A stretch of DNA of 64,000 bases from the NCBI RefSeq assembly GCF_003002055.1, contig NZ_PVZF01000002.1, positions 186,001 to 250,000 of the forward strand, written 5' to 3'. Below, one piece after another: positions 1 through 64,000 of the stretch (position 1 is the stretch's first letter; every line of letters begins with the position of its first letter). Origin of the DNA: Kineococcus rhizosphaerae (GTDB lineage Bacteria; Actinomycetota; Actinomycetes; Actinomycetales; Kineococcaceae). The notes under the pieces were generated by a model. It saw only the letters and a program-made list of their open reading frames with translations. It was not told where the DNA came from and did no database searches. A program made the translations under genes and the position numbers.

Positions 1-843
1 GCCGAACCGGGCCAGACCCGGCTCGCCGAGGGAACCCACCTGGTCGGTGGAGCCGCGGTCCCGGCCGAAGTAGGCCTCGTCGAGGTCGTTGACGATGGGC
101 ATGACGCTGCGGGACACCGAGACCCGAGGCTCGCGCTCCCAGCCCGACTCCTTCCACACCTGCCGGAACAGGGCGATCTGCTCGGCCTGCAGCTCATCGA
201 AGGGAATGCCGGTGTCCTCGGTGAGCAGGGTCGAGCTCATGAGGTTCATGCCCTGCTCGGCCGTCCACCGGGCGGTCTCGCGGGTGCCCGAACCCCACCA
301 GATCCGGTCGGCGAGGCCGGGGGACTGCGGCAGGATCGGCAGCGTCACGCTGCGGCCGGTCATGCGCGGGTTCGACTCCGCGACGCCGGCGCCGGCGATG
401 GCGCGGCGGAAGACGTCGGTGTGCCGGCGGGCCATGTCGGCCTCGGTCTCACCGTCGGCGGGGACGTACCCGAAGGTGGCCGGGCCGTGCAGGGCGGGCT
501 CGGGTGATCCCCGGCTCACGCCGAGCTGGAGGCGGCCCCCGGACAGCAGGTCCGTCATGGCCGCCTCCTCGGCGGCGTACAGCGGGTTCTCGTACCGCAT
601 GTCGATGACGCCCGTGCCGAGCTCGATCCGGCTGGTGCGGGCCGCCATGGCCGCCAGGACCGGGTACGGAGCGGCCTGCTGGCGGGCGAAGTGGTGCACC
701 CGCACGTAGGCGCCGTCGAAGCCGAGCTCCTCGGCGGCGACCGCGAGCTCGACGGTCTGAACGAGGGCCTCGCGCGCGGTCCGGGCGGCCGAGCCCTGGA
801 CCGGCTGGTAGTGCCCGAAGGACAGGAATCCGATGCGCTTCAC
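1..843 (-). CDS. LLM class flavin-dependent oxidoreductase, C-terminus outside window
   Basis: Luciferase-like monooxygenase family (FMN or F420 dependent TIM barrel). The first 281 codons are visible and the 3' end lies beyond the window. The N-terminus KRIGFLSFGHY, the internal ELGTGVIDMRYENP stretch and the LGVSRGSPEP segment are typical of this family. The GTG start at 843 is chosen because the barrel's first beta strand follows directly and no in-frame ATG lies closer. It diverges from the shikimate dehydrogenase-like gene at 885, leaving only 41 bases for both promoters. The substrate cannot be read from the sequence; family members oxidise aldehydes, sulfonates, alkanes or F420-linked compounds. 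Confidence 0.85.
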   Translation of the reverse strand, partial: MKRIGFLSFGHYQPVQGSAARTAREALVQTVELAVAAEELGFDGAYVRVHHFARQQAAPYPVLAAMAARTSRIELGTGVIDMRYENPLYAAEEAAMTDLLSGGRLQLGVSRGSPEPALHGPATFGYVPADGETEADMARRHTDVFRRAIAGAGVAESNPRMTGRSVTLPILPQSPGLADRIWWGSGTRETARWTAEQGMNLMSSTLLTEDTGIPFDELQAEQIALFRQVWKESGWEREPRVSVSRSVMPIVNDLDEAYFGRDRGSTDQVGSLGEPGLARFG

Positions 844-884
844 GTGGTCATTGAACCATCAACAAGTCGAGTCTGTTCCACACT

Positions 885-1718
885 GTGACGGTGATCTCCA
901 AGGACACCCAGCTCTGCCTGTCACTGTCGGGCCGCCCCAGCAACCTCGGCACCCGCTTCCACAACTTCCTCTACGCCGAACTCGGCCTCGACTTCGTCTA
1001 CAAGGCCTTCACCACCGACGACCTGCCCGCCGCGATCGGCGGCATCCGGGCCCTGGGCATCCGCGGCGCCGGGATCTCCATGCCCTACAAGGAGGACGTC
1101 ATCGCCCTCGTCGACGAGCTGGAGGCCTCCGCCGCCGCCATCGACTCCGTCAACACGATCGTCAACACCGGCGGCCGGCTCGTCGCGCACAACACCGACT
1201 ACCTCGCCGTGGTGACCCTGCTCGCCGAGCACGGCATCACCCCGGACGGGACGGGGCGGGGCCCCGCGGCCGTCCTCGGCAGCGGCGGCATGGCCAAGGC
1301 CTGCCTCGCCGCGCTGCGCGACACCGGCTTCGACGACCTGCTCGTCGTCGCCCGCAACGAGACCACCGGTGTGCCCCTGGCCGCGCAGTACGGCGCCCGC
1401 TGGCTGCCCGCGCTGGGGGCCGAGCGCCCCGCGCTGGTCCTGAACGCCACCCCCGTGGGCATGGCCGGCGGACCCGCCGAGCACGACCTGCCCGTCGCCC
1501 GCGAGGTCGTCGAGGCCGCCCGGGCCGTCTTCGAGGTCGTCGCCGTCCCCGAGGACACCCCCCTCGTCCGCCTGGCCCGCGAGCTCGGGCGGACCGTCGT
1601 GACGGGCACCGAGGTCGCCGCCCTGCAGGCCGCCGAGCAGTTCGCGCTGTACACCGGCGTCCGTCCGAGCCCCGACCAGGTGCGCCGAGCGGGTGAGTTC
1701 TCCCGCCGTCCGGTGTGA
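885..1718 (+). CDS. Shikimate 5-dehydrogenase-like protein
   Basis: 277 residues, the usual AroE length. An N-terminal substrate half carries SLSGRPSN (12-19) where AroE has its SxS shikimate-binding loop, the catalytic Lys in MPYK (K69), Asn90 and the Asp of HNTD (D105). A Rossmann half follows with GSGGMAKA (132-139) for NAD(P). The usual NTDGxG is NTDYLAV here, so the pocket differs and quinate or another polyol acid is possible. No other aromatic-pathway genes are nearby, which argues against it being the main biosynthetic AroE. The GTG start leaves a very short leader. It overlaps the longest possible frame of the next gene but not the start preferred for it. Confidence 0.8.
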   Translation: MTVISKDTQLCLSLSGRPSNLGTRFHNFLYAELGLDFVYKAFTTDDLPAAIGGIRALGIRGAGISMPYKEDVIALVDELEASAAAIDSVNTIVNTGGRLVAHNTDYLAVVTLLAEHGITPDGTGRGPAAVLGSGGMAKACLAALRDTGFDDLLVVARNETTGVPLAAQYGARWLPALGAERPALVLNATPVGMAGGPAEHDLPVAREVVEAARAVFEVVAVPEDTPLVRLARELGRTVVTGTEVAALQAAEQFALYTGVRPSPDQVRRAGEFSRRPV

Positions 1719-1758
1719 GGAGCGCCCCGTGGGGCCCTGCGCGCGGGAGGATCGTGAC

Positions 1759-2718
1759 GTGTCCTCGTCGCCCTCCCCGTCGTCCTCGTCATCGTCGTCG
1801 TCACCCTCTCGCCGTCTCCAGGCGGACGCGCGCGCTGCCGACGTCGAAGGGGTGATGAGCCCGCCCGGTCCCGACGCGCCCGGTCCCGCCGTGCCCGTGG
1901 TCCACCCGCAGCGGGCCAGCAGCGCCTCGGGTGGGCGGGGGCTGGGCGCCGCGCTGCTGCTCGTGCCTGCGCTCGGTGCCGTCGCCGTGACGCTGGCCGC
2001 CGTGCTCGCCTCGTCGACGACCGCCCTCGTCGTGGCGCTGGCCGCCGCGGGGGTCCTCGTGGTCGTGCTGGCCGTGGCCCTGGCCGGCAGCGTGCGCGCC
2101 CACCGGCAGGCCGAGCGCAGCGCCGACCAGCTGCTGTCGGCGCTGGAGACCGCCCGCGACGAGAACGTCAACGACGCCGTGACCGGCCTGCTCAACCGCC
2201 GCGGCCTGCTGCTGGTGGGCCACCAGGTCCTGGAGTCCGCGCGCCGCTCCGGCGGTGCCGTGCACGCCTGCGTCGTCGAGGTCACCCCGGGCGTCCGGCT
2301 CGGGGAGGGGGCGCGGACGGCCGACGACGTCCGCCTGCAGCGCGAAGCCGAGTGGGCCGCCGCGGCGGCCGCGCTGCGCGGCGCGACCCGCACCTCCGAC
2401 GTCGTGGCCCGCGAGGGCGAGGGGCGGTTCATCGTCCTGGGCCCCGGTGCCGGGCTGCACGCCCAGGAGCTGGAGCGGCGCATCCGCGTCGGCCTGGCCC
2501 AGGGCCGCCTGGCCGGCGGCGGGGACCGCACGGCGCGCCTGGCCGTCGAGGTCGGCGCCTCCGTGCTGGCCCCCTGGGACGAGGGCGGGGTCGCCGACCT
2601 GCTGGTCCGTGCCGAGCAGGCCCTCGCGCAGCGCCGGGCGTTGCGCCGCAGCGCCCCCCAGCACGGGTGGGGGCGCCGGCGCAGCGACCGCAGCGCGCGC
2701 CCCGAGCAGCGGCCCTGA
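1759..2718 (+). CDS. Membrane-anchored GGDEF-like protein with degenerate signature
   Basis: 319 residues. A Ser/Pro-rich N-terminus is followed by two hydrophobic segments (about 62-86 and 88-110), a short helical linker and a GGDEF-fold domain that opens with DAVTGLLNRRG (139-149). The active-site hairpin reads REGEGRF (218-224) instead of GG(D/E)EF, so diguanylate cyclase activity is doubtful; it may bind GTP or act as a c-di-GMP-related scaffold. The GTG at 1759 is preferred because GGGAGG sits eight bases upstream. Other in-frame starts are GTG 1693, which would overlap the previous gene, and ATG 1855, which follows GAAGGGG. Confidence 0.75.
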   Translation: MSSSPSPSSSSSSSSPSRRLQADARAADVEGVMSPPGPDAPGPAVPVVHPQRASSASGGRGLGAALLLVPALGAVAVTLAAVLASSTTALVVALAAAGVLVVVLAVALAGSVRAHRQAERSADQLLSALETARDENVNDAVTGLLNRRGLLLVGHQVLESARRSGGAVHACVVEVTPGVRLGEGARTADDVRLQREAEWAAAAAALRGATRTSDVVAREGEGRFIVLGPGAGLHAQELERRIRVGLAQGRLAGGGDRTARLAVEVGASVLAPWDEGGVADLLVRAEQALAQRRALRRSAPQHGWGRRRSDRSARPEQRP

Positions 2719-2785
2719 CCTGCGCGCCGTCCCCTCCCTGCGCTCGGGCCGACCCCGACGCGCAGGTCGTCGACGGCGCCTGCAG

Positions 2786-2791
2786 TAGGCT
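2786..2791 (+). promoter_or_regulatory. Candidate -10 box of the leuS leader
   Basis: TAGGCT lies seven bases before a GTG that opens an 11-codon reading frame (10 residues plus stop), the arrangement of a leaderless actinobacterial transcript. It would place the leuS transcript start near 2799. No clear -35 hexamer is visible. Confidence 0.4.
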
Positions 2792-2798
2792 TGCCCCC

Positions 2799-2831
2799 GT
2801 GTCGTCCCGTCGACTTCCCAGCCGGCGCTGA
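2799..2831 (+). CDS. Candidate leader peptide upstream of leuS
   Basis: A ten-residue frame MSSRRLPSRR follows a -10-like box directly. It holds four Arg codons and one Leu codon (CTT, uncommon in DNA this GC-rich) next to CGA. Its stop codon lies at the 5' arm of a weak hairpin (about 2830-2854, GAGC/GCTC), which is followed by a strong terminator-like hairpin. This is the geometry of an attenuator. Leader-peptide attenuators have been predicted upstream of leuS in some Streptomyces. Whether this frame is translated is inference. Confidence 0.35.
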   Translation: MSSRRLPSRR

Positions 2832-2861
2832 GCTGCTGCAGATCGCAGGTGCTCGCGTCGT

Positions 2862-2886
2862 GACCCCTCCTGCGTGAGGGGTCTTT
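2862..2886 (+). terminator. Terminator-like hairpin in leuS leader
   Basis: An eight-base perfect stem (GACCCCTC / GAGGGGTC) with a six-base loop is followed by TTT. It lies 55 bases before leuS. It either ends transcription from the GGDEF gene or acts as the attenuator of leuS if transcription starts near 2799. Confidence 0.6.
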
Positions 2887-2941
2887 CGCTGTTCCAGGGC
2901 AAGTTCGGGGTGCGGGAGCACGACAGCACCGGGAGGACGAG

Positions 2942-5473
2942 ATGACGCAGGACGTTGGGCAGCACGCCCAGGAGCAGACCGAGGAGCAGGACGGCCAGCG
3001 CTACGACGCGTTCGCCCTGCAGGACAAGTGGTTGCCGGTCTGGGACGAGCTGAAGCCGTTCCGCAGCGGGGAGCCGGGGGACACCCGGCCCAAGAAGTAC
3101 GTGCTCGACATGTTCCCCTACCCCTCCGGCGACCTGCACATGGGCCACGCCGAGGCGTACGCGCTGGGTGACGTCATCGCGCGGTACTGGCTGCAGCGCG
3201 GTTTCGACGTCATGCACCCCATCGGCTGGGACGCGTTCGGGCTGCCGGCCGAGAACGCCGCCATCAAGCGCGGCCTGGACCCGCGGCGGTGGACGTACGA
3301 CAACATCGCCCAGCAGCGCGCCTCGATGCGCCGCTACGCGTGCTCGTTCGACTGGGACCGCGTCCTGCACACGTCCGACCCCGAGTACTACAAGTGGAAC
3401 CAGTGGCTGTTCCTGAAGCTGTACGAGAAGGGCCTGGCCTACCGCAAGGACTCCCTGGTCAACTGGGACCCGGTCGACCAGACGGTCCTGGCCAACGAGC
3501 AGGTGCTGCCCGACGGCACGTCGGAGCGCTCCGGTGCGAAGGTCGTGAAGAAGAAGCTGACCCAGTGGTACTTCCGGATCACCGAGTACGCCGACCGGCT
3601 GCTGGACGACCTGGACACCCTGGAGGGCCAGTGGCCCGCCAAAGTCATCTCGATGCAGCGCAACTGGATCGGGCGCTCCACCGGCGCTGAGGTCGAGTTC
3701 GCCATCGAGGGCCGCGACGAGCCGGTCACCGTCTACACGACCCGTCCCGACACCTTGCACGGTGCGACGTTCATGGTCGTGGCCGCCGACTCCGACCTGG
3801 CCGAGGAACTGGCCGCCGGGTCGGCGCCGGAGGTCCGCGAGCAGTTCGAGGCCTACCGCACCCGGGTGCAGGAGACCTCCGACATGGACCGGCTGGCCTC
3901 CGAGCGCGAGAAGACCGGCGTCGACCTGGGCCGCTTCGCGCTCAACCCCGTCAACGGCGAGAAGCTGCCGATCTGGGCCGCCGACTACGTCCTGGCCGAC
4001 TACGGCACGGGCGCCATCATGGCCGTCCCCGCCCACGACCAGCGGGACCTGGACTTCGCGCGCACCTTCGGCCTGCCCGTGCGGGTCGTCGTCGACGTGC
4101 GCGACGGCGACGGGAACCCGCTGCCCGACCCGGCCGTGTCCGGCGAGGCGACCGCGGGCGACGGCGTGCTGGTCAACTCCGGCCCGCTGGACGGGCTGGA
4201 CAAGAAGGCCGGCATCGCGCAGGCGATCGAGCTGCTGGCCGAGCAGGGCAAGGGCCGGCCGGCGAAGAACTACCGGCTGCGCGACTGGCTGATCTCCCGG
4301 CAACGCTACTGGGGCACCCCCATCCCGATCGTGCACACCGAGACCGGTGAGGTCCCCGTCCCCGAGGACCAGCTGCCCGTCCTGCTGCCGCCGTCGGAGG
4401 GGCTGAACCTCACCCCCAAGGGCACCTCCCCGCTGGGGGCGGCCGAGCACTGGGTGAACGTGCCCAGCCCCGTCGACGGCAGCCCCGCGCGCCGGGACCC
4501 GGACACGATGGACACCTTCGTGGACTCCTCCTGGTACTACCTGCGGTTCGTGTCCCCGCACGACGACACCAAGGCGTTCGACACGGACCTGATCGGCCAG
4601 TGGGGCCCGATCGACCAGTACGTCGGCGGCGTGACCCACGCGATCCTGCACCTGCTGTACGCGCGGTTCATCACCAAGGTGCTGCACGACCTGGGCTACG
4701 TGCCCTTCGACGAACCCTTCACCCGCCTGCTGAACCAGGGCATGGTGCAGATGGAGGGCTCGGCGATGAGCAAGTCGAAGGGCAACATCGTCCGGCTCTC
4801 CGACCAGCTGGAGGAGCACGGCGTCGACGCGATCCGGCTGACGATGGCGTTCGCGGGCCCGCCCGAGGACGACATCGACTGGGCCGACGTGTCCCCGTCG
4901 GGGTCGGCGAAGTTCCTGGGCCGGGCGTGGCGGCTGGCGCGCGACGTGACCTCGGCCGCGGGGGCCGACCCGGCGACGGGTGACCTGGCCCTGCGGCAGG
5001 TGACGCACCGGACGCTGCACGAGGTCGCCCAGCACGTCGAGGCGTACCGCTTCAACGTCGCCGTCGCCCGCGTCATGGAACTGGTCAACGCGACCCGCAA
5101 GGCCATCGACTCCGGTCCCGGCGCGGGCGATGCGGCCGTGCGGGAGGCCACCGAGGCCGTCGCGATCGTGCTGTCCCTGTTCGCCCCGTACGTGGCCGAG
5201 GACATGTGGTCGTTGCTGGGCCACGAACCGGCCGTCGCCCGTGCCGGCTGGCCCGCGGTCGACGAGGCGCTGCTGGTCGAGGACACCGTGACGTGCGTCG
5301 TGCAGGTCAAGGGCAAGGTCCGCGACCGTCTGGAGGTGGCGCCCGACATCACGGCCGAGGCGTTGCAGGAACTGGCGATGGCCTCGGACAAGGTGCGCGC
5401 CGCGATCGAGGGCCGGAGCGTGCGGACCGTCATCGTCCGCGCGCCGAAGCTGGTCAACGTCGTCACCGCCTGA
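2942..5473 (+). CDS. leuS: Leucyl-tRNA synthetase
   Basis: Charges tRNA-Leu with leucine in the cytoplasm. 843 residues, the normal length for bacterial class I LeuRS. The HIGH motif is HMGH (66-69) after [10 protein letters not shown]. The KMSKS loop is MSKSK (609-613) followed by GN. The CP1 editing domain lies between them and contains the TTRPDT threonine-rich editing motif. The C-terminal anticodon-binding helices and the [10 protein letters not shown] segment are present. The ATG start is preceded by GGGAGGACGAG. A possible attenuator leader lies upstream. Confidence 0.98.
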
Positions 5474-5476
5474 CCC

Positions 5477-5977
5477 GTGCCGGTGACCGTCCTGCCGCCG
5501 CCCACCCCGCGCCTCGTGCTGCGGCGGTGGACGGCGGCCGACCGCGGACCCTTCGCGGCGCTGAACGCCGACCCGGAGGTCATGCGGTACTTCCCGTCGG
5601 TGCTGGACCGGGCGGCCTCGGACGCGCTGGCCGACTACTGCGACGGGTGCTTCGACCGGCTGGGTTTCGGTCTGTCCGCCGTGGAGCACGCGGGGGAGTT
5701 CGTCGGTTTCACCGGGCTGCACCGGATGCGCTGGTACCCCGACGAGGTGGAGATCGGCTGGCGGCTGGCCCGCCCCGCCTGGAACCGGGGGTTCGCGACC
5801 GAGGCGGCGCGCGCCTGGGTCGAGGTCGCCCGCGGGCTGGGCCTGCCGCGCCTGATCTCGATCGTCGACCCGGACAACGCGGCCAGCCTCGCTGTGACCC
5901 GCAAGCTCGGGATGGTCGAGGGCTGGCGGGCCGAGGAGGAGGGGCGCCCGCACGTGGTGACGGTCCTGGAGCTCTGA
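5477..5977 (+). CDS. GNAT family N-acetyltransferase (RimJ/RimL-like)
   Basis: 166 residues with a full GNAT fold: RLVLRRWTAAD at the N-terminus, FVGFTGLHR in the middle strands, the acetyl-CoA pyrophosphate loop region around RPAWNRGFATEAARAW, and SIVDPDNAASLAVTRKLGM near the end. This pattern is typical of RimJ/RimL-type acetyltransferases that modify protein N-termini or small amines. It starts three bases after the leuS stop, so it is probably co-transcribed with leuS. The acceptor is unknown. Confidence 0.85.
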   Translation: MPVTVLPPPTPRLVLRRWTAADRGPFAALNADPEVMRYFPSVLDRAASDALADYCDGCFDRLGFGLSAVEHAGEFVGFTGLHRMRWYPDEVEIGWRLARPAWNRGFATEAARAWVEVARGLGLPRLISIVDPDNAASLAVTRKLGMVEGWRAEEEGRPHVVTVLEL

Positions 5978-6042
5978 GGCCGGCGCGGACGACGAGGTCG
6001 TCGCACGTTCCACGACCGGCTGCGCGCGGACCCCGGAGGCGC

Positions 6043-6048
6043 TAGAAC
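6043..6048 (+). promoter_or_regulatory. Candidate -10 box, leaderless start of the FHA gene
   Basis: TAGAAC lies exactly six bases before the GTG at 6055, matching the spacing seen at several other genes in the window. It supports that GTG as the start and suggests a leaderless mRNA. Confidence 0.4.
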
Positions 6049-6054
6049 CAGCCT

Positions 6055-6864
6055 GTGCGACGCGAGCGCGAGGCGACGGCCCCGGTGGCGGACGGACGGG
6101 CCGGCGGCCCGTCGCTGACCGTCGTGTACACGGGCGAGCAGGACGAGGTCTACGACTTCCCCGCCGAGGGCTGCCGGCGCACCTTCGGCCGCGACGACGA
6201 GCGGTGCGACATCGTCGTCTGGTCCGCCCTCAACGGCTCGGACCTGGCGCGGGTGGCCGGCGTGGTCTTCCGCATGGACGGGGAGCTGTGGCTGCGCAAC
6301 CTCGCCCTGAGCCACGCGCTGCGGGTGCAGGTGCCCGGACGGCCCCCCGAACCGGACCTGCCGCCGCGCCGCTCGGACGCCGACCGGGGCCCCGCCCGGT
6401 CGCTGCCCGGACCGGTGTGCACCGTCCTGGGCCCCGACGGCTGCGAGCTGCTGGTGCGCCAGGAAGCGCACCCCCGGCCCGATCCCGCCGGGCGGGCCGG
6501 GGTCCTGCCGGGTTCCCCCACCCGGTTCGAGGTCCCGGCCGTGCCGGACCACCTGCGGGCGGTCGCGGTCGCTGTGTGCGCGCCCCTGCTGCGCGGGGAG
6601 CGGTTCCCCGCCTCCTACAGCGAGGTGGCGGTGACGCTGCGGCTGCGCAGCGCGCGCACGGCCCGGCGGCTGGTCGACGAACTGTGCGACTGCTGCGCCC
6701 CCGCTCACCCCGTCCCCGGTGAGCGCCCGCCGGGAGACCGCCGGACGCTGAGGCTGCCGGCCTACTACGACCTGGCGCACGTCCTCGTCGCCCACCACCG
6801 CATCGACACCGACGACCTGCGCCTGCTGCCGTCCCCGCCCACCGACGGGACGGCCCGGTCGTGA
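6055..6864 (+). CDS. Degenerate FHA-domain protein with probable winged-helix C-terminus
   Basis: 269 residues. Residues about 20-95 fit a forkhead-associated domain: the TFGRDDERCDIVV strand pair and the RNLALSHALRV end strand are clear. The usual SxxH phosphothreonine-binding loop reads ARVAGV, so phosphopeptide binding may be lost or altered. After a Pro/Arg-rich linker, residues about 150-225 (LRAVAVAVCAPLL, FPASYSEVAVTL, SARTARRLVDEL) look like a winged helix, as in FHA-wHTH proteins that partner Ser/Thr kinases. The gene overlaps the kinase gene by four bases, so both are probably made together. It is likely a substrate or adaptor of that kinase (inference). Confidence 0.7.
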   Translation: MRREREATAPVADGRAGGPSLTVVYTGEQDEVYDFPAEGCRRTFGRDDERCDIVVWSALNGSDLARVAGVVFRMDGELWLRNLALSHALRVQVPGRPPEPDLPPRRSDADRGPARSLPGPVCTVLGPDGCELLVRQEAHPRPDPAGRAGVLPGSPTRFEVPAVPDHLRAVAVAVCAPLLRGERFPASYSEVAVTLRLRSARTARRLVDELCDCCAPAHPVPGERPPGDRRTLRLPAYYDLAHVLVAHHRIDTDDLRLLPSPPTDGTARS

Positions 6865-8228
6865 GCGCGCCCGGCGCCGGCGCACCGCTGGCCGCGCACC
6901 CCGACCTGGAGGTCCTGGGCGTCCTGGGCACCGGAGGGGTGGGCACCGTCCACCGCGTCCGGGACGTCGCCTCCGGTGCGCTGCTGGCGTGGAAGGTGTG
7001 GCACGAGCCGCTCAGCGAGCACGACCACCGGCGCTTCGAGGCCGAGTGCGCCCTGCACACCGCACTGTCCGGGCACCCGCACGTGACCCGGCTCGTCGGG
7101 CACGCCCGGCCCGGACCCGGTGAGCGTGCCTGGATCACGACCGAGCTGCACGAGACGTCGCTGCAGGACTGGCTGGCCGAGCACCGCCCGACGTCCACCC
7201 AGTGGCACGTCCTCGTGACGGACCTGCTGTCCGGTCTGGGGGCCGTCCACGCCGCCGGGCACGTCCACCGCGACGTGAAACCCGCCAACGTCCTGCTGAG
7301 GGCGGGACGCTGGTCGTTGACCGACCTCGGGCTGGTGATGCCCGTCGACGGCACGACGCGCGACGCGCCGGCGGGCACGCCGTACTACCTCGCCCCCGAA
7401 CTGGGCCGCCCCGGGGCCGTGCCCGGGCCGCGCAGCGACGTCTACTCCACCGCGCTGACCCTGCTGCAGGTGCACGACCGCCTCGCCGACCCCGAGAACC
7501 TGCCCCCGGCGGTCGAGCGGGTCCTGACCCGGGCCGCCTCGGTGCACCCGGCCGACCGGCCCGCCGACGCCCACGACCTGCACCGGCGGCTCGTGGCGGC
7601 CGCCGCGGGGCAGGCTCCGGCCGGCGTCCCGCCCGTCCCCACCGGTGCGGCGAGGGACCGGACCCGGCGCGAGGTGCGGCTGAGCGCGCTGGGAGCCGCC
7701 CTCGTCGCCTGCCTCGTGCTGACGGGCAGCACCGCCGCGAGCACGACGGCTGCCGGCTGCCCGGTGACGACCACCGTCGACGCGGTGGTCCCCGGCCCCG
7801 GACCCGGTCTCACCGAGGTCAGCCACCTCGGCTACGCCGTCCACGGTCACCTCTCCCTGGAGCTGTCGGGCCGGGTCGCGCCGGAGCTGGTCGCGGCCGG
7901 CCCTGGGTCGCTGTGGATCGTCTCCTTCCCCCGGCGCCTGCCCGTCGGCCACGACGGGCGACCCGGCAGCCAGACGTGGTACCCGCTGGGCGTGGTGCGG
8001 CCCGACGGGGACGGCTGCTTCCAGACCGACCCGCTGCAGCTCAGCTCCTACGCCGCGGCCCAGGGCATCGTGTTCGACGTGGCCCTGGCCCGCCTGAGCC
8101 CCCAGCGGCAGCGGCAGGCCACGGCGTGGCTCGCGGAGAACTCCGCGGACGGGTGGCGGCCCCTGCCGGCCGACGTGGAGCCGTTGAGCACGTTCGTCGT
8201 CGACTCCGGGCCGTTCGAGGTGCTCTGA
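6861..8228 (+). CDS. Transmembrane Ser/Thr protein kinase (PknB-like)
   Basis: 455 residues. The cytoplasmic kinase domain (about 15-245) has the Gly-rich loop GTGGVGTV (23-30), Lys45 in AWKVW, the catalytic loop HRDVKPAN (136-143), DLG (155-157) in place of DFG, and AGTPYYLAPE (171-180). One hydrophobic segment (about 276-297) follows an Arg-rich stretch. A roughly 155-residue extracellular part has no PASTA repeats and no family I recognise; it may sense an envelope signal. The catalytic residues are present, so the kinase should be active. Translation is coupled to the upstream FHA gene by GTGA. Confidence 0.88.
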   Translation: MSAPGAGAPLAAHPDLEVLGVLGTGGVGTVHRVRDVASGALLAWKVWHEPLSEHDHRRFEAECALHTALSGHPHVTRLVGHARPGPGERAWITTELHETSLQDWLAEHRPTSTQWHVLVTDLLSGLGAVHAAGHVHRDVKPANVLLRAGRWSLTDLGLVMPVDGTTRDAPAGTPYYLAPELGRPGAVPGPRSDVYSTALTLLQVHDRLADPENLPPAVERVLTRAASVHPADRPADAHDLHRRLVAAAAGQAPAGVPPVPTGAARDRTRREVRLSALGAALVACLVLTGSTAASTTAAGCPVTTTVDAVVPGPGPGLTEVSHLGYAVHGHLSLELSGRVAPELVAAGPGSLWIVSFPRRLPVGHDGRPGSQTWYPLGVVRPDGDGCFQTDPLQLSSYAAAQGIVFDVALARLSPQRQRQATAWLAENSADGWRPLPADVEPLSTFVVDSGPFEVL

Positions 8229-8232
8229 GCCC

Positions 8233-8274
8233 CGGTCCCGTCAAGGGCAGGGCTGCCGGTGAGGGCCGGGACCG
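8233..8274 (+). terminator. Candidate terminator after the kinase gene
   Basis: The inverted repeat CGGTCCCG / CGGGACCG encloses a second small stem (GGCAG/CTGCC). It lies just after the kinase stop codon. There is no U tract, which is common for high-GC terminators. Confidence 0.45.
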
Positions 8275-8308
8275 TCACCCGTTTGGATGAGCGCTCCGGT
8301 CACCGGGT

Positions 8309-8336
8309 GCAGGTGGTCACGAGGGGGGTCACCTGC
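8309..8336. repeat. Inverted repeat upstream of the GH16 gene
   Basis: GCAGGTG (8309-8315) is matched by CACCTGC (8330-8336). It lies 44 bases before the GH16 start, in the position of an operator or 5'-UTR hairpin. No regulator gene is adjacent. Confidence 0.35.
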
Positions 8337-8379
8337 GCCGGTGCCCGACGTGCCACCCCACCGGCCCGCGGAGGACCCC

Positions 8380-9849
8380 ATGCGCGCACGACCCCGCTCC
8401 ACCGGCCCGCGCCACCGCCGCCCGCAGCGCGGCCTGTCGCGGCTCGCCCTCGCGCTGGCCGTGGCCCTGGCGCCCGTCACGGTCGCCGCCGGGCCGCCGT
8501 CGACCGCCGTCGCGGCCGCCCGGGCCGTCACGGCCCCCTCCGCCCCCACCTCGGTGACCGTGACGACCTCCGGGACGTCGGCGACGCTGTCCTGGGGCGC
8601 ACCGGCCGGCACCGGGGGCGCCGCGATCACCGGCTACGTCGTGGCCCGCGACGGCAAGGACTCCACCGGGTACGGCGCCTGGAGCGGCACGGTCGCCGCC
8701 ACCGCCCGGTCGGCGACCTTCAACCAGCTCGTCCCCGGCGCCACCTACCGGCTGTCCGTACGGGCCGTGAACTCCGCCGGGGCGGGGACGAGCACCACGG
8801 TCGCGGTGACGATGACCTCTGCGACGGCGCTCGCGAGCGCCCCGACGTCCGTGACGGTGACCCCCGCGGCGAGCGGCGGCACCGCGACCCTGGCCTGGGC
8901 GCCCCCGAAGGCCTCCGGCGGCGCCGCCGTCTCGGGGTACCGGGTCGCCCGCGACGGGACCGACAGCACCGGCACCGGGGCGTGGAGCACGACGGTGGCG
9001 GCCACGGCGCGCCAGCAGCTCTTCGGCAACCTCGTCCCCGGCCGGACGTACACCTTCACCGTCGCCGCCGTCACGTCGCTCGGCACCGGGACGGCTGCCG
9101 CGGTCACGGCCGTCGTCCCCACCCCCTCGCCCTCCGGCCAGCCGATGCCCGTGGGGAACCTGACCGGCTGGAAGCAGGTCTTCGCCGAGGACTTCACCGC
9201 CGACCTGCCCCCGGGCGGGTGGCCGGGGGCGTACTCGGGACGGTTCGAACCCTACGACTGGGGAACCCCCGACACCGGGAAGCAGGGCGTCTGGAAGACC
9301 TCCAAGGTGTTCTCCGCCAAGGGCGGCGTCGGTGACTACTACCTGCACAGCGAGAACGGCGTCCCGCAGTCGGCGGCGCTGATCCCGAAGGTGGGCGGCA
9401 AGAACGCCGACCAGGTGTACGGCCGGTACTCGGTGCGCTTCAGGGTGGACCCCGGGATGGCCGGCTGGTCCAGCGCCTGGCTGCTGTGGCCGCAGGACGA
9501 CGGCGACCCGGCCACCAGCGAGTGGCCGGACAAGGGGGAGATCGACTGGCCCGAGGGCGAGCTCGACGGCGAGATCCAGGGGTTCATGCACTACGCGAAC
9601 CCGGCAGGCGGCCAGGACGACTTCCACTCCGGCGTCGCTTTCAACTCCGGGTGGCACACGACGACGACCGAGTGGACCGCGGGGCAGGTGAAGTTCTTCC
9701 TCGACGGCCGGCTCGTGGGCACGTCCACCCGTCAGGTGCCCGCCGGCCCCATGCACTGGGTCCTGCAGTCCGAGACCGCGTACGGGAAGAAACCCACGAC
9801 GGCGGGGCACATCCAGATCGACTGGGTCGTGCAGTACGCGCCAGCCTGA
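8380..9849 (+). CDS. Secreted GH16 glycoside hydrolase with two FN3 domains
   Basis: 489 residues. A basic N-terminus and hydrophobic core (about 20-48) form a signal peptide. Two fibronectin type III domains follow (about 52-145 and 148-242), each with an SAPTSVTV start and a GYxVARDG strand. The C-terminal GH16 jelly roll carries the ExDxxE catalytic signature as EIDWPE (nucleophile E387, acid/base E392). GH16 enzymes cut beta-1,3/1,4-glucans, xyloglucan or galactans. FN3 domains are more often C-terminal or between modules in such enzymes. The ATG at 8380 is chosen for GGAGG seven bases upstream; a longer in-frame GTG-type start lies at 8287. Confidence 0.9.
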   Translation: MRARPRSTGPRHRRPQRGLSRLALALAVALAPVTVAAGPPSTAVAAARAVTAPSAPTSVTVTTSGTSATLSWGAPAGTGGAAITGYVVARDGKDSTGYGAWSGTVAATARSATFNQLVPGATYRLSVRAVNSAGAGTSTTVAVTMTSATALASAPTSVTVTPAASGGTATLAWAPPKASGGAAVSGYRVARDGTDSTGTGAWSTTVAATARQQLFGNLVPGRTYTFTVAAVTSLGTGTAAAVTAVVPTPSPSGQPMPVGNLTGWKQVFAEDFTADLPPGGWPGAYSGRFEPYDWGTPDTGKQGVWKTSKVFSAKGGVGDYYLHSENGVPQSAALIPKVGGKNADQVYGRYSVRFRVDPGMAGWSSAWLLWPQDDGDPATSEWPDKGEIDWPEGELDGEIQGFMHYANPAGGQDDFHSGVAFNSGWHTTTTEWTAGQVKFFLDGRLVGTSTRQVPAGPMHWVLQSETAYGKKPTTAGHIQIDWVVQYAPA

Positions 9850-10684
9850 GGTGGGGCGGGACGCACGTCCGCCGCCGCGGTGCCACCGAACGGCAGCGAC
9901 GAACGACGGGAGGTTGCGATGGTGCAGCGGAGTCGACGGATCGGCACGTTCACGCCCGTGGTGGTGACGTGCGCCCGAGCGGGTGGGGTGGGGGAGACCG
10001 CCCTCACGACGGGTGGGGGACTCCCTCTGCGCCTTCGCTTTCGAGGCCGGTGACGCCGGGCACAGGCAACAGGGCGGTCAGGGCCGAGGTAGGCACTACG
10101 ACGAGCGCGGAAGGTTCGCTGTCGTCAAGCGGGCGAACTGTACGGCTGCCAGGAGCCTCGGGGGTTGAGTTCAGGTGAGCCACTTCCAGCGCAGACACAG
10201 GCGCGGCTCGGGCGCCGACGTAGACGTCGGGCAAGGTGCACTGCGTTGCGCGAACCGAGCCGTCGTACGCCTGGAGGCACCTGACCTCGAGGGCGGACGG
10301 CTCAGCGTTCGTGTGGTCGGGGAGGGCTCTTCGTTGGCCCTGACCACTGGCTGGCCTCGGTCGCGGCGAGGGCCTGCTGATTGAAGTCTGCCTCGAAGCT
10401 GGTGTCGCCCTGACGCCCGAGGGGCTGTGCTGGGCGGGAGTGCGACCCGTATCTCGCGGCGACGCCGTTCCTGTGGCGGTCAGTCTCAGATACAGCTGCG
10501 CGTATTCAGTGTCGCGTGGATCCGGAAGCGCTGATCCGCCGAGGCGGGTCAGCGAGAGGACCCCCTCATCGCTGCCGCAGCCTCGTGCAGTTCTCGCGAA
10601 AAAGCCTTCGAGAGGGCTTGCCGCGACCCGTGCTCCGAACTGAGTGCACTTCGAAGACGAACAACAGGCGACCTGGAGGTTGAC
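9850..10684. other. Gene-free stretch with lowered GC
   Basis: About 835 bases between the GH16 gene and the SGNH gene. Several frames stay open on both strands, but none has a recognisable domain, a good ribosome site or normal codon bias. Base composition drops from about 10,100 onward and stays low into the first 950 bases of the next gene. No transposase remnant, tRNA or att-like repeat was seen. It may be a decayed or recently acquired segment plus the SGNH promoter region. Confidence 0.5.
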
Positions 10685-13000
10685 ATGCATCTCGCGAAAC
10701 GTTCTTGGATGAGCATTCCGGTGCTCATCTCTGCCCTTGTGGCAACGATGCTGATGAGTCCCTCCTCGGCGAACGCAGAGCCCAAGACGCTGCGGATCGT
10801 CGCCGTAGGTGATTCTTACACCGCGGGCAACGGTGCGGGGAACTACGAAGACACCGACTGCTTCAGGAGCAAAGACAACTGGTCGAGCCTGTACGCGCAG
10901 GGACGTGTCTCGCGCGGCCAGACCGTCCTCTACGACAACGCGGCCTGCAGTGGCTCCACCATCAGCGCGCTCGTGAATGGCACGAACTGGAACCCCGCAA
11001 CTGGTTCATACAGCGCCAGCAAGGGGGGAATCCAGATATCTCACCTGGGAACCCGTACGGACATGGTCCTCATGACGTTCGGTGGGAATGATGCAGGATT
11101 CGCCACGATCGTCAGCGACTGCTTGGTCAAAATCTTGCCCAACTACTGCAACACTGCACTCAACCGAGCCGAGAGGCTCACGAGCGACGGCACGATCAGC
11201 AACTCCCTCGCAGAGGCGGTCAGGCGCATCCGTCAGGCGACGCGAACCGATACGCAGATCGTCATCATGGGTTATCCACCGTTGGTTGCGCCCAACTGCC
11301 TCGGCGTACTTCCAGGTGTGCAGGTGGCTCATCGCATCCGTAAACTGAGCGACAAAGCGGACGAGATTCAGCAGGCTGTCGTCGATGCTGCCGCAAGATC
11401 GAACCCGAACATCAAGTTCATCCCCGTCAGCGGAACCTTCAAGTGGCACGCCCCCGGCAATGCTCTACCCGCTCCGACGTGTTCGGTGAACCCCGTGACG
11501 TGGGTCAATCAGTTCCCGGCGCTCGATACTTCGAAAGTGCCCACCTGGTACCACCCCAACAGCGACGGACAGCGGGAGTACGCGCGGCTGTTGACGGAAG
11601 CTTTTCCGTCATGGACCCCCGCTTCCTGGGCCGGTGCCGGGGGTGGTGGCAGCGTGGGCACCCCGACCCCTGCCAACAAGGTCCCGTCGGCGGCTTTCTC
11701 CTCCGTGCGAGTCGATGGAGTTCCTGGCAAGGTGAACCTGGACGCGAGTGCGTCCTCGGACCCGGACGGCAGCATCGCCAGGTACGAGTGGCTCTACAAG
11801 GGCGCGGTCGTCGCCACGGGCAAGACCGCGTCGTACGCCTTCGGCACCGCCGACCGGGCGCCGTCGGTGACGCTGCGCGTGACGGACGACAAGGGGGCTG
11901 CGGCGACGACGGTCAAGACGCTCAGCCTGCCCAACCGCGCACCCGTCATCGGCCGGCCCAACCCCGCCGACGGCACGATCGTGGGCACCAACCGGCCCGT
12001 GCTCAGCACGACGGTCACCGATCCCGACGGTGATGCCGTGGGCTTCACCTACCGGATCACGGGGTACATGGTCGACAAGTCCTCCGGTCCCGTCTCGGGC
12101 GGGTGGACGGTTCCGGCCAGCACCCTGGACCCGGGGACGAAGTACGACTGGACCGTCACCGTGACCGACGGGCAGGGCGGCTCGGCCTCGGCCGGGCGCA
12201 GCCTGACCGTCGCCATGCTGCCCACCGCCGCCGACGTCATCGCCACCCCCTCGGGCAAGGGGTACTGGCAGGTGGCCAGCGACGGAGGTGTCTTCACCTA
12301 CGGCGACGCGCAGTTCTACGGTTCGGTGCCCGGCATCCCGTTGCACCTGACGAACATCATGGGCATGGCCCGCACGCCCTCGGGCAAGGGGTACTGGGTC
12401 GTCGGGTCCGACGGGGGCGTGTTCAGCTTCGGGGACGCCGGTTTCTACGGCTCGCTGCCCGGCATCGGCGTCCACGTCGGCAACATCGTCGACATGGTGC
12501 CCACCAAGACCGGCCGCGGGTACTGGCTCGTGGGGTCCGACGGCGGGGTCTTCAGCTTCGGGGACGCGCAGTTCTTCGGGTCGATGGGTGGGCAGCCCCT
12601 GAACCGGCCGGTCGTCGGGATGGCGGCCACGGCCAGCGGCAACGGGTACTGGCTCGTGGCCGCTGACGGAGGTGTCTTCTCCTTCGGGGACGCCCCGTTC
12701 TACGGATCGATGGGCGGGCAACCCCTCAGCTACCCCGTCGTCGACATGGACGTGACCCCGGACGGTGGCGGGTACTGGATGACGGCCGAGGACGGCGGGG
12801 TGTTCACCTTCGGCAACGCCCAGTTCTACGGGTCGATGGGCGGCAAACCGCTGAACGGCCGGGTGACCGGCATGGCCGTGACCCCCACGGGCCGGGGGTA
12901 CTGGCTCAACGCCTGCGACGGCGGGGTGTTCACCTTCGGGGACGCGCCGTTCCTGGGGTCGAACCCGACGTACATGTGCCGGGGGACCAACCAGGGGTAG
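10685..13000 (+). CDS. Secreted SGNH/GDSL hydrolase fused to PKD-like domains and DGGVF repeats
   Basis: 771 residues. Signal peptide 1-31. The SGNH esterase domain (36-310) has GDS (nucleophile S44), GGND (133-136) and HPN (H290) as catalytic blocks, plus six cysteines placed like those of secreted actinobacterial esterases. A Gly-rich linker (317-335) leads to a PKD-like domain (about 335-418), an Ig/FN3-like domain (418-515) and six repeats of about 43 residues with the core GYWxxxxDGGVFxFGDAxFxGS. Such repeats are frequent in exported actinobacterial proteins and may form a beta-propeller or bind the wall. GGAGG precedes the ATG. The first 950 bases are about 53-62% GC and the repeat part about 63-75%, indicating a mosaic gene. 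Confidence 0.88.
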   Translation: MHLAKRSWMSIPVLISALVATMLMSPSSANAEPKTLRIVAVGDSYTAGNGAGNYEDTDCFRSKDNWSSLYAQGRVSRGQTVLYDNAACSGSTISALVNGTNWNPATGSYSASKGGIQISHLGTRTDMVLMTFGGNDAGFATIVSDCLVKILPNYCNTALNRAERLTSDGTISNSLAEAVRRIRQATRTDTQIVIMGYPPLVAPNCLGVLPGVQVAHRIRKLSDKADEIQQAVVDAAARSNPNIKFIPVSGTFKWHAPGNALPAPTCSVNPVTWVNQFPALDTSKVPTWYHPNSDGQREYARLLTEAFPSWTPASWAGAGGGGSVGTPTPANKVPSAAFSSVRVDGVPGKVNLDASASSDPDGSIARYEWLYKGAVVATGKTASYAFGTADRAPSVTLRVTDDKGAAATTVKTLSLPNRAPVIGRPNPADGTIVGTNRPVLSTTVTDPDGDAVGFTYRITGYMVDKSSGPVSGGWTVPASTLDPGTKYDWTVTVTDGQGGSASAGRSLTVAMLPTAADVIATPSGKGYWQVASDGGVFTYGDAQFYGSVPGIPLHLTNIMGMARTPSGKGYWVVGSDGGVFSFGDAGFYGSLPGIGVHVGNIVDMVPTKTGRGYWLVGSDGGVFSFGDAQFFGSMGGQPLNRPVVGMAATASGNGYWLVAADGGVFSFGDAPFYGSMGGQPLSYPVVDMDVTPDGGGYWMTAEDGGVFTFGNAQFYGSMGGKPLNGRVTGMAVTPTGRGYWLNACDGGVFTFGDAPFLGSNPTYMCRGTNQG
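12250..12975 (+). repeat. Six tandem DGGVF-type coding repeats
   Basis: Six units of about 129 bases encode the GYW...DGGVFxFGDAxF...GS motif at the 3' end of the SGNH gene. Units 3 to 5 share SMGGQPL or SMGGKPL ends, which suggests recent unit duplication. Confidence 0.85.
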
Positions 13001-13013
13001 GAGCCCGGTGGTG

Positions 13014-13041
13014 CCCGGGCGGGACGTCGGTCCTGCCCGGG
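13014..13041. terminator. Bidirectional terminator between convergent genes
   Basis: A 12-base stem with one G-U pair (CCCGGGCGGGAC / GTCCTGCCCGGG) closes a GTCG tetraloop. It sits between the SGNH gene stop (13000) and the NmrA-like gene stop (13079), which face each other. Confidence 0.65.
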
Positions 13042-13078
13042 CGGGGCGCCCGCACCGCGCGACGGTCTGCGGGCCGCC

Positions 13079-13927
13079 TCACACCCGCGTGGCGAGCAGG
13101 TCCCGCACGGTGCGGGGTTCGCGGCCCAGCAGGTCGCCCAGCGCCGGGTCGGTCCCGGCGAAGAACCCGGCGCGCGCGGCCTGGAAGTACGACAGCACGA
13201 ACCGGGCCATCGGCTCGGGGGTGCCCGCGGCCACCGAGTCCGCGACCCACTCCTCGTCGTCCACGACGACGCGGCGGACGGTGCGGCCGGTCAGCTCGGT
13301 CAGGACCGCCGCGATGTCCTCGAACGTCACCGCCTCGCGCGCGGTGAGGGTGACGGGCCCGTCCACGGGGGCCCCGGCCAGCAGGACGGCCGCGGCGTCG
13401 GCCGCGTCCTCGCGGTGCGTCCACGACGTGGGTCCGTCGGCGGGGGCGGCGATGGTGCCGGTCCGCTGCCAGGGTCCGAGGAACCAGTCGAGGGAGTGGG
13501 CGTAGAACCCGTTGCGCAGCGACGTCCACGCGACCCCGGACTCGGCCAGGGCCGCTTCGGTCCCGGCGTGGTCGCGGCCGGGATGGAAGGGCGTGTCGGG
13601 GTGGGCGCCCTGGTGGCTGGTGTACAGCACCCGCCGGGCGCCGACGGCCTGCGCCGCCTCGATCCCGTTGCGGTGGAGCGCGACGCCGTCGGCGTGCGGG
13701 TCGCTCGTGGACACGAGCAGCACCTGCTCGGCGTCCTCGAAGGAGTGCCGCAGGGCGGCGGGGTCGGTGTAGGAGCCCTGGCGCACGCGCACCCCGCGCT
13801 CGGCCAGGGACTGCGCCCTGGTCACGTCGCGGACGCTGACGCCGATCCGGTCGGCGGGCAGGACCTCCAGCAGCTTCTCGGTGGTGCGGCCGTTCAGCGC
13901 GCCGGTCGCGCCGGTGGTGACGATCAC
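13079..13927 (-). CDS. NmrA-like NAD(P)-binding oxidoreductase
   Basis: 282 residues, an atypical short-chain dehydrogenase of the NmrA/QOR2 group. The dinucleotide loop TGATG lies at residues 5-9. VRQGSYTDPAAL and VLLVSTSDP follow as in quinone or azo reductases of this group. There is no YxxxK catalytic pair in the usual place, as expected for NmrA-like proteins. GTG 13927 is preceded by AGGAGG. A long inverted repeat covers its promoter region. Role inferred: NADPH-dependent quinone reduction or redox sensing. Confidence 0.8.
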   Translation of the reverse strand: MIVTTGATGALNGRTTEKLLEVLPADRIGVSVRDVTRAQSLAERGVRVRQGSYTDPAALRHSFEDAEQVLLVSTSDPHADGVALHRNGIEAAQAVGARRVLYTSHQGAHPDTPFHPGRDHAGTEAALAESGVAWTSLRNGFYAHSLDWFLGPWQRTGTIAAPADGPTSWTHREDAADAAAVLLAGAPVDGPVTLTAREAVTFEDIAAVLTELTGRTVRRVVVDDEEWVADSVAAGTPEPMARFVLSYFQAARAGFFAGTDPALGDLLGREPRTVRDLLATRV

Positions 13928-13940
13928 GGGGTCCTCCTGG

Positions 13941-13997
13941 TATCGGTGGTTGCGTTTGAACGCTAACGCTGGAAACGTCAGTGCGCAACCACCGGTA
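13941..13997. promoter_or_regulatory. Long inverted repeat over the NmrA-like gene promoter
   Basis: Arms 13941-13954 and 13984-13997 match at 13 of 14 positions around a 29-base centre. Nested in it are GCGTT-TG-AACGC (13952-13963) and CGTTT...AAACG (13953-13977). It lies 14 bases upstream of the NmrA-like start, where a regulator or RNA hairpin could act. No MarR or HxlR regulator gene is adjacent. Confidence 0.5.
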
Positions 13998-14067
13998 CCG
14001 CAGACGCCGGAGGGCCGGCCGACGTCGTGTCGGCCGGCCCCGGGGTGGTGCGGGTCAGGTGGCTGGG

Positions 14068-16320
14068 TCAGACGTCGGCGGACTCCAGCAGCGCCGGCAG
14101 CTCCGCCTCGGCGATCGGGAACCCGGGGAACCGGGTCAGCCGCAGCAGCGGGATCGCCCGCATCATGGCGCCGTTGTGCGGGTCGAACAGCATGCCCTCC
14201 CAGGACGTCCCGGACAGCGTCGCGCGCAGCGAGGCGCCCACGCCCGGGTGGGCGAGCCAGGTCTCCAGCTCGGAGTCGAGCGCGAGCGGGGTCACGACCC
14301 CGTCCCCCGGCAGGGTGATCGTGGTGGCCAGGCGGATGTCGCGCGAGGACGCCCCGACGCGGATCCCGAACTCGCCGCCCTCGACGACCCAGCGGCCGAC
14401 GGCCGTGTGCCAGAAGGAGAACGCGCGCTCGTCCAGGGTGATCACGACCTCGCGGCTCTGGCCCGGTTCGAGGCTGACCCGTGCGAAACCCTTCAGCTCC
14501 TGGTCCGGGCGCGAGACGCTCGCCTCGGTGTCGGCCACGTACACCTGCACGACCTCGCTGCCCGCGACGTCGCCGGTGTTCGTGATCGTCACGTGCACGT
14601 CCAGGCCGTCCTCGCCTGCGACGAGGTCCAGGCCGGAGTAGGCGAACGTCGTGTACGACAGCCCGTGACCGAAGGCCGCCGCCACGGGCAGGGAGTGGGC
14701 GTCGTACCAGCGGTACCCGATGAGCAGACCCTCGCCGTACCGGACGTGCCCGTGCTCGCCCGGGAAGTTGCCGATCGTGGGGTTGTCCCGGTAGGCCACC
14801 GGGATCGTCTCGGCGAGCTTGCCCGACGGGTTGACGGCGCCGGAGAGCAGGTCGGCGACCGCGGACCCGCCGGCCTGGCCGCCGAGCCAGCCCTCCAGGA
14901 CCGCCTCGACCGACCCCTGCCACGGTTCCAGGTTCACGACCGACCCGTTGGCCAGCACGACGACGACGTGCGGGTTCGCCACGACGACGGCGTCCAGCAG
15001 CGCGAGCTGCGTCGGCGGCAGGTTCGTGTGCTCGCGGTCGTACCCCTCGGACTCGTACGACGACGGCAGGCCCAGGAACAGGACGACGACCTCGGCGGCC
15101 GCGGCGTGCGCGACGGCCTCGGCGACCAGGGTGGCGTCCACCTCCTCGCTCTCGGGTTCGTACCCGGCGGCGAAGGTGACCTCGCGCCCGGTGAACCGCT
15201 CCCGCAGCGCGCTGAGCGCGTCGTCGAGCTGCGTGGGGTTCACCTGCGAACTGCCGGCGCCCTGGTAGCGGGGGGAGCGGGCGAACTCGCCGACGACGGC
15301 GATGCTCCCGCCGGTGGCGGCCAGCGGCAGGATCGCGTCGGAGTTCTTCAGCAGGACCGCGCTCTGGGTCGCGGCCTCGCGGGCCAGGGCGTGGTGGGCG
15401 GCGGGGTCGAAGGTGCCCGGGTCGGCCAGCGCCGCCCGGGACTTCTCGACGAGTTCCAGGACGCGCAGCACGGCGCGGTCGAGGTCGGCGGTGGCCAGCG
15501 TCCCGGTGGCCACGGCCTCGAGCAGGCGCTGCGTCCCCGCACCCGACGAGCTGGGCATCTCCAGGTCCAGGCCGGCGCGCACCCCGTCCTCGCGGACGTC
15601 GACGGCGCCCCAGTCGGAGACGACGAGGCCCCGGAACCCCCACTCCTCGCGCAGGACCTGCGTCAGCAGCCAGGGGTCCTGCGAGGCGTAGACGCCGTTG
15701 ATCTTGTTGTACGAGCACATGACGGTCCACGGCTGGGCCTTCGTCACCACCCGCTCGAAGGCGGTGAGGTAGATCTCGCGCAGCGTGCGCTCGTCGACGT
15801 CGGCGGAGATCGTCATCCGCTGCGTCTCCTGGTTGTTGGCCGCGAAGTGCTTCAGCGACGTCCCCACGCCCTGGCTCTGGACACCCTCGACCAGGGCCGC
15901 GGCGAGGTCGCCGGCCAGCACCGGGTCCTCGGAGAAGTACTCGAAGTTGCGCCCGCACAGCGGCGAACGCTTCATGTTCACCCCGGGGCCGAGCAGGACC
16001 GACACCTTCTCGGCCCGCGTCTCACGGCCCAGGGCCTCGCCGAGCCGGCGCAGCAGGTCGGTGTTCCACGAGGAGGCCAGCCCCGCGGCCGGCGGGAAGC
16101 AGGTGGCGGGCACGGAGGCGTTCAGGCCGAGGTGGTCGCCGTCCCCGGCCTGCTTGCGCAGGCCGTGCGGGCCGTCGGTGACCATGAGGGCCGGGACGCC
16201 CAGGCGCTCGACGGGTTCGGTGTGCCAGAAGTTGGACCCGTCGAGCAGGGCGGCCTTCTCCTCGAGCGTGAGCTCGGCCAGCAGCTGCGCCGGCGAGCGC
16301 GGGACGTCGGTGTCGGTCAT
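14068..16320 (-). CDS. Beta-glucosidase, glycoside hydrolase family 3
   Basis: 750 residues with the full GH3 layout: an N-terminal TIM barrel with DGPHGLRKQ, KHFAANNQE (157-165) and the nucleophile Asp236 in SDWGAVD; an alpha/beta sandwich domain; and a C-terminal FN3-like domain. There is no signal peptide, so it probably works in the cytoplasm on imported oligosaccharides, releasing terminal beta-glucose or related sugars. TAGCCT lies six bases before the ATG, suggesting a leaderless transcript. The divergent TetR-family gene shares the promoter region and is the likely regulator. Confidence 0.93.
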   Translation of the reverse strand: MTDTDVPRSPAQLLAELTLEEKAALLDGSNFWHTEPVERLGVPALMVTDGPHGLRKQAGDGDHLGLNASVPATCFPPAAGLASSWNTDLLRRLGEALGRETRAEKVSVLLGPGVNMKRSPLCGRNFEYFSEDPVLAGDLAAALVEGVQSQGVGTSLKHFAANNQETQRMTISADVDERTLREIYLTAFERVVTKAQPWTVMCSYNKINGVYASQDPWLLTQVLREEWGFRGLVVSDWGAVDVREDGVRAGLDLEMPSSSGAGTQRLLEAVATGTLATADLDRAVLRVLELVEKSRAALADPGTFDPAAHHALAREAATQSAVLLKNSDAILPLAATGGSIAVVGEFARSPRYQGAGSSQVNPTQLDDALSALRERFTGREVTFAAGYEPESEEVDATLVAEAVAHAAAAEVVVLFLGLPSSYESEGYDREHTNLPPTQLALLDAVVVANPHVVVVLANGSVVNLEPWQGSVEAVLEGWLGGQAGGSAVADLLSGAVNPSGKLAETIPVAYRDNPTIGNFPGEHGHVRYGEGLLIGYRWYDAHSLPVAAAFGHGLSYTTFAYSGLDLVAGEDGLDVHVTITNTGDVAGSEVVQVYVADTEASVSRPDQELKGFARVSLEPGQSREVVITLDERAFSFWHTAVGRWVVEGGEFGIRVGASSRDIRLATTITLPGDGVVTPLALDSELETWLAHPGVGASLRATLSGTSWEGMLFDPHNGAMMRAIPLLRLTRFPGFPIAEAELPALLESADV

Positions 16321-16326
16321 GGCGGG

Positions 16327-16360
16327 AGGCTACCCCCGAAAACCGTTCAAGTGGTAGGTA
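16327..16360. promoter_or_regulatory. Back-to-back leaderless promoters of GH3 and TetR genes
   Basis: On the minus strand TAGCCT (16327-16332) is six bases from the GH3 ATG. On the plus strand TAGGTA (16355-16360) is six bases from the TetR GTG. Only 22 bases separate the two -10 boxes, so one bound repressor dimer would cover both promoters. Confidence 0.5.
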
Positions 16361-16366
16361 TTGGGG

Positions 16367-16972
16367 GTGAGCACTCGGGGTGAGTACGCCAAGGGGCGCG
16401 CGCGGCGCGAGCAGATCCTCACCGAGGCCGTCGCGCTGTTCGCCGGGTCCGGTTACCAGGCGGCGTCGCTGCGCGACCTCGCGGCCCGCTGCGGACTGTC
16501 CCAGGCCGGGCTGCTGCACCACGTGGGGGGCAAGGAGGCGCTGCTGCTGGCGGTGCTCCGGCAGCGCGACGTCGAGGACGCGGCCGCTCTGGAACTGCAG
16601 GCCGGGACCGGCCGCGAACGACTCGCGGCGCTGCTGGACGTGGTGCGGCGCAACGTCGGGCGCCGCGGGACCGTCGAGCTGTTCAGCGTGCTGTCCGCCG
16701 AGGCCACCTCGCCCGCCCACCCCGCGCACGCCTTCTTCGACGAGCGCTACCGGCAGGTCGTCGCCGCGCTGACCGACGCGTTCGCGGACTGCGGGCACCC
16801 CCGGCCCGGTTCCGCGGCGCGCCGGCTGGTCGCCGTCCTGGACGGCCTGCAGGTGCAGTGGCTGCTGCACCCCGACGACGTCGACATGGTCGCGGAGGTC
16901 GACGCGCAGATCGCCGTCGAACTGGCCTCGGCGGGCGGGTCGTCCCGGGTGTGGACGCAGCCCGCCGGGTGA
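16367..16972 (+). CDS. TetR family transcriptional regulator
   Basis: 201 residues. The N-terminal helix-turn-helix (about 12-58) reads REQILTEAVALFAGSGY then SLRDLAARCGLSQAGLLHHV, the TetR pattern with the recognition helix at SQAGLLHHV. The remaining helices form the ligand and dimer domain. It is divergent from the GH3 beta-glucosidase and probably represses it and itself, with a sugar or glycoside as inducer (inference from position). GTG 16367 is chosen over an in-frame TTG at 16361 because of the -10 box six bases upstream. A 14-base palindrome (16971-16984) overlaps the stop. Confidence 0.85.
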   Translation: MSTRGEYAKGRARREQILTEAVALFAGSGYQAASLRDLAARCGLSQAGLLHHVGGKEALLLAVLRQRDVEDAAALELQAGTGRERLAALLDVVRRNVGRRGTVELFSVLSAEATSPAHPAHAFFDERYRQVVAALTDAFADCGHPRPGSAARRLVAVLDGLQVQWLLHPDDVDMVAEVDAQIAVELASAGGSSRVWTQPAG

Positions 16973-17045
16973 CGCCGCGGCGTCCACAGGGTCCTCCCGT
17001 CCACACGTGAGATCCCCGTGGCCGGGAGCGCGCGCCGGGCGCGCC

Positions 17046-17051
17046 TAGCTT
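17046..17051 (+). promoter_or_regulatory. Candidate -10 box, leaderless start of comEA
   Basis: TAGCTT is six bases from the GTG at 17058 and supports that start. Confidence 0.45.
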
Positions 17052-17057
17052 TCCCGG

Positions 17058-17921
17058 GTGCCTGCCTCCCCACCCCCGCGTGACGGCGTCGCCCGAGCCC
17101 GGGACCTCGCGCTCCGGCAGTTCCGGACCCCCGGCGCGAGCCACGCCGCGACCTCGGCCGCGAACTCCGACGAGGAGTTCGACGAGGAGTTCGACGAGGA
17201 CGACCCGGCACCCACCGCACCGTCGCCCTCCTGGCGGCGGGCGGTGGCCGACCGCACGCCGCCGGGGTTGCGGGCGGTCCGCACCCGCGTCGGGCCGCGC
17301 GCCGCGCTGGGAGTCCTCCTGGTGGGACTGCTCGTGGCCGCCGCCCTCACGTTCCTCGTCTGGCGCGGATGGCCGCGACCGGCTGCGGTGCAGGGGGAGG
17401 CGCTTCCCGCGCGCACGACCGCGCCGGTCCCGAGCGCACCCGCCACCGCGTCTCCGTCCCCCGCGGGACAGGTCTCGGGACAGTCCTCGGGGCAGGTCGT
17501 CGTCCACGTCGCGGGCCGGGTCGCCTCGACGGGTGTCGTGACCCTGGCCGCGGGCAGCCGCGTCGCCGACGCGCTGACCGCGGCGGGCGGGGCCGGCCCC
17601 GACGCCGACCTCGACGCGGTGAACCTCGCCCGGGTCCTCGTCGACGGCGAGCAGGTGCTGGTCCCCGGTCCGGGACAGGCCCCGCCCGCCGCACCGCCGG
17701 GTGTCGCCGCCGGGTCCGTTCCCGTGGCCGGGCCCGTGGACCTCAACACCGCCACGGCCGCCGACCTCGACGCCCTGCCGGGCGTGGGGGAGGTCCTCGC
17801 CGGGCGGATCGTCGCCTGGCGGCGGGAGAACGGCAGGTTCTCCAGCGTCGACGACCTCGGGGAGGTGCAGGGCATCGGGCCGAAGGTGCTGGAGGGCCTG
17901 CGGGACCTGGTGAGGGTGTGA
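17058..17921 (+). CDS. comEA: ComEA family helix-hairpin-helix DNA-binding protein
   Basis: 287 residues. The cytoplasmic N-terminus has an acidic run (38-49, built on a repeated DEEF unit) and basic stretches, then one transmembrane segment (82-103), an SLBB domain (about 148-215, VHVAGRVASTGVVTL) and a C-terminal double helix-hairpin-helix (about 225-287: VDLNTATAADLDALPGVG, then VQGIGPKVLEGLRDL) that binds duplex DNA without sequence preference. ComEA is the receptor for DNA entering through ComEC. The gene overlaps comEC by four bases. No pilin or ComFA genes are in the window, so working competence cannot be claimed. Confidence 0.93.
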   Translation: MPASPPPRDGVARARDLALRQFRTPGASHAATSAANSDEEFDEEFDEDDPAPTAPSPSWRRAVADRTPPGLRAVRTRVGPRAALGVLLVGLLVAAALTFLVWRGWPRPAAVQGEALPARTTAPVPSAPATASPSPAGQVSGQSSGQVVVHVAGRVASTGVVTLAAGSRVADALTAAGGAGPDADLDAVNLARVLVDGEQVLVPGPGQAPPAAPPGVAAGSVPVAGPVDLNTATAADLDALPGVGEVLAGRIVAWRRENGRFSSVDDLGEVQGIGPKVLEGLRDLVRV

Positions 17922-20302
17922 GCGCGCCACCGGTCCCGCTCGACCTGCGCCTGGCGGCCGTGGCCGTCGCCGCGTGGGCGACCGCGTTCGGTGCCACCGG
18001 CGCCCCGGGGTGGCGGCCCGTGCTGGTGGGCGCCGGCGTGCTGGTCGCGGCGGTGGGGTTCCTCGTCGCGGCCGGCCGCGGGGCCCGCGGCGTCCTCGTG
18101 CTCGCCGGCTGCCTGCTGGTGCTCCTCTCGGTGGCCCTGCAGCACGGCCGGTCCACCGCCGGCGGGGTGCAGGACCTCGCGCATCGCACGGTGTCCGGGA
18201 CGTTCACCGCGACCGTGACGTCCGACCCGCACGCCCTGCCCGCGCTGCACGAGGGCGACGCGCCGCGGGTGGTGCTCGACGTCCGGCTGCGCCGGGTCAG
18301 CGCCCGGGGCGCGACGACGGCCCTGGCCGCGCCCGCCACGGTGTTCGCCCCCGCCGACGGGTGGCGCGCCGTCCGCTGGGGGGACCGCGTCGCGTTCGGC
18401 GGGCGCCTCGGCCCGGCCGAGCCGGGGGACCGGTCCGTCGTCGTGGTCTCGGCGCGGGCCCTGGACGCGACCCACCGCCCCGGCGGGCCGCTGACCGTCG
18501 CCGAGCGGCTGCGCACGGGGTTGCGCGACGCCGTCGCGGACCAGCCGCGGGACGCGCGCGGGTTGCTGCCGGGCCTGGTCGTGGGGGACACCAGCGAGCT
18601 GCCCGACGACCTCGAGGCCGCGATGAAGCAGGTCGGGCTGACGCACCTCACCGCCGTCAGCGGGTCGAACACGACGCTGGTCGTGGGGTTCGTCGTCCTC
18701 GTCGCGTCGTGGCTGGGGTTCGGCCGGCGGTCGCGGCTGCTGGTCGCCGGGGTGGGACTGGTGGGTTTCGTCGTGCTGGCCCGGCCGGACCCGAGCGTGC
18801 TGCGGGCGGCCGTGATGGGCGGGGTCGGTCTGGCCGGTCTGGCGGCCGGGCGGCCCGTGCGGGGGGTCCCCGTGGTGGGGGCGGCGGTCGTGGTGCTGCT
18901 CGTCGCCGACCCGTGGCTGGCCCGGGAGTACGGGTTCGTCCTGTCGGTCCTGGCCACGACGGCGCTGGTGCTGCTGGCCCGGCCCTGGGCCGAACGGCTC
19001 ACCGGCGCCGGGCTGCCGCGGGTCGTCGCGTACTCCCTGGCGGTCCCCGCTGCGGCGCAGGCGGTGTGCGGGCCGGTCGTGGTCCTGCTGCAGCCGTCGG
19101 TGAACCTCGTGACGATCCCCGCGAACGTCCTGGTCGCCCCGGCGGTCGCGCCCGCGACGGTCATCGGCCTGGCCGCCACGCTGCTCTCGCCCCTGTGGCC
19201 GGGCGGGGCGGCGCTGCTGGCGTGGCCCGCGGGGTGGTGCGCGTGGTGGATCGCCGCCGTGACCCGGGGCTGCGCCCGGTTGCCGACGTCGCTGGAGGTC
19301 CCGGCCGGGGCGGCGGGTTTCGTCGTGGTCGTGCTGCTGACGCTGCTGGTCGTCGCGGCCGTCGCAGCGGTCGTCCGGTTCCGGCGTTCGGGGCGGCGGT
19401 GGTTGGCCGTGGCCGCGGTGCTGCTCCTGGTGGCCGTGCTCCTCGTGCGGTGCGCACCCCGCTGGGGTGGGCCGTCGGGGCCGTGGCCGCCACCGGACTG
19501 GCTCGTGGTGGGCTGCGACGTCGGCCAGGGCGACGCGCTCGTGCTGCGGTCCGGGCCGGCGTCGGCGGTGCTGGTGGACGCCGGCCCCGACGACGTCCTC
19601 GTCGACGGCTGCCTGGACCGGCTGGGGGTGCGGCGGCTGGACGCGGTGGTGCTCACCCACTTCCACGCCGACCACGTCGGGGGTCTGGCCGGGGCCCTGC
19701 GGGGCCGGCCGGTGGGCCGGGTCCTCGTCTCCCCGCTCGCGGTCGAACCCGCCGCCCGCGGCGTGCGACGGACGGTCGGTGCGGTCGAGGTCACCGAAGC
19801 CGTCGCGGGCCAGCGGGGATCGGCCGGGACCGTGCGCTGGACGGTCCTGGCGCCCGAACCCTCGGTGGCGCAGCTCGCAGCACCGGACTCCTCGCAGGTC
19901 AACGACTCCAGCCTCGTGCTGCTCGCCGACGTCGCCGGGGTGAGCGTCCTGCTCACCGGTGACCTCGAACGCGACGGTCAGCGGGCGGTGCTCTCGCACT
20001 GGCCCGAGGGCGCGAGCGTCGACGTCGTCAAGGTCGCCCACCACGGCTCGGCCAACCAGGACCGGCGGTTCTACGCCCGGGTGCGGCCGCGGATCGCGCT
20101 CGTGGAGGTGGGGGAGGTCAACGACTACGGCCACCCGGCCGCGGGGACGTTGGACCTGCTCACGCGGACCGGGGCCCGGGTGCTGCGCACCGACACCGGC
20201 GGCGACGTCGCGGTCGCCGGGACGGCCGCGGCGCTGCGGACCGTGGTGCGCGGGTCGGACCCGCGGCAGGCCGCGCGGCGCGCGCAGAACTCCGACGGGT
20301 GA
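17918..20302 (+). CDS. comEC: ComEC/Rec2 family DNA internalisation protein
   Basis: 794 residues from the GTG that overlaps the comEA stop. Many hydrophobic segments make up the N-terminal part and the competence domain, including GLTHLTAVSGSNTTL, the usual landmark. The C-terminal part is a metallo-beta-lactamase domain with the zinc motif THFHADHVGG (H581, H583, D585, H586) and a later AHHGS. ComEC forms the membrane channel that takes up single-stranded DNA, and the C-terminal domain probably degrades the other strand. The order comEA-comEC-holA is common; here a large island separates comEC from holA. Confidence 0.93.
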   Translation: MSAPPVPLDLRLAAVAVAAWATAFGATGAPGWRPVLVGAGVLVAAVGFLVAAGRGARGVLVLAGCLLVLLSVALQHGRSTAGGVQDLAHRTVSGTFTATVTSDPHALPALHEGDAPRVVLDVRLRRVSARGATTALAAPATVFAPADGWRAVRWGDRVAFGGRLGPAEPGDRSVVVVSARALDATHRPGGPLTVAERLRTGLRDAVADQPRDARGLLPGLVVGDTSELPDDLEAAMKQVGLTHLTAVSGSNTTLVVGFVVLVASWLGFGRRSRLLVAGVGLVGFVVLARPDPSVLRAAVMGGVGLAGLAAGRPVRGVPVVGAAVVVLLVADPWLAREYGFVLSVLATTALVLLARPWAERLTGAGLPRVVAYSLAVPAAAQAVCGPVVVLLQPSVNLVTIPANVLVAPAVAPATVIGLAATLLSPLWPGGAALLAWPAGWCAWWIAAVTRGCARLPTSLEVPAGAAGFVVVVLLTLLVVAAVAAVVRFRRSGRRWLAVAAVLLLVAVLLVRCAPRWGGPSGPWPPPDWLVVGCDVGQGDALVLRSGPASAVLVDAGPDDVLVDGCLDRLGVRRLDAVVLTHFHADHVGGLAGALRGRPVGRVLVSPLAVEPAARGVRRTVGAVEVTEAVAGQRGSAGTVRWTVLAPEPSVAQLAAPDSSQVNDSSLVLLADVAGVSVLLTGDLERDGQRAVLSHWPEGASVDVVKVAHHGSANQDRRFYARVRPRIALVEVGEVNDYGHPAAGTLDLLTRTGARVLRTDTGGDVAVAGTAAALRTVVRGSDPRQAARRAQNSDG

Positions 20303-20883
20303 AGGGGCACGGTCGTGAGGACCGCCGGGTTCTTGCGCTGCGAGTGCTCCCCTCCACCGGCCGCGGTGCGTCGTCTCCGTCCGGGAGGAAACCACGCCGG
20401 GTTCGTGCTCGGCCTCCTCGACGGTGCCGGGATCTGCTCCGGACTCCGTGAGGGGCTCGGCGAGCTGCCCGCCCCGGGCAACGACGACCGCGGGGTCCGC
20501 TGCGGTGACGGGTGCGCGGGCAGGCCGAGACGGCGTCGACGGTGTCCACCGGCGTCGACCTGGAGGCGGCCGGGCGAGACGTAACAAACATTTAACTCCG
20601 TGAACAGCGTGTTTCCCCGCGCCTGCTCGGGCGGGCACCGCGCCGCACGACCGCGCCGTCGCGTCGTGCTGCGCGAGGACGCTCGCGCCGGACGGTTCGT
20701 CCGTGACGGTGCCAGCACATCAACTGTGCCGCAGGGGAAGCGGTCGATCCGACGAGCGTGGGCCCCGTGCGGGCCGCCGGTTCCACGACGGTTCCACCCC
20801 CCAGCACCACGTCCCGCCACCCGCCTGGTCCGCGGTGTCGGTCCGGTGTCCGAACACGCCGTGGCGGCTGCGACCCTGTCCCG
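20303..20883. other. Intergenic region at the left edge of the catabolic island
   Basis: About 580 bases with no convincing gene. A short frame from 20600 has no recognisable domain and is Arg-rich in the way of random high-GC frames. An AT-rich patch around 20581-20596 stands out against the background and is listed separately as a possible nitrogen-regulator site. The promoter of the first amidohydrolase should lie here. Confidence 0.5.
20581..20596 (+). promoter_or_regulatory. Possible GlnR-type nitrogen regulator box
   Basis: GTAAC, six bases, TTAAC. The GlnR site of actinomycetes is GTnAC-n6-GAAAC; here the first half is exact and the second keeps AAC. It lies in an AT-rich patch about 290 bases before the amidohydrolase operon. 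Only one pair of half-sites is seen, so the call is weak. Confidence 0.25.
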
Positions 20884-22266
20884 GTGACCCAGACCACCCT
20901 CCTCACGGCCGACGTCGTCGTGCCGCTGGCCGGGGCCGGGCCCGAGCGGCACCGTGTCCTCGCCCCCGGGGCCGTCGTCGTCGACGGCCAGACGATCCTC
21001 GCCGTCGGTGGTCCCGCCGAACTGCGGGCTGCCCACCCCGAGGCCGTCGTCCACGAACTGCCCGGACGTGTCCTCATGCCCGGCCTGGTCAACGCCCACC
21101 ACCACTCCGGGCTGCTGCGCGGGACGGCGGAGCACCTGCCGGTGTGGGAGTGGCTGCGTCTGCACATCGACCCGATGCACCGGGTGCTGCGGCCCGAGGA
21201 GGCCGAAGCCGCAGCGTGGCTCTGCTACGCCGAGGGTCTGCTCTCAGGCACCACGACGGTCGTCGACATGTGGCGCTACCTCGACGGGGCAGCCCGGGCC
21301 GCGCTCCAGCTCGGCAACCGCCTCGTCACCGTGAACTACGTCGGCGCCCACCCCGACCACGACTACTTCGACACCCTCGACGACAACGAACGCCTGCTGA
21401 AGGAGTGGTCCGGCGCGGCCGGGGGCCGGATCGTCCCCTGGGTCGGTCTGGAGCACCCCTTCTACGCCGACGAGGCCGGGCAGCGCCGGGCCATCGCGCT
21501 GGCCGGTGAGTACGGCACCGGGCTGTACACGCACTGCTCCGAGGCCGAGATCGAGGTCGAGCAGTTCCAGCAGCGCTACGGAGCTCGCCCGGTGCACGCC
21601 CTGGACCGGCTGGGTTTCTTCGACACCCCGAACACCGTGCTGGCCCACGCGGTCTGGCTCGACGACTCCGAGATCGAGCTCCTCGCCGCCCGCCGCGGGG
21701 GCGTCTCGCACAACCCCGTCAGCAACATGAAGCTCGCCAGCGGTTTCGCCCCCGTCGCCGAGCTCCTGGCCGCCGGGGTCGCCGTCGGGATCGGCAGCGA
21801 CGGGGAGAAGGAGAACAACAACCTCGACCTGTTCGAGGAGATGAAGGTCGCGTCCCTGCTGGGCAAGCTGCGCGTGATGGACGCGGCCGCGATGGACTCC
21901 TGGCAGGTCCTGGAGATGGCCACCCGCGGCGGCGCCCGGGCCATGGGCCTGGACGAGACGACCGGGTCGCTGGAAGCAGGCAAGCAGGCGGACCTCATCG
22001 CCGTGCGGCTCGACACCCCGCGGATGACCCCGTTGTTCACCGACGGCCCGTACGCCAACGTCCACCACAACCTCGTCCACGCCGTCCGCGGCTCCGACGT
22101 CGACCTGACCATGGTGGCGGGACAGGTCGTGGTCCGCGACGGCCGCCTCGTCACCGCCGACCTGCACGAGATCATCTCCCGGGCGAACTCCCTCGTCCCG
22201 GACCTGTTCGCCCGCCGCAGCGCGTGGCTCGCCGAGAACGGCGAGCCGGAAGGAGTCATGCCGTGA
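20884..22266 (+). CDS. Amidohydrolase, AtzB/TrzN deaminase group
   Basis: 460 residues, a metal-dependent deaminase or chlorohydrolase of the subtype that includes SAH/MTA deaminase, 8-oxoguanine deaminase and triazine hydrolases. Visible metal and catalytic residues: HHH (72-74), H217 and E220 in HCSE, H255 in LAHAVW, D306 in GSDGEKENNN. The usual post-Asp motif is SNNxxD; here it reads EKENNNLD, an unusual variant that may alter substrate choice. GTG 20884 is chosen because the conserved beta strand starts at residue 5. It overlaps the next deaminase gene by four bases. First gene of the island. Confidence 0.85.
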   Translation: MTQTTLLTADVVVPLAGAGPERHRVLAPGAVVVDGQTILAVGGPAELRAAHPEAVVHELPGRVLMPGLVNAHHHSGLLRGTAEHLPVWEWLRLHIDPMHRVLRPEEAEAAAWLCYAEGLLSGTTTVVDMWRYLDGAARAALQLGNRLVTVNYVGAHPDHDYFDTLDDNERLLKEWSGAAGGRIVPWVGLEHPFYADEAGQRRAIALAGEYGTGLYTHCSEAEIEVEQFQQRYGARPVHALDRLGFFDTPNTVLAHAVWLDDSEIELLAARRGGVSHNPVSNMKLASGFAPVAELLAAGVAVGIGSDGEKENNNLDLFEEMKVASLLGKLRVMDAAAMDSWQVLEMATRGGARAMGLDETTGSLEAGKQADLIAVRLDTPRMTPLFTDGPYANVHHNLVHAVRGSDVDLTMVAGQVVVRDGRLVTADLHEIISRANSLVPDLFARRSAWLAENGEPEGVMP

Positions 22267-22766
22267 CCGACCAGGCACCTCACCAGACCCCCGTCACCGA
22301 GACCGACCTCGCCCGGCTGCGCGACGCCATCGCGGTGTCCCGCCGCTCCCGCGACCGCGGTCAGCACCCCTTCGGTGCGGTGCTCACCGACCCTTCCGGT
22401 GCCGTCGTCCTGGAGTCGGAGAACAGCGTCCCGGCCGACGGCGACTGCACCGCGCACGCGGAACTCAAGCTGGCGCGCGCCGCGTTCCAGGCGTTCGGGG
22501 CCAGCGCCCTGGCGGGGTTCACGCTGTACACCAGCGCCGAGGCGTGCGCCATGTGCTCCGGGGCGATCTACTGGTCCGGCATCGGCCGGGTCGTGCACGC
22601 CATGAGCGAGGCCCGGCTCGGCGAGCTCACCGGCGACCACGAGGAGAACCCCACGATGGCGCTCTCCAGCGCCGCCGTCCTCAACGCGGGACAGCGCGTC
22701 GTGCTCGTCGCCGGGCCGGCGCTGGCCGACGAAGCGGCCGCGGTCCACGAGGGGTTCTGGAACTGA
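22263..22766 (+). CDS. Cytidine-deaminase-fold nucleoside/nucleobase deaminase
   Basis: 167 residues, related to guanine deaminase and tRNA adenosine deaminase. The zinc site is HAE (65-67) and CAMC (C95, C98). The usual PCxxC is ACxxC here (A94), a change in the loop next to the zinc. The size and the C-terminal EGFW fit small-molecule deaminases rather than TadA. Translation is coupled to the amidohydrolase by GTGA. Likely role: hydrolytic removal of an exocyclic amino group from an imported heterocycle. Confidence 0.82.
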   Translation: MTDQAPHQTPVTETDLARLRDAIAVSRRSRDRGQHPFGAVLTDPSGAVVLESENSVPADGDCTAHAELKLARAAFQAFGASALAGFTLYTSAEACAMCSGAIYWSGIGRVVHAMSEARLGELTGDHEENPTMALSSAAVLNAGQRVVLVAGPALADEAAAVHEGFWN

Positions 22767-22795
22767 CGTGCCGGACCTGACGTGCTGGACGTGAC

Positions 22796-24328
22796 GTGAA
22801 GCTCTCGGAGCTGGTGGGGATCCACAGCCTCGGGCTGCGGGTCGTCGTGGGCGGCGGGGACGTCGGGGACCTCCCCGTCACCGCCGCCTACATCACCGAC
22901 CTGCCCGACCCGTCGAGGTTCCTCGTCCCCGGCATCGTCGTCCTCTCCAGCGGGCTGTGGGTCGACCGGCCCGGCGGTGTGGAGCGTTTCGTGGGCGCCC
23001 TCGTCGCGGCCGGCGCCACAGCGCTGGTCCTGGGGACGGTGGAGATCGGGGAGATCCCGCCCGAGGTGGTCGAGGCCTGCCGGCGCGAGGGCCTGGTCCT
23101 CGCCACGGTCCCCGACGACGTGTCGTTCGGGGCGGTGGTGCAGAGCGTGGTCGAGACCGTCGCCGTCCTGGGCGCGGGCGACGCCCCGGGGGTGGAGCTC
23201 GGGGAACGGGTGCAGCAGGCCGTCGCCGACGGTGCCCTGGACGACGCGCTGGCCCTGGTCCACACCGCGTACGGGGTGGCGTGCTGGGTCGTCGACGACG
23301 TCGGCGCCCCGCTGGCCACCGCCGGGGCGGTCGGGGTCGAGCACATCGCCCGGGCGTGGTCCCGCGCGGTGGGCGGCGAGGAGGTCACGAGCTGGCCGCT
23401 CGGCCCGGCCTCCTCCCGCGCCGTCCTCACCGCGCAGCGCTCCCGGCGCGACCTCGGACCGGCCGCGACCCGCGTCCTGGAAGCGCTCGCGGCAGCGCTG
23501 CGGCCCGAACTGCGCTTCGCCCGCCGTTCGCGTCGTGCGCGCTGGGAGCGGGTGTCCGCGCTGCTCGCGGCGACGGTGGACGAGTCCCTGCCGCCGGGGG
23601 AGGTCTCCGCCCTGCTGCGGCTGGTCGGCCTGGACCCGCAGGGCGGGCTGCGGGTGCTCGTCGCCCGCACGGACGATCTCGGGTTCCCCGCGGAGGCGGT
23701 GGCCGAGCTGCTCACCCGGCTGTGCACGGGCCCGGGGGTCCGTGCCGCCGTCTGCCTGCACGAGGGGGCCGCGACGGCGGTGCTGTCCGAGATCGCGGAG
23801 GTCGCGGACCTGCGCGACCGCCTGGCGGGCGGGCTGCCCGAACCCGTCGACCTGCTGGACGGGCGCACCCTCGTCATCGCCGCCAGCGACCCGGTGAACG
23901 GCGTGAGCCGGCTCGCCTCCGCGCACGCCGTCGCCCGTGAGCGGCTCGTGGAGTTCGACGCGGCACCGCACCCCGCGGCGGGAGCGGGGCTGGTCCTGGT
24001 GGACTCCTCGGCCAGCGGGGACCACCGCTCACTGCTGCGGATGCTGTCCCTGCCCGCCCGCGACGCGTTCGCCGCGAGCGTCCTCGGCGAGCTGGAGGAG
24101 TACGACCGCCGGCACGGGGGCGACCTCGTGACGACGGTCGAGATCTTCCTGGACCGGGGAGGTTCCTGGCAGGACGCCGCCCGCGCTCTGCACGTCCACC
24201 CCAACACCCTGCGGTACCGCATCGGCCGCGTCGAGGAACTCACCCACCGCGACCTGACCACCACGCAGGACCGCGTCGACGTGTTCCTCGCGCTGCGGTG
24301 CCGGGGCAGCGTCGACAACCGCAGTTGA
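22796..24328 (+). CDS. PucR family transcriptional regulator
   Basis: 510 residues. The N-terminal PucR domain (about 1-120: MKLSELVGIHSLGLRVVVGG, then FLVPGIVVLSSGLW) is the putative ligand-sensing part. A central GGDEF-like CdaR linker follows, then a C-terminal helix-turn-helix (about 445-505: GGSWQDAARALHVHPNTLRYR). PucR-type regulators control purine, allantoin and amino-acid catabolism. It lies inside the island, same strand, 29 bases after the deaminase, and is the likely pathway-specific activator. The linker before it contains a repeated GACGTG element (22767-22797). Confidence 0.9.
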   Translation: MKLSELVGIHSLGLRVVVGGGDVGDLPVTAAYITDLPDPSRFLVPGIVVLSSGLWVDRPGGVERFVGALVAAGATALVLGTVEIGEIPPEVVEACRREGLVLATVPDDVSFGAVVQSVVETVAVLGAGDAPGVELGERVQQAVADGALDDALALVHTAYGVACWVVDDVGAPLATAGAVGVEHIARAWSRAVGGEEVTSWPLGPASSRAVLTAQRSRRDLGPAATRVLEALAAALRPELRFARRSRRARWERVSALLAATVDESLPPGEVSALLRLVGLDPQGGLRVLVARTDDLGFPAEAVAELLTRLCTGPGVRAAVCLHEGAATAVLSEIAEVADLRDRLAGGLPEPVDLLDGRTLVIAASDPVNGVSRLASAHAVARERLVEFDAAPHPAAGAGLVLVDSSASGDHRSLLRMLSLPARDAFAASVLGELEEYDRRHGGDLVTTVEIFLDRGGSWQDAARALHVHPNTLRYRIGRVEELTHRDLTTTQDRVDVFLALRCRGSVDNRS

Positions 24329-24436
24329 ACGAAGGCTGGCCCCGTACCGCGGGGACACCGGCGAACCCCCGTGCCCCTCACGGCGCCGCTCGGGCCTGGG
24401 TCGATCCACCGCGCCCGGATCCCCGGAGGTCCGCCC

Positions 24437-25735
24437 GTGTTCCACCTCGGTTTCTTCACGTGCTTCGCCTCCGACGAGTGGAACGGTCCGCTGGCCGGGC
24501 ACTCGGCGAGCTTCGCCGACGGCCGCTTCCACGTCGACACCGCGCGCGACCTGGAACGTGCCTGCTTCGACTTCGTCCTCCACGAGGACTCCCTCGCCGT
24601 GCCGGAGGTCTTCGGGGGTTCGCGCGACGTGTACCTCGAAGAGGCGCTCGTCACGCCCGAGCACGACCCGGTGCCGCTGACCGTCGCCGTCGGCGCGCAC
24701 ACCCCCCGCACCGGCGTGGCCGCGACGACGTCGACGACCTTCCACTCCCCGTTCGCCCTGGCGCGGTTGTCCTCGACCGTGGACGGACTGACCCCTGGAC
24801 GGTTCGGCTGGAACACGGCGACGTCGACGGGCGACGGCGTGGCGGCTGACTTCGGTGCGCCGCAGCTGCTCGACCACGACGACCGGTACGACCTGGCCGA
24901 CGAGTTCGTCGACGCCGCGGAGGCGCTGTGGAACTCCCGGGACGAGGGGGCGGTCGTGATGGACCACGCCACCGGCCGCTGCGCCGACCTGGCGCGGGTG
25001 CGCCCGGCGGACTTCCGGGGACGGTGGCTGCGCACCCGGGGCCCGCTGGACACCGTGCCGTCCCCGCAGCGCCGTCCGGTGCTCGTCCAGGCCGGCGCCT
25101 CGGACCGGGGCCGGGCCTTCGCCGCCCGCAACGCCGAGGTCGTCGTCGCGACCGCACGCGGGATCGAGGCGATGCGGGCCTACCGCGACGACGTCCGGGC
25201 CCGGATGGTGGAGTCCGGTCGCGATCCGGACTCCTGCGAGGTGCTCTTCCTCGTCACCCCGATCGTCGGTCGCACCGGCGAAGAGGCCCGCGCGCAGCAC
25301 GACGACTTAACCCGGACCCGCCGCCACCAGGTCGACGTGCTGGCCCGGTTGTCCGCCTACACCGGCCACGACCTGTCGGTCCACGACCTCGACGCACCGT
25401 TGCCGCCGATCGCGACGGAGGGCAGCGCGGGGCTGCTGGCCCGCCTCGCGCAGTGGGGCAGCAGGAAGAGCCTGCGCCAGTGCCTGGCGGAGATGGGGTT
25501 CGCCTCCGACTGCCTGGACCTGGTCGGGACCGCGGAGTCGGTGGCCGAGGAGATGGCGGCGGCGATGGAGGAGGTCGGTGGGGACGGGTTCCTGCTCGGG
25601 GCCCCCGGGTTCCAGCCGAGCCGCGTCCACGTCGCCTCGATCACCGAGGCGCTGGTGCCCGCCCTGCAGCGGCGCGGTGTCGTCCGCTCCCGCTCCGAGT
25701 TCGAGACGTTCCGGCAGAACCTGCCGGCCTTCTGA
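24437..25735 (+). CDS. NtaA/SnaA/DszA-type FMN-dependent monooxygenase
   Basis: 432 residues. MFHLGFFTCFASDEW at the start, SSTVDGLTPGRFGWNTATS in the middle and PVLVQAGASDRGRAFAARNAE later are hallmarks of the NtaA/DszA branch of luciferase-like enzymes. These two-component enzymes use FMNH2 from a separate reductase to cleave C-N or C-S bonds. No flavin reductase gene lies nearby. GTG 24437 has GGAGG seven bases upstream; an in-frame GTG at 24371 would add 22 Pro-rich residues unlike the family. It suggests that the island oxidises its substrate as well as deaminating it. Confidence 0.87.
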   Translation: MFHLGFFTCFASDEWNGPLAGHSASFADGRFHVDTARDLERACFDFVLHEDSLAVPEVFGGSRDVYLEEALVTPEHDPVPLTVAVGAHTPRTGVAATTSTTFHSPFALARLSSTVDGLTPGRFGWNTATSTGDGVAADFGAPQLLDHDDRYDLADEFVDAAEALWNSRDEGAVVMDHATGRCADLARVRPADFRGRWLRTRGPLDTVPSPQRRPVLVQAGASDRGRAFAARNAEVVVATARGIEAMRAYRDDVRARMVESGRDPDSCEVLFLVTPIVGRTGEEARAQHDDLTRTRRHQVDVLARLSAYTGHDLSVHDLDAPLPPIATEGSAGLLARLAQWGSRKSLRQCLAEMGFASDCLDLVGTAESVAEEMAAAMEEVGGDGFLLGAPGFQPSRVHVASITEALVPALQRRGVVRSRSEFETFRQNLPAF

Positions 25736-25745
25736 GACGCGGCGC

Positions 25746-26201
25746 TCACGGGACCCGCAGGGTGGGGATGCCGTGAGCGCGCTCGTCGGGGCGGCGGACG
25801 AGTTCCACGCCGTGCAGCTCCTCGAGGAGCACCTCGCCGGTGTAGTGGGTGGTGGCGCTCAGCACGTGCCCGGCGTAGCCGAGGGCGGCGGCACCCTTCA
25901 CCCCGACGGCGGCGTGCAGGTGGACGACGAGGTCACCGTCGGGGCCGGGCGCCACGGTGCCGCTGGCGGTGCCCTCGACGTGGTGGACGACGACCGAGCG
26001 GGGCAGCGGCAGGTCGGGGTCGGCCACCGGGTCGGCGGTCCCGATGAGCTCGACCCGGGTGAAGGCGCCGAGGAACGCCGTCACCGCGGCCTGGCGCACG
26101 CCGTGGTCGCGGCAGGCGGTGGCCAGGGCGGTGACGACCTCGTCCCCGGGTTCCAGCACGACGAGGAGACGGCGTCCGACGGTCACGGGGGTGCTGAGCA
26201 C
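25746..26201 (-). CDS. PPC/DUF296 domain protein
   Basis: 151 residues covering one PPC (plant and prokaryote conserved) domain: LVVLEPGDEVVTAL at the start, AAVTAFLGAFTRVELIG in the middle, and LHAAVGVKGAAALGYAGHVLS with GEVLLEEL near the end. It forms trimers in known structures; some members bind DNA through an AT-hook that is absent here, others may be enzymes. GTG 26201 has GGAGGACCCC upstream. It lies tail-to-tail with the monooxygenase (10-base gap) and head-to-head with the ABC transporter operon. Role in the island unknown. Confidence 0.82.
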   Translation of the reverse strand: MLSTPVTVGRRLLVVLEPGDEVVTALATACRDHGVRQAAVTAFLGAFTRVELIGTADPVADPDLPLPRSVVVHHVEGTASGTVAPGPDGDLVVHLHAAVGVKGAAALGYAGHVLSATTHYTGEVLLEELHGVELVRRPDERAHGIPTLRVP

Positions 26202-26495
26202 GGGGTCCTCCAGGGGGTCAGGTCCCCCCAGCGTCCCAGTGCACCGCCCGCCGGTCCTCGGCGCTGCCACCGACACCGCCGGTCCTGCCGGCCCGTCGTC
26301 CCGTGGCGGGGGAGACGGCGGGCACGACCGCAACGCCTGCGAAACACGACGGCAACGACGTGGTCGGCGGCACCGGGCCGAGGGATCGCAGGTGCCTGAG
26401 GTTCGTCGGATCGCACGTGGTGGGCCGTGCTGCCCGACAGGTGTACTTCGCGGGAGCGCAGCACCTCCCCCCCCCCGAACGAGGAGATCACCGCA
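26202..26495. promoter_or_regulatory. Divergent promoter region with direct repeats
   Basis: The region controls both the PPC-domain gene and the ABC transporter operon. A direct repeat GGATCGCAGGTG (26383-26394) and GGATCGCACGTG (26408-26419), 11 of 12 identical and 25 bases apart, lies about 80 bases before the binding-protein start. It is a candidate site for the island's regulator. Confidence 0.35.
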
Positions 26496-27554
26496 GTGGA
26501 CATCTCGAGGCGACGCCTGAACTCCCTGGCCGCGGTCGGAGCCCTCGCCGCGCTGGGTCTGAGCGCCTGCGGTGGTGACGACAGCAGTGCGTCCAGCGGA
26601 TCCGGTGGCTCGGGCGGTTCGGGGGACTTCGGCGACATCGGGGTCCAGCTGTCGTACATCAAGAACATCGAGTTCGCCGGCAACTACCTGGCCGTGGACG
26701 ACGGCCACTACACCGACGCCGGGTTCGGGACCGTGACCCTGACCGCCGGCGGCTCCTCGGCGACCAACGCCGAGGCCCAGGTCGCCTCGGGGAAGTCGTT
26801 CATCGGGATCAGCTCCCCGCTCATCACCGCCCCCGCCGTGGTGGCCGGTGCGGAGATCAAGATCATCGCGGCGGACTACCAGAAGAACCCCTTCGACATC
26901 GTCTCGCTGAAGTCGGCGCCGCTGAGCACCCCGGCGGACCTGAAGGGCAAGACCGTCGCGGTCTCGGACTTCAACAGCCTCGTGTTCCAGGCGTTCATGG
27001 CGGCGAACCGCCTCAGCAAGACCGACGTCACCATCGTCCCCTACACCGACGGCGAGGCGCAGCTGGCCAGCGGCCAGGTGCAGGGTTACCTCGGGTACAC
27101 CACCGACTTCTCCGGCGTCGCGGGCAACGACGACCAGGCCACGACGGAGTTCCTGCTCGCCGACAACGGCCTGCCCATGGTCGGGGAGGTCGTGCTCGCC
27201 GCGCAGAGCACGATCGACGACGACCGCGACAAGCTCAAGGCCTACCTGGTCGCCACCATCAAGGGCTGGAAGGACGCCCTCGCCGACCCCGAGCTGGCCG
27301 TGAAGACCACCGTCGAGGACTACGGCAAGGACCAGGACCTGGACTCCGCCAACCAGCTCAGCGCGTTCACCAAGCAGACCACCCTCATGGTCACCGAGGA
27401 CACGAAGGCCCACGGCCTCTTCACCATCACCCCCGACCTCGTCGACGACACCGTCGCCGGTCTGCAGCTGGCCGACATCGACATCACGGCGGAGCAGTTG
27501 TTCGACACCACCGTCATCGCCGAGGTGTACCAGGAGAACCCGGACCTCGTCTGA
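26496..27554 (+). CDS. ABC transporter substrate-binding lipoprotein (NMT1/SsuA type)
   Basis: 352 residues. [10 protein letters not shown] (4-13) followed by a hydrophobic stretch and the lipobox LSAC (C25) indicates a Tat-type lipoprotein. The mature part begins with a Ser/Gly linker, then [21 protein letters not shown], the NMT1/THI5-like domain start. This family brings in hydroxymethylpyrimidine, riboflavin, nitrate, taurine or other sulfonates. GTG 26496 is supported by GAGGAG upstream. With the ATPase and two permeases it forms a complete importer; the deaminases downstream suggest an N-heterocycle as cargo. Confidence 0.88.
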
Positions 27555-27582
27555 ACCCCCGACCCGACCAGAGGAGGATCCC

Positions 27583-28347
27583 GTGACCGGCATCGCACTG
27601 CAGGGGCTGTCGAAGACGTTCTCGATGGGACGCCAGCGCGTCGCGGCCCTCCAGGACATCGACCTGCTCACCCCCGAGGGGTCCTTCACCTCGTTGCTGG
27701 GACCCTCCGGCTGCGGGAAGTCGACCATCCTGCGGATCCTCGCGGGCCTGGACCGGCCCTCGGTGGGTTCTGCGACCGTGAACGGCGCGGTGCCGGGGAC
27801 GAAGCGGCGCGGGAGCGGGGAACGGCTGGGCATCGCGTTCCAGGACAGCGCCCTGCTGCCCTGGCGCAGCGTCCGCACGAACATCCGGCTCCCGCTGGAG
27901 ATCGCCCGCCGCTCCGACGACGCGACCGTCGACGAACTGGTCGAACTCGTCGGCCTGCGGGGTTTCGAGGACGCGCGGCCCGCGCAGCTGTCCGGCGGCA
28001 TGCGCCAGCGCGTCGCCATCGCGCGGTCGCTGGCGCTGCGCCCGGACTACCTCCTGCTCGACGAACCCTTCGGGGCGCTGGACGACATGACCCGTCAGCG
28101 CCTGAACCTGGAGCTCCAGCGGATCTGGAGCGAGCGTCCCGTGACGACCCTGATGGTCACCCACGGCATCTCCGAGGCCGTCCTGCTCTCCGACCAGGTC
28201 GCGGTGATGTCGGCGCGGCCCGGACGCGTCGTGGAGGTCGTCGACATCGACCTGCCGCGGCCGCGGACGGCGGCGACCCTGCGCACCCCGGAGTTCCACG
28301 CCCACGTGGACCGGCTGTCCCAGCTGCTCTTCGAGGCGCACTCGTGA
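27583..28347 (+). CDS. ABC transporter ATP-binding protein (SsuB/TauB type)
   Basis: 254 residues. Walker [10 protein letters not shown] (40-48), Q-loop Q87 in FQDSALLPW, signature LSGGM (136-140), Walker B LLLDEP (157-162), then the switch His in VTHG. The sequence around [14 protein letters not shown] is typical of nitrate/sulfonate/thiamine-precursor importers. AGAGGAGG precedes the GTG. It overlaps the first permease gene by four bases. Confidence 0.93.
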
Positions 28348-29129
28348 GGCGCACGGGCCTGCGGGCGGCGCTGGTCAACCCAGCGGTCGGGGGCAGCGTC
28401 GGCATCCTCGGGCTGCTGGTGATCTGGACGGTCTGCGCGACCCTGCTGCCCAGCTCGGTGATCCTGCCCACCCCCTGGGCCTCGGTCGCCGACATCCGCG
28501 ACTCCGCGACCCGGTACTACCTGCCCAACCTCGCCGTCACCCTGCACCGCGCCGGCTGGGGGTACCTGTGGGGCAACCTCGCCGGCCTGGCGGCGGCGAC
28601 CCTGGTGCTACTGGTGCCGAAGCTGGAGGAGATCGTCACCCAGCTCGGGGTCATCAGCCAGTGCCTGCCGATCACCGCGGTCGGCCCGATCGTCGTCCTG
28701 ATGTTCGGCGGGGGCACGACCTCGATCTTCCTGTCCGCGCTGCTGGTGTTCTTCACGACCATGGTCGGCGCGATCCTGGGCCTGCGCTCCACCGGGGCGA
28801 CCGTCCTGGACGTCGTGGACGCCTACGGCGGAAACCGGTTCACCCGCATCCGCAAGGTGCAGCTCATCGGCGCGGTGCCCGCGGTGTTCACCGCGCTGAA
28901 GATCGCCGTCCCCGGCGCGATCCTCGGCGCGGTCGTCGGGGAGTACCTCGGCGGGATCGACAGCGGGGTGGGGGTCGCGCTGGCCGCGGCCCAGCGCGAG
29001 CAGTCCGGGGACCGGGTCTGGGCCCTGTCCATCGTGGCCGGGCTGGTGTCCCTGCTGGGGTACGGCCTGGTCGGTCTCGTCGGCCGTTGGGCCACCCCCT
29101 GGTCGCGCCCGTCCCGCAGGAACGCCTGA
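28344..29129 (+). CDS. ABC transporter permease (first subunit)
   Basis: 261 residues with about six hydrophobic segments. The EAA-like loop reads [18 protein letters not shown] and contacts the ATPase. It belongs to the SsuC/TauC/ThiX permease family. The start overlaps the ATPase stop (GTGA) and the stop overlaps the second permease start (TGATG), so the subunits should be made in step. Two distinct permeases rather than one homodimer is less common in this family. Confidence 0.9.
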
Positions 29130-30019
29130 TGACCCCGGAGGAGACCGTGAGCACACCGTCGCAGGCGCCCGCGGGGACGGCCTCGGAGACACCCGCGCAG
29201 ACATCCGCGAGGACGGTCCCGAACGCGTCCGCGGCGATGCCCCCCGCCCTGCGCGTGGTCCTGGCCCGCGTCGGTCTGCTGCTGCTCGCGATGGTCCTGG
29301 CCGTGGCCGTCTGGTGGTCGTTCCTGGAGGTCTTCGACATCAGCGCCCTCATCGGCAAGGACCCCGTCCACGTGTGGGAGTACCTGTTCACCGACGAGGA
29401 CGCGGCGGCGAACCGCAGCGAGCTGCTCGGGTTCCTGGCCGAGACGGGACGCGACTTCGGCATCGGCTACGTCGTCGGCATCGGCACGGCGTTCCTGCTC
29501 GCGGTGCTCTTCAGCCTGTCCCCGTCGCTGGAGAACGTCCTCATGCCCACCGCGATGGTCCTGCGCTGCGTCCCCGTCATCATCCTGGCCCCGCTGGTCA
29601 CCCTGCTGTTCGGCGTCGGCGTGGAGGCGGTCGCCGCCATCGTCACCCTGGTGGTGTTCCTGCCCGCCCTGGCCAACGTGCTGCACGGTCTGCGCGCCGC
29701 GCAGGAACGCCACGGCGACCTCGTCCGCGCCTACGGCGGTTCCGGTCTGGACCTGCTGCGCAAGGTGGCCCTGCCCGGTTCGCTGCCGGCGGTGCTGGCC
29801 TCGGCCCGGATCTCCATCCCGGCCGCCGTCACCGGCGCGATGATCGGGGAGTGGCTCGCCACCGGCGACGGTCTGGGCGGTTTCATCTCCCGTTCCTCCG
29901 GCAGCTTCGGCTACGACGCGATGTGGGCCTCGGCCGTCGTCGTCACCGCCGTCACGATGATCGCCTACACCGTCGTCAGCATCCTCGACACCCTCGTCCA
30001 GCGCAGGTTCGCGGCGTGA
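29129..30019 (+). CDS. ABC transporter permease (second subunit)
   Basis: 296 residues. A Thr/Ala/Pro-rich cytoplasmic extension (about 1-40) precedes six membrane segments. The EAA-like loop reads RAYGGSGLDLLRKVALPG. The extension is absent from the first permease. A GTG at 29147 with GGAGG five bases upstream could be the true start, removing six residues. It probably pairs with the first permease as a heterodimer. The stop overlaps the D-aminoacylase-like gene by four bases. Confidence 0.9.
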   Translation: MTPEETVSTPSQAPAGTASETPAQTSARTVPNASAAMPPALRVVLARVGLLLLAMVLAVAVWWSFLEVFDISALIGKDPVHVWEYLFTDEDAAANRSELLGFLAETGRDFGIGYVVGIGTAFLLAVLFSLSPSLENVLMPTAMVLRCVPVIILAPLVTLLFGVGVEAVAAIVTLVVFLPALANVLHGLRAAQERHGDLVRAYGGSGLDLLRKVALPGSLPAVLASARISIPAAVTGAMIGEWLATGDGLGGFISRSSGSFGYDAMWASAVVVTAVTMIAYTVVSILDTLVQRRFAA

Positions 30020-31626
30020 AGGTCGACCTGCTGCTCACGGGGGGCGACGTCCTGGACGGTCTGGGGTCACCGGCGGTGCGCGCCGACGTCGCCGTCGCCG
30101 GGGACCGCGTCGTGGCGGTCGGGGCGCACCTCGACCTGCGGGCCGCCCGCGTGATCGACGTCACCGGTCACGTCGTGGCGCCGGGGTTCATCGACCCGCA
30201 CACCCACTCCGACGTCGTCCCGCTGATGGCGGAACCGCAGCCGTTCAAGCTCCTCCAAGGGGTCACGACCGAGATCGTCGGCAACTGCGGCAACTCCGCC
30301 GCCCCCCTCGTGGACGAGACCGCGGTCGAGAACCACCGCTCGATCTCCAGCACCGCCAAGGCGGGCGTCACCTCGCACCCGCGGACCTTCGCCGGCTACC
30401 TCGACGAGATCGAGGCGGCCGGCCCGACCAACCACGTCGCCTCCCTCGTCGGGCACCACACGCTGCGCATCAGCGCGAACGGCATGGCCGTCGACCTCGC
30501 CGACGGCGCCCTGGAGCGGATGGTGGAACTGGCCGAGGAGGCGTTCGCCGCCGGCGCGGTCGGTCTGTCCACCGGACTCGTCTACGCCCCGGGCAGCTAC
30601 GGCGACGTCGGGGAGGTCAGCGCCCTGGCCCACGTCGCCGCCCGCTGGCAGCGGCCCTACGCCACGCACCTGCGCGACGAGGGCGACCGGCTGCTCGCCG
30701 GCCTCGGCGAGGCCGTCGAGGTCGCCCGCCGGACCCGGGTGCGGTTGCAGGTCTCGCACTGCAAGGTCGCCGGGGCCCGCAACCACGGCCGGGCGGAGGA
30801 ACTGCTCGACGTGCTGCGCTCGGCGCGGGCCGAGGGGCTCGACGTCCTGGGCGACCAGTACCCCTACACCACCGGGGAGACCTTCCTCGCCGCGCTGTTC
30901 CCCAGCCTGCTCCAGGAGGGCGGGCCCGCCGCGCTGCGAGCCCGGTTGTCCGACCCGGCGCAACGGCGGTACTGGTTCGAGGTCGCCGCCACCGGTGCAC
31001 CCCCGGCCGGCGGCGGGTCCCCGGGGGCCTGGCACCAGACCACCCCGGACGGGGTGACGATCAGCATGCACACCGACCCCGCGGTGCAGGGCACGACCCT
31101 CGCCGAGCAGGCGGCCGTCCTCGCCGTCCCGCCCTGGGAGGCGCTGTGCCGGACGGTGCTCGCCGACCCGTCGGCGATGATGGTCTACGAGCTGATGAGC
31201 GCCGCCGACGTGGACACGCTCCTGGCCGACCCGCTCATCGCGATCGGCTCCGACAACTCCGTCCCCGTCGGACTGGCCCACCAGCGCGCGTGGGGGTGCT
31301 TCCCCACCGTCCTGGCCCACGGCGTGCGCGAGACGGGACTGCTCGGCCTGCCCGAAGCCGTCCGCAAGATGACCTCCGCCTCGGCGGCGCAGTTCGGCCT
31401 CGTCGGCCGCGGCGTCCTCGCGCCGGGCTGCGTCGCCGACCTCGCGGTGTTCGACCCGGCCACCGTGGGGCACCCCGGCGCCTCCCCGCAGAACCCCGCC
31501 GCCCGTCCCCGCGGGATCCCGCACGTCGTCCTGGCCGGTGAGGTGGTCGTCGACCACGGCGACTTCACCGGCGTCCGGCACGGGCGCGTCCTGCGCGCCG
31601 GCCACCCCGAACGGAGCACCTCGTGA
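30016..31626 (+). CDS. N-acyl-D-amino acid deacylase family amidohydrolase
   Basis: 536 residues. Metal ligands follow the D-aminoacylase pattern: HTH (62-64), the bridging Cys91 in GNCG, H218 in THLRDEG, H248 in SHCK, and D413 in GSDN. Family members hydrolyse N-acyl-D-amino acids, and relatives hydrolyse cyclic amides. In this operon it more likely opens an amide or ureide intermediate made from the heterocycle. Coupled by GTGA at both ends. Confidence 0.87.
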   Translation: MKVDLLLTGGDVLDGLGSPAVRADVAVAGDRVVAVGAHLDLRAARVIDVTGHVVAPGFIDPHTHSDVVPLMAEPQPFKLLQGVTTEIVGNCGNSAAPLVDETAVENHRSISSTAKAGVTSHPRTFAGYLDEIEAAGPTNHVASLVGHHTLRISANGMAVDLADGALERMVELAEEAFAAGAVGLSTGLVYAPGSYGDVGEVSALAHVAARWQRPYATHLRDEGDRLLAGLGEAVEVARRTRVRLQVSHCKVAGARNHGRAEELLDVLRSARAEGLDVLGDQYPYTTGETFLAALFPSLLQEGGPAALRARLSDPAQRRYWFEVAATGAPPAGGGSPGAWHQTTPDGVTISMHTDPAVQGTTLAEQAAVLAVPPWEALCRTVLADPSAMMVYELMSAADVDTLLADPLIAIGSDNSVPVGLAHQRAWGCFPTVLAHGVRETGLLGLPEAVRKMTSASAAQFGLVGRGVLAPGCVADLAVFDPATVGHPGASPQNPAARPRGIPHVVLAGEVVVDHGDFTGVRHGRVLRAGHPERSTS

Positions 31627-32822
31627 AACCCCTGGGCGGATCCCTCGCCGGCGTCCGGGTCTGGGACGGTGAACGCGACCTGGGCCCGGTGACGGTGCAC
31701 TGGCGGGCCGACCGCATCGAGGCCGTCGACCCCGCCGAGGACCTCCACCCCGGCCTCACCGTCGTCCCCGGCCTGGTCGACACCCACGTCCACCTCGACA
31801 CCAGCGTCCTCGACGGCGCCGGACCGGGTGACGCGTGGCCGCTGGTCACCCCGCCGGAGGAGAAGGCGCTGCACGTCGCCGCGCACACCCAGCGCTTCGC
31901 CGCCGCCGGGATCACCACCCTGCGCGACCTCGCCAGCTCCCCGGTCCAGATGGCCGTCGCCCGTTCCCTGTCGGCCGGTGTGCTGCCGGGGGCGCGGCTG
32001 GTGACGGCCGGCGCCGTCGGGATGACCGCCGGGCACGGAGACCTGTTCACCCCACCGCGCTTCCGCGAGCGTCCCCCGGTCGCGGACACCCCCGACGAGT
32101 GCCGGCGGCTGGTGCGGCAGTGGGCGCGGGAGGGCTCCCAGCACATCAAGGTGTACTGCAGCGGCGGCATCCTCTCGATGGGCGACCAGGTGGGCTGGCG
32201 CAACCAGACCCGCGCCGAGCTCGAAGCGACCCTCGACGAGGCCCACGCCCTCGGGATGCTGGTCGCCGCGCACACCCACACCGCGACCGGGATCGACCTC
32301 GCCCTCGACCTCGGCGTGGACTCCGTCGAGCACGCCACGGGTCTGGTACCCCGCCAGTTCGACCGGCTGCTGGAACGGCAGGTGCCGGTCGCACCCACGA
32401 TCCTGGTCAACGACCTCGTCGCCGCCGGGGGACCGGGCATCCGGCCCGAGGCCCGCGACAAGGCCCGGGCCGCGACCGGAGCCCGGGACGAGGTGTTCGC
32501 CGCGGCCGGTGCCGCCGGGGTGCGCTTCGTCCTGGGCACCGACGCCAACGCGCGCTTCGTCGGGTACGGCGACCAGTTCAGCGAGGTGCACCGCATGCGG
32601 GAACTGTTCGGCTGGGACGCCGCCCGCGCCCTGCGGTCGGCGACCTCGGACGCCGCCGCCGCGATCGGGTTGGGGGACAGCGTCGGCCGCCTGGCGCCCG
32701 GCTACGTCCCCGACCTGCTCCTCGTCCGGGGAACCCCCTGGCAGGACATCGAGGACCTCAGGACCGAGAACGTCGTCGCCGTGCTCAGCCGCGGTCGACT
32801 GGTGGCAGGAGAACTCCCGTGA
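31623..32822 (+). CDS. Imidazolonepropionase-like amidohydrolase
   Basis: 399 residues. HVH (55-57), a likely carboxylated lysine K176 in HIKVYCSGG, His in AAHTHT (217-219), H237 in VEHATG and D307 in LGTDAN make a complete binuclear site. The layout resembles imidazolonepropionase and Xaa-Pro/Xaa-Arg carboxypeptidase-type enzymes, which hydrolyse amide bonds, often in rings. Coupled by GTGA to both neighbours. Substrate unknown; probably an imidazolone, hydantoin or similar intermediate. Confidence 0.85.
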   Translation: MKPLGGSLAGVRVWDGERDLGPVTVHWRADRIEAVDPAEDLHPGLTVVPGLVDTHVHLDTSVLDGAGPGDAWPLVTPPEEKALHVAAHTQRFAAAGITTLRDLASSPVQMAVARSLSAGVLPGARLVTAGAVGMTAGHGDLFTPPRFRERPPVADTPDECRRLVRQWAREGSQHIKVYCSGGILSMGDQVGWRNQTRAELEATLDEAHALGMLVAAHTHTATGIDLALDLGVDSVEHATGLVPRQFDRLLERQVPVAPTILVNDLVAAGGPGIRPEARDKARAATGARDEVFAAAGAAGVRFVLGTDANARFVGYGDQFSEVHRMRELFGWDAARALRSATSDAAAAIGLGDSVGRLAPGYVPDLLLVRGTPWQDIEDLRTENVVAVLSRGRLVAGELP

Positions 32823-33874
32823 GCACGAGCACGACCGGCACGAGCACGACCGGCACGAGCACGACCGGCACCCGCATCGACGAGGCCCTCGTCCGTGCCC
32901 TGCCCAAGGCCGAGGTGCACGTGCACCTCGAGGGCGGTTTCTCCCTGGTGGACCTGATGGAGCTGTCGAAGGCGGCGGGCGAGGAACTGCCCGGCCCCGC
33001 CGCGACGATCTTCGACGTCTCCACCCACGACGGTCTCGGCGGGTTCCTGGACTTCCTGGACTGGGAGTGCGGACTCGTCCGCACCCCCGAGCAGGCCGCC
33101 CGGCACGCGTACTCCTTCGCGGCCCGCGAAACCTCCTCAGGGGTCCGCTACGCCGACGTCATCGTGAACCCGACGCACTGGAACGCCTGGGCGGGCCGGG
33201 TCCCGCACCTGCTGGACGCCTTCGCCGCCGGGTTCGACGAGGCGGAGCAGGACGGGCTCGCGGTGGTCAACCTCTGCGTCTCGCTGCTGCGCCAGCAGAG
33301 CGCCGGTGAGGCCGTCGAACTCGTCGAGCTGCTGGCCGAGCACCGCCCCGCCCGGGTCGTCGCCCTCTCCGTCGACGGCGACGAGGCCGCCGCCGGTCGC
33401 ACGGGGGAGAAGTTCGCGCAGGCCTTCACGCTGGCGCGCGACCGGGGGTTCCACCGCACCGTGCACGCCGGGGAGTCCTCAGGACCGGAGGGGGTGTGGG
33501 ACGCGGTCCGGCTGCTGCACGCCGAACGCGTCGACCACGGCGTCCGGGCCGCCGAGGACCCGGCCCTGATCGAGCACCTGGTGCGCGAGGGCATCAGCCT
33601 CGGGGTCTGCCCGCGGTCGAACCTGGCGCTGGGCGTCTACCGGGACTGGGTCGACCACCCGCTGGAAGCGCTGCGCGAGGCGGGGGTGCGGGTCACCCTC
33701 AACACCGACGACCCCGCACCGCTGGGCACGACCCTGGAAGCGGACTGGGCGGTCGCCGCGGGGGTCTTCGGCTGGGACCTCGGCGTGCTGCGGGACTTCG
33801 CCCGCACCTCCGTCGAGGTGAGCTTCGCCCCGCCGGAGCTGAAGGCCGCGCTGCTCGGGGAGCTGGGGTCGTGA
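32819..33874 (+). CDS. Adenosine deaminase family protein with repeat-encoded N-terminal tail
   Basis: 351 residues. The zinc and catalytic set of adenosine/adenine deaminases is complete: HVHLEGG (34-40), HAGES (216-220, catalytic E219), H240 in VDHG, and NTDDP (295-299). Residues 3-17 are three copies of TSTTG encoded by a 15-base tandem repeat; the conserved fold begins only at about residue 20. The variable tail may be a slippage product. The enzyme should remove an amino group from a purine-like ring. Coupled by GTGA to both neighbours. Confidence 0.9.
   Translation: MSTSTTGTSTTGTSTTGTRIDEALVRALPKAEVHVHLEGGFSLVDLMELSKAAGEELPGPAATIFDVSTHDGLGGFLDFLDWECGLVRTPEQAARHAYSFAARETSSGVRYADVIVNPTHWNAWAGRVPHLLDAFAAGFDEAEQDGLAVVNLCVSLLRQQSAGEAVELVELLAEHRPARVVALSVDGDEAAAGRTGEKFAQAFTLARDRGFHRTVHAGESSGPEGVWDAVRLLHAERVDHGVRAAEDPALIEHLVREGISLGVCPRSNLALGVYRDWVDHPLEALREAGVRVTLNTDDPAPLGTTLEADWAVAAGVFGWDLGVLRDFARTSVEVSFAPPELKAALLGELGS
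32825..32869 (+). repeat. Three perfect 15-base tandem repeats inside the deaminase start
   Basis: The unit ACGAGCACGACCGGC occurs three times in a row, beginning two codons after the start, and encodes TSTTG each time. Because 15 is a multiple of three, gain or loss of units changes tail length without a frameshift. Confidence 0.9.
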
Positions 33875-35676
33875 CCGCCCTGCGCCCGGACCTGCTGCCC
33901 ACCACCGCCGAACTCGTCCACCTGCGCTCCGTCGCCGCGGGTCTGTCCGCGCCCGACCTGATCGTCCGCGGCGGCACGGTCCTGCACGTGCACACCGGGG
34001 AGTGGCGACCGGCCGACGTCGTCGTCGCCGGCCGCCACATCGCCGCGGTCACCCCCGTCGGGCGGATGGAGGCGCCCGCCACCGTGGACGCCACCGGGCG
34101 GTTCGTCACCCCCACGTTCCTCGACGCGCACCTGCACATCGAGTACACGATGCTGACCCCCGGCGAACTCGCCCGGCTGTCCATCCCCCGGGGCACCACG
34201 ACCGTCCTCACCGACGCCGACTGCCTCGCCAACGTCGCCGGGGTCGCGGGCATCGAGTACATGGGCCGGACCGGGACCCCGTTGCGCATCCTCGACCAGA
34301 TCACCCCCGTCACCCCGGTCAACCCGGCGCTGGAACGCGGGGGCGCCGTCATCGCCGACCAGGACGTCCTGGACCTGCTGTCCGCCCCCACGACCGTGAC
34401 CCTGGGGGAGAGCAACCCCTTCGACCACTCCGTGGCCGCCACCCACCGCTTCCGCACCGCCCTGGTCAACGGCCGCCGCATCACCGGTCACACCGGGCGC
34501 CAGGAGTTCGAGTCGCTGTGGGGCTACCTCGCCGCGGGCGTGAGCGACGACCACAACGCCGCCACGCTGCCCGAGGTGCTCGACCGGGTGCGGCTGGGGG
34601 CCATGGTCACGCTGATGTCGGGGTCGATGAACGACAACCTCGACGCCGTCCTCGCCGACCTCGAGGCCGTCGCTCCCGCCCTGCGGCACAGCTGCTTCTG
34701 CGCCGACGACAAGCACGTCCTCGACCTCAGCGGAGAGGGCCACATCGACCACGGCGTCCGCAAGGCGATCGCTCTGGGCGTCGATCCCGCGCAGGCCTAC
34801 CGGATGGCGACCTGGCAACCCGCCCAGTACTACAAGGTCGACCACCTGGTGGGCTCGCTCACCCCCACGCGTCTGGCCGACCTCATGGTCCTGCCCGACC
34901 CGCGCGAGGTCCGGCCCTCCGACGTCGTGGTGGGCGGGCAGGTCGCCGCCCGTGACGGCGTCGCGCTCTTCGAGAACACCGACCCCGTGCCGGCCTTCAC
35001 CCGCGACACGATCCACCTGAACCCCGGGTTCGGTGCGAGCCGGCTGGCGGTGCGCGCCGTGGGGGAGAGCACGCAGGTGCAGGCGGTGCAGATGTACGAC
35101 GGGTACTTCAAGCGCGGCTACCACACGACGCTGCCCGTCGTGGACGGGGTCGTCCAGAACGACCTCGACGCCGACGTCCTCAAGGTGGCCGTCGTGGACC
35201 GCCACCACGGCGAGGACCTCGTCGGGACCGCCTTCGTCAAGGGTTTCACCCTCGGCGCCGGCGCACTGGCCGTCTCCACCAACTGCACGAACATGAACAT
35301 CGCCGTCGTCGGGGCCAGCGACGCGGACATGGCCACCGCGGTCCGCCACCTGGAACGGACGGGCGGGGGTTTCGTCGCCGTGCGGGACGGGGCCGTCCTG
35401 GCCGACGTGCCGCTGGAGGTCGGCGGCTTGATGAGCGCCGCGCCCTGGGAGTCGACCCGGGACGCCCTGGCCGCCGCGCACCGGGCCGCCGAGGACCTCG
35501 GCTGCCGCGTCCGCGCCCCGTACATGGTCCTCTCCTTCGTGGGGATGGTCGTCGTCCCCGACTTCGGCGTCACCGAACGGGGTTTCGTCGACGTCGTGCA
35601 GCAGGAGTTCGCCCCCCTGGTGCTGCAGGACGCCACGGGGTCACCCCTGACCTGCCGCTGCCCCGGAGGCCACTGA
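33871..35676 (+). CDS. Adenine deaminase-like amidohydrolase
   Basis: 601 residues, the size of bacterial Ade, with the C-terminal adenine deaminase domain. Metal-site residues: HLHIE (87-91), E180 in LGES, H207 in GHTG, DDH (226-228), D279-D280 in CADDKH. Canonical Ade has HIHIESS; here it is HLHIEYT, and LGEMM is LGESN, so the pocket next to the metals is changed and adenine may not be the substrate. The gene is coupled to the adenosine deaminase-like gene by GTGA, giving two deaminases of different subfamilies in one operon. Confidence 0.87.
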   Translation: MTALRPDLLPTTAELVHLRSVAAGLSAPDLIVRGGTVLHVHTGEWRPADVVVAGRHIAAVTPVGRMEAPATVDATGRFVTPTFLDAHLHIEYTMLTPGELARLSIPRGTTTVLTDADCLANVAGVAGIEYMGRTGTPLRILDQITPVTPVNPALERGGAVIADQDVLDLLSAPTTVTLGESNPFDHSVAATHRFRTALVNGRRITGHTGRQEFESLWGYLAAGVSDDHNAATLPEVLDRVRLGAMVTLMSGSMNDNLDAVLADLEAVAPALRHSCFCADDKHVLDLSGEGHIDHGVRKAIALGVDPAQAYRMATWQPAQYYKVDHLVGSLTPTRLADLMVLPDPREVRPSDVVVGGQVAARDGVALFENTDPVPAFTRDTIHLNPGFGASRLAVRAVGESTQVQAVQMYDGYFKRGYHTTLPVVDGVVQNDLDADVLKVAVVDRHHGEDLVGTAFVKGFTLGAGALAVSTNCTNMNIAVVGASDADMATAVRHLERTGGGFVAVRDGAVLADVPLEVGGLMSAAPWESTRDALAAAHRAAEDLGCRVRAPYMVLSFVGMVVVPDFGVTERGFVDVVQQEFAPLVLQDATGSPLTCRCPGGH

Positions 35677-35692
35677 TGGAGGTCCTGAGACC

Positions 35693-36817
35693 GTGCTGAC
35701 CCGACCGTCCGCCTTCGCCCCGCCGGCCGGGGAGGCCCACTGGCTCGACGTCGTCCGCGAGCTGGCCGTGGGTTTCGCCGAGCGGGCCCCCGGCCACGAC
35801 GCGGACTCGACGCTGCCGCTGGAGAACCTGCAGGCGCTCAACGCCTCGGGTCTCGACGTCGCCGTCCTGCCCGCGCCCCACGGCGGGGGACTGAGCTTCG
35901 CGACGATCGGCGCGGCCCTCGTGGAGATCTCCGCGGCCTGCCCGGCGACGGCCGCGTTGTGGCTCATGCACGCCGGAGCCGCGCACGGGCTGGTGTCGCT
36001 GTCGGAACCCACCGCGGCACGCTTCTACGCCGCCGAGCTCGCCGCCGGGCGCCGGTTCGCGAACGCGTTGTCCGAGCCCTCCAGCGGCAACCTGTTCCTC
36101 ACCCCGCAGCAGTCGGCGACCCCCGTGGAGGGCGGCTGGCGCCTGGACGGGGCCAAGCGCTTCGTCTCCGGCTGCGAGGTCGCCGACCACTTCCTCACCA
36201 ACGTCCTCGTCGGCGGCGTCCCGACGTTCTTCGGCGTCGCCAAGGACGACAGCGTCTCCTTCGCCGGGGTGTGGGACGCCATGGGCATGCGGGCGACCCG
36301 CAGCCAGCTGGTGTCCTTCGCCGGGACGGTGCTGCGCGAGGAGCGCCGCTGCGCGGTCCCGCCGCCGACGTCGGCCAACCTCATCTCCGTCGGTCTGCCG
36401 TTCCTGTCCCTCGGCATCGCCCGCGCCGCCGTCGACGCGGCGTCCGAGCACGCCCGCGGCCGGTTCCTGCCCGGGGTCGGTGACGTCCTCGCGAGCCTGC
36501 AGTGGGTGAGGTTCGAGATGGCCGGGTTGCACGTGGCCCTGCGCGGCGCGTTCCTCATGGCCGAGCAGGTCGCGTGGCTCGCCGACCGGGACGACCCGCA
36601 GGCGACACCGGCCGCCGTGGAGGCGAAGCTGGCGGCGAACGAGGTGGCCAAGGCGGCAGCCGCCCTCGGCGTCAAGATCGGCGGGGCGTCGGGCTACCTG
36701 AGCACGTCGCCCATCCAGCGCCACTTCCGCGACGCCCAGGCCGGTGCCCTCATGGCCTACTCCGTCGAGGTGTGCTCCGACGTCGTGGGGACGTGGGTGG
36801 TGCAGAGTCCGCGGTGA
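35693..36817 (+). CDS. Acyl-CoA-dehydrogenase-fold flavoprotein, probable monooxygenase
   Basis: 374 residues. The N-terminal helical domain, the middle beta domain (ALSEPSSGN, WRLDGAKRFVSGCEVAD) and the C-terminal helices (KIGGASGYLSTSPIQRHFRDAQ) match the acyl-CoA dehydrogenase fold. The segment that normally carries the catalytic Glu before the GT motif reads AYSVEV, so dehydrogenation of acyl-CoA is doubtful. DszC-type N- or S-oxygenases and nitroalkane-oxidase-like enzymes share this fold. GGAGG lies ten bases before the GTG. Last gene of the long operon; with the NtaA-type enzyme it gives the island two flavin-dependent oxidation steps. Confidence 0.78.
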   Translation: MLTRPSAFAPPAGEAHWLDVVRELAVGFAERAPGHDADSTLPLENLQALNASGLDVAVLPAPHGGGLSFATIGAALVEISAACPATAALWLMHAGAAHGLVSLSEPTAARFYAAELAAGRRFANALSEPSSGNLFLTPQQSATPVEGGWRLDGAKRFVSGCEVADHFLTNVLVGGVPTFFGVAKDDSVSFAGVWDAMGMRATRSQLVSFAGTVLREERRCAVPPPTSANLISVGLPFLSLGIARAAVDAASEHARGRFLPGVGDVLASLQWVRFEMAGLHVALRGAFLMAEQVAWLADRDDPQATPAAVEAKLAANEVAKAAAALGVKIGGASGYLSTSPIQRHFRDAQAGALMAYSVEVCSDVVGTWVVQSPR

Positions 36818-36913
36818 ACGGGGCCAGGTCCCACCACGCCGACCGGCAGCTCGATCGGCTCGGAGCACCCCCGCCGACGGTGCCGTGGTTCGCGGGACGC
36901 CCGAGCCGCGGGG

Positions 36914-36919
36914 CAGGAT
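36914..36919 (+). promoter_or_regulatory. Candidate -10 box, leaderless start of the YtcJ-like gene
   Basis: CAGGAT is six bases before the GTG at 36926. It suggests that this amidohydrolase has its own promoter rather than depending only on the upstream operon. Confidence 0.35.
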
Positions 36920-36925
36920 CGCCGT

Positions 36926-38350
36926 GTGCTGCTGAAGAACGTCCACCGCGCCGGCCGCCTCGTCGACCTCCTCCTGTCCGCCGGCCGGGTCCGCGCCATC
37001 GGCCGGGACCTCGCGGACGCCGCCGGGGAACCGGCCGTCGACGCGGAGGGCGCGTTCCTGCTGCCGGGCCTCGTCGACTCCCACGTCCACCTCACGCAGT
37101 GGGCCGCGGCCCGGCGCCGCGTCGACGTGCAGGCCGCCGCGTCACCCGCCGAGGCCGCCCGGACCCTGCGGGAGAACGCCGGACCGGGCGACGACCTCGT
37201 CCTCGGCCACGGGTACCGCGACGCGCTGTGGGCCGAACCCGCGCACCGCGACGTCCTCGACGCCGCGTTCGGCGAGCGCCCCGTGGTGGTCGTGAGCATG
37301 GACCTGCACGCCGCCTGGGTGAACTCCGCGGCCGCGCGGCGCTTCGGGGTCGACGAGCCCACGGGCGTCCTGCGGGAGGGGCCGGCGATGGAGCTGCTGA
37401 CCCGGGCGGGCAACGTCGGGGACGCGGTGCTGGACGGCTGGGTGGCCGAGGCGACCCGGGCGGCGGCGGCCCGCGGGGTCACGGGGATCGTGGACCTGGA
37501 GTACGCCCCGGTCGGGAACTGGCACCGGCGGGAGCGGCCCGCCGTGCGGGTCGCCGCGGGGATCTGGCCCGAGTGGCTGGAGGACGCGATCGCGGCCGGG
37601 TGGCGGACGGGGGACCGGCTGGCCGGGGACCGGGTCGCGGTCGGGCCGGTGAAGTTCGTCGTCGACGGTTCCCTCGGCACGCGCACCGCCTACTGCCACG
37701 ACGCCTACCCGTCGGGTGGTCACGGGGTGCTGCGGCTGCCGCTGGCCGAGCTGGCGCCGGCGCTGCGCCGGGCCACGACGCACGGCCTGGACGTGGCCGT
37801 CCACGCCATCGGCGACGACGCCGTCCGGGTGGCGCTCGACGCCTTCGCCGACGTCGGCTGCCGGGGCAGCGTCGAGCACGCCCAGCAGGTCCACCCGGGC
37901 GACGTCCCGCGGTTCGCCGAGCTGGGGGTCGTGGCGAGCGTCCAGCCGCGGCACGCCGTCGACGACCGCGACGCCGTGGCCGTGCACTGGGGGAGCGGCG
38001 CCGAACGCGCCTACCCGTACGCGGACCTGCTGGCGGCGGGGACCGAGCTGCGGCTCGGCTCGGACGCACCGGTCGCCCCGCTGGACCCGTGGGACGCCCT
38101 GGCCAGCGCCGTCCACCGCACGGTCGACGAGCGCGAACCCTGGCACCCCGACCAGCACCTGCCGTTCGTGGCGGCGCTCGCGGCGAGCTCGGCGGGCCGT
38201 CGCGGGGTGTTCGTCGGCGACGTCGCCGACCTCACGCTGGTGGCCGAGGACCCGCGGCGGACGTTCGCCGAGCGGGGAGCGCAGGCGTTGCGCCGCACGG
38301 AGGTCGTCGCGACGCTGGTGGGTGGGGAGTTCACCCACGGGGGCCGGTGA
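36926..38350 (+). CDS. YtcJ-like amidohydrolase (Amidohydro_3)
   Basis: 474 residues. HVH (53-55), a candidate carboxylated Lys in VGPVKFVVDGSLG, AVHAIGDDA, SVEHAQ and GSDAPV are the Amidohydro_3 landmarks found in YtcJ and NfdA (N-substituted formamide deformylase). Family members cleave amides and formamides. No signal peptide. A gap of 108 bases and a -10-like box separate it from the operon before it. Its 3' end overlaps the convergent HIBADH-like gene by 20 bases. Confidence 0.85.
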   Translation: MLLKNVHRAGRLVDLLLSAGRVRAIGRDLADAAGEPAVDAEGAFLLPGLVDSHVHLTQWAAARRRVDVQAAASPAEAARTLRENAGPGDDLVLGHGYRDALWAEPAHRDVLDAAFGERPVVVVSMDLHAAWVNSAAARRFGVDEPTGVLREGPAMELLTRAGNVGDAVLDGWVAEATRAAAARGVTGIVDLEYAPVGNWHRRERPAVRVAAGIWPEWLEDAIAAGWRTGDRLAGDRVAVGPVKFVVDGSLGTRTAYCHDAYPSGGHGVLRLPLAELAPALRRATTHGLDVAVHAIGDDAVRVALDAFADVGCRGSVEHAQQVHPGDVPRFAELGVVASVQPRHAVDDRDAVAVHWGSGAERAYPYADLLAAGTELRLGSDAPVAPLDPWDALASAVHRTVDEREPWHPDQHLPFVAALAASSAGRRGVFVGDVADLTLVAEDPRRTFAERGAQALRRTEVVATLVGGEFTHGGR

Positions 38351-39218
38351 AGGATTCCCCCGCCCGCAGTTGCAGCAGGTGCGCGGCGAGCAGTTCCCCG
38401 GGCACGGGCCCGAACTCGGCCAGGGCCTGGCGGTGCAGGTCCAGCACCCCGCGGTGCAGGTCGAAGGGGACCGCGGCGTCCTGCGCCATCCGCTCCAGGA
38501 CCTCGAGCTCCTCGACGCACCGGTCCAGCCCGAACGTCGTGAGGTGGTCGCCGGCGAGCAGCGCGCCGGCGTGCCGCTGCAGGAACGCGCTGTCCCCGGC
38601 GGACCCGGCGAGCGCCTGCGTCAGCACGGCCGGGTCCAGCCCCGCGGACCGTCCGAGCAGCAGGGCCTCGGTGACGGCCACCGACTGCGCGAACCACAGC
38701 AGGTTCGCCACGAGCTTGGCCGTCTGCCCGGCCCCCGGTGCCTCCCCGAGCCGGCGCACCGACCGGGAGACCGCCGCCAGCAGCGGGGCGACGCGCTCGA
38801 CGTCGGCCGACGCACCGCCGACGAACAGGTCGAGGGTCCCGTCCGCGGCCTCGGGCGGTCCGCCGCCCATTGCGGCCGCGACGGTCCCGACGCCGCGGCT
38901 GGCGAACCCCTGCGCGATCCGCCCGGTCGTGCGCGGGTCCCCGCTGGTGAGGTCGAGCCAGACGGTCCCGGGACGCAGGTCCAGGCCCGGCACCACCGCG
39001 GCCACCTCGGCGGCCCCGGGCAGGACGGTCACGAGCACGTCCGCGGCCGAGGTCACCTCCGCGAGCGGGTGGACGGGCACGTCGACCGGCGCGGGGTCGT
39101 GGACGAGCACGTCGAACCCCGCGGCCGTCCAGCGCCGGACGAGGGGCAGCCCCATCCGGCCGGCCCCCAGCACCCCCACGCGCGTCACGGGACCCACTGT
39201 GCCGCAGGTCCGGGGCAT
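38331..39218 (-). CDS. 3-hydroxyisobutyrate dehydrogenase-like NAD(P)-binding protein
   Basis: 295 residues. Rossmann start GVLGAGRMGLP, then VLVTVLPGAAEV, GGPPEAADGTLDLFVGG and the C-terminal Lys helix GAGQTAKLVANLLW, as in beta-hydroxyacid dehydrogenases (HIBADH/6PGDH). The DxxxxGG substrate motif normally read as DAPVSGG appears as AAMGGGPP, so the acid bound may differ. The ATG at 39218 overlaps the stop of the LGFP gene (TGATG); an in-frame GTG at 39188 would give a more typical short N-terminus. Confidence 0.8.
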   Translation of the reverse strand: MPRTCGTVGPVTRVGVLGAGRMGLPLVRRWTAAGFDVLVHDPAPVDVPVHPLAEVTSAADVLVTVLPGAAEVAAVVPGLDLRPGTVWLDLTSGDPRTTGRIAQGFASRGVGTVAAAMGGGPPEAADGTLDLFVGGASADVERVAPLLAAVSRSVRRLGEAPGAGQTAKLVANLLWFAQSVAVTEALLLGRSAGLDPAVLTQALAGSAGDSAFLQRHAGALLAGDHLTTFGLDRCVEELEVLERMAQDAAVPFDLHRGVLDLHRQALAEFGPVPGELLAAHLLQLRAGESFTGPRG

Positions 39219-40873
39219 CAGGTCAGGGTGACCGTCACCCGCTGCGTCCGGTAGTCCCAGTCGAGACGGCCGCCCTCGAAGGTCTGCCGCACCCCGCCGA
39301 TGACGCTGAACTCCTCCGAGGTGGGGTACCCCAGGTCCGAGCCCTCCCACCCGCGCGCCGCCCACGCCGGGTAGAAGGCGCCCGTGACGCTGAACCGCTG
39401 GTGGTCGCGGGTCGCCGGGTCCCACCGGGCGTAGAGGTTCCCCTTCGAGAACTGCTGCACGGCCCCGGTGCTGCCGAACCGGTTCGCCAGGGTCAGCGCG
39501 GCCTGCGGGGCCGTCGGGTACCCCAGGCGGGAGGAGGGGCCACCGCGGTAGGCGTAGTAGCCGTTGAACCCGTACCCGGCGTCGACGACCTCGTGCGCGC
39601 CCGTCGCCGGGGACCAGTAGATCCCGGCCTGGTTGGCGAAGACGGCGTAGGCGCCGGTCCCGTCCGCGGTCGCGATCTCGTCGCTGACGGGGTAGCCGAG
39701 GGCGCGGGCGAACCGGAAGTCCGTGCGGTCGTTCCCGCCCTGGTAGCGCGCGGCGATCGCGCCGTACAGGACGTGGGCGGGGTAGGGGCCGCCGTCGAAG
39801 GGCGAGAAGATCGCGCCGTTCTGGAACCGCTGGCGCCAGCTGTCGTAGGGCTCGGCGGCCGAAGAGCCGTCGCCGTAGGCGAACGGCTCCCCGCTGCTGA
39901 CCGGCCAGCCGAGGCGACCGCCCTCGTACCCGGTCTCGGCGTACTCGGCGAGGACGGCCCCGTTCGCGACGAAGCCCGCCCCGGCGACCGAGTAGTAGTT
40001 CACACCCTCGGAGAACCGCTGGTACCAGCCGAACGTCGACCCGTCGGCGGCCCGGACGTCGGTGCCGTCGTCGGTCGGGAAGCCCAGCCCCGGTGCCCAC
40101 CGGGTGCCCTCGGTCCCCACGCCGTACGGGAACGACCAGTTCTTCAGGGAGTGGGCCCCGGTGGCCGGGCTCCACCACACCGCGCCGGAGGTGAACTGCG
40201 TGGAGAACCCCGTGCCGTCGGAGTTCTCGACCTGGCTGGTGGTGGGCGTCCCGAGCCGGCCGTCCAGCCCACCGGTGGCCCGCCAGAACTGCGAGACCGG
40301 ACCGCGCACGACGTGGGTGGTCCCGTCGCGCTCGGCCACGACGTCGCCGTCGAGGGCCTGCGCCGCGGTGGCGCCGTCGGGCCCGCGGGTGACGACACCC
40401 GTGAGGGCGCCGACGGCCAGCGGGGACCCGGGCTGGTTCGCGCTGGAGGCCGCGAAGGCGCTGATGCCGGGCCAGCCGTCGCAGTCGGGCACGTCGAGCT
40501 GCTTCTCCGACACGACCTCGCCGCCGGCCCGCAGGGCGACGCGCGCCGGCCCGGCCTGGCTCTCCAGCCACCAGTGGTCCTCCTGCCAGCCGGTCGTCCC
40601 CACCGCCAGCGGGCCGGTGTCGACGACGGTGTCGGCCGTCCACGGCAGGGCGCTGGTGTCCAGGGAGTAGGTGGTGCCGAGGCGGTCGACGCGCCACTGC
40701 AGCTCCAGCTCCGTGCCGTCCTCGGTGCAGTGGACCGTGACCCGCAGCGGGTCCTGGGCCCGGGGCCGGCGCTCCACGGCGTGCGCGGGCGCCGCCGTCG
40801 CGGCCAGCACCCCGGCCAGCGTCACCGCACCCACGACCGCCCTGCTGCGCACCACGAACCCCTCGCGTCCCAT
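39218..40873 (-). CDS. Secreted LGFP-repeat protein
   Basis: 551 residues. Signal peptide 1-32 (ending APAHA). An N-terminal beta domain with two cysteines (VTVHCTEDG and DVPDCDGW) is followed by at least seven LGFP-type repeats of about 50 residues, seen as LGTPTT, LGFPTD, LGWPVS, LGYPVS, LGYPTA and LGYPTS with intervening GxxYWSPATGAH-type strands. LGFP repeats are thought to anchor proteins to the actinobacterial wall. No catalytic domain is recognised. It is followed with a one-base overlap by the HIBADH-like gene, an odd pairing of an exoprotein and a cytoplasmic enzyme. Confidence 0.87.
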   Translation of the reverse strand: MGREGFVVRSRAVVGAVTLAGVLAATAAPAHAVERRPRAQDPLRVTVHCTEDGTELELQWRVDRLGTTYSLDTSALPWTADTVVDTGPLAVGTTGWQEDHWWLESQAGPARVALRAGGEVVSEKQLDVPDCDGWPGISAFAASSANQPGSPLAVGALTGVVTRGPDGATAAQALDGDVVAERDGTTHVVRGPVSQFWRATGGLDGRLGTPTTSQVENSDGTGFSTQFTSGAVWWSPATGAHSLKNWSFPYGVGTEGTRWAPGLGFPTDDGTDVRAADGSTFGWYQRFSEGVNYYSVAGAGFVANGAVLAEYAETGYEGGRLGWPVSSGEPFAYGDGSSAAEPYDSWRQRFQNGAIFSPFDGGPYPAHVLYGAIAARYQGGNDRTDFRFARALGYPVSDEIATADGTGAYAVFANQAGIYWSPATGAHEVVDAGYGFNGYYAYRGGPSSRLGYPTAPQAALTLANRFGSTGAVQQFSKGNLYARWDPATRDHQRFSVTGAFYPAWAARGWEGSDLGYPTSEEFSVIGGVRQTFEGGRLDWDYRTQRVTVTLT

Positions 40874-40962
40874 GCGCCTCAAGCTAACAGCGGAGGGTGC
40901 TCGTTCGTGGGCGAAGAGTGACGAACCGGGGTGGTGTCCGGGGGACGTGCGACAGTGTCGCC

Positions 40963-42000
40963 GTGCCCAGCAAGCCCAGGACCGCCACCAAGAGCACCGC
41001 GAAGAGTGCAGCGAAGACACCGGGGAACACCGTCGCCCCGTTCGACCTGGCCCCCGCGCCCGTCGTCCTGCTGGCCGGGTCCGAGGAGGCGCTCGCCGAC
41101 CGCGCGTTCGGGGCCCTGCTGGCCCGGATGCGCGAGCTGGACCCCACCTTCGAGCGCACCGACATCAGCGCCGCCGGGTACCAGAAGGGCCAGCTCGCGA
41201 CCTGGACGTCCCCTTCGCTGTTCGACGAGCGGTCCCTCGTCCTCGTCGACGGGGTGGACACCGCGAGCGACGCCTTCGTCGAGGACGTCCTGGACTACCT
41301 GGCCGCCCCCGTCGACACCGTGGTCCTCGTCCTGCGCCACCGGGGCGGCAACAAGGCCAAGAAGGTCCTCGAGACCGCCCGCACGGTCCCCGGCGTCGCC
41401 GAGGTGTCCTGCCAGCCCCTCAAGCGCGACCAGGACAAGGTCGACTTCGTCCTCGGAGACGTGCGCCGCGCGCGCCGCCGCATCGACGTCGAGGCCGCCC
41501 GGGCCCTCGTCTCCGCCCTCGGCTCCGACCTGGGCGAGCTCGCCGCCGCCGTCGACCAGCTGCTCGCCGACACCGACGGCACCGTGACCGAGGCCGCCGT
41601 CCACCGCTACCACGGGGGCCGGCGCGAGGCCACGGGCTTCGAGGTCGCCGACGCCGCCATCGCGGGCGAGGAGGGGCAGGCGCTGGTGCTCGTGCGGCAC
41701 GCCGCGGCGACGGGCGTGCCCGCGGTCGTGGTGGTCGCCGCCCTGGCCTCCCGGCTGCGCCAGCTCGCCAAGGTCGCCGCCGCCGGTCGCGGGCGGGCCG
41801 CGGACCTGGCCCGTGACCTCGGGATGGCGCCCTGGCTGGTGGAGAAGGCCCAGCGCGAGGTCCGCACCCTCGACCCCGAGGGCCTGGCCGCGGCGATCCT
41901 GGCCGTCGCCGAGGCCGACCACGCCGTCAAGGGCGGCGGCACCCCGCCCGAGCACGCCCTGGAACGGGCCGTGCGGGTCGTGGCCGCCGCCCGGCGCTGA
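40963..42000 (+). CDS. holA: DNA polymerase III subunit delta
   Basis: 345 residues. HolA loads the beta clamp as part of the clamp loader. An Ala/Thr/Lys-rich N-terminal tail (about 1-22) is followed by VVLLAGSEEALADRAFG, SPSLFDERSLVLVDGVD and VDTVVLVLRHRGGNKAKKVL, all typical of actinobacterial delta, and the C-terminal collar helices (RLRQLAKVAAAGRG, PWLVEKAQRE). GTG 40963 is chosen because a GACAGT box lies six bases upstream. It faces rpsT across a strong terminator. Confidence 0.93.
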   Translation: MPSKPRTATKSTAKSAAKTPGNTVAPFDLAPAPVVLLAGSEEALADRAFGALLARMRELDPTFERTDISAAGYQKGQLATWTSPSLFDERSLVLVDGVDTASDAFVEDVLDYLAAPVDTVVLVLRHRGGNKAKKVLETARTVPGVAEVSCQPLKRDQDKVDFVLGDVRRARRRIDVEAARALVSALGSDLGELAAAVDQLLADTDGTVTEAAVHRYHGGRREATGFEVADAAIAGEEGQALVLVRHAAATGVPAVVVVAALASRLRQLAKVAAAGRGRAADLARDLGMAPWLVEKAQREVRTLDPEGLAAAILAVAEADHAVKGGGTPPEHALERAVRVVAAARR

Positions 42001-42031
42001 GCCCGGCCCCGACCGCGGCGACGCCCGAACG

Positions 42032-42069
42032 CGACGAGGGCCGGCCCCCGCGGGGACCGGCCCTCGTCG
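42032..42069. terminator. Bidirectional terminator between holA and rpsT
   Basis: A 13-base perfect stem (CGACGAGGGCCGG / CCGGCCCTCGTCG) with an inner CCCC/GGGG stem lies between the two convergent stop codons. Confidence 0.85.
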
Positions 42070-42084
42070 TGAGGGATCCGAGGA

Positions 42085-42345
42085 TCAGGCCTTGGCCGCA
42101 GCCTTGGCGATGGCCGACTTGCGGTTCGCGGCCTGGTTCTTGTGGATGACGCCCTTGCTCACGGCCTTGTCGAGCTTCTTGCTCGCCAGCTGCAGAGCGG
42201 CCTGGGCCTTGGCGGCGTCGCCGGAGGCCAGGGCCTCCTTGAAGCCGCGCACCGCGGTGCGCAGCTCGGACTTGACGGCCTTGTTGCGCAGGCGCGCCTT
42301 CTCGTTGGTGAGGATGCGCTTCTTCTGCGACTTGATGTTCGCCAC
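42085..42345 (-). CDS. rpsT: 30S ribosomal protein S20
   Basis: 86 residues, the standard S20 length. [23 protein letters not shown] is clear at the start, and [18 protein letters not shown] near the end is the conserved rRNA-binding helix. It binds 16S rRNA early in 30S assembly. The holA-rpsT-lepA neighbourhood is common in actinobacteria; here rpsT and lepA are separated by about 9.5 kb. Confidence 0.98.
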
Positions 42346-42425
42346 GTGTTCCGTCTTCCTGTCGATCGCTGATCGGTGTCAGAGGGCGGTCGCTCCACCG
42401 GGGACTACCGGCGTGGGGAACACCG

Positions 42426-42484
42426 GGAGGTGACGGCGGGAGACCGTGACCTCCGCACGGAGCGAAGGCGTCCTCAAGGTTACC
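42426..42484 (-). promoter_or_regulatory. rpsT promoter and leader hairpin
   Basis: On the minus strand TAACCT (42479-42484) can serve as the -10 box. The leader that follows contains an imperfect hairpin (42426-42436 with 42444-42454, ten of eleven pairs). S20 represses its own translation in E. coli, so a leader structure is of interest, but no known S20 site is recognised. Confidence 0.35.
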
Positions 42485-42572
42485 AGCGGATGCGCTCGGC
42501 CCACGACACGAGGAGGCAACAGCGTGCGACCCGTCGAAACGTCCGCGCAACGTGCGAGAAACGCGCGCTCCC

Positions 42573-42578
42573 TAGGGT
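42573..42578 (+). promoter_or_regulatory. Candidate -10 box, leaderless start of the ATP-grasp gene
   Basis: TAGGGT is six bases before the ATG at 42585, with no ribosome site, as expected for a leaderless mRNA. Confidence 0.5.
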
Positions 42579-42584
42579 CCGCCC

Positions 42585-44186
42585 ATGCGTGACGTCTTCG
42601 AGGGCTACCGGGACTCCCCGAGCGGGGCCGCCGGGGCCCGTGCGGCCGACGAGATGTTCGACGACGCCGGCCGGCCGCGCCCGGAGTGGCGGGCGCTGGC
42701 CTCGGCCCTGTCCGAGCTGCCCGCCGCCGAGCTGCGGGCCCGGGCCGACCAGCTGGCCAGCACCTTCCTCGACCGCGGCGTCACCTTCGACTACGCCGGC
42801 GAGGAGCGGCCCTTCCCGCTCGACGTCGTGCCGCGGATCATCGACGCCGTCCAGTGGGAGCGGGTCGAGCGCGGCGTCGCCCAGCGCGTGCGGGTCCTCG
42901 AGGCGTTCCTGGCCGACGTCTACGGCCCCATGCGCGCGGTCGCCGACGGCGTCGTCCCGCGCGCGGTCATCACCAGCTCCAGCCACTTCCACCGCGCCGC
43001 GGTGGGCGTCGAACCGGCCGGCGGGGTGCGCGTGCACGTCGCCGGCATCGACCTGGTGCGCGACGAGGACGGCGACTTCCGCGTCCTGGAGGACAACGTC
43101 CGCGTGCCCTCGGGGGTCAGCTACGTCCTGGAGAACCGCCAGGCCCTCACGCAGGTGCTGCCCGAGGCGCTGCAGGCCCACCGCGTCCAGCCCGTCGCCG
43201 GCTACCCCCAGGACCTGCTCGCCGCGCTGCGGGCCGCCGCCCCCGCCGGCGTCGACGACCCGACCGTCGTCGTGCTCACCCCCGGGGTCTACAACTCCGC
43301 CTACTTCGAGCACTCGCTGCTGGCCCGCGCGATGGGCGTCGAGCTCGTCGAGGGCCGCGACCTGGTCTGCCGCGGCAACCGCGTCTACACGCGCACCACG
43401 GCCGGGGAACGGCGCGTCGACGTCGTCTACCGCCGCGTCGACGACGAGTTCCTCGACCCCGTGCACTTCCGCCGCGACTCCGTCCTGGGGTGCGCCGGCA
43501 TCCTCAACGCCGCCCGGGCGGGGGGCGTGAGCATCGCCAACGCCGTCGGCAACGGCGTGGCTGACGACAAGCTCGTCTACACCTACGTCCCCGAGCTCAC
43601 GAAGTACTACCTCGGGGAGGAGCTGATCCTCGGCAACGTCCCGACCTACCGCCTCGAGATCCCCGCCGAGCGCGAGGAGGCGCTGGACCGCCTGGACGAG
43701 CTCGTCGTCAAACCCGTCGACGGCTCCGGCGGCAAGGGGCTCGTCGTGTGCCCGGACGCCAGCGCCGAGCAGGTCGAGGACCTGCGCCGGCGGGTGCTCG
43801 CCGACCCGCGCGGCTGGATCGCCCAGCCCGTCGTGGCCCTCTCGACCGTCCCGACCCTGTCGGGCAGCCGGCTGCGGCCCCGGCACGTGGACCTGCGGCC
43901 GTTCGCCGTCAACGACGGGCAGCGCGTGCGGGTCCTGCGCGGCGGGCTCACCCGGGTGGCGCTGCGCGAGGGCTCGCTCGTGGTGAACTCCAGCCAGGGC
44001 GGCGGGTCCAAGGACACCTGGGTGCTGGCCGGCGACGAGAGCACCGACGAGGTCGAGCGCATCGCGGTGCGCCCCGCCGAGACCGACCTCGCCCCGGCCC
44101 CGCAGCACTCCGCGAGCGACGCCGGGCCCGGCGCCGGGTCCGAGCAGGCCCAGCAACAGCAGCAGCAGCACGAAGGGCAGGGGTGA
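42585..44186 (+). CDS. Circularly permuted type 2 ATP-grasp protein
   Basis: 533 residues. DVVPRIIDAVQWERVERGVAQR region, FRVLEDNVRVPSGVSYVLENR (split here in description), the LGNVPTYR segment and VVKPVDGSGGKGLVV mark the circularly permuted ATP-grasp family 2. Such enzymes are thought to join amino acids or peptides through an acyl phosphate. The Ala/Gly/Gln-rich C-terminal tail (about 500-533, with six Gln) looks disordered. The gene is followed by the alpha-E and transglutaminase genes, a fixed trio in many bacteria proposed to make and process a peptide or modify proteins. Confidence 0.9.
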   Translation: MRDVFEGYRDSPSGAAGARAADEMFDDAGRPRPEWRALASALSELPAAELRARADQLASTFLDRGVTFDYAGEERPFPLDVVPRIIDAVQWERVERGVAQRVRVLEAFLADVYGPMRAVADGVVPRAVITSSSHFHRAAVGVEPAGGVRVHVAGIDLVRDEDGDFRVLEDNVRVPSGVSYVLENRQALTQVLPEALQAHRVQPVAGYPQDLLAALRAAAPAGVDDPTVVVLTPGVYNSAYFEHSLLARAMGVELVEGRDLVCRGNRVYTRTTAGERRVDVVYRRVDDEFLDPVHFRRDSVLGCAGILNAARAGGVSIANAVGNGVADDKLVYTYVPELTKYYLGEELILGNVPTYRLEIPAEREEALDRLDELVVKPVDGSGGKGLVVCPDASAEQVEDLRRRVLADPRGWIAQPVVALSTVPTLSGSRLRPRHVDLRPFAVNDGQRVRVLRGGLTRVALREGSLVVNSSQGGGSKDTWVLAGDESTDEVERIAVRPAETDLAPAPQHSASDAGPGAGSEQAQQQQQQHEGQG

Positions 44187-44189
44187 GAC

Positions 44190-45131
44190 GTGCTCAGCCG
44201 CATCGCCGAGTCGCTGTTCTGGATCGGGCGCTACGTCGAACGGGCCGACGCCACCGCGCGCATCCTCGACGTCCACGTCGAGCGCACCCTGGCCGACCCG
44301 TGGGTCGACGAGAGCGCCGTCTCGACGTCCCTGCTGTCGGTCATGGGCTCCCCGCTCGAACCCGGCCGGACCGTCGGGCGCCGCGAGCTGCTGGAACTGC
44401 TCGCCCACGACCCCGTCAGCCCCAGTTCCATCACCGGGGCGCTGGGGGCGGCCCGCGAGAACGCGCGCCGGGCCCGCGAGACCGTCTCCGGTGACATGTG
44501 GGAATCGCTGAACACCACGTGGAACGCCCTGGCCTCCGGTCAGTGGCGCGCCGCGAGCCCGCACCGGTTCTTCTCCTGGGTGCGCGAGCGCACCGCCGTC
44601 GTGTCCGGGCTGGTCGACGCGACCATGAGCCGCGACGACTCCTGGCACTTCTTCGTCCTGGGCCGGTCCCTGGAGCGCGCGGACATGACGGCCCGGCTCG
44701 TCGACACCCGCGCCGTGTCCGGCACGGGCAGCCAGTGGCCCCTGCTGCTGCGCTCGACGGGGGCCTACGAGGCGTTCCTGCGGGCCTACCACGGGTCGAG
44801 CACCGGAGCGGCGGGCGAGGCCCACGCGGCCGAGTTCCTGCTGCTGGACCGGCTCTTCCCGCGCTCGGTGGTCAACGCGCTCGAGGTGGCCGAGGCCTGC
44901 CTGGACGCCCTCGACCCGGTGCCGCGGCGGGTGGGGTACACCGAGGACGCCCGGCGCGTCGTCGGGATGGCCCGCACCCGGCTGGAGTTCCAGAGCCCCG
45001 AGGACCTGCTCGCGGACCTGCACGAGCAGATGCGGCTGGTGACCCAGGCGTGCTCGGCGGCCTCCGAGGCTGTCGGCATGCGGTTCTTCCCGGTGGCGGG
45101 AGCGGTTTCGTGGACGGCGGGGAGGTCCTGA
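44190..45131 (+). CDS. Alpha-E domain protein
   Basis: 313 residues, almost all helical. MLSRIAESLFWIGRYVERAD at the start is the signature of the alpha-E family (DUF403). Its biochemical role is unknown; it always travels with the permuted ATP-grasp enzyme and often with the transglutaminase. It starts three bases after the ATP-grasp stop and its stop overlaps the transglutaminase start (TGATG). No membrane segment. Confidence 0.9.
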   Translation: MLSRIAESLFWIGRYVERADATARILDVHVERTLADPWVDESAVSTSLLSVMGSPLEPGRTVGRRELLELLAHDPVSPSSITGALGAARENARRARETVSGDMWESLNTTWNALASGQWRAASPHRFFSWVRERTAVVSGLVDATMSRDDSWHFFVLGRSLERADMTARLVDTRAVSGTGSQWPLLLRSTGAYEAFLRAYHGSSTGAAGEAHAAEFLLLDRLFPRSVVNALEVAEACLDALDPVPRRVGYTEDARRVVGMARTRLEFQSPEDLLADLHEQMRLVTQACSAASEAVGMRFFPVAGAVSWTAGRS

Positions 45132-45979
45132 TGCGGCTGCGCATCGTGCACACGACGACGCACACCTACGACGGCGACGTGGTGGCGAGCTTCAACGAGG
45201 CCCGCATGACCCCGTTGACGACACCGCACCAGACGACGCTCGACGCGCGCCTGGAGATCAGCCCGACGGCGACCGTGACGCCCTACTGGGACTACTGGGG
45301 CACGCACGTCACGGCCTTCGACCTGCACGCCCGCCACGACCGCCTCGTGACCACGGCGACCTCCCTGGTGGAGACCGACCGCGGCCGCGGCCGCGGCGGC
45401 ACGGCGCACCGCTCGCTGTCCTGGGACGACCTGGGCGGTGACGACGTCACCGACACCCTCGCCGAGTTCCTCGCCCCCACGCCGCGCACCACCGCCCCCG
45501 CCGACGGCTTCGCCGACCAGGTCCGCGACCTCGTCGCCGGCGCCGACCCGCGCGAGGCGGCGCACCGGATCTGCAGCTGGGTCCACGACGCCGTCGAGTA
45601 CGTCCCCGGCGCCACGGGCGTGCACGCCACGGCCGAGGAGTCGTGGGTGCTGCGCCGCGGGGTCTGCCAGGACCTGGCCCACCTCGCCCTGGCGGGTCTG
45701 CGGACCGTCGGGGTGCCCGCGCGCTACGTCTCGGGGTACCTGCACCCGCGGCGCGCCCCCGAGGTCGGCCAGGAGGTCGCGGGGGAGTCGCACGCCTGGA
45801 TCGACTTCTTCGACGGCGCGTGGACGGGCTGGGACCCGACCAACGACATCGCCGTCGGGGACCGTCACGTGGTCGTCGCCCGCGCCCGCGACTACTCCGA
45901 CGTCTCCCCGCTGCAGGGCGTCTACTCCGGTCCCCGCTCGACGGTGGACGCGCGGGTCCTCGTCACCCGCGTGGCCTGA
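45131..45979 (+). CDS. Transglutaminase-like cysteine protease family protein
   Basis: 282 residues. The N-terminal beta domain (RLRIVHTTTHTYDGDV) is the bacterial transglutaminase-associated N domain. The core has the triad in GVCQDLAH, SHAWIDFF and WDPTND. These enzymes are probably peptidases or amidases rather than true cross-linking transglutaminases. As the last member of the ATP-grasp trio it may cut or transfer the peptide made by the ligase. Confidence 0.92.
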   Translation: MRLRIVHTTTHTYDGDVVASFNEARMTPLTTPHQTTLDARLEISPTATVTPYWDYWGTHVTAFDLHARHDRLVTTATSLVETDRGRGRGGTAHRSLSWDDLGGDDVTDTLAEFLAPTPRTTAPADGFADQVRDLVAGADPREAAHRICSWVHDAVEYVPGATGVHATAEESWVLRRGVCQDLAHLALAGLRTVGVPARYVSGYLHPRRAPEVGQEVAGESHAWIDFFDGAWTGWDPTNDIAVGDRHVVVARARDYSDVSPLQGVYSGPRSTVDARVLVTRVA

Positions 45980-46031
45980 ACCGGCCGGCGCCGGGCCGCT
46001 CAGTCCGGGCCGCGGCGCGAGTCCTGAGGAC

Positions 46032-46541
46032 GTGGACACCCCCGTGCAGACCTCGCTGGACCCGCGCTACTCGGCCGCCGAGGCGGCCCCGGTGCCGTGG
46101 GCGGACGCCGTGGAGCGGCTGCGCCGGGCCGAGCGCTGGCTCGTCACGACGGTGCGCCCCGACGGGCGCCCGCACCAGAGCCCCGTCGTGGGGGCCGTGC
46201 ACGCCGGGGTCCTGTGGTTCTGCAGCGGGGCCCACGAGCGCAAGAGCCTGAACCTCGCGGGCAACCCGTCGGTGCTGCTCACGGCCCCGGGCGGCCCCGG
46301 CGGCCTCGACGTGGTCGTGGAGGGGACGGCCGAGGTCGTCGAGGACGAACCCCTGCTGCGCGAGGTGGCCGAGGCCGTCGTCGCCGCGCACGACGAGTCC
46401 TGGCGGTTCAGCGTCTCCGGCGGACGCTTCCACCACGGCCCCGCCGTCGCCGTGGTGTTCCGCGTGCGTCCCGTCGTCGGCTTCGGCTTCGCCACGGGGA
46501 ACCCTCCCGGCCAGACGCGCTGGCGGTTCGGGGCCAGCTGA
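46032..46541 (+). CDS. PPOX-class F420- or flavin-dependent protein
   Basis: 169 residues, a split-barrel flavin/F420-binding protein of the pyridoxamine 5'-phosphate oxidase superfamily. RRAERWLVTTVRPDGRPHQ, GVLWFCSGAHERKSLNL and NPSVLLTA are the family landmarks. GTG 46032 has GAGGA upstream. The GATGNPPGQTRW-type end is common in actinobacterial F420-linked members. Substrate unknown. Its stop codon lies in the stem of a terminator shared with the facing gene. Confidence 0.85.
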   Translation: MDTPVQTSLDPRYSAAEAAPVPWADAVERLRRAERWLVTTVRPDGRPHQSPVVGAVHAGVLWFCSGAHERKSLNLAGNPSVLLTAPGGPGGLDVVVEGTAEVVEDEPLLREVAEAVVAAHDESWRFSVSGGRFHHGPAVAVVFRVRPVVGFGFATGNPPGQTRWRFGAS

Positions 46542-46565
46542 CCCGGTCCCCGGGGGCGGGGTCAG
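46538..46565. terminator. Bidirectional terminator containing both stop codons
   Basis: CTGACCC (46538-46544) pairs with GGGTCAG (46559-46565), with an inner CCCC/GGGG stem. The stop of the PPOX gene lies in the left arm and the stop of the Cys-rich LGFP gene in the right arm. Confidence 0.7.
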
Positions 46566-48151
46566 CCGAAGGTGACGGCGCCGGTCGCCGGGTCCAGGAC
46601 GGCCGTTCCCCGCTCGAACGACTGCCGCACCCGCCCGTCGGTGCGCTGGGGCTCACCCGTCGGGAAACCCCACGCCTGCGGGCCGCCGGCGTCGCGGAAG
46701 GCGTCCCGGACCGGCCCGGAGACCGTGTGTGCGACCCCGGCGGGGGACACGTAGACCGACCCGCCCTCGAAGTTCTCGAAGCTGCCGCCCGCCACGGGGG
46801 CCTCGTCCGTCGTGGGCAGCCCCAGCGGACCGGTCTCCCACCCGCCCGCCCGCCACAGGTCCCGCACCGCCCCGACGACGGCGTGCGCCCCCGTCGCCGG
46901 CGAGGAGTAGATCGACCCCCGTTCGAAGTGGTTGTAGACCGCCCGGCCGTTCGGCGTGGTGGCCTGGCCGGTCACGGGGAACCCCAGCCGGCCCGTCTCC
47001 CAGCCGAGGTACGCCCACGCGTCCCGGACCGCGTCGAGCACGACGTGCGCGCCCGTCTGCGGGGTCCAGTAGATCGAGGCGCCGGTCGAGGCCGCGGTGG
47101 TGGACCCCGTGAAGTGGTTGTACCGCCCCCGCCCGTCGGGGGTCGCGCGTTCGCCCGTCGTCGGGTACCCGACCGGGCCGGCCTCCCAGCCCCACGCCTT
47201 CCACTCCTCGCGGATCGCGCCCCACACGGCCTGCGCCCCGGTCTGCGGCGTCCAGTAGACCGACCCGCGCTCGAAGTGGTTGAACCGGCCGCGGCCGTCG
47301 GGGGTGCGCAGCTCGTCCGTCGTGGGGTACCCCAGGACCCCGGCCTCCCAGCCCAGGGCCGCGTAGATCGCCAGGATCGCCCCGTGGACCTCGTGGGCCC
47401 CCGTGGCCGGGGAGTGGTAGATCGAGCCGAAGTCGAACAACTGGTACGTCCCGCCCGGTGCGGGCGTCCCGAGCTCGGGGGTGCGCTGCTCGCCCAGGAC
47501 GCTGCCGGGACCGCCGATCGCGGTGTACTCGCGGCCGATGGGGGTGCAGTCCTTCAGCGCCGGTGCGGTGTGCTGACCCGTGCGCTGGTCGGTCGCCGAC
47601 GTCGTGGTGCAGTTCCACGCCGGGATCCGCCACGGGGGTGTGCAGGTGACGACGCGGCACCACACCGGACCGGTGCACCCGGTGTCCTGGTTGCACTGCC
47701 CGTACCGGAACTCGTTGCAGCACTCCTTGCGCTGGTCGCACTGCCCGGCCGGACCGCACCCGCACGAGCAGTTCCGGCAGCCCTCGCCGCAGAACCTGCT
47801 GCGCCCGCCGCACCCGCAGGAGCAGTAGCTGTGGCAGTCGATGTAGTAGCGCGCGCCGCCGCAGCAGTACCCCGAGCCGTCCGACTTCCACCAGCCGCCG
47901 ACCAGACTGCCCGGGGGGCAGCGGTTCACCCCGTTGTTCACGGTCGCGCAGAACACCGTGTACCCCGACGAGCAGGTTGAGTCGATCCCGCAGACGGCCG
48001 CGTACGCGCTCTGCGGGCGGGTCAGGAAACCCCACGGCCCGACCGACAGGGCCGACCCCACCAGCGCGGTCCGGGTGAGGAACCCCCGTCGGTCCGTGCG
48101 GGCCGCCAGGAACTTCGTGACGGTGCCCAGGACCTTGTCGGCGACGTTCAC
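46562..48151 (-). CDS. Tat-exported Cys-rich MauA-like protein fused to six LGFP repeats
   Basis: 529 residues. A Tat signal (TDRRGFLT, 19-26, then a hydrophobic stretch to about 52) is followed by a domain (about 53-205) with 24 cysteines. Its order CGIDSTC, CPPG (78-81), a Trp pair (W87-W88), then VWC (163-165) and WNC (179-181) resembles the methylamine dehydrogenase light chain, where CPPG precedes the first TTQ tryptophan and an IWC motif holds the second. A Gly/Cys-rich insert of about 50 residues (106-159) is extra. Residues about 225-529 are six LGFP repeats (LGTP, LGYP, VGYP, LGFP, LGLP, WGFP), expected to hold the protein at the wall. GTG 48151 overlaps the upstream stop. Function unknown. 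Confidence 0.78.
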   Translation of the reverse strand: MNVADKVLGTVTKFLAARTDRRGFLTRTALVGSALSVGPWGFLTRPQSAYAAVCGIDSTCSSGYTVFCATVNNGVNRCPPGSLVGGWWKSDGSGYCCGGARYYIDCHSYCSCGCGGRSRFCGEGCRNCSCGCGPAGQCDQRKECCNEFRYGQCNQDTGCTGPVWCRVVTCTPPWRIPAWNCTTTSATDQRTGQHTAPALKDCTPIGREYTAIGGPGSVLGEQRTPELGTPAPGGTYQLFDFGSIYHSPATGAHEVHGAILAIYAALGWEAGVLGYPTTDELRTPDGRGRFNHFERGSVYWTPQTGAQAVWGAIREEWKAWGWEAGPVGYPTTGERATPDGRGRYNHFTGSTTAASTGASIYWTPQTGAHVVLDAVRDAWAYLGWETGRLGFPVTGQATTPNGRAVYNHFERGSIYSSPATGAHAVVGAVRDLWRAGGWETGPLGLPTTDEAPVAGGSFENFEGGSVYVSPAGVAHTVSGPVRDAFRDAGGPQAWGFPTGEPQRTDGRVRQSFERGTAVLDPATGAVTFG

Positions 48152-48612
48152 GTGAGGTCTCCCTGCAGTCGGACCGAGCGGAGCAACGGGGTGAGCCGGT
48201 TGAACAGCTCCGCGCGGCGCGCGAAGGAGCCGAACACCACGTACAGCGTGAAGGCGCGCTCGCCGACGTGGAAGAACCACTGCCCGCCGCACTGGCCGGG
48301 GATGCTGCGCTGCAGCCGGTTCGGGGCGAAGTCGGACACGACGGGGACGGGGAACCCCTCGTCGGCGAACAGGGCCGTCCGGGCCGCGCCGGGGTCCTGC
48401 TCGAAGAGGCTGACGAACACGTCGGTGCTCGTCAGGGTGCCCGTGACCCCGCCGCCGAAGTCCCCGCGCACCGCGGGCAGCGGGACGGTCGCGGCGTGCA
48501 GCACGGGCCGGCGGTGCGCGCCGGGTTCGTGCCCCTCGGGAGCTCGCCGGGTGATGCGCACCTCCCAGCCGTCGGGGGCGTCCACGGACACGCCGTACGC
48601 GTCGAGCCTCAC
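48148..48612 (-). CDS. Small protein of the MauA-like cluster, function unknown
   Basis: 154 residues, starting VRLDAYGVSVDAPDGWEV and ending FNRLTPLLRSVRLQGDL. One cysteine (in GQCGG). No signal peptide or membrane segment. The beta-rich pattern with DAPDGWEV recalls small lipid- or protein-binding domains found beside secretion systems, but I do not recognise the family. Both ends overlap neighbours by four bases (GTGA), so it is made together with the MauA-like exoprotein and the membrane protein. Confidence 0.75.
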   Translation of the reverse strand: MRLDAYGVSVDAPDGWEVRITRRAPEGHEPGAHRRPVLHAATVPLPAVRGDFGGGVTGTLTSTDVFVSLFEQDPGAARTALFADEGFPVPVVSDFAPNRLQRSIPGQCGGQWFFHVGERAFTLYVVFGSFARRAELFNRLTPLLRSVRLQGDLT

Positions 48613-49193
48613 AGCACTCCTCCCGCCAGGGCCGCGACCGCGACCACCACCGACCACGAACCCGTCACGCGGCGGCCCACCGGGGCGAGCCGTTCCAGCC
48701 GGCGGTGCACCGCCGCGAGCCGGTCCGGGGTCGTCACCGACCGCGCCGCGAGCAGCGGCAGCGCCCGCACGAGCCCGAAGGCGAACCCCACGACGGCACC
48801 GGGTCCCGGCCCGCCGGTGGCGGTCATCAACGCCATCGCCAGGTACAGCACGGGCGAGGTGACGATGGTGACGACGCCGACGCCGAGCTGGGCGCCGTAC
48901 CCGAGGCCGTAGACCCACCCGCGGTAGCGGTGCAGCCAGTCCTCGTCGACCTGCCGGTGCCAGCTCGGGAACCACGGTGAGCGGCCGGCCTCGGCGGCCA
49001 CCGTCACGGCGGCCAGCAGCACCACGACGAGCGCGACGGCCGCCGCCGGGACGGGCAGCAGGGAACCGAGCCCGCCCAGCAGGGTCCCCAGCAGCGTTCC
49101 CCCCGCGGCCGAGCCGAGGAGGTGGAAGGCGACCGTGACCGACCACCGGCTGGCGCGTCCCCGCTCCCCGAGCGGGGTGATGCTCGAGAGCAT
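48609..49193 (-). CDS. Polytopic membrane protein of the MauA-like cluster
   Basis: 194 residues with four to five hydrophobic segments. MLSSITPLGERGR at the start recalls the first loop of CcdA/DsbD-like redox membrane proteins, but no cysteine is present, so it could not pass electrons itself in the usual way. It may help transport or assembly of the Cys-rich protein. ATG 49193 is nine bases after the micro-ORF stop. The CcdA link is weak and based only on overall layout. Confidence 0.7.
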   Translation of the reverse strand: MLSSITPLGERGRASRWSVTVAFHLLGSAAGGTLLGTLLGGLGSLLPVPAAAVALVVVLLAAVTVAAEAGRSPWFPSWHRQVDEDWLHRYRGWVYGLGYGAQLGVGVVTIVTSPVLYLAMALMTATGGPGPGAVVGFAFGLVRALPLLAARSVTTPDRLAAVHRRLERLAPVGRRVTGSWSVVVAVAALAGGVL

Positions 49194-49202
49194 CGACTCG
49201 CC

Positions 49203-49283
49203 TCAAGGCGACCAGAGGCTGCGCAGCGCCGCGACGGCGGCGGTCGGCACCCCCAGCACGAGGGCGGCCGTCGTGACGTCCAT
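49203..49283 (-). CDS. Candidate 26-residue hydrophobic small protein
   Basis: ATG at 49283 overlaps the stop of the MauD-like gene (TGATG). The frame runs 26 codons, starting MDVTTAALVLGVP and ending RSLWSP, and stops nine bases before the next gene. The peptide could form one membrane helix. The tight coupling on both sides and its filling of the only gap in the operon make it a likely real gene. No ribosome site beyond the coupling is seen. Confidence 0.5.
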   Translation of the reverse strand: MDVTTAALVLGVPTAAVAALRSLWSP

Positions 49284-50074
49284 CAGTGCCGGTGGTCCGG
49301 GGCGGTCGCGTCCGGGCGCAGGCTCGGGTGGTCGGGCGTGATCCCCGCGGCCAGCAGCTCGGCGTCCGCGCGCGCCTCCCGGTGCGCGCCGCCGTGCCCC
49401 GACCCGTGCCCCGCGTGGCGCCCGTCGAGGTGGATCACCCGGTCGCCCACGGCTTCGGTGACGAGACGCTCGACCTGCTCCCAGTCGGTGGCGCTGCCCT
49501 CGCCGGTGACCCGGCCGGAGGCCGCGTCGACGTAGGCGAAGTAGGGCGAGCCGGGCACCTCGTAGGCCTCCCAGGCGCCCGTGGACATCACCACGTCGAT
49601 CCCGCGGGCGTTCGGCCCCGCCGCGAGGGTCGCGACGGTGCTGGGCGACTCGGCCGTGCTGTCGCGGGTCACGACGACCAGGCGCGTCGCGGGCGGCAGC
49701 GCCAGCGGGGCCGGGTCGGCCAGGCGGTCCCAGACCCGTTGGCACGTCAGGCACCCGCTGGACAGGAACGCGACGAGGGTGTTCGTCGACCCGGCGCCGA
49801 CCGCGACCTGGACGGCGTCGCCGGACGGGGTCGTACCCGAGATGGCCGTCGCCGCCAGACCCACCGGGCCGGTGCCCTCGACGACCCCGCGCCCCACCTC
49901 GAACGGCAGCTGCTGCCGGCCCGCGCCCGGCGCGGTGTCCTCCCGGCCGGCGCCGAGCTCGTGCAGGGACCGCAGGACCTCCGCGTGCGAGCGCAGGAGC
50001 CCGGCGACCAGGACGGCCAGCAGGACGACGGCCAGCAGGAGGCCGACCAGCAGGGTGGTGACGAGCGCGTTCAC
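49283..50074 (-). CDS. MauD-like membrane-anchored thioredoxin-fold protein
   Basis: 263 residues. One N-terminal membrane anchor (about 3-28), then an extracytoplasmic thioredoxin-like domain with the redox motif CLTC in FLSSGCLTCQRVW, and a cis-Pro region near VPGSPYFAYVD. A His/Asp/Gly-rich tail (about 215-263) could bind metal. MauD in methylamine users is thought to help form the six disulfides of the light chain; here the client would be the 24-cysteine protein three genes downstream. The GTG start overlaps the MauE-like stop by four bases. Confidence 0.82.
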   Translation of the reverse strand: MNALVTTLLVGLLLAVVLLAVLVAGLLRSHAEVLRSLHELGAGREDTAPGAGRQQLPFEVGRGVVEGTGPVGLAATAISGTTPSGDAVQVAVGAGSTNTLVAFLSSGCLTCQRVWDRLADPAPLALPPATRLVVVTRDSTAESPSTVATLAAGPNARGIDVVMSTGAWEAYEVPGSPYFAYVDAASGRVTGEGSATDWEQVERLVTEAVGDRVIHLDGRHAGHGSGHGGAHREARADAELLAAGITPDHPSLRPDATAPDHRH

Positions 50075-50613
50075 GCCGGGGTCCTCCGGATCGGGGGGCG
50101 CACCAGGTGCCGGGCGGCGACCAGGCGGGGCAGAGCGGTCAGGACGAGCAGCGTCAGCCCGGTCAGGACCGCCGCCACCAGCAGCGTCGCGACGGCCTGC
50201 GCGGCGGGTGCGGCCAGCGCGGCGTTCAGCCCGCGCGCGGGCCCGAGGGCGGCCGCCCCCGCGGCGAGGGCGAGCGCCGCGGTCACCGCCACGTGGACGC
50301 GGGTGGGCGGCAGGTCCGGTTCACCGAAGCAGCCGCAGGAGCTCAGCGGCCGCCGCCGGGTCAGCGCCAGGACGACGAACCCCGTGAACCCCGCGTACAG
50401 CGCCGCGCTCGCCCAGGCGGCGACGGCCAGCCCGGCGAGCGAGCCGGCGGCGACGAGGACCTCGGCGCCGCCCAGGGCGCGCACGAGACGGGCGTCGCCG
50501 GGCAGCCCCTGGGTCCGCAGGGCCTGCGCCGTGCCGGCGGGGTGCCGCAGCTTCGCGGTCCCGGCGACCAGCAGCAGGACCGTCCCGACGAGGAACAGCA
50601 GCTGCGCAGCCAT
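50071..50613 (-). CDS. MauE/DoxX-like redox membrane protein
   Basis: 180 residues with four to five hydrophobic segments. LVAGTAKLRHP at the start, LGGAEVLVAAG, YAGFTGFVVLAL and the SSCGCFGE motif (about 91-98, CxC before F) are typical of MauE-type proteins, which relate to the VKOR/DoxX redox family. It probably reoxidises or reduces the MauD-like partner across the membrane. First gene of the cluster; a promoter lies just upstream. The ATG at 50613 follows a GTG in the same frame that could also serve. Confidence 0.83.
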   Translation of the reverse strand: MAAQLLFLVGTVLLLVAGTAKLRHPAGTAQALRTQGLPGDARLVRALGGAEVLVAAGSLAGLAVAAWASAALYAGFTGFVVLALTRRRPLSSCGCFGEPDLPPTRVHVAVTAALALAAGAAALGPARGLNAALAAPAAQAVATLLVAAVLTGLTLLVLTALPRLVAARHLVRPPIRRTPA

Positions 50614-50622
50614 CACCTGGAC

Positions 50623-50652
50623 ACACTCAGTGAGATCGTGCGGGTTGGTCAA
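50623..50652 (-). promoter_or_regulatory. Promoter of the MauE/MauD/MauA-like cluster
   Basis: On the minus strand TTGACC (50647-50652) and GAGTGT (50623-50628) are 18 bases apart, and the -10 box is nine bases from the ATG at 50613. A sigma-70-type promoter giving an almost leaderless mRNA. Confidence 0.5.
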
Positions 50653-50665
50653 GGGATCACCGGGA

Positions 50666-51709
50666 TCAGCCGGCGCTCGCCGCCCCGCCCGCGGCCGGGT
50701 CCGTGTCGACGCCCCCGCCCGGGCGCCGGCGCCGGCGGCGCACCAGCACCCGCAGCGGGACGCCGACGAGCGCGAGGGGGAGGGCGAACGGGAGCACCGC
50801 GCCCACGACGACGGACAGCACGCGGCCCACCTCCCCGAGCGCGTGCCAGCCGGCCTCCAGCCCACCCCGGAACCCCGGCTGGGCCTCGGCCCGCACAGCC
50901 GCGAGCGGGGCGCCGCGCACGAGGTCGACGTCGATCGTCGACAGCGCCACCTGGTCGGCAAGCACCCGCTGGCGCGCCTGCAGCGCCTCCAGGTCGGCCT
51001 GGCGGCGGGCGATCTCGCCCTCGATCGCGAGGATGTCCGGCACCGTCGTCGCCCGGGGCAGCCGCGCGCGGAACGTCTCCAGCACCGCCTGCGCCGACGC
51101 GACGCGGCTGTCGACGTCGGCGACCTCGGCGCTCACGTCGTTCGACGCCGTCGTGCGGGAGGTCTGCTGCCCCAGGCCCGCCACGGCGTCCAGGACGTCC
51201 TCGAACGCCGGTGCCGGGACCCGCAGCGTGAGGTGGGCGGTCTCGTCCCCGGCGCCGCCGCCGGTGGTGCTGGAGGTGACGAGGCCACCCGCGCCCTGCG
51301 CGCGGGAGCGGACGTCGAGCACCGCGGCGGGCAGGTCGCGCACGCGGACCGCGAGGGTGGCGGTCGACACGACGGCGCGGCCGGTCTCGACGCCGTCCGT
51401 CCCGGAGCCCGCAGCGGTACCCGAACCGGTGTCAGCGCCGGTGTCCGCGCCCGAGGCCGCGTCCTGGGCGTCCGCCCGCACGGCGCCGGAGCCGGCCACC
51501 GCGCCGGCCCCGCCGGAGGAGCCGGAGGACTGGTCGGCGCCCCCGCCGCTGCAGCCCGCCGCGCCGATCAGCACGCCCGCCGCGAGGAGCAGGGCCGGCA
51601 CCGGACCGGCGAGACGGTGCCGGGTGCGGGACGACGGGGTGGGTGACGCGGTGGGTGACGCCGTGGTGGACGGGGCGGGGGAGCGGGGTGGGGACGAGGA
51701 CGAGCGCAC
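50666..51709 (-). CDS. DUF4349 domain lipoprotein
   Basis: 347 residues. A Ser/Pro/Thr-rich start, hydrophobic segment (about 33-52) and lipobox AAGC (C53) give a lipoprotein. After a Gly/Ser/Asp-rich low-complexity linker the DUF4349 domain follows: [29 protein letters not shown], then a long helical hairpin ([19 protein letters not shown]) likely to form a coiled coil, and one C-terminal membrane segment (about 300-325) with a basic tail. Function unknown; family members sit in the envelope. GGAGG precedes the GTG. Confidence 0.87.
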
Positions 51710-51856
51710 GGGACACCTCCGTCGGTGGCGGTCGCCGTGACCGCGACGCTGGGACGCCGCGGGCCGGCGGCGGGTTCCGCGCACCGGACGCCACCGCGCC
51801 CGGACGTGCGACGATGGGGGCCAGCCGCCAGACCGATCGAGAGGTGCTTCCCGCCC

Positions 51857-53725
51857 GTGTCCCCGAGAGCCGCCGACGCACCGGCACCCGCCGCGACCGC
51901 GCCGGAGCTGCTGCGCAACTTCTGCATCATCGCCCACATCGACCACGGCAAGTCGACGCTGGCCGACCGCATGCTGCAGTTGACGGGTGTCGTCGACGAG
52001 CGGGCCATGCGCGCGCAGTACCTCGACCGGATGGACATCGAGCGCGAGCGCGGCATCACCATCAAGTCGCAGGCCGTCCGGATGCCCTGGGGCGTCGACG
52101 GCACCGACTACGCGCTGAACATGATCGACACCCCCGGCCACGTCGACTTCACCTACGAGGTGTCGCGGTCGCTGGCGGCGTGCGAGGGCGCGGTGCTGCT
52201 CGTCGACGCCGCCCAGGGCATCGAGGCGCAGACCCTGGCGAACCTCTACCTCGCCATGGAGAACGACCTCACGATCATCCCGGTCCTGAACAAGATCGAC
52301 CTGCCCGCCGCGCAGCCGGAGAAGTTCGCCGAGGAGCTGGCCAAGCTCATCGGCTGCGAGCCCGAGGACTGCCTGCGGGTGTCGGGCAAGACCGGCGTCG
52401 GCGTCGACCTGCTGCTCAACCACATCGTCCAGCAGATCCCCGCGCCCGTCGGGGACGCGGACGCCCCCGCCCGCGCGATGATCTTCGACTCGGTCTACGA
52501 CACCTACCGCGGTGTCGTCACCTACGTCCGCGTCGTCGACGGGATGCTCTCCCCGCGCGAGCGCATCGTCATGATGTCGACGAAGGCCACGCACGAACTC
52601 CTCGAGATCGGCGTCAGCTCGCCCGAGCCGACCCCCTCGAAGGGGCTCGGGGTCGGTGAGGTGGGCTACCTCATCACCGGGGTGAAGGACGTGCGCCAGT
52701 CCAAGGTCGGCGACACCGTCACCAACGCGGCGAAGCCGTCCACGCAGGCCCTCGGCGGGTACCGCGACCCCAAGCCCATGGTGTTCTCGGGGCTGTACCC
52801 GATCGACGGCTCGGACTACCCGCTGCTGCGCGACGCCCTCGACAAGCTCAAGCTCAACGACGCCGCGCTGTCCTACGAACCCGAGACGTCGGTGGCGCTC
52901 GGGTTCGGGTTCCGCATCGGGTTCCTCGGCCTGCTGCACCTGGAGATCGTCCGCGAGCGCCTCGAGCGCGAGTTCAACCTCGACCTCATCTCGACCGCGC
53001 CGAGCGTGCCCTACGAGGTGACGCTGGAGGACAAGCGCGTCGTGGAGGTGACGAACCCCTCGGAGTTCCCCGAGGGCAAGATCGCCGAGGTCCGCGAACC
53101 CGTCGTGCGCGCCACGATCCTGGCCCCCAGCGACTTCATCGGCGCCATCATGGAGCTGTGCCAGCAACGCCGCGGTGACCTGCAGGGCATGGACTACCTG
53201 TCCGAGGACCGCGTCGAGATGCGCTACCGGCTGCCGCTGGCCGAGATCGTGTTCGACTTCTTCGACCAGCTGAAGTCCCGCACCCGCGGCTACGCCTCCC
53301 TCGACTACGACGTGGACGGCGACCAGGCCGCGGACCTGGTGAAGGTCGACGTGCTGCTGCAGGGCGAGCAGGTCGACGCGTTCAGCCAGATCGTGCACCG
53401 CGACAAGGCGTACGGCTACGGCGTGATGATGGCCGGCAAGCTCAAAGACCTCATCCCGCGCCAGCAGTTCGAGGTGCCGATCCAGGCCGCCATCGGCGCG
53501 CGCGTCATCGCCCGCGAGAACGTCCGCGCCATCCGCAAGGACGTCCTCGCGAAGTGCTACGGCGGCGACATCACCCGCAAGCGCAAGCTGCTGGAGAAGC
53601 AGAAGGAGGGCAAGAAGCGCATGAAGATGGTCGGGCGGGTCGAGGTGCCCCAGGAGGCCTTCATCGCCGCGCTGTCCTCCGACGCCGCGGGCGACAAGTC
53701 GAAGGACAAGAACGTCAAGAAGTGA
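51857..53725 (+). CDS. lepA: Elongation factor 4 (LepA)
   Basis: 622 residues. The GTPase G1 loop is [12 protein letters not shown], switch I RGITIK, G3 DTPGHVDF, G4 NKID. EF-G-like domains follow, and the LepA-specific C-terminal domain ends in the basic [16 protein letters not shown] segment. LepA binds stalled or early ribosomes and aids translation or 30S maturation. GTG 51857 is chosen because the conserved part starts about 20 residues later and GAGAGG lies upstream; earlier in-frame codons would encode a Pro/Arg-rich extension. Confidence 0.97.
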
Positions 53726-53748
53726 ATCGGGACGGGGAGGCGGGCCGG

Positions 53749-53754
53749 TAACCT
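53749..53754 (+). promoter_or_regulatory. Candidate -10 box, leaderless start of the LacI gene
   Basis: TAACCT is six bases before the GTG at 53761, so the regulator is probably translated from a leaderless mRNA. Confidence 0.5.
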
Positions 53755-53760
53755 GACGCG

Positions 53761-54846
53761 GTGACCCGCCCGCCCTCCCGCAAGGCCACGTCCCAGGACG
53801 TGGCCGACCTGGCCGGGGTGTCCCGCAGCGCGGTCTCCCTCGTCCTCAACGGCCGCGGCGACGGGAACATCGCCCCGGACAAGCAGGCCGCGATCCGCGC
53901 CGCCGCCGCGCAGTTGGAGTACGAACCCAACCCGTCGGCGGTCTCGTTGCGCAGCAGCCGGACCCGCACGCTGGGGATGGTCACCGACGCCATCGCCTCG
54001 ACGGCCTACGGCGGGGACCTGCTGCGCGGGGCGTCCGAGGCCGCGGCCCGTTCCGGGCACCTGCTCGTCCTCGTCGACACCCACTACGAGCAGCAGCGCG
54101 AGGCCGACGCGTACCGCACGCTCCGGGGGCGCCGCGTCGACGGGTTGCTGTTCGCCGCGATGAGCCTGCGCGAGTACGCCGTCCCCGCCGCAGCGGCGGG
54201 TGTGCCGTTCGCGCTCGCGAACTGCTACGACCCGGCCAGCCCGCAGGTCCCCGCGTTCGTCGCCGACGAGGTCGCCGGTGGCCGGGCCGCGGCGCGGTTG
54301 CTGCTCGAGGCGGGTCACCGCGACATCGTGCTGCTGGCCGGTGCCCGAGAGGCCGTGGCCAGCACCCTGCGCGAGGACGGGGTGCGCGCCGAGCTCACCG
54401 CGGCCGGGTGCCTGCTGCGGACGGTGGAGACGGGCTGGGACATCTCCGACGGCGTGGCCGCCGCCACGGCGGTCCTGTCCGGGCCCGGGCGGCCGACGGG
54501 GCTGGTGTGCGCGAACGACCGCGTCGCGGTCGGTGCCGTCCTCGCCGCGAACCGCCTCGGCCTCGACGTCCCGGGTGACCTGTCCGTCGTCGGGTACGAC
54601 GACGACGCCGCGCTCGCCGCGCCGATGGTGCCCGCGCTCACGACGATCGCGTTGCCGCACCGTCAGATCGGGGAGGCCGCCGTCGCCCGGGTCCTGAGCG
54701 ACCTGACCGGTGCGACGGAGGCGCGCACGACCGGACGCGCGACCGGGCACGGCACCGTCCTGGTGCCGTGCCCGGTCGTGGTGCGCGACTCGGTGGCGCC
54801 GCCGCGTCAGCCCACCGGCCGGGCCGGCGGTTCGCCCAGCAGGTAG
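53761..54846 (+). CDS. LacI family transcriptional regulator
   Basis: 361 residues. The N-terminal helix-turn-helix (about 10-33) reads TSQDVADLAGVSRSAVSLVLNG, given here by its ends TSQDVAD and SLVLNG, followed by the hinge helix NPSAVSLRSSRT and a periplasmic-binding-protein-like sugar domain. It lies tail-to-tail with the GH32 gene and the 3' ends overlap by 40 bases. It probably represses the fructan/sucrose locus through the paired ACACGTGT operator upstream of the binding-protein gene. Confidence 0.92.
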   Translation: MTRPPSRKATSQDVADLAGVSRSAVSLVLNGRGDGNIAPDKQAAIRAAAAQLEYEPNPSAVSLRSSRTRTLGMVTDAIASTAYGGDLLRGASEAAARSGHLLVLVDTHYEQQREADAYRTLRGRRVDGLLFAAMSLREYAVPAAAAGVPFALANCYDPASPQVPAFVADEVAGGRAAARLLLEAGHRDIVLLAGAREAVASTLREDGVRAELTAAGCLLRTVETGWDISDGVAAATAVLSGPGRPTGLVCANDRVAVGAVLAANRLGLDVPGDLSVVGYDDDAALAAPMVPALTTIALPHRQIGEAAVARVLSDLTGATEARTTGRATGHGTVLVPCPVVVRDSVAPPRQPTGRAGGSPSR

Positions 54847-56123
54847 CAGCGGGCCTGTCCGCGCACGTGCCAGACCGCGCCGGGCGCCGGGTAGGCGCGC
54901 AGCGTCGTCGCGCGGCCGGCCTCGAACACCTCGACGAGGCTGCCGTCGACGAGGATCCGGGCGGTCCCCTCGCGGCCGGCGGTGACGACCGTGCGCGCCG
55001 TCCCGCGCCGTCCGGTGAGCAGGAGTTCCACCGGGCCGTCCGCCTCGACCTCGAAGCTGCGCTCGGTGCGGACGGTGCCCGCGAGCGCTGCCCGGCGCAG
55101 GCCGAGGAGTTCGGGCGCGGGCTCCACGGCGGGACCGTCCGGTGTGGGCCGCAGGTCGCGCGGGAACGTGAGGACACCGGACCACCCGGAGGCCTCGACG
55201 TCGGCGGGGTCGCGCTCGTCCTCGCGCGACCACCCCCACACCAGGACGCGGCCGTCGTCGGTGGCGAGCAGTTGCGGGGCGTAGAACGTGCTGCCGCCGT
55301 CGAGCGCGCCACCGTCCGCGGGGACGAACCGCAGACCGGCGCCGGCCGGTTCGAGGTCACCCAGCAACCAGCTGACACCGTCCAGGGCGTGCGTCCCGTC
55401 CCGCCAGTGCCACAGGGACACCACGAGCAGCCAGCGGTCGCCGAAGGGGACCAGGTTCGGGCACTCCCAGGTGTTCGCGGGGGCCCACCGCGCGGCGAGG
55501 GGGTCGTCGGCGGTGAGGAGTTCCCCGGCCGGTTCCCAGGTGCGCAAGTCGTCGCAGCGCCACAGCAGCAACCGGCCGCGGCCCTGCGGGTGGCCGGCCC
55601 CCTGCACGGCCCAGCGGTGCCCGCCGTGGGTGAACAGGAACGGGTCCCGGACCTCCCGGACACCCTCCCGCGGGGCGGGCACGGCCACGGGAGCCGGCTC
55701 CCGGGTCCACGTCCGCAGCCCGTCGGTGGAGGTCGCGAGGAGCGTGACCGCGTGCTCCGGCCCGTCCGCGCCCACCCCGGTGTACACGGCCGTAGGGACG
55801 CGGTCCGGGCCGTCGAGGACGACGCTGCCGGTCCAGCACCCGACGGCGTCGGGGCCACCGGGGGCCGGACGCAGCGCGAGGGGTTCGGTGCGCCAGGTGA
55901 TGAGGTCGGCCGAACTCACGTGCCCCCAGCAGATGTCGCCGTGGACGGGGGCGGCGGGGTTGTGCTGGAAGAACACGTGCCACACGCCGTCGACGTGGGC
56001 GAGTCCGTTGGGGTCGTTCACCCAGCCGAGGGCGGGGCGGCCGTGCAGCACGGGGAAGGCGGGATCCGCAGGACCCGCCAGTCCCTCCGCCGTGCTGCGT
56101 CCGGTCGTCACGTCGGTGCTCAC
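54807..56123 (-). CDS. GH32 beta-fructosidase (sucrose/levan hydrolase type)
   Basis: 438 residues. WVNDPNG (34-40, nucleophile D37), RDP (159-161) and EC (220-221, acid/base E220) are the three GH32 motifs, in a five-blade propeller followed by a C-terminal beta sandwich. There is no signal peptide, so it acts on imported sucrose or fructo-oligosaccharides. GTG 56123 overlaps the permease stop by four bases. Last gene of the sugar operon. Confidence 0.93.
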   Translation of the reverse strand: MSTDVTTGRSTAEGLAGPADPAFPVLHGRPALGWVNDPNGLAHVDGVWHVFFQHNPAAPVHGDICWGHVSSADLITWRTEPLALRPAPGGPDAVGCWTGSVVLDGPDRVPTAVYTGVGADGPEHAVTLLATSTDGLRTWTREPAPVAVPAPREGVREVRDPFLFTHGGHRWAVQGAGHPQGRGRLLLWRCDDLRTWEPAGELLTADDPLAARWAPANTWECPNLVPFGDRWLLVVSLWHWRDGTHALDGVSWLLGDLEPAGAGLRFVPADGGALDGGSTFYAPQLLATDDGRVLVWGWSREDERDPADVEASGWSGVLTFPRDLRPTPDGPAVEPAPELLGLRRAALAGTVRTERSFEVEADGPVELLLTGRRGTARTVVTAGREGTARILVDGSLVEVFEAGRATTLRAYPAPGAVWHVRGQARCYLLGEPPARPVG

Positions 56124-56992
56124 TTGCCCACTCCTGCCGTCAGACCCTCGCGCAGCGGTCGCTGCCCGAGCACGAACACGACGAGGGCGGGCACCATCGA
56201 GAGCACCACCCCCGCCAGGACCGTCGACACGCTGCCCGTCCCGAGGTTGCCCTGCAGCGACACCAGACCCAGCGGCATCGTGAAGTTGCGTTCGGAGACG
56301 GTGAGGATCAACGGCCGGAAGAACTCGTTCCAGTGGTAGTTGAAGGCCAGGATCCCGACGATCGCCATGCCGGGCAGGGCCAGCGGCGCGTAGACGGACG
56401 AGAACGTCCGCAGCGGCCCGGCGCCGTCGATGGCGGCCGCCTCGGCGAGGTCGTCGGGCAGGCCGAGGAAGTACTGACGCATGAGGAAGGTGCCGAACGC
56501 GGTCGGGACCGCCGGCAGCACCAGGGCCAGCAGGGTGTCGGACAGCCCCATGCCGCGGATGAGCATGAACACCGGGACGATCGTCACCTGCAGCGGCACC
56601 ATCATGGTCGCGAGAACGACGGCGAAGAGGGCTCCGGAGCCCCGGAACTGCACGCGGGCGAAGACGTAGCCGGCCATGGCGGCCGTCACCATCTGCCCGA
56701 GGGCGCACAGCGAGGTGACGAGGACGCTGTTCCAGACGAGCAGGAGGACGTCGGCCTGCCGGAACACGTCGACGTAGGCGGAGAACCCGGGCTGGACCCC
56801 GGCGCCGGCCACCTGGGGCCGGAAGGACGTCCAGACCGTCCAGGCGACGGGACCGAGGGTGAGGAACACCGCGACCGCGAGGACGGCGAACTTCCCGACG
56901 GTGCCCGCGCGGGGCACCGGGCGACGCCGGACGGGTCGGGGTCCGGGGCGGACCTGCAGGCCGGACGCGCCGGCCGGGGAGAGCGTGGCCAT
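56120..56992 (-). CDS. Carbohydrate ABC transporter permease (MalG type)
   Basis: 290 residues, six membrane segments. The EAA loop reads EAAAIDGAGPLRTFSSVYAP. Together with the MalF-type permease and the binding protein it forms a CUT1-type sugar importer. A basic, Pro-rich N-terminal tail precedes the first helix. No ATPase gene is in the operon, so a shared MsiK-like ATPase elsewhere is expected. Confidence 0.93.
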   Translation of the reverse strand: MATLSPAGASGLQVRPGPRPVRRRPVPRAGTVGKFAVLAVAVFLTLGPVAWTVWTSFRPQVAGAGVQPGFSAYVDVFRQADVLLLVWNSVLVTSLCALGQMVTAAMAGYVFARVQFRGSGALFAVVLATMMVPLQVTIVPVFMLIRGMGLSDTLLALVLPAVPTAFGTFLMRQYFLGLPDDLAEAAAIDGAGPLRTFSSVYAPLALPGMAIVGILAFNYHWNEFFRPLILTVSERNFTMPLGLVSLQGNLGTGSVSTVLAGVVLSMVPALVVFVLGQRPLREGLTAGVGK

Positions 56993-57003
56993 CGTGGTTC
57001 CCC

Positions 57004-57963
57004 TCACTGGTGGAAGACGTAGCGGCGGCTGAGCCGGAACTGGACGGCGGTGACCGCCATGATGAGCAGGGTGAGGACGACGCCGATGGCGGCGGCCCGG
57101 CCGAACTGCAACTGCTGGAACGCGGACTCGAAGATCACCATGACCGCGGTGCGGGTCGAGTCGCCGGGACCGCCGCGCGTCAGGACGTACGGCTGGTCGA
57201 AGATCTGCAGGGCGTTGATGACCGCCATGACCGAGGCGACGAGCACGGTCGGGCTCAGCAGCGGCAGCGTGATCCAGCGGAACCGCGCCCAGCCCTCGAT
57301 GCCGTCGAGGGAACTGGCCTCGTAGACGTCGCGGGGGATCGCGGCCAGCCCGCCGACGAAGAGCAGGAACGAGAACCCGAAGTTCTGCCAGACGTAGACG
57401 AGCACGACGACGACCGCGGCACCCGTGGTCGAGGTGAGCCACGGCACGTCCGGCAGCCCGACCCCGGTGAGCACGGAGTTCACCAGGCCGAAGTCCTCGT
57501 TGAACAGGTACGCCATGACGAGCGAGACCGACGCCGCGGACAGGATCAGCGGGAAGAACAACGTGGACCGGAAGAACGACCGGAGCCATCCCGGCATCCT
57601 GGACTGGACCAGGACGGCCAGTCCCATCGCGATCCCGAGCTGCAGGGTGACGGCGACGACCACGAAGACGAACGTGTTGAGGAACGCGACGCGGACGGTC
57701 GGGTCGGCGCCGATGTCGACGAAGTTGTCCAGGCCCGCGAACGTCGGCGGGGTGATGACGTCCCAGCGGAAGAACGCCAGCAGCACCGAGGCCACGATCG
57801 GGACGAGCGTGAACAGCGCGATGCCGACGACGGTGGGAGCCAGGAAGAGGGTGACGAGGAGACGGCGGGCGCGTCGCTGCCGCGGGGTCTCCGGCCGTCG
57901 CCCGGCCGCCGGTGCGGTGCCGACCCGGAGGTCGGTCGTGGGGGTGGGGACCGTGGTGGCCAT
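57004..57963 (-). CDS. Carbohydrate ABC transporter permease (MalF type)
   Basis: 319 residues, six membrane segments. The EAA loop reads EASSLDGIEGWARFRWITLP. The ATG overlaps the stop of the binding-protein gene (TGATG). Partner of the MalG-type permease downstream in a CUT1 sugar importer. Confidence 0.93.
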   Translation of the reverse strand: MATTVPTPTTDLRVGTAPAAGRRPETPRQRRARRLLVTLFLAPTVVGIALFTLVPIVASVLLAFFRWDVITPPTFAGLDNFVDIGADPTVRVAFLNTFVFVVVAVTLQLGIAMGLAVLVQSRMPGWLRSFFRSTLFFPLILSAASVSLVMAYLFNEDFGLVNSVLTGVGLPDVPWLTSTTGAAVVVVLVYVWQNFGFSFLLFVGGLAAIPRDVYEASSLDGIEGWARFRWITLPLLSPTVLVASVMAVINALQIFDQPYVLTRGGPGDSTRTAVMVIFESAFQQLQFGRAAAIGVVLTLLIMAVTAVQFRLSRRYVFHQ

Positions 57964-59369
57964 CAGTTCACCGATCCGTTCCGCAGGGCGCGCTCGAGGT
58001 CGCGCTGCATCGTGCCGAGGGCGTCGCGCACCCCACCGCCGGCCGGTGCGGTCACCGCGGCGAGGACGTTCTTGACCAGGGCCGTCTCCACGGCCGCCTG
58101 CTGCGGCGGGGCCGGGATGGGGCCGGTGTCGGGGAAGCGGTCGAGGGTGTCGTAGAACACCGACCAGTGCTTCGGGCCGGTGCCGGCGTAGAAGGCGTCG
58201 TCCACCAGGGAGCGCCGCGCCGGGGTGGTGGTGGGTTCGGGGAAGGACAGTCGCATGCCCCGACGGGAGGAGCAGAACTTGATCCACTCCCAGGCCTCGT
58301 CCTTGCGCCGGGAGGTGCGCATGACGGCGTAGCCGGCGGAGCCGAACTGGTGGCGCTGGGTGCGGGCGCGGGGGAAGAACGTCACGTCGAAGTCGTCGGG
58401 TCCCATCCCGCCGTCGGCCAGGCCCTGGGCCCAGAACCCGCCGGCCGGGGTCATGCCGATGACACCCTCGGCGAAGCGCGCGACGAGTTCGTTCCCGCCG
58501 CCCTGCGCGGGGGAGGATCCCAGCCCCTCGGCGGTGATCTCCCGCAGGAACTCGAACGTCTCCAGGACGGCCGGGTCGTCGGCGCCGGCCTCGAGCCACT
58601 GGTACCCGCCTGAGCGGGTGGCCGCGGTCGGGTCACCGGCGTAGAACTTCCGCCAGAACCAGTCCCCGCCGCCCGCGCGGGACTCGCGCAGGAAGCTCGT
58701 GCCGTGCACGTAGAGCCAGGGCACGACCCCGCCCCACAGGCGGTTGGTCCAGAAGTACGGCCGGAACGAGGAACCGCCGGCACCCTGCCGCATGGTGCGG
58801 GCGACGGTGACGAAGTCGTCGACGGTCCAGTCGTCGGCGGGGCGGTCGAGACCGGCGCGCTGCAGGGCGCCGGCGTTGTAGTAGACGTTGGCGGCGTTGA
58901 AGTCGGCGGGGAGCATGAACAGCGACCCCTGGTACATGAAGGACTCGACGAGCGAGGGGTGCACGTCGTCGAAGTAGTCCTGCAGCTCGGCGGCGTCGCG
59001 GGTGACGAACTCGTCGAGCGGGTGGGCGAGCCGGTCGGCGAACAGCTGCGCGCCCTCGGTGGCGATGAGGCAGACGTCCGGCGGGGTCCCGGCCGCGACC
59101 ATCGTGAGGATCTTGGTGAAGAACTGGGTCCAGTCCTGGCCCTGAACGGCCTGCAGGCGGACGGGGATGTCGGGGTGGGTCTCGCGGAAGGCGTCCAGGA
59201 GGGCCTGCCGGGACTCCGCGTCGGCGGCCGTGCCGAGGATCGCCACGGTGAGGGCGTCCCCGTCGCGCCCGGGCACGTCGCGGCCGGTGAGGCGGTCCCA
59301 GGACAGCCCGGTGCCGAGGGCGGCCAGTCCGGTGACGCCGAGCACGGACCGGCGGGTGAGGTCTGCCAT
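57963..59369 (-). CDS. Sugar ABC transporter substrate-binding protein
   Basis: 468 residues. A Tat-type signal (LTRRSVLGVTGLAALG) starts the protein, with no cysteine lipobox, so it may be released or held by an uncleaved anchor. The mature part (LTVAILGTAADAESRQALLD, then PDVCLIATEGAQLFAD) is a MalE-like extracellular solute-binding fold of family 1. ATG 59369 has AAGGAG upstream; an in-frame upstream start at 59399 would overlap the operator. Expected cargo: sucrose or fructo-oligosaccharides, from the GH32 neighbour. Confidence 0.9.
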   Translation of the reverse strand: MADLTRRSVLGVTGLAALGTGLSWDRLTGRDVPGRDGDALTVAILGTAADAESRQALLDAFRETHPDIPVRLQAVQGQDWTQFFTKILTMVAAGTPPDVCLIATEGAQLFADRLAHPLDEFVTRDAAELQDYFDDVHPSLVESFMYQGSLFMLPADFNAANVYYNAGALQRAGLDRPADDWTVDDFVTVARTMRQGAGGSSFRPYFWTNRLWGGVVPWLYVHGTSFLRESRAGGGDWFWRKFYAGDPTAATRSGGYQWLEAGADDPAVLETFEFLREITAEGLGSSPAQGGGNELVARFAEGVIGMTPAGGFWAQGLADGGMGPDDFDVTFFPRARTQRHQFGSAGYAVMRTSRRKDEAWEWIKFCSSRRGMRLSFPEPTTTPARRSLVDDAFYAGTGPKHWSVFYDTLDRFPDTGPIPAPPQQAAVETALVKNVLAAVTAPAGGGVRDALGTMQRDLERALRNGSVN

Positions 59370-59395
59370 CGAGAGCTCCTTCGCGAGATGGCCTA

Positions 59396-59436
59396 ACACG
59401 TGTGAGGGAAGGATGAACCCGCTCCCTCACACGTGT
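59396..59436. promoter_or_regulatory. Paired LacI-type operator of the fructan/sucrose operon
   Basis: Two ACACGTGT palindromes (59396-59403 and 59429-59436) lie 33 bases apart, centre to centre, on the same face of the helix. They form the ends of a 13-base inverted repeat (ACACGTGTGAGGG / CCCTCACACGTGT). The block is 27 bases upstream of the binding-protein start. The LacI gene at the other end of the locus is the obvious candidate regulator. Confidence 0.75.
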
Positions 59437-59503
59437 CAACCGTCTGCGGTACCCGGCTCGCCGCCGCCCCAGCGCGGGTCCGACCCGCTGCTCCACCGGC
59501 TGG

Positions 59504-59555
59504 AGGCACACCTCGCGCCCTCCGGGACCGGTCCTGGAGGGCGCGAGGTGTGCCT
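59504..59555 (-). terminator. Long near-perfect hairpin after the LLM oxidoreductase gene
   Basis: Arms 59504-59523 and 59536-59555 are perfectly complementary over 20 bases, and the 12-base centre contains GGACC/GGTCC, so about 25 pairs form. It begins 19 bases after the LLM gene stop. There is no U tract. Probably a strong terminator insulating the sugar operon promoter. Confidence 0.8.
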
Positions 59556-59573
59556 TCGGCGTGTTCGGGGCCC

Positions 59574-60590
59574 TCAGGGCGTGGCGGGGGTCCAGCCCAG
59601 CCGCGGGCCGAGGTGGGTGGCCATGTCGGTGAGGATCTGCACGTAGTCGTCCTGCTCGAAGCCGAACGGCAGGGCGAAGACGACCTCGTCGACGAGCTGG
59701 AACCCGGCGTCGGCCCACAGGCGTTCGGCGAGTTCCTCGCTGGTGCCCAGCAGGTCCTGGGCGAACAGCAGCCGACCCGGGCCCTGCGGCACGCCGACCC
59801 GGGCCGACCGCCCGGCGACGTACGCGCGGTACTTCTCCACCTGCGCGCCGGTCGCGGAGTCGGTCGGGACGACGACGAGCCCCTGGGACGTGCGGCCCGC
59901 GGGGTTCAGCCCGGCGAACGCCCGCAGGTGCGAGGCCTGGACCTGCGCGAAGTCGGTGGACCCGCCCTCGGCCCGCACGACGCTGGAGGCGAGCAGGTTC
60001 AGCCCCTGCGACCCCGCCCACCGCGCCGACGTCAGGCTCGCGCCGCCGTACCAGAGCCGGTCGGCCAGGCCGGGGGAGTGCGGTTCGACGCGGTCGGAGA
60101 ACACCTCGACGCCCTGCGTCCCGGCGAAGTCGCTGGCCCGGTCCCCGCGCAGGAACCGGTGCAGGCGCAGGACGCGTTCGTAGCTGAAGTCCTCCACGTC
60201 GGCGGTGTCGGGGTAGAGGGACGCCTTGACGTGCTCCCACTGCATGGGCGGCCCGACGCTGACGCCGGGGTTCAGGCGCCCGCGCGCCAGGACGTCGACG
60301 GTGCCGAGGTCCTCGGCCAGCCGCAGCGGGTTCTCCCAGCCCAGCGGGGTGACGGCCGTGCCCAGGTGGATGCGGGAGGTCCGCTGGGTGAGCGCGGCGA
60401 GCACCGCGACCGGGGAGGAGATCCCCGGCTGCAGGTGCCGGTGCCGCAGCCACGCGCTGTCGAAACCGAGCCGCTCGCCCAGTTCGACGACCTGCAGCGT
60501 CGTCTCGTGCCCGGGTCCCGGGTCGGCCGGGTCGAACGACCCGATGGTCAAGAACCCCATGCGCCGCAGCGCGACACCTTCGACCGGCAT
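59574..60590 (-). CDS. LLM class flavin-dependent oxidoreductase
   Basis: 338 residues of the luciferase-like family: GFLTIGSFDP at the start, LGFDSAWLRHRH, RIHLGTAVTPLGWENPLR and a SWYGGAS-like segment (LWYGGAS). It is distantly related to the one at the left edge of the window. The ATG is one base after the PTH2-like stop, so the two genes share an mRNA. Substrate unknown. Confidence 0.87.
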   Translation of the reverse strand: MPVEGVALRRMGFLTIGSFDPADPGPGHETTLQVVELGERLGFDSAWLRHRHLQPGISSPVAVLAALTQRTSRIHLGTAVTPLGWENPLRLAEDLGTVDVLARGRLNPGVSVGPPMQWEHVKASLYPDTADVEDFSYERVLRLHRFLRGDRASDFAGTQGVEVFSDRVEPHSPGLADRLWYGGASLTSARWAGSQGLNLLASSVVRAEGGSTDFAQVQASHLRAFAGLNPAGRTSQGLVVVPTDSATGAQVEKYRAYVAGRSARVGVPQGPGRLLFAQDLLGTSEELAERLWADAGFQLVDEVVFALPFGFEQDDYVQILTDMATHLGPRLGWTPATP

Positions 60591-60591
60591 G

Positions 60592-61248
60592 TCAGACCGT
60601 CCCTTCGAAACCTGCGCTGGCGGTGACGGTCCCCGGAGGGACCTCGGTGAAACCCCCGTCGCGCACGTCGACGCGCTCGTGCTCGGGCAGCACCGGCGCT
60701 CCGACGACGACGCGCACGCCGGAACCGCTCTCCTGCCAGCGACCGGCCTGCGGCAGCCGTTCGAGGGCCAGTTGCGCCGCGTGCCCGACCTGGGCCGCGG
60801 CCTTGCCGGTGCTCATCGTCACGCCCGGGGTCAGCCGGATCGTCAGCACCCCGTCGGGTCCGGGGACCGCCAGGTCCTCCGGGTCGCTCAGGTCCAGGCC
60901 GCCGACCTGCAGGGGCCTGAGCAGGTCGGGGACGTCGTCGCGCGGGTGCGGGGCGAACACCCGCACCACGGCGTCGCCCGAGCTCGCCTCGGCGTGCGGC
61001 AGCCCGGCCGTGCGGTCCCACTTCGCCCCCCGCGCCCGGCGGCAGATCTTGCGGATGCGGCGGTCGCGCCAGGCCTGGACGGCGGCCCGCAGCTCACCGT
61101 CGGGCTCGGTGACGCGGGGGTCGGACAGCAGCAGCACGACGGCCCGGGCCGCCGCGACCAGGGTGTCGGTGTGGGTCGGGGCGGGGTCGCGCTCGACGCG
61201 CGCCACCAGCGAGAGCGACCACGGGTCGACCTCGTCGGGATCGGTCAC
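60592..61248 (-). CDS. Peptidyl-tRNA hydrolase 2 family protein
   Basis: 218 residues. The C-terminal part (about 130-215) is a PTH2-like domain: MSTGKAAAQVGHAAQLAL, then GVRVVVGAPVLPEHERVDV and a GGFTEVPPGTVT end. The N-terminal 125 residues (DPWSLSLVARVERD, AVVLLLSDPRV) are an actinobacterial extension seen with this family. Canonical PTH is usually elsewhere, so this is an accessory hydrolase or a protein with another role. GTG 61248 overlaps the esterase stop by four bases. Confidence 0.8.
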   Translation of the reverse strand: MTDPDEVDPWSLSLVARVERDPAPTHTDTLVAAARAVVLLLSDPRVTEPDGELRAAVQAWRDRRIRKICRRARGAKWDRTAGLPHAEASSGDAVVRVFAPHPRDDVPDLLRPLQVGGLDLSDPEDLAVPGPDGVLTIRLTPGVTMSTGKAAAQVGHAAQLALERLPQAGRWQESGSGVRVVVGAPVLPEHERVDVRDGGFTEVPPGTVTASAGFEGTV

Positions 61249-62231
61249 CGCAGCCCGAGCCGGTCGAGGAACCGCAACTGGCGCTGGGTCTGCCACCCCA
61301 GGCCGCCGCCGTGGTCGCCGAACTCCCACACGTCGATCTGCCGGTCCTCGTGCCCCCACCGGTTGAACGCGGCGAACACGGTCGACGGAGGGCAGACGGG
61401 GTCCATGAGGGCCGCGGAGAACAGCGTCGGGACGTTCGCGCGGGAGGCGAGGTTCGCCCCGTCGACGTAGGCCATCGTGGCGAACGTCCGCTCGACCTTC
61501 TCCGGGGAGTGCCGGCGCAGGTAGTCGACGACCTCCAGGTAGGGCCCGTCGCCGGCGACCTGCGCACCGCGGCGGACGTGGCACAGGAACGGGACGTCGA
61601 CGAGCGCGGCGGCCACGCGGCCCGGGGACAGGGCGGCCGCGGCGATGGTGAAGGCCCCGCCCTGGCTGCCGCCGCGCACCACGACCCGGGAGGTGTCGAC
61701 GTCGACGCCGAGGGAGGGCAGGGCGTGCGCGACGTCGACGGCGCGGGCGCAGTCGACGTAGGCGCGGCGGTAGAAGTAGGTCGCCGGGTCCTCGACGCCC
61801 TTGGTCATGAACCCCCGGGCCCACTGGCCCCCGGAGGCGTCGGGGTCGGGGTCGGGGGTGTCGGTGCCCTGACCGCGGGTGTCGACGACGAGCAGCGCGA
61901 AACCCGCCGCGGCCCAGGCGGTCCGGTCCAGGGGCAGGCCCCGGCCACCGGAGTAGCCGATGAACTCCACGGCCACGGGCAGCGGCCCGGGCAGGTGGGC
62001 GGGGCGGATCAGCCAGGCCGCGATGCGGTCCCCGTTCCACCCGGCGAACCGGACGTCGTGGACGGACAGGGCGGGCAGGGCCGGACCGTCGTGGTCGGTG
62101 AGCTCGACGGCGAGGTCGTGCCCGCGCGCCAGGGCCAGGCTCCCGGCCCAGAAGGCGTCGAGGTCGGCGGGTTCGGAGACGTCGCCGCGGTACTCGCGCA
62201 GCACGTCCAGCGGCAGGTCGGTCAGCGGCAC
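61245..62231 (-). CDS. Acetylxylan esterase/cephalosporin-C deacetylase family hydrolase
   Basis: 328 residues of the AXE1 (CE7) family. The RGQGTD motif (119-124), nucleophile S189 in GGSQGG, D277 and H307 in DHGGG form the catalytic set. CE7 enzymes remove acetyl groups from small xylo-oligosaccharides and antibiotics, in the cytoplasm; no signal peptide here. First of three tightly linked genes that end with the LLM oxidoreductase. Confidence 0.92.
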   Translation of the reverse strand: MPLTDLPLDVLREYRGDVSEPADLDAFWAGSLALARGHDLAVELTDHDGPALPALSVHDVRFAGWNGDRIAAWLIRPAHLPGPLPVAVEFIGYSGGRGLPLDRTAWAAAGFALLVVDTRGQGTDTPDPDPDASGGQWARGFMTKGVEDPATYFYRRAYVDCARAVDVAHALPSLGVDVDTSRVVVRGGSQGGAFTIAAAALSPGRVAAALVDVPFLCHVRRGAQVAGDGPYLEVVDYLRRHSPEKVERTFATMAYVDGANLASRANVPTLFSAALMDPVCPPSTVFAAFNRWGHEDRQIDVWEFGDHGGGLGWQTQRQLRFLDRLGLR

Positions 62232-62247
62232 GTGCTGACGCTACTGC

Positions 62248-63123
62248 TCAGGCGAAGGCGGCACGCCCCTGGGCCCGGAACTGCTCCACGGTGTCGCGCA
62301 GGGCGGCGAGGATGTAGTCCGGCACGCGCATGCCCTGCTCGCGGGCCCACAGCAGTTCGCGTTCGACGAGCCCGATCTGGGCGCCGAAGTCCTCGATGGT
62401 CGCGTCCAGGCCCAGGGTGGTCAGGACCTGGCCGAACTGCGCGCGCTGGCGCGGGGTGTGGGCCCCGACGGGGCTGAAGGACTTCCGGCGCAGCACCTTG
62501 GCCAGCCGCACCTGCCACGGGGCCAGCACGTTCTGCTGAATCATCTCCGTCGCCGAGAGGCGGTAGAAGGCGAAGTGGCCGGGCTCCTGGCGGCGGATGG
62601 GCTGCACGACGGTCCGGGAGATGGCGTCCTCGCCCATCTCGTCGAGGCCGTCCACCAGCAGGTTGTAGGCCACGACGGCCGCCTTCTCGGTGGCCGCGCC
62701 GGTCAGGTAGTAGAGCAGCCGCGCGACCTCCTGCACCGGCTTGAAGTGCGCCAGGGAGCCCAGGACGCGGATCTTGGCGCTGACCTCGTCGGTGTTCGGG
62801 TCGGCCGGGGCCAGGTCGATGTCCTGCTGCAGCCGGTCGAGGATCAGGCCGTGCTGGATCTCCTGCGGCTGCCAGACGTCGGCGTAGAAGAGCCGGTCGG
62901 TCTCGGACACGTCCGGCAGCAGCGTCAGCAGCTCCAGGACGTTGCGGTCGACCTCGAGCTCGACGCGGGCCAGGTAGTCGATGACGTGCCCGAAGGTCTC
63001 GCGCACCCGCCGGGGGTCCTTCACGGTCCGGTCGACGGACTCCAGGGTGATGGGCGGGTGCTTCTCACCGAGGCGCAGGACGTGGTCGCGGATGTCCCCG
63101 GGGGTGATGAGCTTTCGCGACAC
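62248..63123 (-). CDS. Ferritin-like di-iron carboxylate protein
   Basis: 291 residues, mostly helical. Candidate iron ligands: Glu in ARVELEVD (E55 or E57), EIQH (88-91), E146 in ATEKAAVVAYN, and EPGH (180-183). Two ExxH motifs and separate Glu residues are the pattern of acyl-ACP-desaturase-like and other ferritin-like oxygenases. The lipid or other substrate is not known. GTG 63123 has GGAG eight bases upstream; an in-frame ATG at 63198 would add 25 residues. Confidence 0.75.
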   Translation of the reverse strand: MSRKLITPGDIRDHVLRLGEKHPPITLESVDRTVKDPRRVRETFGHVIDYLARVELEVDRNVLELLTLLPDVSETDRLFYADVWQPQEIQHGLILDRLQQDIDLAPADPNTDEVSAKIRVLGSLAHFKPVQEVARLLYYLTGAATEKAAVVAYNLLVDGLDEMGEDAISRTVVQPIRRQEPGHFAFYRLSATEMIQQNVLAPWQVRLAKVLRRKSFSPVGAHTPRQRAQFGQVLTTLGLDATIEDFGAQIGLVERELLWAREQGMRVPDYILAALRDTVEQFRAQGRAAFA

Positions 63124-63286
63124 GTGCTTCTCCTGCTTCCTGGTGCCGACCGGTTCGAGCGCCCGCGCACAGTGTGCACTCCCGTGCACCGTGCTCATAA
63201 GGCCACCCTCAGTTCGCAACCGATCACCGGTCGGATGGGTTCCCGGTCCAGGGTGTGGTGCGGATCACGCTCGGGTCGTGCGTGGG

Positions 63287-64000
63287 TCACGCGCGGACGC
63301 GTCGGCGCGCCGTCGCGAGGGTGAAGACCGCGTACGCCGCCAGGCCCAGCGCCACGAGCAGCAGGAGCACCACGCCGAAGGGCTGGGCCGCGATCTCGTG
63401 GAAGGCCGCGTCCAGCCCGCGGGACTTGCCGGTGTCCCCGGTGGCCGAGACGACCACGAGCGCCCCCAGCACCCCGAAGGCGACACCGCGGGCCACCCAC
63501 CCGGCCACGCCCAGCGCCGTCAGGGCGGGGGACAGGGAGCCGGAGACCTTCTCCTCGAAGTGCTTGCGCACCCCCTGCACGACGAGGGCGACCCCCACGC
63601 CGACGACCACCAGCCCCGCCACCACGACGAGGACGGCACCGCCCGGGGCCTCCAGGACCCGCTGGGTGAGGCTCTGCTGCTGGGCCCCCGAGGACGTGCC
63701 CGAGCCGGTGGCGAACTTCACGCAGGAGACCGCCAGGGCCGCCGCGACGACGGCCTTGACGACCGCCTTGACCCGGTGCGACGTCTTGTCCGCCGTCACG
63801 ACCGTGACCACCTGCCAGGCCAGCAGGGCGAGGAAGCCGACGGCCAGCACGACCAGCAGCACCGTCCCGAAGGGCTTCGACGCGATCTGGGCCAGCGCCC
63901 CGCTGGAGTCGGCCGAACCACCCGAACCGCCCAGCGCGACCTGCGCGGCCAGCCAGGCCACGAGCAGGTAGACGACCCCCTCGGCCGCCACCCCCGCCCG
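63287..64000 (-). CDS. DUF1206 membrane protein, N-terminus outside window
   Basis: 238 codons are visible. Three copies of a two-helix unit (GVVYLLVAWLAAQ, then KPFGTVLLVVLAVGFLALLAWQ, and similar later pairs such as QPFGVVLLLLVALGLAAYAVF) make six or so membrane segments, the DUF1206 layout. The reading frame stays open to the window edge and the sequence before the first GTG (RAG, then VAAEGVVYL) continues the family pattern, so the true start lies outside. Function unknown. Confidence 0.85.
   Translation of the reverse strand, partial: RAGVAAEGVVYLLVAWLAAQVALGGSGGSADSSGALAQIASKPFGTVLLVVLAVGFLALLAWQVVTVVTADKTSHRVKAVVKAVVAAALAVSCVKFATGSGTSSGAQQQSLTQRVLEAPGGAVLVVVAGLVVVGVGVALVVQGVRKHFEEKVSGSLSPALTALGVAGWVARGVAFGVLGALVVVSATGDTGKSRGLDAAFHEIAAQPFGVVLLLLVALGLAAYAVFTLATARRRVRA

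Follow-up and report, generated by a model that had tools for sequence, protein, structure and literature searches.

A Mau-type thiol-redox operon of Kineococcus rhizosphaerae with a probable selenocysteine in its MauF-like membrane protein

A 64,000-nucleotide stretch of the Kineococcus rhizosphaerae genome (the window) contains a minus-strand operon that almost certainly encodes a Mau-type module, and the UGA within its MauF-like gene is very probably decoded as selenocysteine (Sec). We put at roughly 0.75 the probability that this MauF-like selenoprotein, together with MauE- and MauD-like partners, makes up a thiol-redox maturation module acting on a Tat-type, Cys-rich, wall-displayed protein. 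We infer the Sec decoding from computed results: the exchange of TGA and Cys codons, a SECIS-like hairpin and a link to the Sec machinery.

The operon and its products

The operon (46562-50613) has its genes joined by GTGA and TGATG overlaps, reproducing the arrangement given in an earlier note on this DNA. It is real and recurrent in Actinomycetota: 45 of 80 fetched loci had enough flank, and 38 of these carry all five genes. The proposed search for the same gene order in actinobacterial genomes found it recurring across the phylum. The MauF-like gene was absent nearby in 7 of the 45, and the 154-aa gene was a constant partner. No relative was found in the viral contigs searched, and no MauF-like match in the plasmids searched.

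Table 1. Features of the Mau-type operon in the window
Feature	Position	Strand	Basis
MauE-like membrane protein with CGC	50071..50613	minus	Pfam PF07291, 66.7 bits (cut-off 27)
MauD-like protein, hydrophobic N-terminus, CLTC	49283..50074	minus	hhalign to MauD, 98.5%
MauF-like membrane protein, 224 aa, one in-frame TGA (codon 27) read as probable Sec	48609..49283	minus	frame and start; hhalign to MauF; Cys-form homologues
In-frame TGA, proposed Sec27	49203..49205	minus	matches the WSPCG Cys of MauF and of Cys-form homologues
Proximal hairpin GAUGCU-CUCG-AGCAUC, conserved, lying between the UGA and the apical hairpin	49179..49194	minus	conservation in relatives
Proposed bacterial SECIS apical hairpin CCCCGCUC-GGG-GAGCGGGG, 33 nt past UGA	49159..49177	minus	-14.8 kcal/mol; covariation in relatives
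154-aa protein, no visible signal peptide	48148..48612	minus	present in 45/45 full loci
Tat-type exported protein: RR signal, then Cys-rich domain and six LGFP repeats	46562..48151	minus	profile matches
Cys-rich domain with 24 Cys; GWW invariant; motifs RYxxDC and FRYGxC	47546..47998	minus	alignment; model

The MauE-like and MauD-like products bear the cysteine motifs first ascribed to them. CxC is present in 65/65 MauE-like homologues and CxxC in 72 of 74 MauD-like homologues. The homology to MauD is distant: no shuffle scored as well in hhalign, and a search with the MauD equivalog TIGR02661 gave no match. For the 154-aa protein, Foldseek on a confident model (pLDDT 94.3) gave no match at E<=0.001 (best E 0.019); the weak Tsi3/LpqN/MucB/PsbP/EagT6-like matches at most suggest a PsbP/LpqN-like fold. 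As a weak guess, this protein may be a cytosolic chaperone of the Cys-rich protein.

The last gene is as first described, with an RR signal, 24 Cys with CPPG, WW and VWC, and then six LGFP stretches (328 bits) C-terminal to the Cys-rich domain; its signal contains TDRRGFL and scores 16.5 bits with TIGR01409, just below the cut-off of 16.7. The Cys-rich domain was found at E<=0.01 in 34 genomes of a 396-genome phylum sample (30 of the 34 at E<=1e-14), which is not chance. It holds 16 to 26 Cys, with Cys in >=90% of rows at 13 columns, and wall-binding repeats are attached to it in several members. Three matches to the domain were listed with one TGA; Sec was rejected there, each TGA being the natural end of a short tail-less protein. 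Among more distant MauF-like groups, for which 11 of 26 TGA genomes and 3 of 5 genomes without a stop were fetched, 13 of the 14 fetched loci have a Tat-type Cys-rich ORF of another kind in the vicinity.

An in-frame TGA in the MauF-like gene

The earlier note had divided the MauF-like gene into a 26-aa micro-ORF and a polytopic membrane protein. The two lie in the same frame (WSP-TGA-GES-M...), which is open on both sides of the TGA, and homologues without the stop are continuous, with Cys at the TGA position; they are better read as one gene. Its product resembles MauF by profile over the membrane region (hhalign 98.1%, E 1.4e-13, 0/60 shuffles as good, with two MauF sequences only) and in carrying the SP(C/U)G motif; its hydrophobic stretches were judged by eye. 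The earlier reading overlooked both the MauF identity and the probable selenocysteine of this membrane protein.

Among 87 distinct sites fitting the motif, TGA occupies the position in 73, a Cys codon (TGC/TGT) in 14 and any other codon in none; every search pattern required WSP...G, and a MauF search supplied 30 of the loci. A scan of the 396 phylum genomes gave a MauF-like match in 66, of which 52 have one TGA in the match and 8 span the site without a stop; the 6 that do not span it are omitted from this comparison. One of these six, G358, has a TAA at another point of a match that is short and weak.

The K. rhizosphaerae genome encodes SelA (406.7 bits), SelB (267.9 bits) and SelD (376.5 bits), plus tRNA-Sec. 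Across the scan, SelA was matched in 50 of the 52 TGA genomes vs. 1 of the 8 without a stop (Fisher p 7e-7, which ignores shared ancestry among the genomes). tRNA-Sec (best E about 1e-10 or better) was present in 46/52 vs. 1/8, by an E limit chosen after the table was seen because 393 of the 396 genomes match the model at E<=0.001. The exceptions include a TGA genome with neither SelA nor tRNA-Sec (G256, 73% complete) and a no-stop genome with both (G100). In 6 of the 96 loci inspected, selA is a neighbour of the cassette.

Under the hairpin criteria published in PMC13188914 (section 5), a bSECIS-like hairpin follows 67 of 71 TGA sites vs. 1 of 15 Cys sites, and appears in 40% of sequences recoded for the same protein; the other 4 TGA rows miss the energy threshold. 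These sets differ slightly from those of the codon count because the search patterns differed, and L182, which belongs to a different subfamily, is excluded. The apical stem shows covariation (23 double-change cells); the proximal hairpin is nearly invariant. A Ser codon is AGC in 71/71 TGA forms, and the same codon is AGC in 1/15 Cys forms. The fold of the 63-nt single sequence is unremarkable given its composition (z = -1.25), and an Rfam search of the TGA region returned nothing credible.

Were the TGA a true stop, it would end a 26-aa leader, and a separate membrane protein would start by translational coupling at an ATG four codons on. An in-frame ATG does follow in 69 of the 73 TGA forms, often behind a GGxGAG-like sequence that could act as the ribosome site for such a protein. 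However, this Met is missing in the other 4, TAA or TAG appears at none of the 87 sites, and each Cys form is one continuous gene whose upstream peptide is similar and ends in WSPCG. Termination at this codon also fits poorly with the distribution of SelA and of the hairpin between TGA and Cys forms, and we consider it very improbable.

Is the Cys-rich protein a MauA?

The last gene product had been proposed as a methylamine dehydrogenase light-chain derivative with its own redox system. A Mau-type system does accompany the exported Cys-rich protein; its descent from MauA is unsupported. PF02975 scored above its cut-off in 0 of the 34 genomes with the domain, the window protein included, and neither phmmer nor an hmm profile run against PDB sequences gave a match at E<=10. 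The suggested comparison with MauA gave no convincing match: hhalign to MauA gave 2% probability, with column shuffles as good in 3/60 (local) and in 25/60 and 16/60 (two global modes), and Foldseek with the domain model (pLDDT 89.5) had no match at E<=0.001 (its best E was 8.2), in a search that had no positive control for a small Cys-rich fold. The same hhalign method detects Thermomicrobium MauA-like proteins at 97.9%. Shuffles were as good for the domain vs. family B in 5/50 and vs. family C in 29/50, and for MauA vs. family B in 18/50 and vs. family C in 1/50.

The first WW is present in 63/63 aligned rows. The second TTQ Trp, with Trp residues paired by motif order, is found in just 7, all from a close Kineococcus-like group, so TTQ is no family trait. 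Amine dehydrogenase function was likewise rejected as a family trait: MauB was matched in 0 of 30 genomes searched, using a model that recovers Paracoccus MauB. No MauG-family match was found in 29 of the 30, the remaining genome having the domain.

The protein could nevertheless descend from MauA, having lost TTQ and MauB and acquired a tail that binds the wall. It shares the MauF, MauE and MauD partners of MauA, the CPPG...W...DC order with comparable distances between the first Cys residues, and the RR signal, found in the 7 MauA proteins inspected over their full length and in most Cys-domain members listed. None of 80 shuffles equalled its score against the Thermomicrobium MauA-like proteins, whether or not MauA was included, but that match extends over 16-17 columns with 5% probability, and the direct comparison with MauA stays near shuffle level; we regard descent as a tentative possibility. 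Folding may also be the wrong role altogether, with the Cys-rich protein acting at the surface to buffer thiols or metals and the Sec protein feeding it electrons. The number of Cys per domain and the display of several members by wall-binding repeats would suit such a buffer, and Sec favours fast thiol exchange. The 13 conserved Cys columns and the confident single model are better suited to fixed disulfides, and the Mau precedent is one of folding, which makes a buffer unlikely.

Comparison with known systems and proposed role

Compared with Paracoccus mauF, mauE and mauD, the operon has homologous F, E and D genes beside a Tat-type Cys-rich partner and the SPCG motif in the same position; it differs in that Sec would replace Cys in F, in an extra 154-aa gene, and in a partner that is not a detectable MauA. 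As a family, the Cys-rich domain resembles MauA (PF02975) in its many Cys and its CPPG and DC motifs, but is without the TTQ Trp pair and is often fused to wall-binding repeats. DsbD/CcdA carriers are alike in a likely transfer of thiol electrons across the membrane, and the MauF-like protein matches PF13386 (DsbD_2) weakly (23.5 bits, below the cut-off of 24.9); in contrast, 31 of 58 MauF-like homologues have no Cys in the matched stretch past the site. With known bacterial selenoproteins (PMC13188914) the gene shares an in-frame UGA at a redox Cys, a bSECIS-like hairpin and the Sec machinery. Of the 119 prokaryotic selenoprotein families or subfamilies in Table 1 of that 2026 catalogue, none corresponds to MauF or carries SPU, and the closest in name is the rhodanese/DsbD fusion-like TsoB (UxxxxU); the probable MauF-like selenoprotein appears to be a family absent from it. 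Literature searches combining MauF, MauE, CcdA, DoxX or methylamine utilization with selenoprotein or selenocysteine, and LGFP with methylamine dehydrogenase, turned up nothing relevant among the records listed.

In the proposed mechanism, Sec would be the redox residue of the MauF-like protein, which would work with MauE (CGC) and MauD (CxxC). Electrons would cross the membrane via Sec and CGC to CxxC, and disulfides of the Tat-type exported, wall-displayed Cys-rich protein of the same operon would be oxidised or isomerised. That the module folds this partner is reasonably likely by analogy; we link it to the partner's disulfides because of gene order and of work on methylamine dehydrogenase, part of it cited in PMC7794033. 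We see about even odds for a broader proposal, in which MauF-Sec, MauE and MauD form a thiol relay in the membranes of Actinomycetota that depends on selenium and is devoted to folding Tat-exported, Cys-rich surface proteins of several families that look unrelated.

To our knowledge, the role of MauF in methylamine dehydrogenase assembly is not settled. In PMC7794033, a disulfide role of MauE is termed speculation and the function of MauD unclear; if our reading is true, the operon would offer a handle on the roles of MauF, MauE and MauD in that assembly. It would also define a new membrane selenoprotein family, matched with a TGA in 52 of the 396 phylum genomes sampled; annotation by the standard code would break its genes into a peptide plus a shortened protein. 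Selenium would be tied to disulfide chemistry outside the cytoplasm, and the existence of Sec and Cys forms of the same protein makes its role directly testable. Demand for the MauF-Sec relay may help to keep selenocysteine in the genomes that carry it.

The MauF-like gene and its in-frame TGA

Profile comparison indicates that the operon's membrane protein is MauF. Its profile (26 members) matched two MauF sequences in hhalign at 98.1% and E 1.4e-13, with a score of 92, whereas none of 60 column-shuffled controls exceeded 21 and the reversed profile reached 14; NCBIfam models gave no match to the MauF-like protein at E ≤ 1. The MauD-like protein matched seven MauD sequences at 98.5% and E 3.5e-15 by profile comparison, with no shuffle near. 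Together with the presence of MauE, these matches complete the F, E, and D components of the methylamine dehydrogenase maturation set; maturation of that enzyme needs MauF.

The earlier note correctly described an operon of overlapping minus-strand genes with MauE-like and MauD-like proteins and an exported Cys-rich LGFP protein, while leaving the MauF identity of the polytopic membrane protein unrecognised and listing a separate micro-ORF before it. The window reads ...RSLWSP-TGA-GESMLSSITPLGERGR in a single frame, aligned to ...STWSPCGYSSISLLRP in MauF, so a single gene comprises the 26-codon ORF and the membrane protein. Where MauF of the methylamine dehydrogenase set has cysteine, the window's protein thus has TGA, a putative selenocysteine (Sec).

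Features of the operon (window coordinates)
Feature	Position	Strand	Remarks
Operon of overlapping genes	46562-50613	minus	
MauE-like membrane protein		minus	first gene; PF07291 66.7 bits, cut-off 27
MauD-like protein		minus	second gene; CLTC
26-codon ORF, then membrane protein		minus	in one frame across TGA; merged as 48609-49283
Merged MauF-like gene	48609-49283	minus	frame continuity and MauF alignment
In-frame TGA	49203-49205	minus	stands where MauF has its cysteine
154-aa protein		minus	follows membrane protein
Exported protein		minus	last gene; Cys-rich domain followed by LGFP stretches (six, 328 bits)

Among 87 distinct sequences from fetched loci, selected by the flanking motif with any codon permitted at the site, 73 have TGA, 10 TGC, and 4 TGT, with no other codon; Met at a possible internal start is missing in 4 of the 73 TGA forms. 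Searching a 396-genome Actinomycetota sample with the MauF-like protein, TGA read as Sec, gave matches in 66 genomes: 52 with one TGA in the match, 8 covering the site without a stop, and 6 not covering the site. TGA at the site was read directly in the fetched loci only, and elsewhere is the search tool's count per match. At one locus (L178, 7094-8236), the ORF that follows the in-frame TGA is a fusion of MauF-like and MauE-like proteins.

Selenocysteine machinery and a SECIS-like hairpin

The window's genome encodes selB (267.9 bits, cut-off 242.25), selA (406.7 bits, cut-off 267.9), selD (376.5 bits, cut-off 125), and tRNA-SeC (anticodon tca; RF01852, 72.4 bits), all inside about 4.2 kb. 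By eye, an ORF resembling a formate dehydrogenase iron-sulfur subunit adjoins selABCD (11814-13982 of L141, from this genome). A SelA match occurs in 50/52 TGA genomes (48 over the cut-off) vs. 1/8 no-stop genomes (Fisher p 7e-7), and tRNA-Sec, with a best E at or below about 1e-10 (a limit set after the table was seen), in 46/52 vs. 1/8 (p 3e-5), both p values being too small because the genomes are related. Both states occur within one family, G284 having TGA and SelA, and G134 Cys without SelA. The exceptions are G256 (TGA, 73% complete), with neither SelA nor tRNA-Sec, and G100, which has no stop, yet both SelA and tRNA-Sec. The cassette formed by the five genes is adjoined by selA in 6 and by selD in 9 of 96 loci examined. 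Both genes lie beside it in L064, L066, L071, L077, L081, and L196, with selB too in four; tRNA-SeC was found in 5 of 43 loci scanned (L049, L064, L071, L077, and L196).

PMC13188914 defines a bacterial SECIS as a hairpin of at most -7.5 kcal/mol that lies 16-37 nt from the UGA and has a loop of 3-9 nt with G in the first two positions; our scoring added a contiguous stem. A hairpin of this kind follows 67/71 TGA rows vs. 1/15 Cys rows; when the same peptides were recoded at random with synonymous codons, 40% also reached the criteria. The stem of the larger hairpin class (51 distinct rows) has 23 double-change cells and 94.1% of cells paired. Shuffles average 88.3% (sd 0.8), and the same columns in Cys forms show 55.8% pairing. 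The second class (18 rows) and a proximal hairpin vary too little for a covariation test, and the proximal-hairpin Ser codon is AGC in 71/71 TGA forms and 1/15 Cys forms. By itself, the 63-nt segment from the window is just slightly more stable than its shuffles (z -1.25), and an Rfam search of the window's TGA region gave no match. At more distant MauF-like loci, 7/9 scorable TGA sites pass the hairpin threshold (those of L182 and L183 were missed by the search pattern and lie outside this score), and both scored Cys sites fail.

Relation of the Cys-rich domain to MauA

The Cys-rich domain has the MauA-like order CPPG, W, DC, and had been taken for a MauA light-chain derivative, a claim that the searches did not support. 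PF02975 was over cut-off in 0/34 genomes with the domain, and neither phmmer nor an hmm profile matched any PDB sequence at E ≤ 10. Against MauA, hhalign scored 18.8 with 3/60 shuffles as good (25/60 and 16/60 in two global modes), while the positive control, Thermomicrobium MauA-like proteins, reached 97.9%. A distant link to MauA is possible, since the domain beats 80/80 shuffles against the Thermomicrobium proteins, over 16-17 columns only and at 5% probability. A structural model of the domain is confident (pLDDT 89.5, pTM 0.84), and Foldseek found nothing for it at E ≤ 0.001 (best 8.2), a negative that carries little weight when a Cys-rich fold is this small. Nor does the suggested pair of tryptophan tryptophylquinone (TTQ) tryptophans hold across the family, the second being present in just 7/63 rows. 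Genome searches detected MauB in 0/30 genomes (Paracoccus served as the positive control) and a MauG-family domain in 1/30.

A Thermomicrobium roseum plasmid (L123, 7875-15970) carries three MauA-like Cys-rich ORFs, clear MauA relatives by hhalign, and a fourth with its halves in two frames, alternating with proteins of about 400 aa; PF06433 (MauB) is not on the record.

Recurrence of the module and its proposed role

At E ≤ 0.01 the domain occurs in 34/396 genomes of the phylum sample, and 30 of these matches reach E ≤ 1e-14. It has 248 relatives in named genomes, the nearest from Kineococcus species; viral contigs searched encoded none. The best 80 of the 248, used for locus counts, are all Actinomycetota by record title, among them two MAGs, one labelled Streptomyces sp. 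and the other Mycobacterium sp. Their loci contain MauE in 65, MauD in 74, the membrane protein in 58, and the 154-aa protein in 77. In the 45 loci whose flanks reach 4000 nt or more upstream and 3500 nt or more downstream, the counts are 43, 45, 38, and 45, and all five genes are present in 38/45. Among these loci, a MauF-like gene is absent nearby in L086, L088, L089, L091, L099, L109, and L120. The exported protein's tail varies (LGFP, CWB2, DUF4214, Pfam-unmatched, or absent), 4/9 tails scanned having no Pfam match.

Fourteen more distant MauF-like loci were fetched (from 11/26 TGA and 3/5 no-stop genomes), 13 of which encode, no more than about 1.5 kb from the MauF-like gene, a Tat-type ORF whose sequenced portion as read has 10 or 12 Cys. 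These ORFs form two mutually homologous families (hhalign 94.4%), for which homology to the window's domain or MauA was not demonstrable by hhalign. They come from L177-L186 and L193-L195, where the MauF-like gene beside them carries the TGA in 11/13.

Table 1 of PMC13188914 gives 119 families or subfamilies of prokaryotic selenoproteins, and neither MauF nor the SPU motif is listed in it; a term search of the accessible text of PMC5029168 and PMC9312934 did not find mau or methylamine. We regard the putative Sec-bearing MauF, with its Mau-type module, as a new form of something already known, although earlier notice is possible, most subscription journals being uncovered.

No signal peptide is visible in the 154-aa protein, and its structural model, though confident, has only weak Foldseek matches (none at E ≤ 0.001); that it is a chaperone is a guess. 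MauE and MauD are needed for methylamine dehydrogenase maturation, according to PMC7794033. Apart from the putative Sec, the window's MauF-like protein has no further Cys, and 31/58 homologues lack Cys in the matched stretch beyond the site, so the most likely reaction of the Sec is with a partner. That MauF, MauE, and MauD recur together with a Tat-type Cys-rich protein is the strongest reason to think that the module acts on this neighbour. Our best reading is a thiol relay, its direction and order of steps being inferred, that would run from the cytoplasm by way of the Sec of MauF, the CGC of MauE, and then the CxxC of MauD, and would end at the Cys-rich protein, whose disulfides would thereby be formed or corrected.
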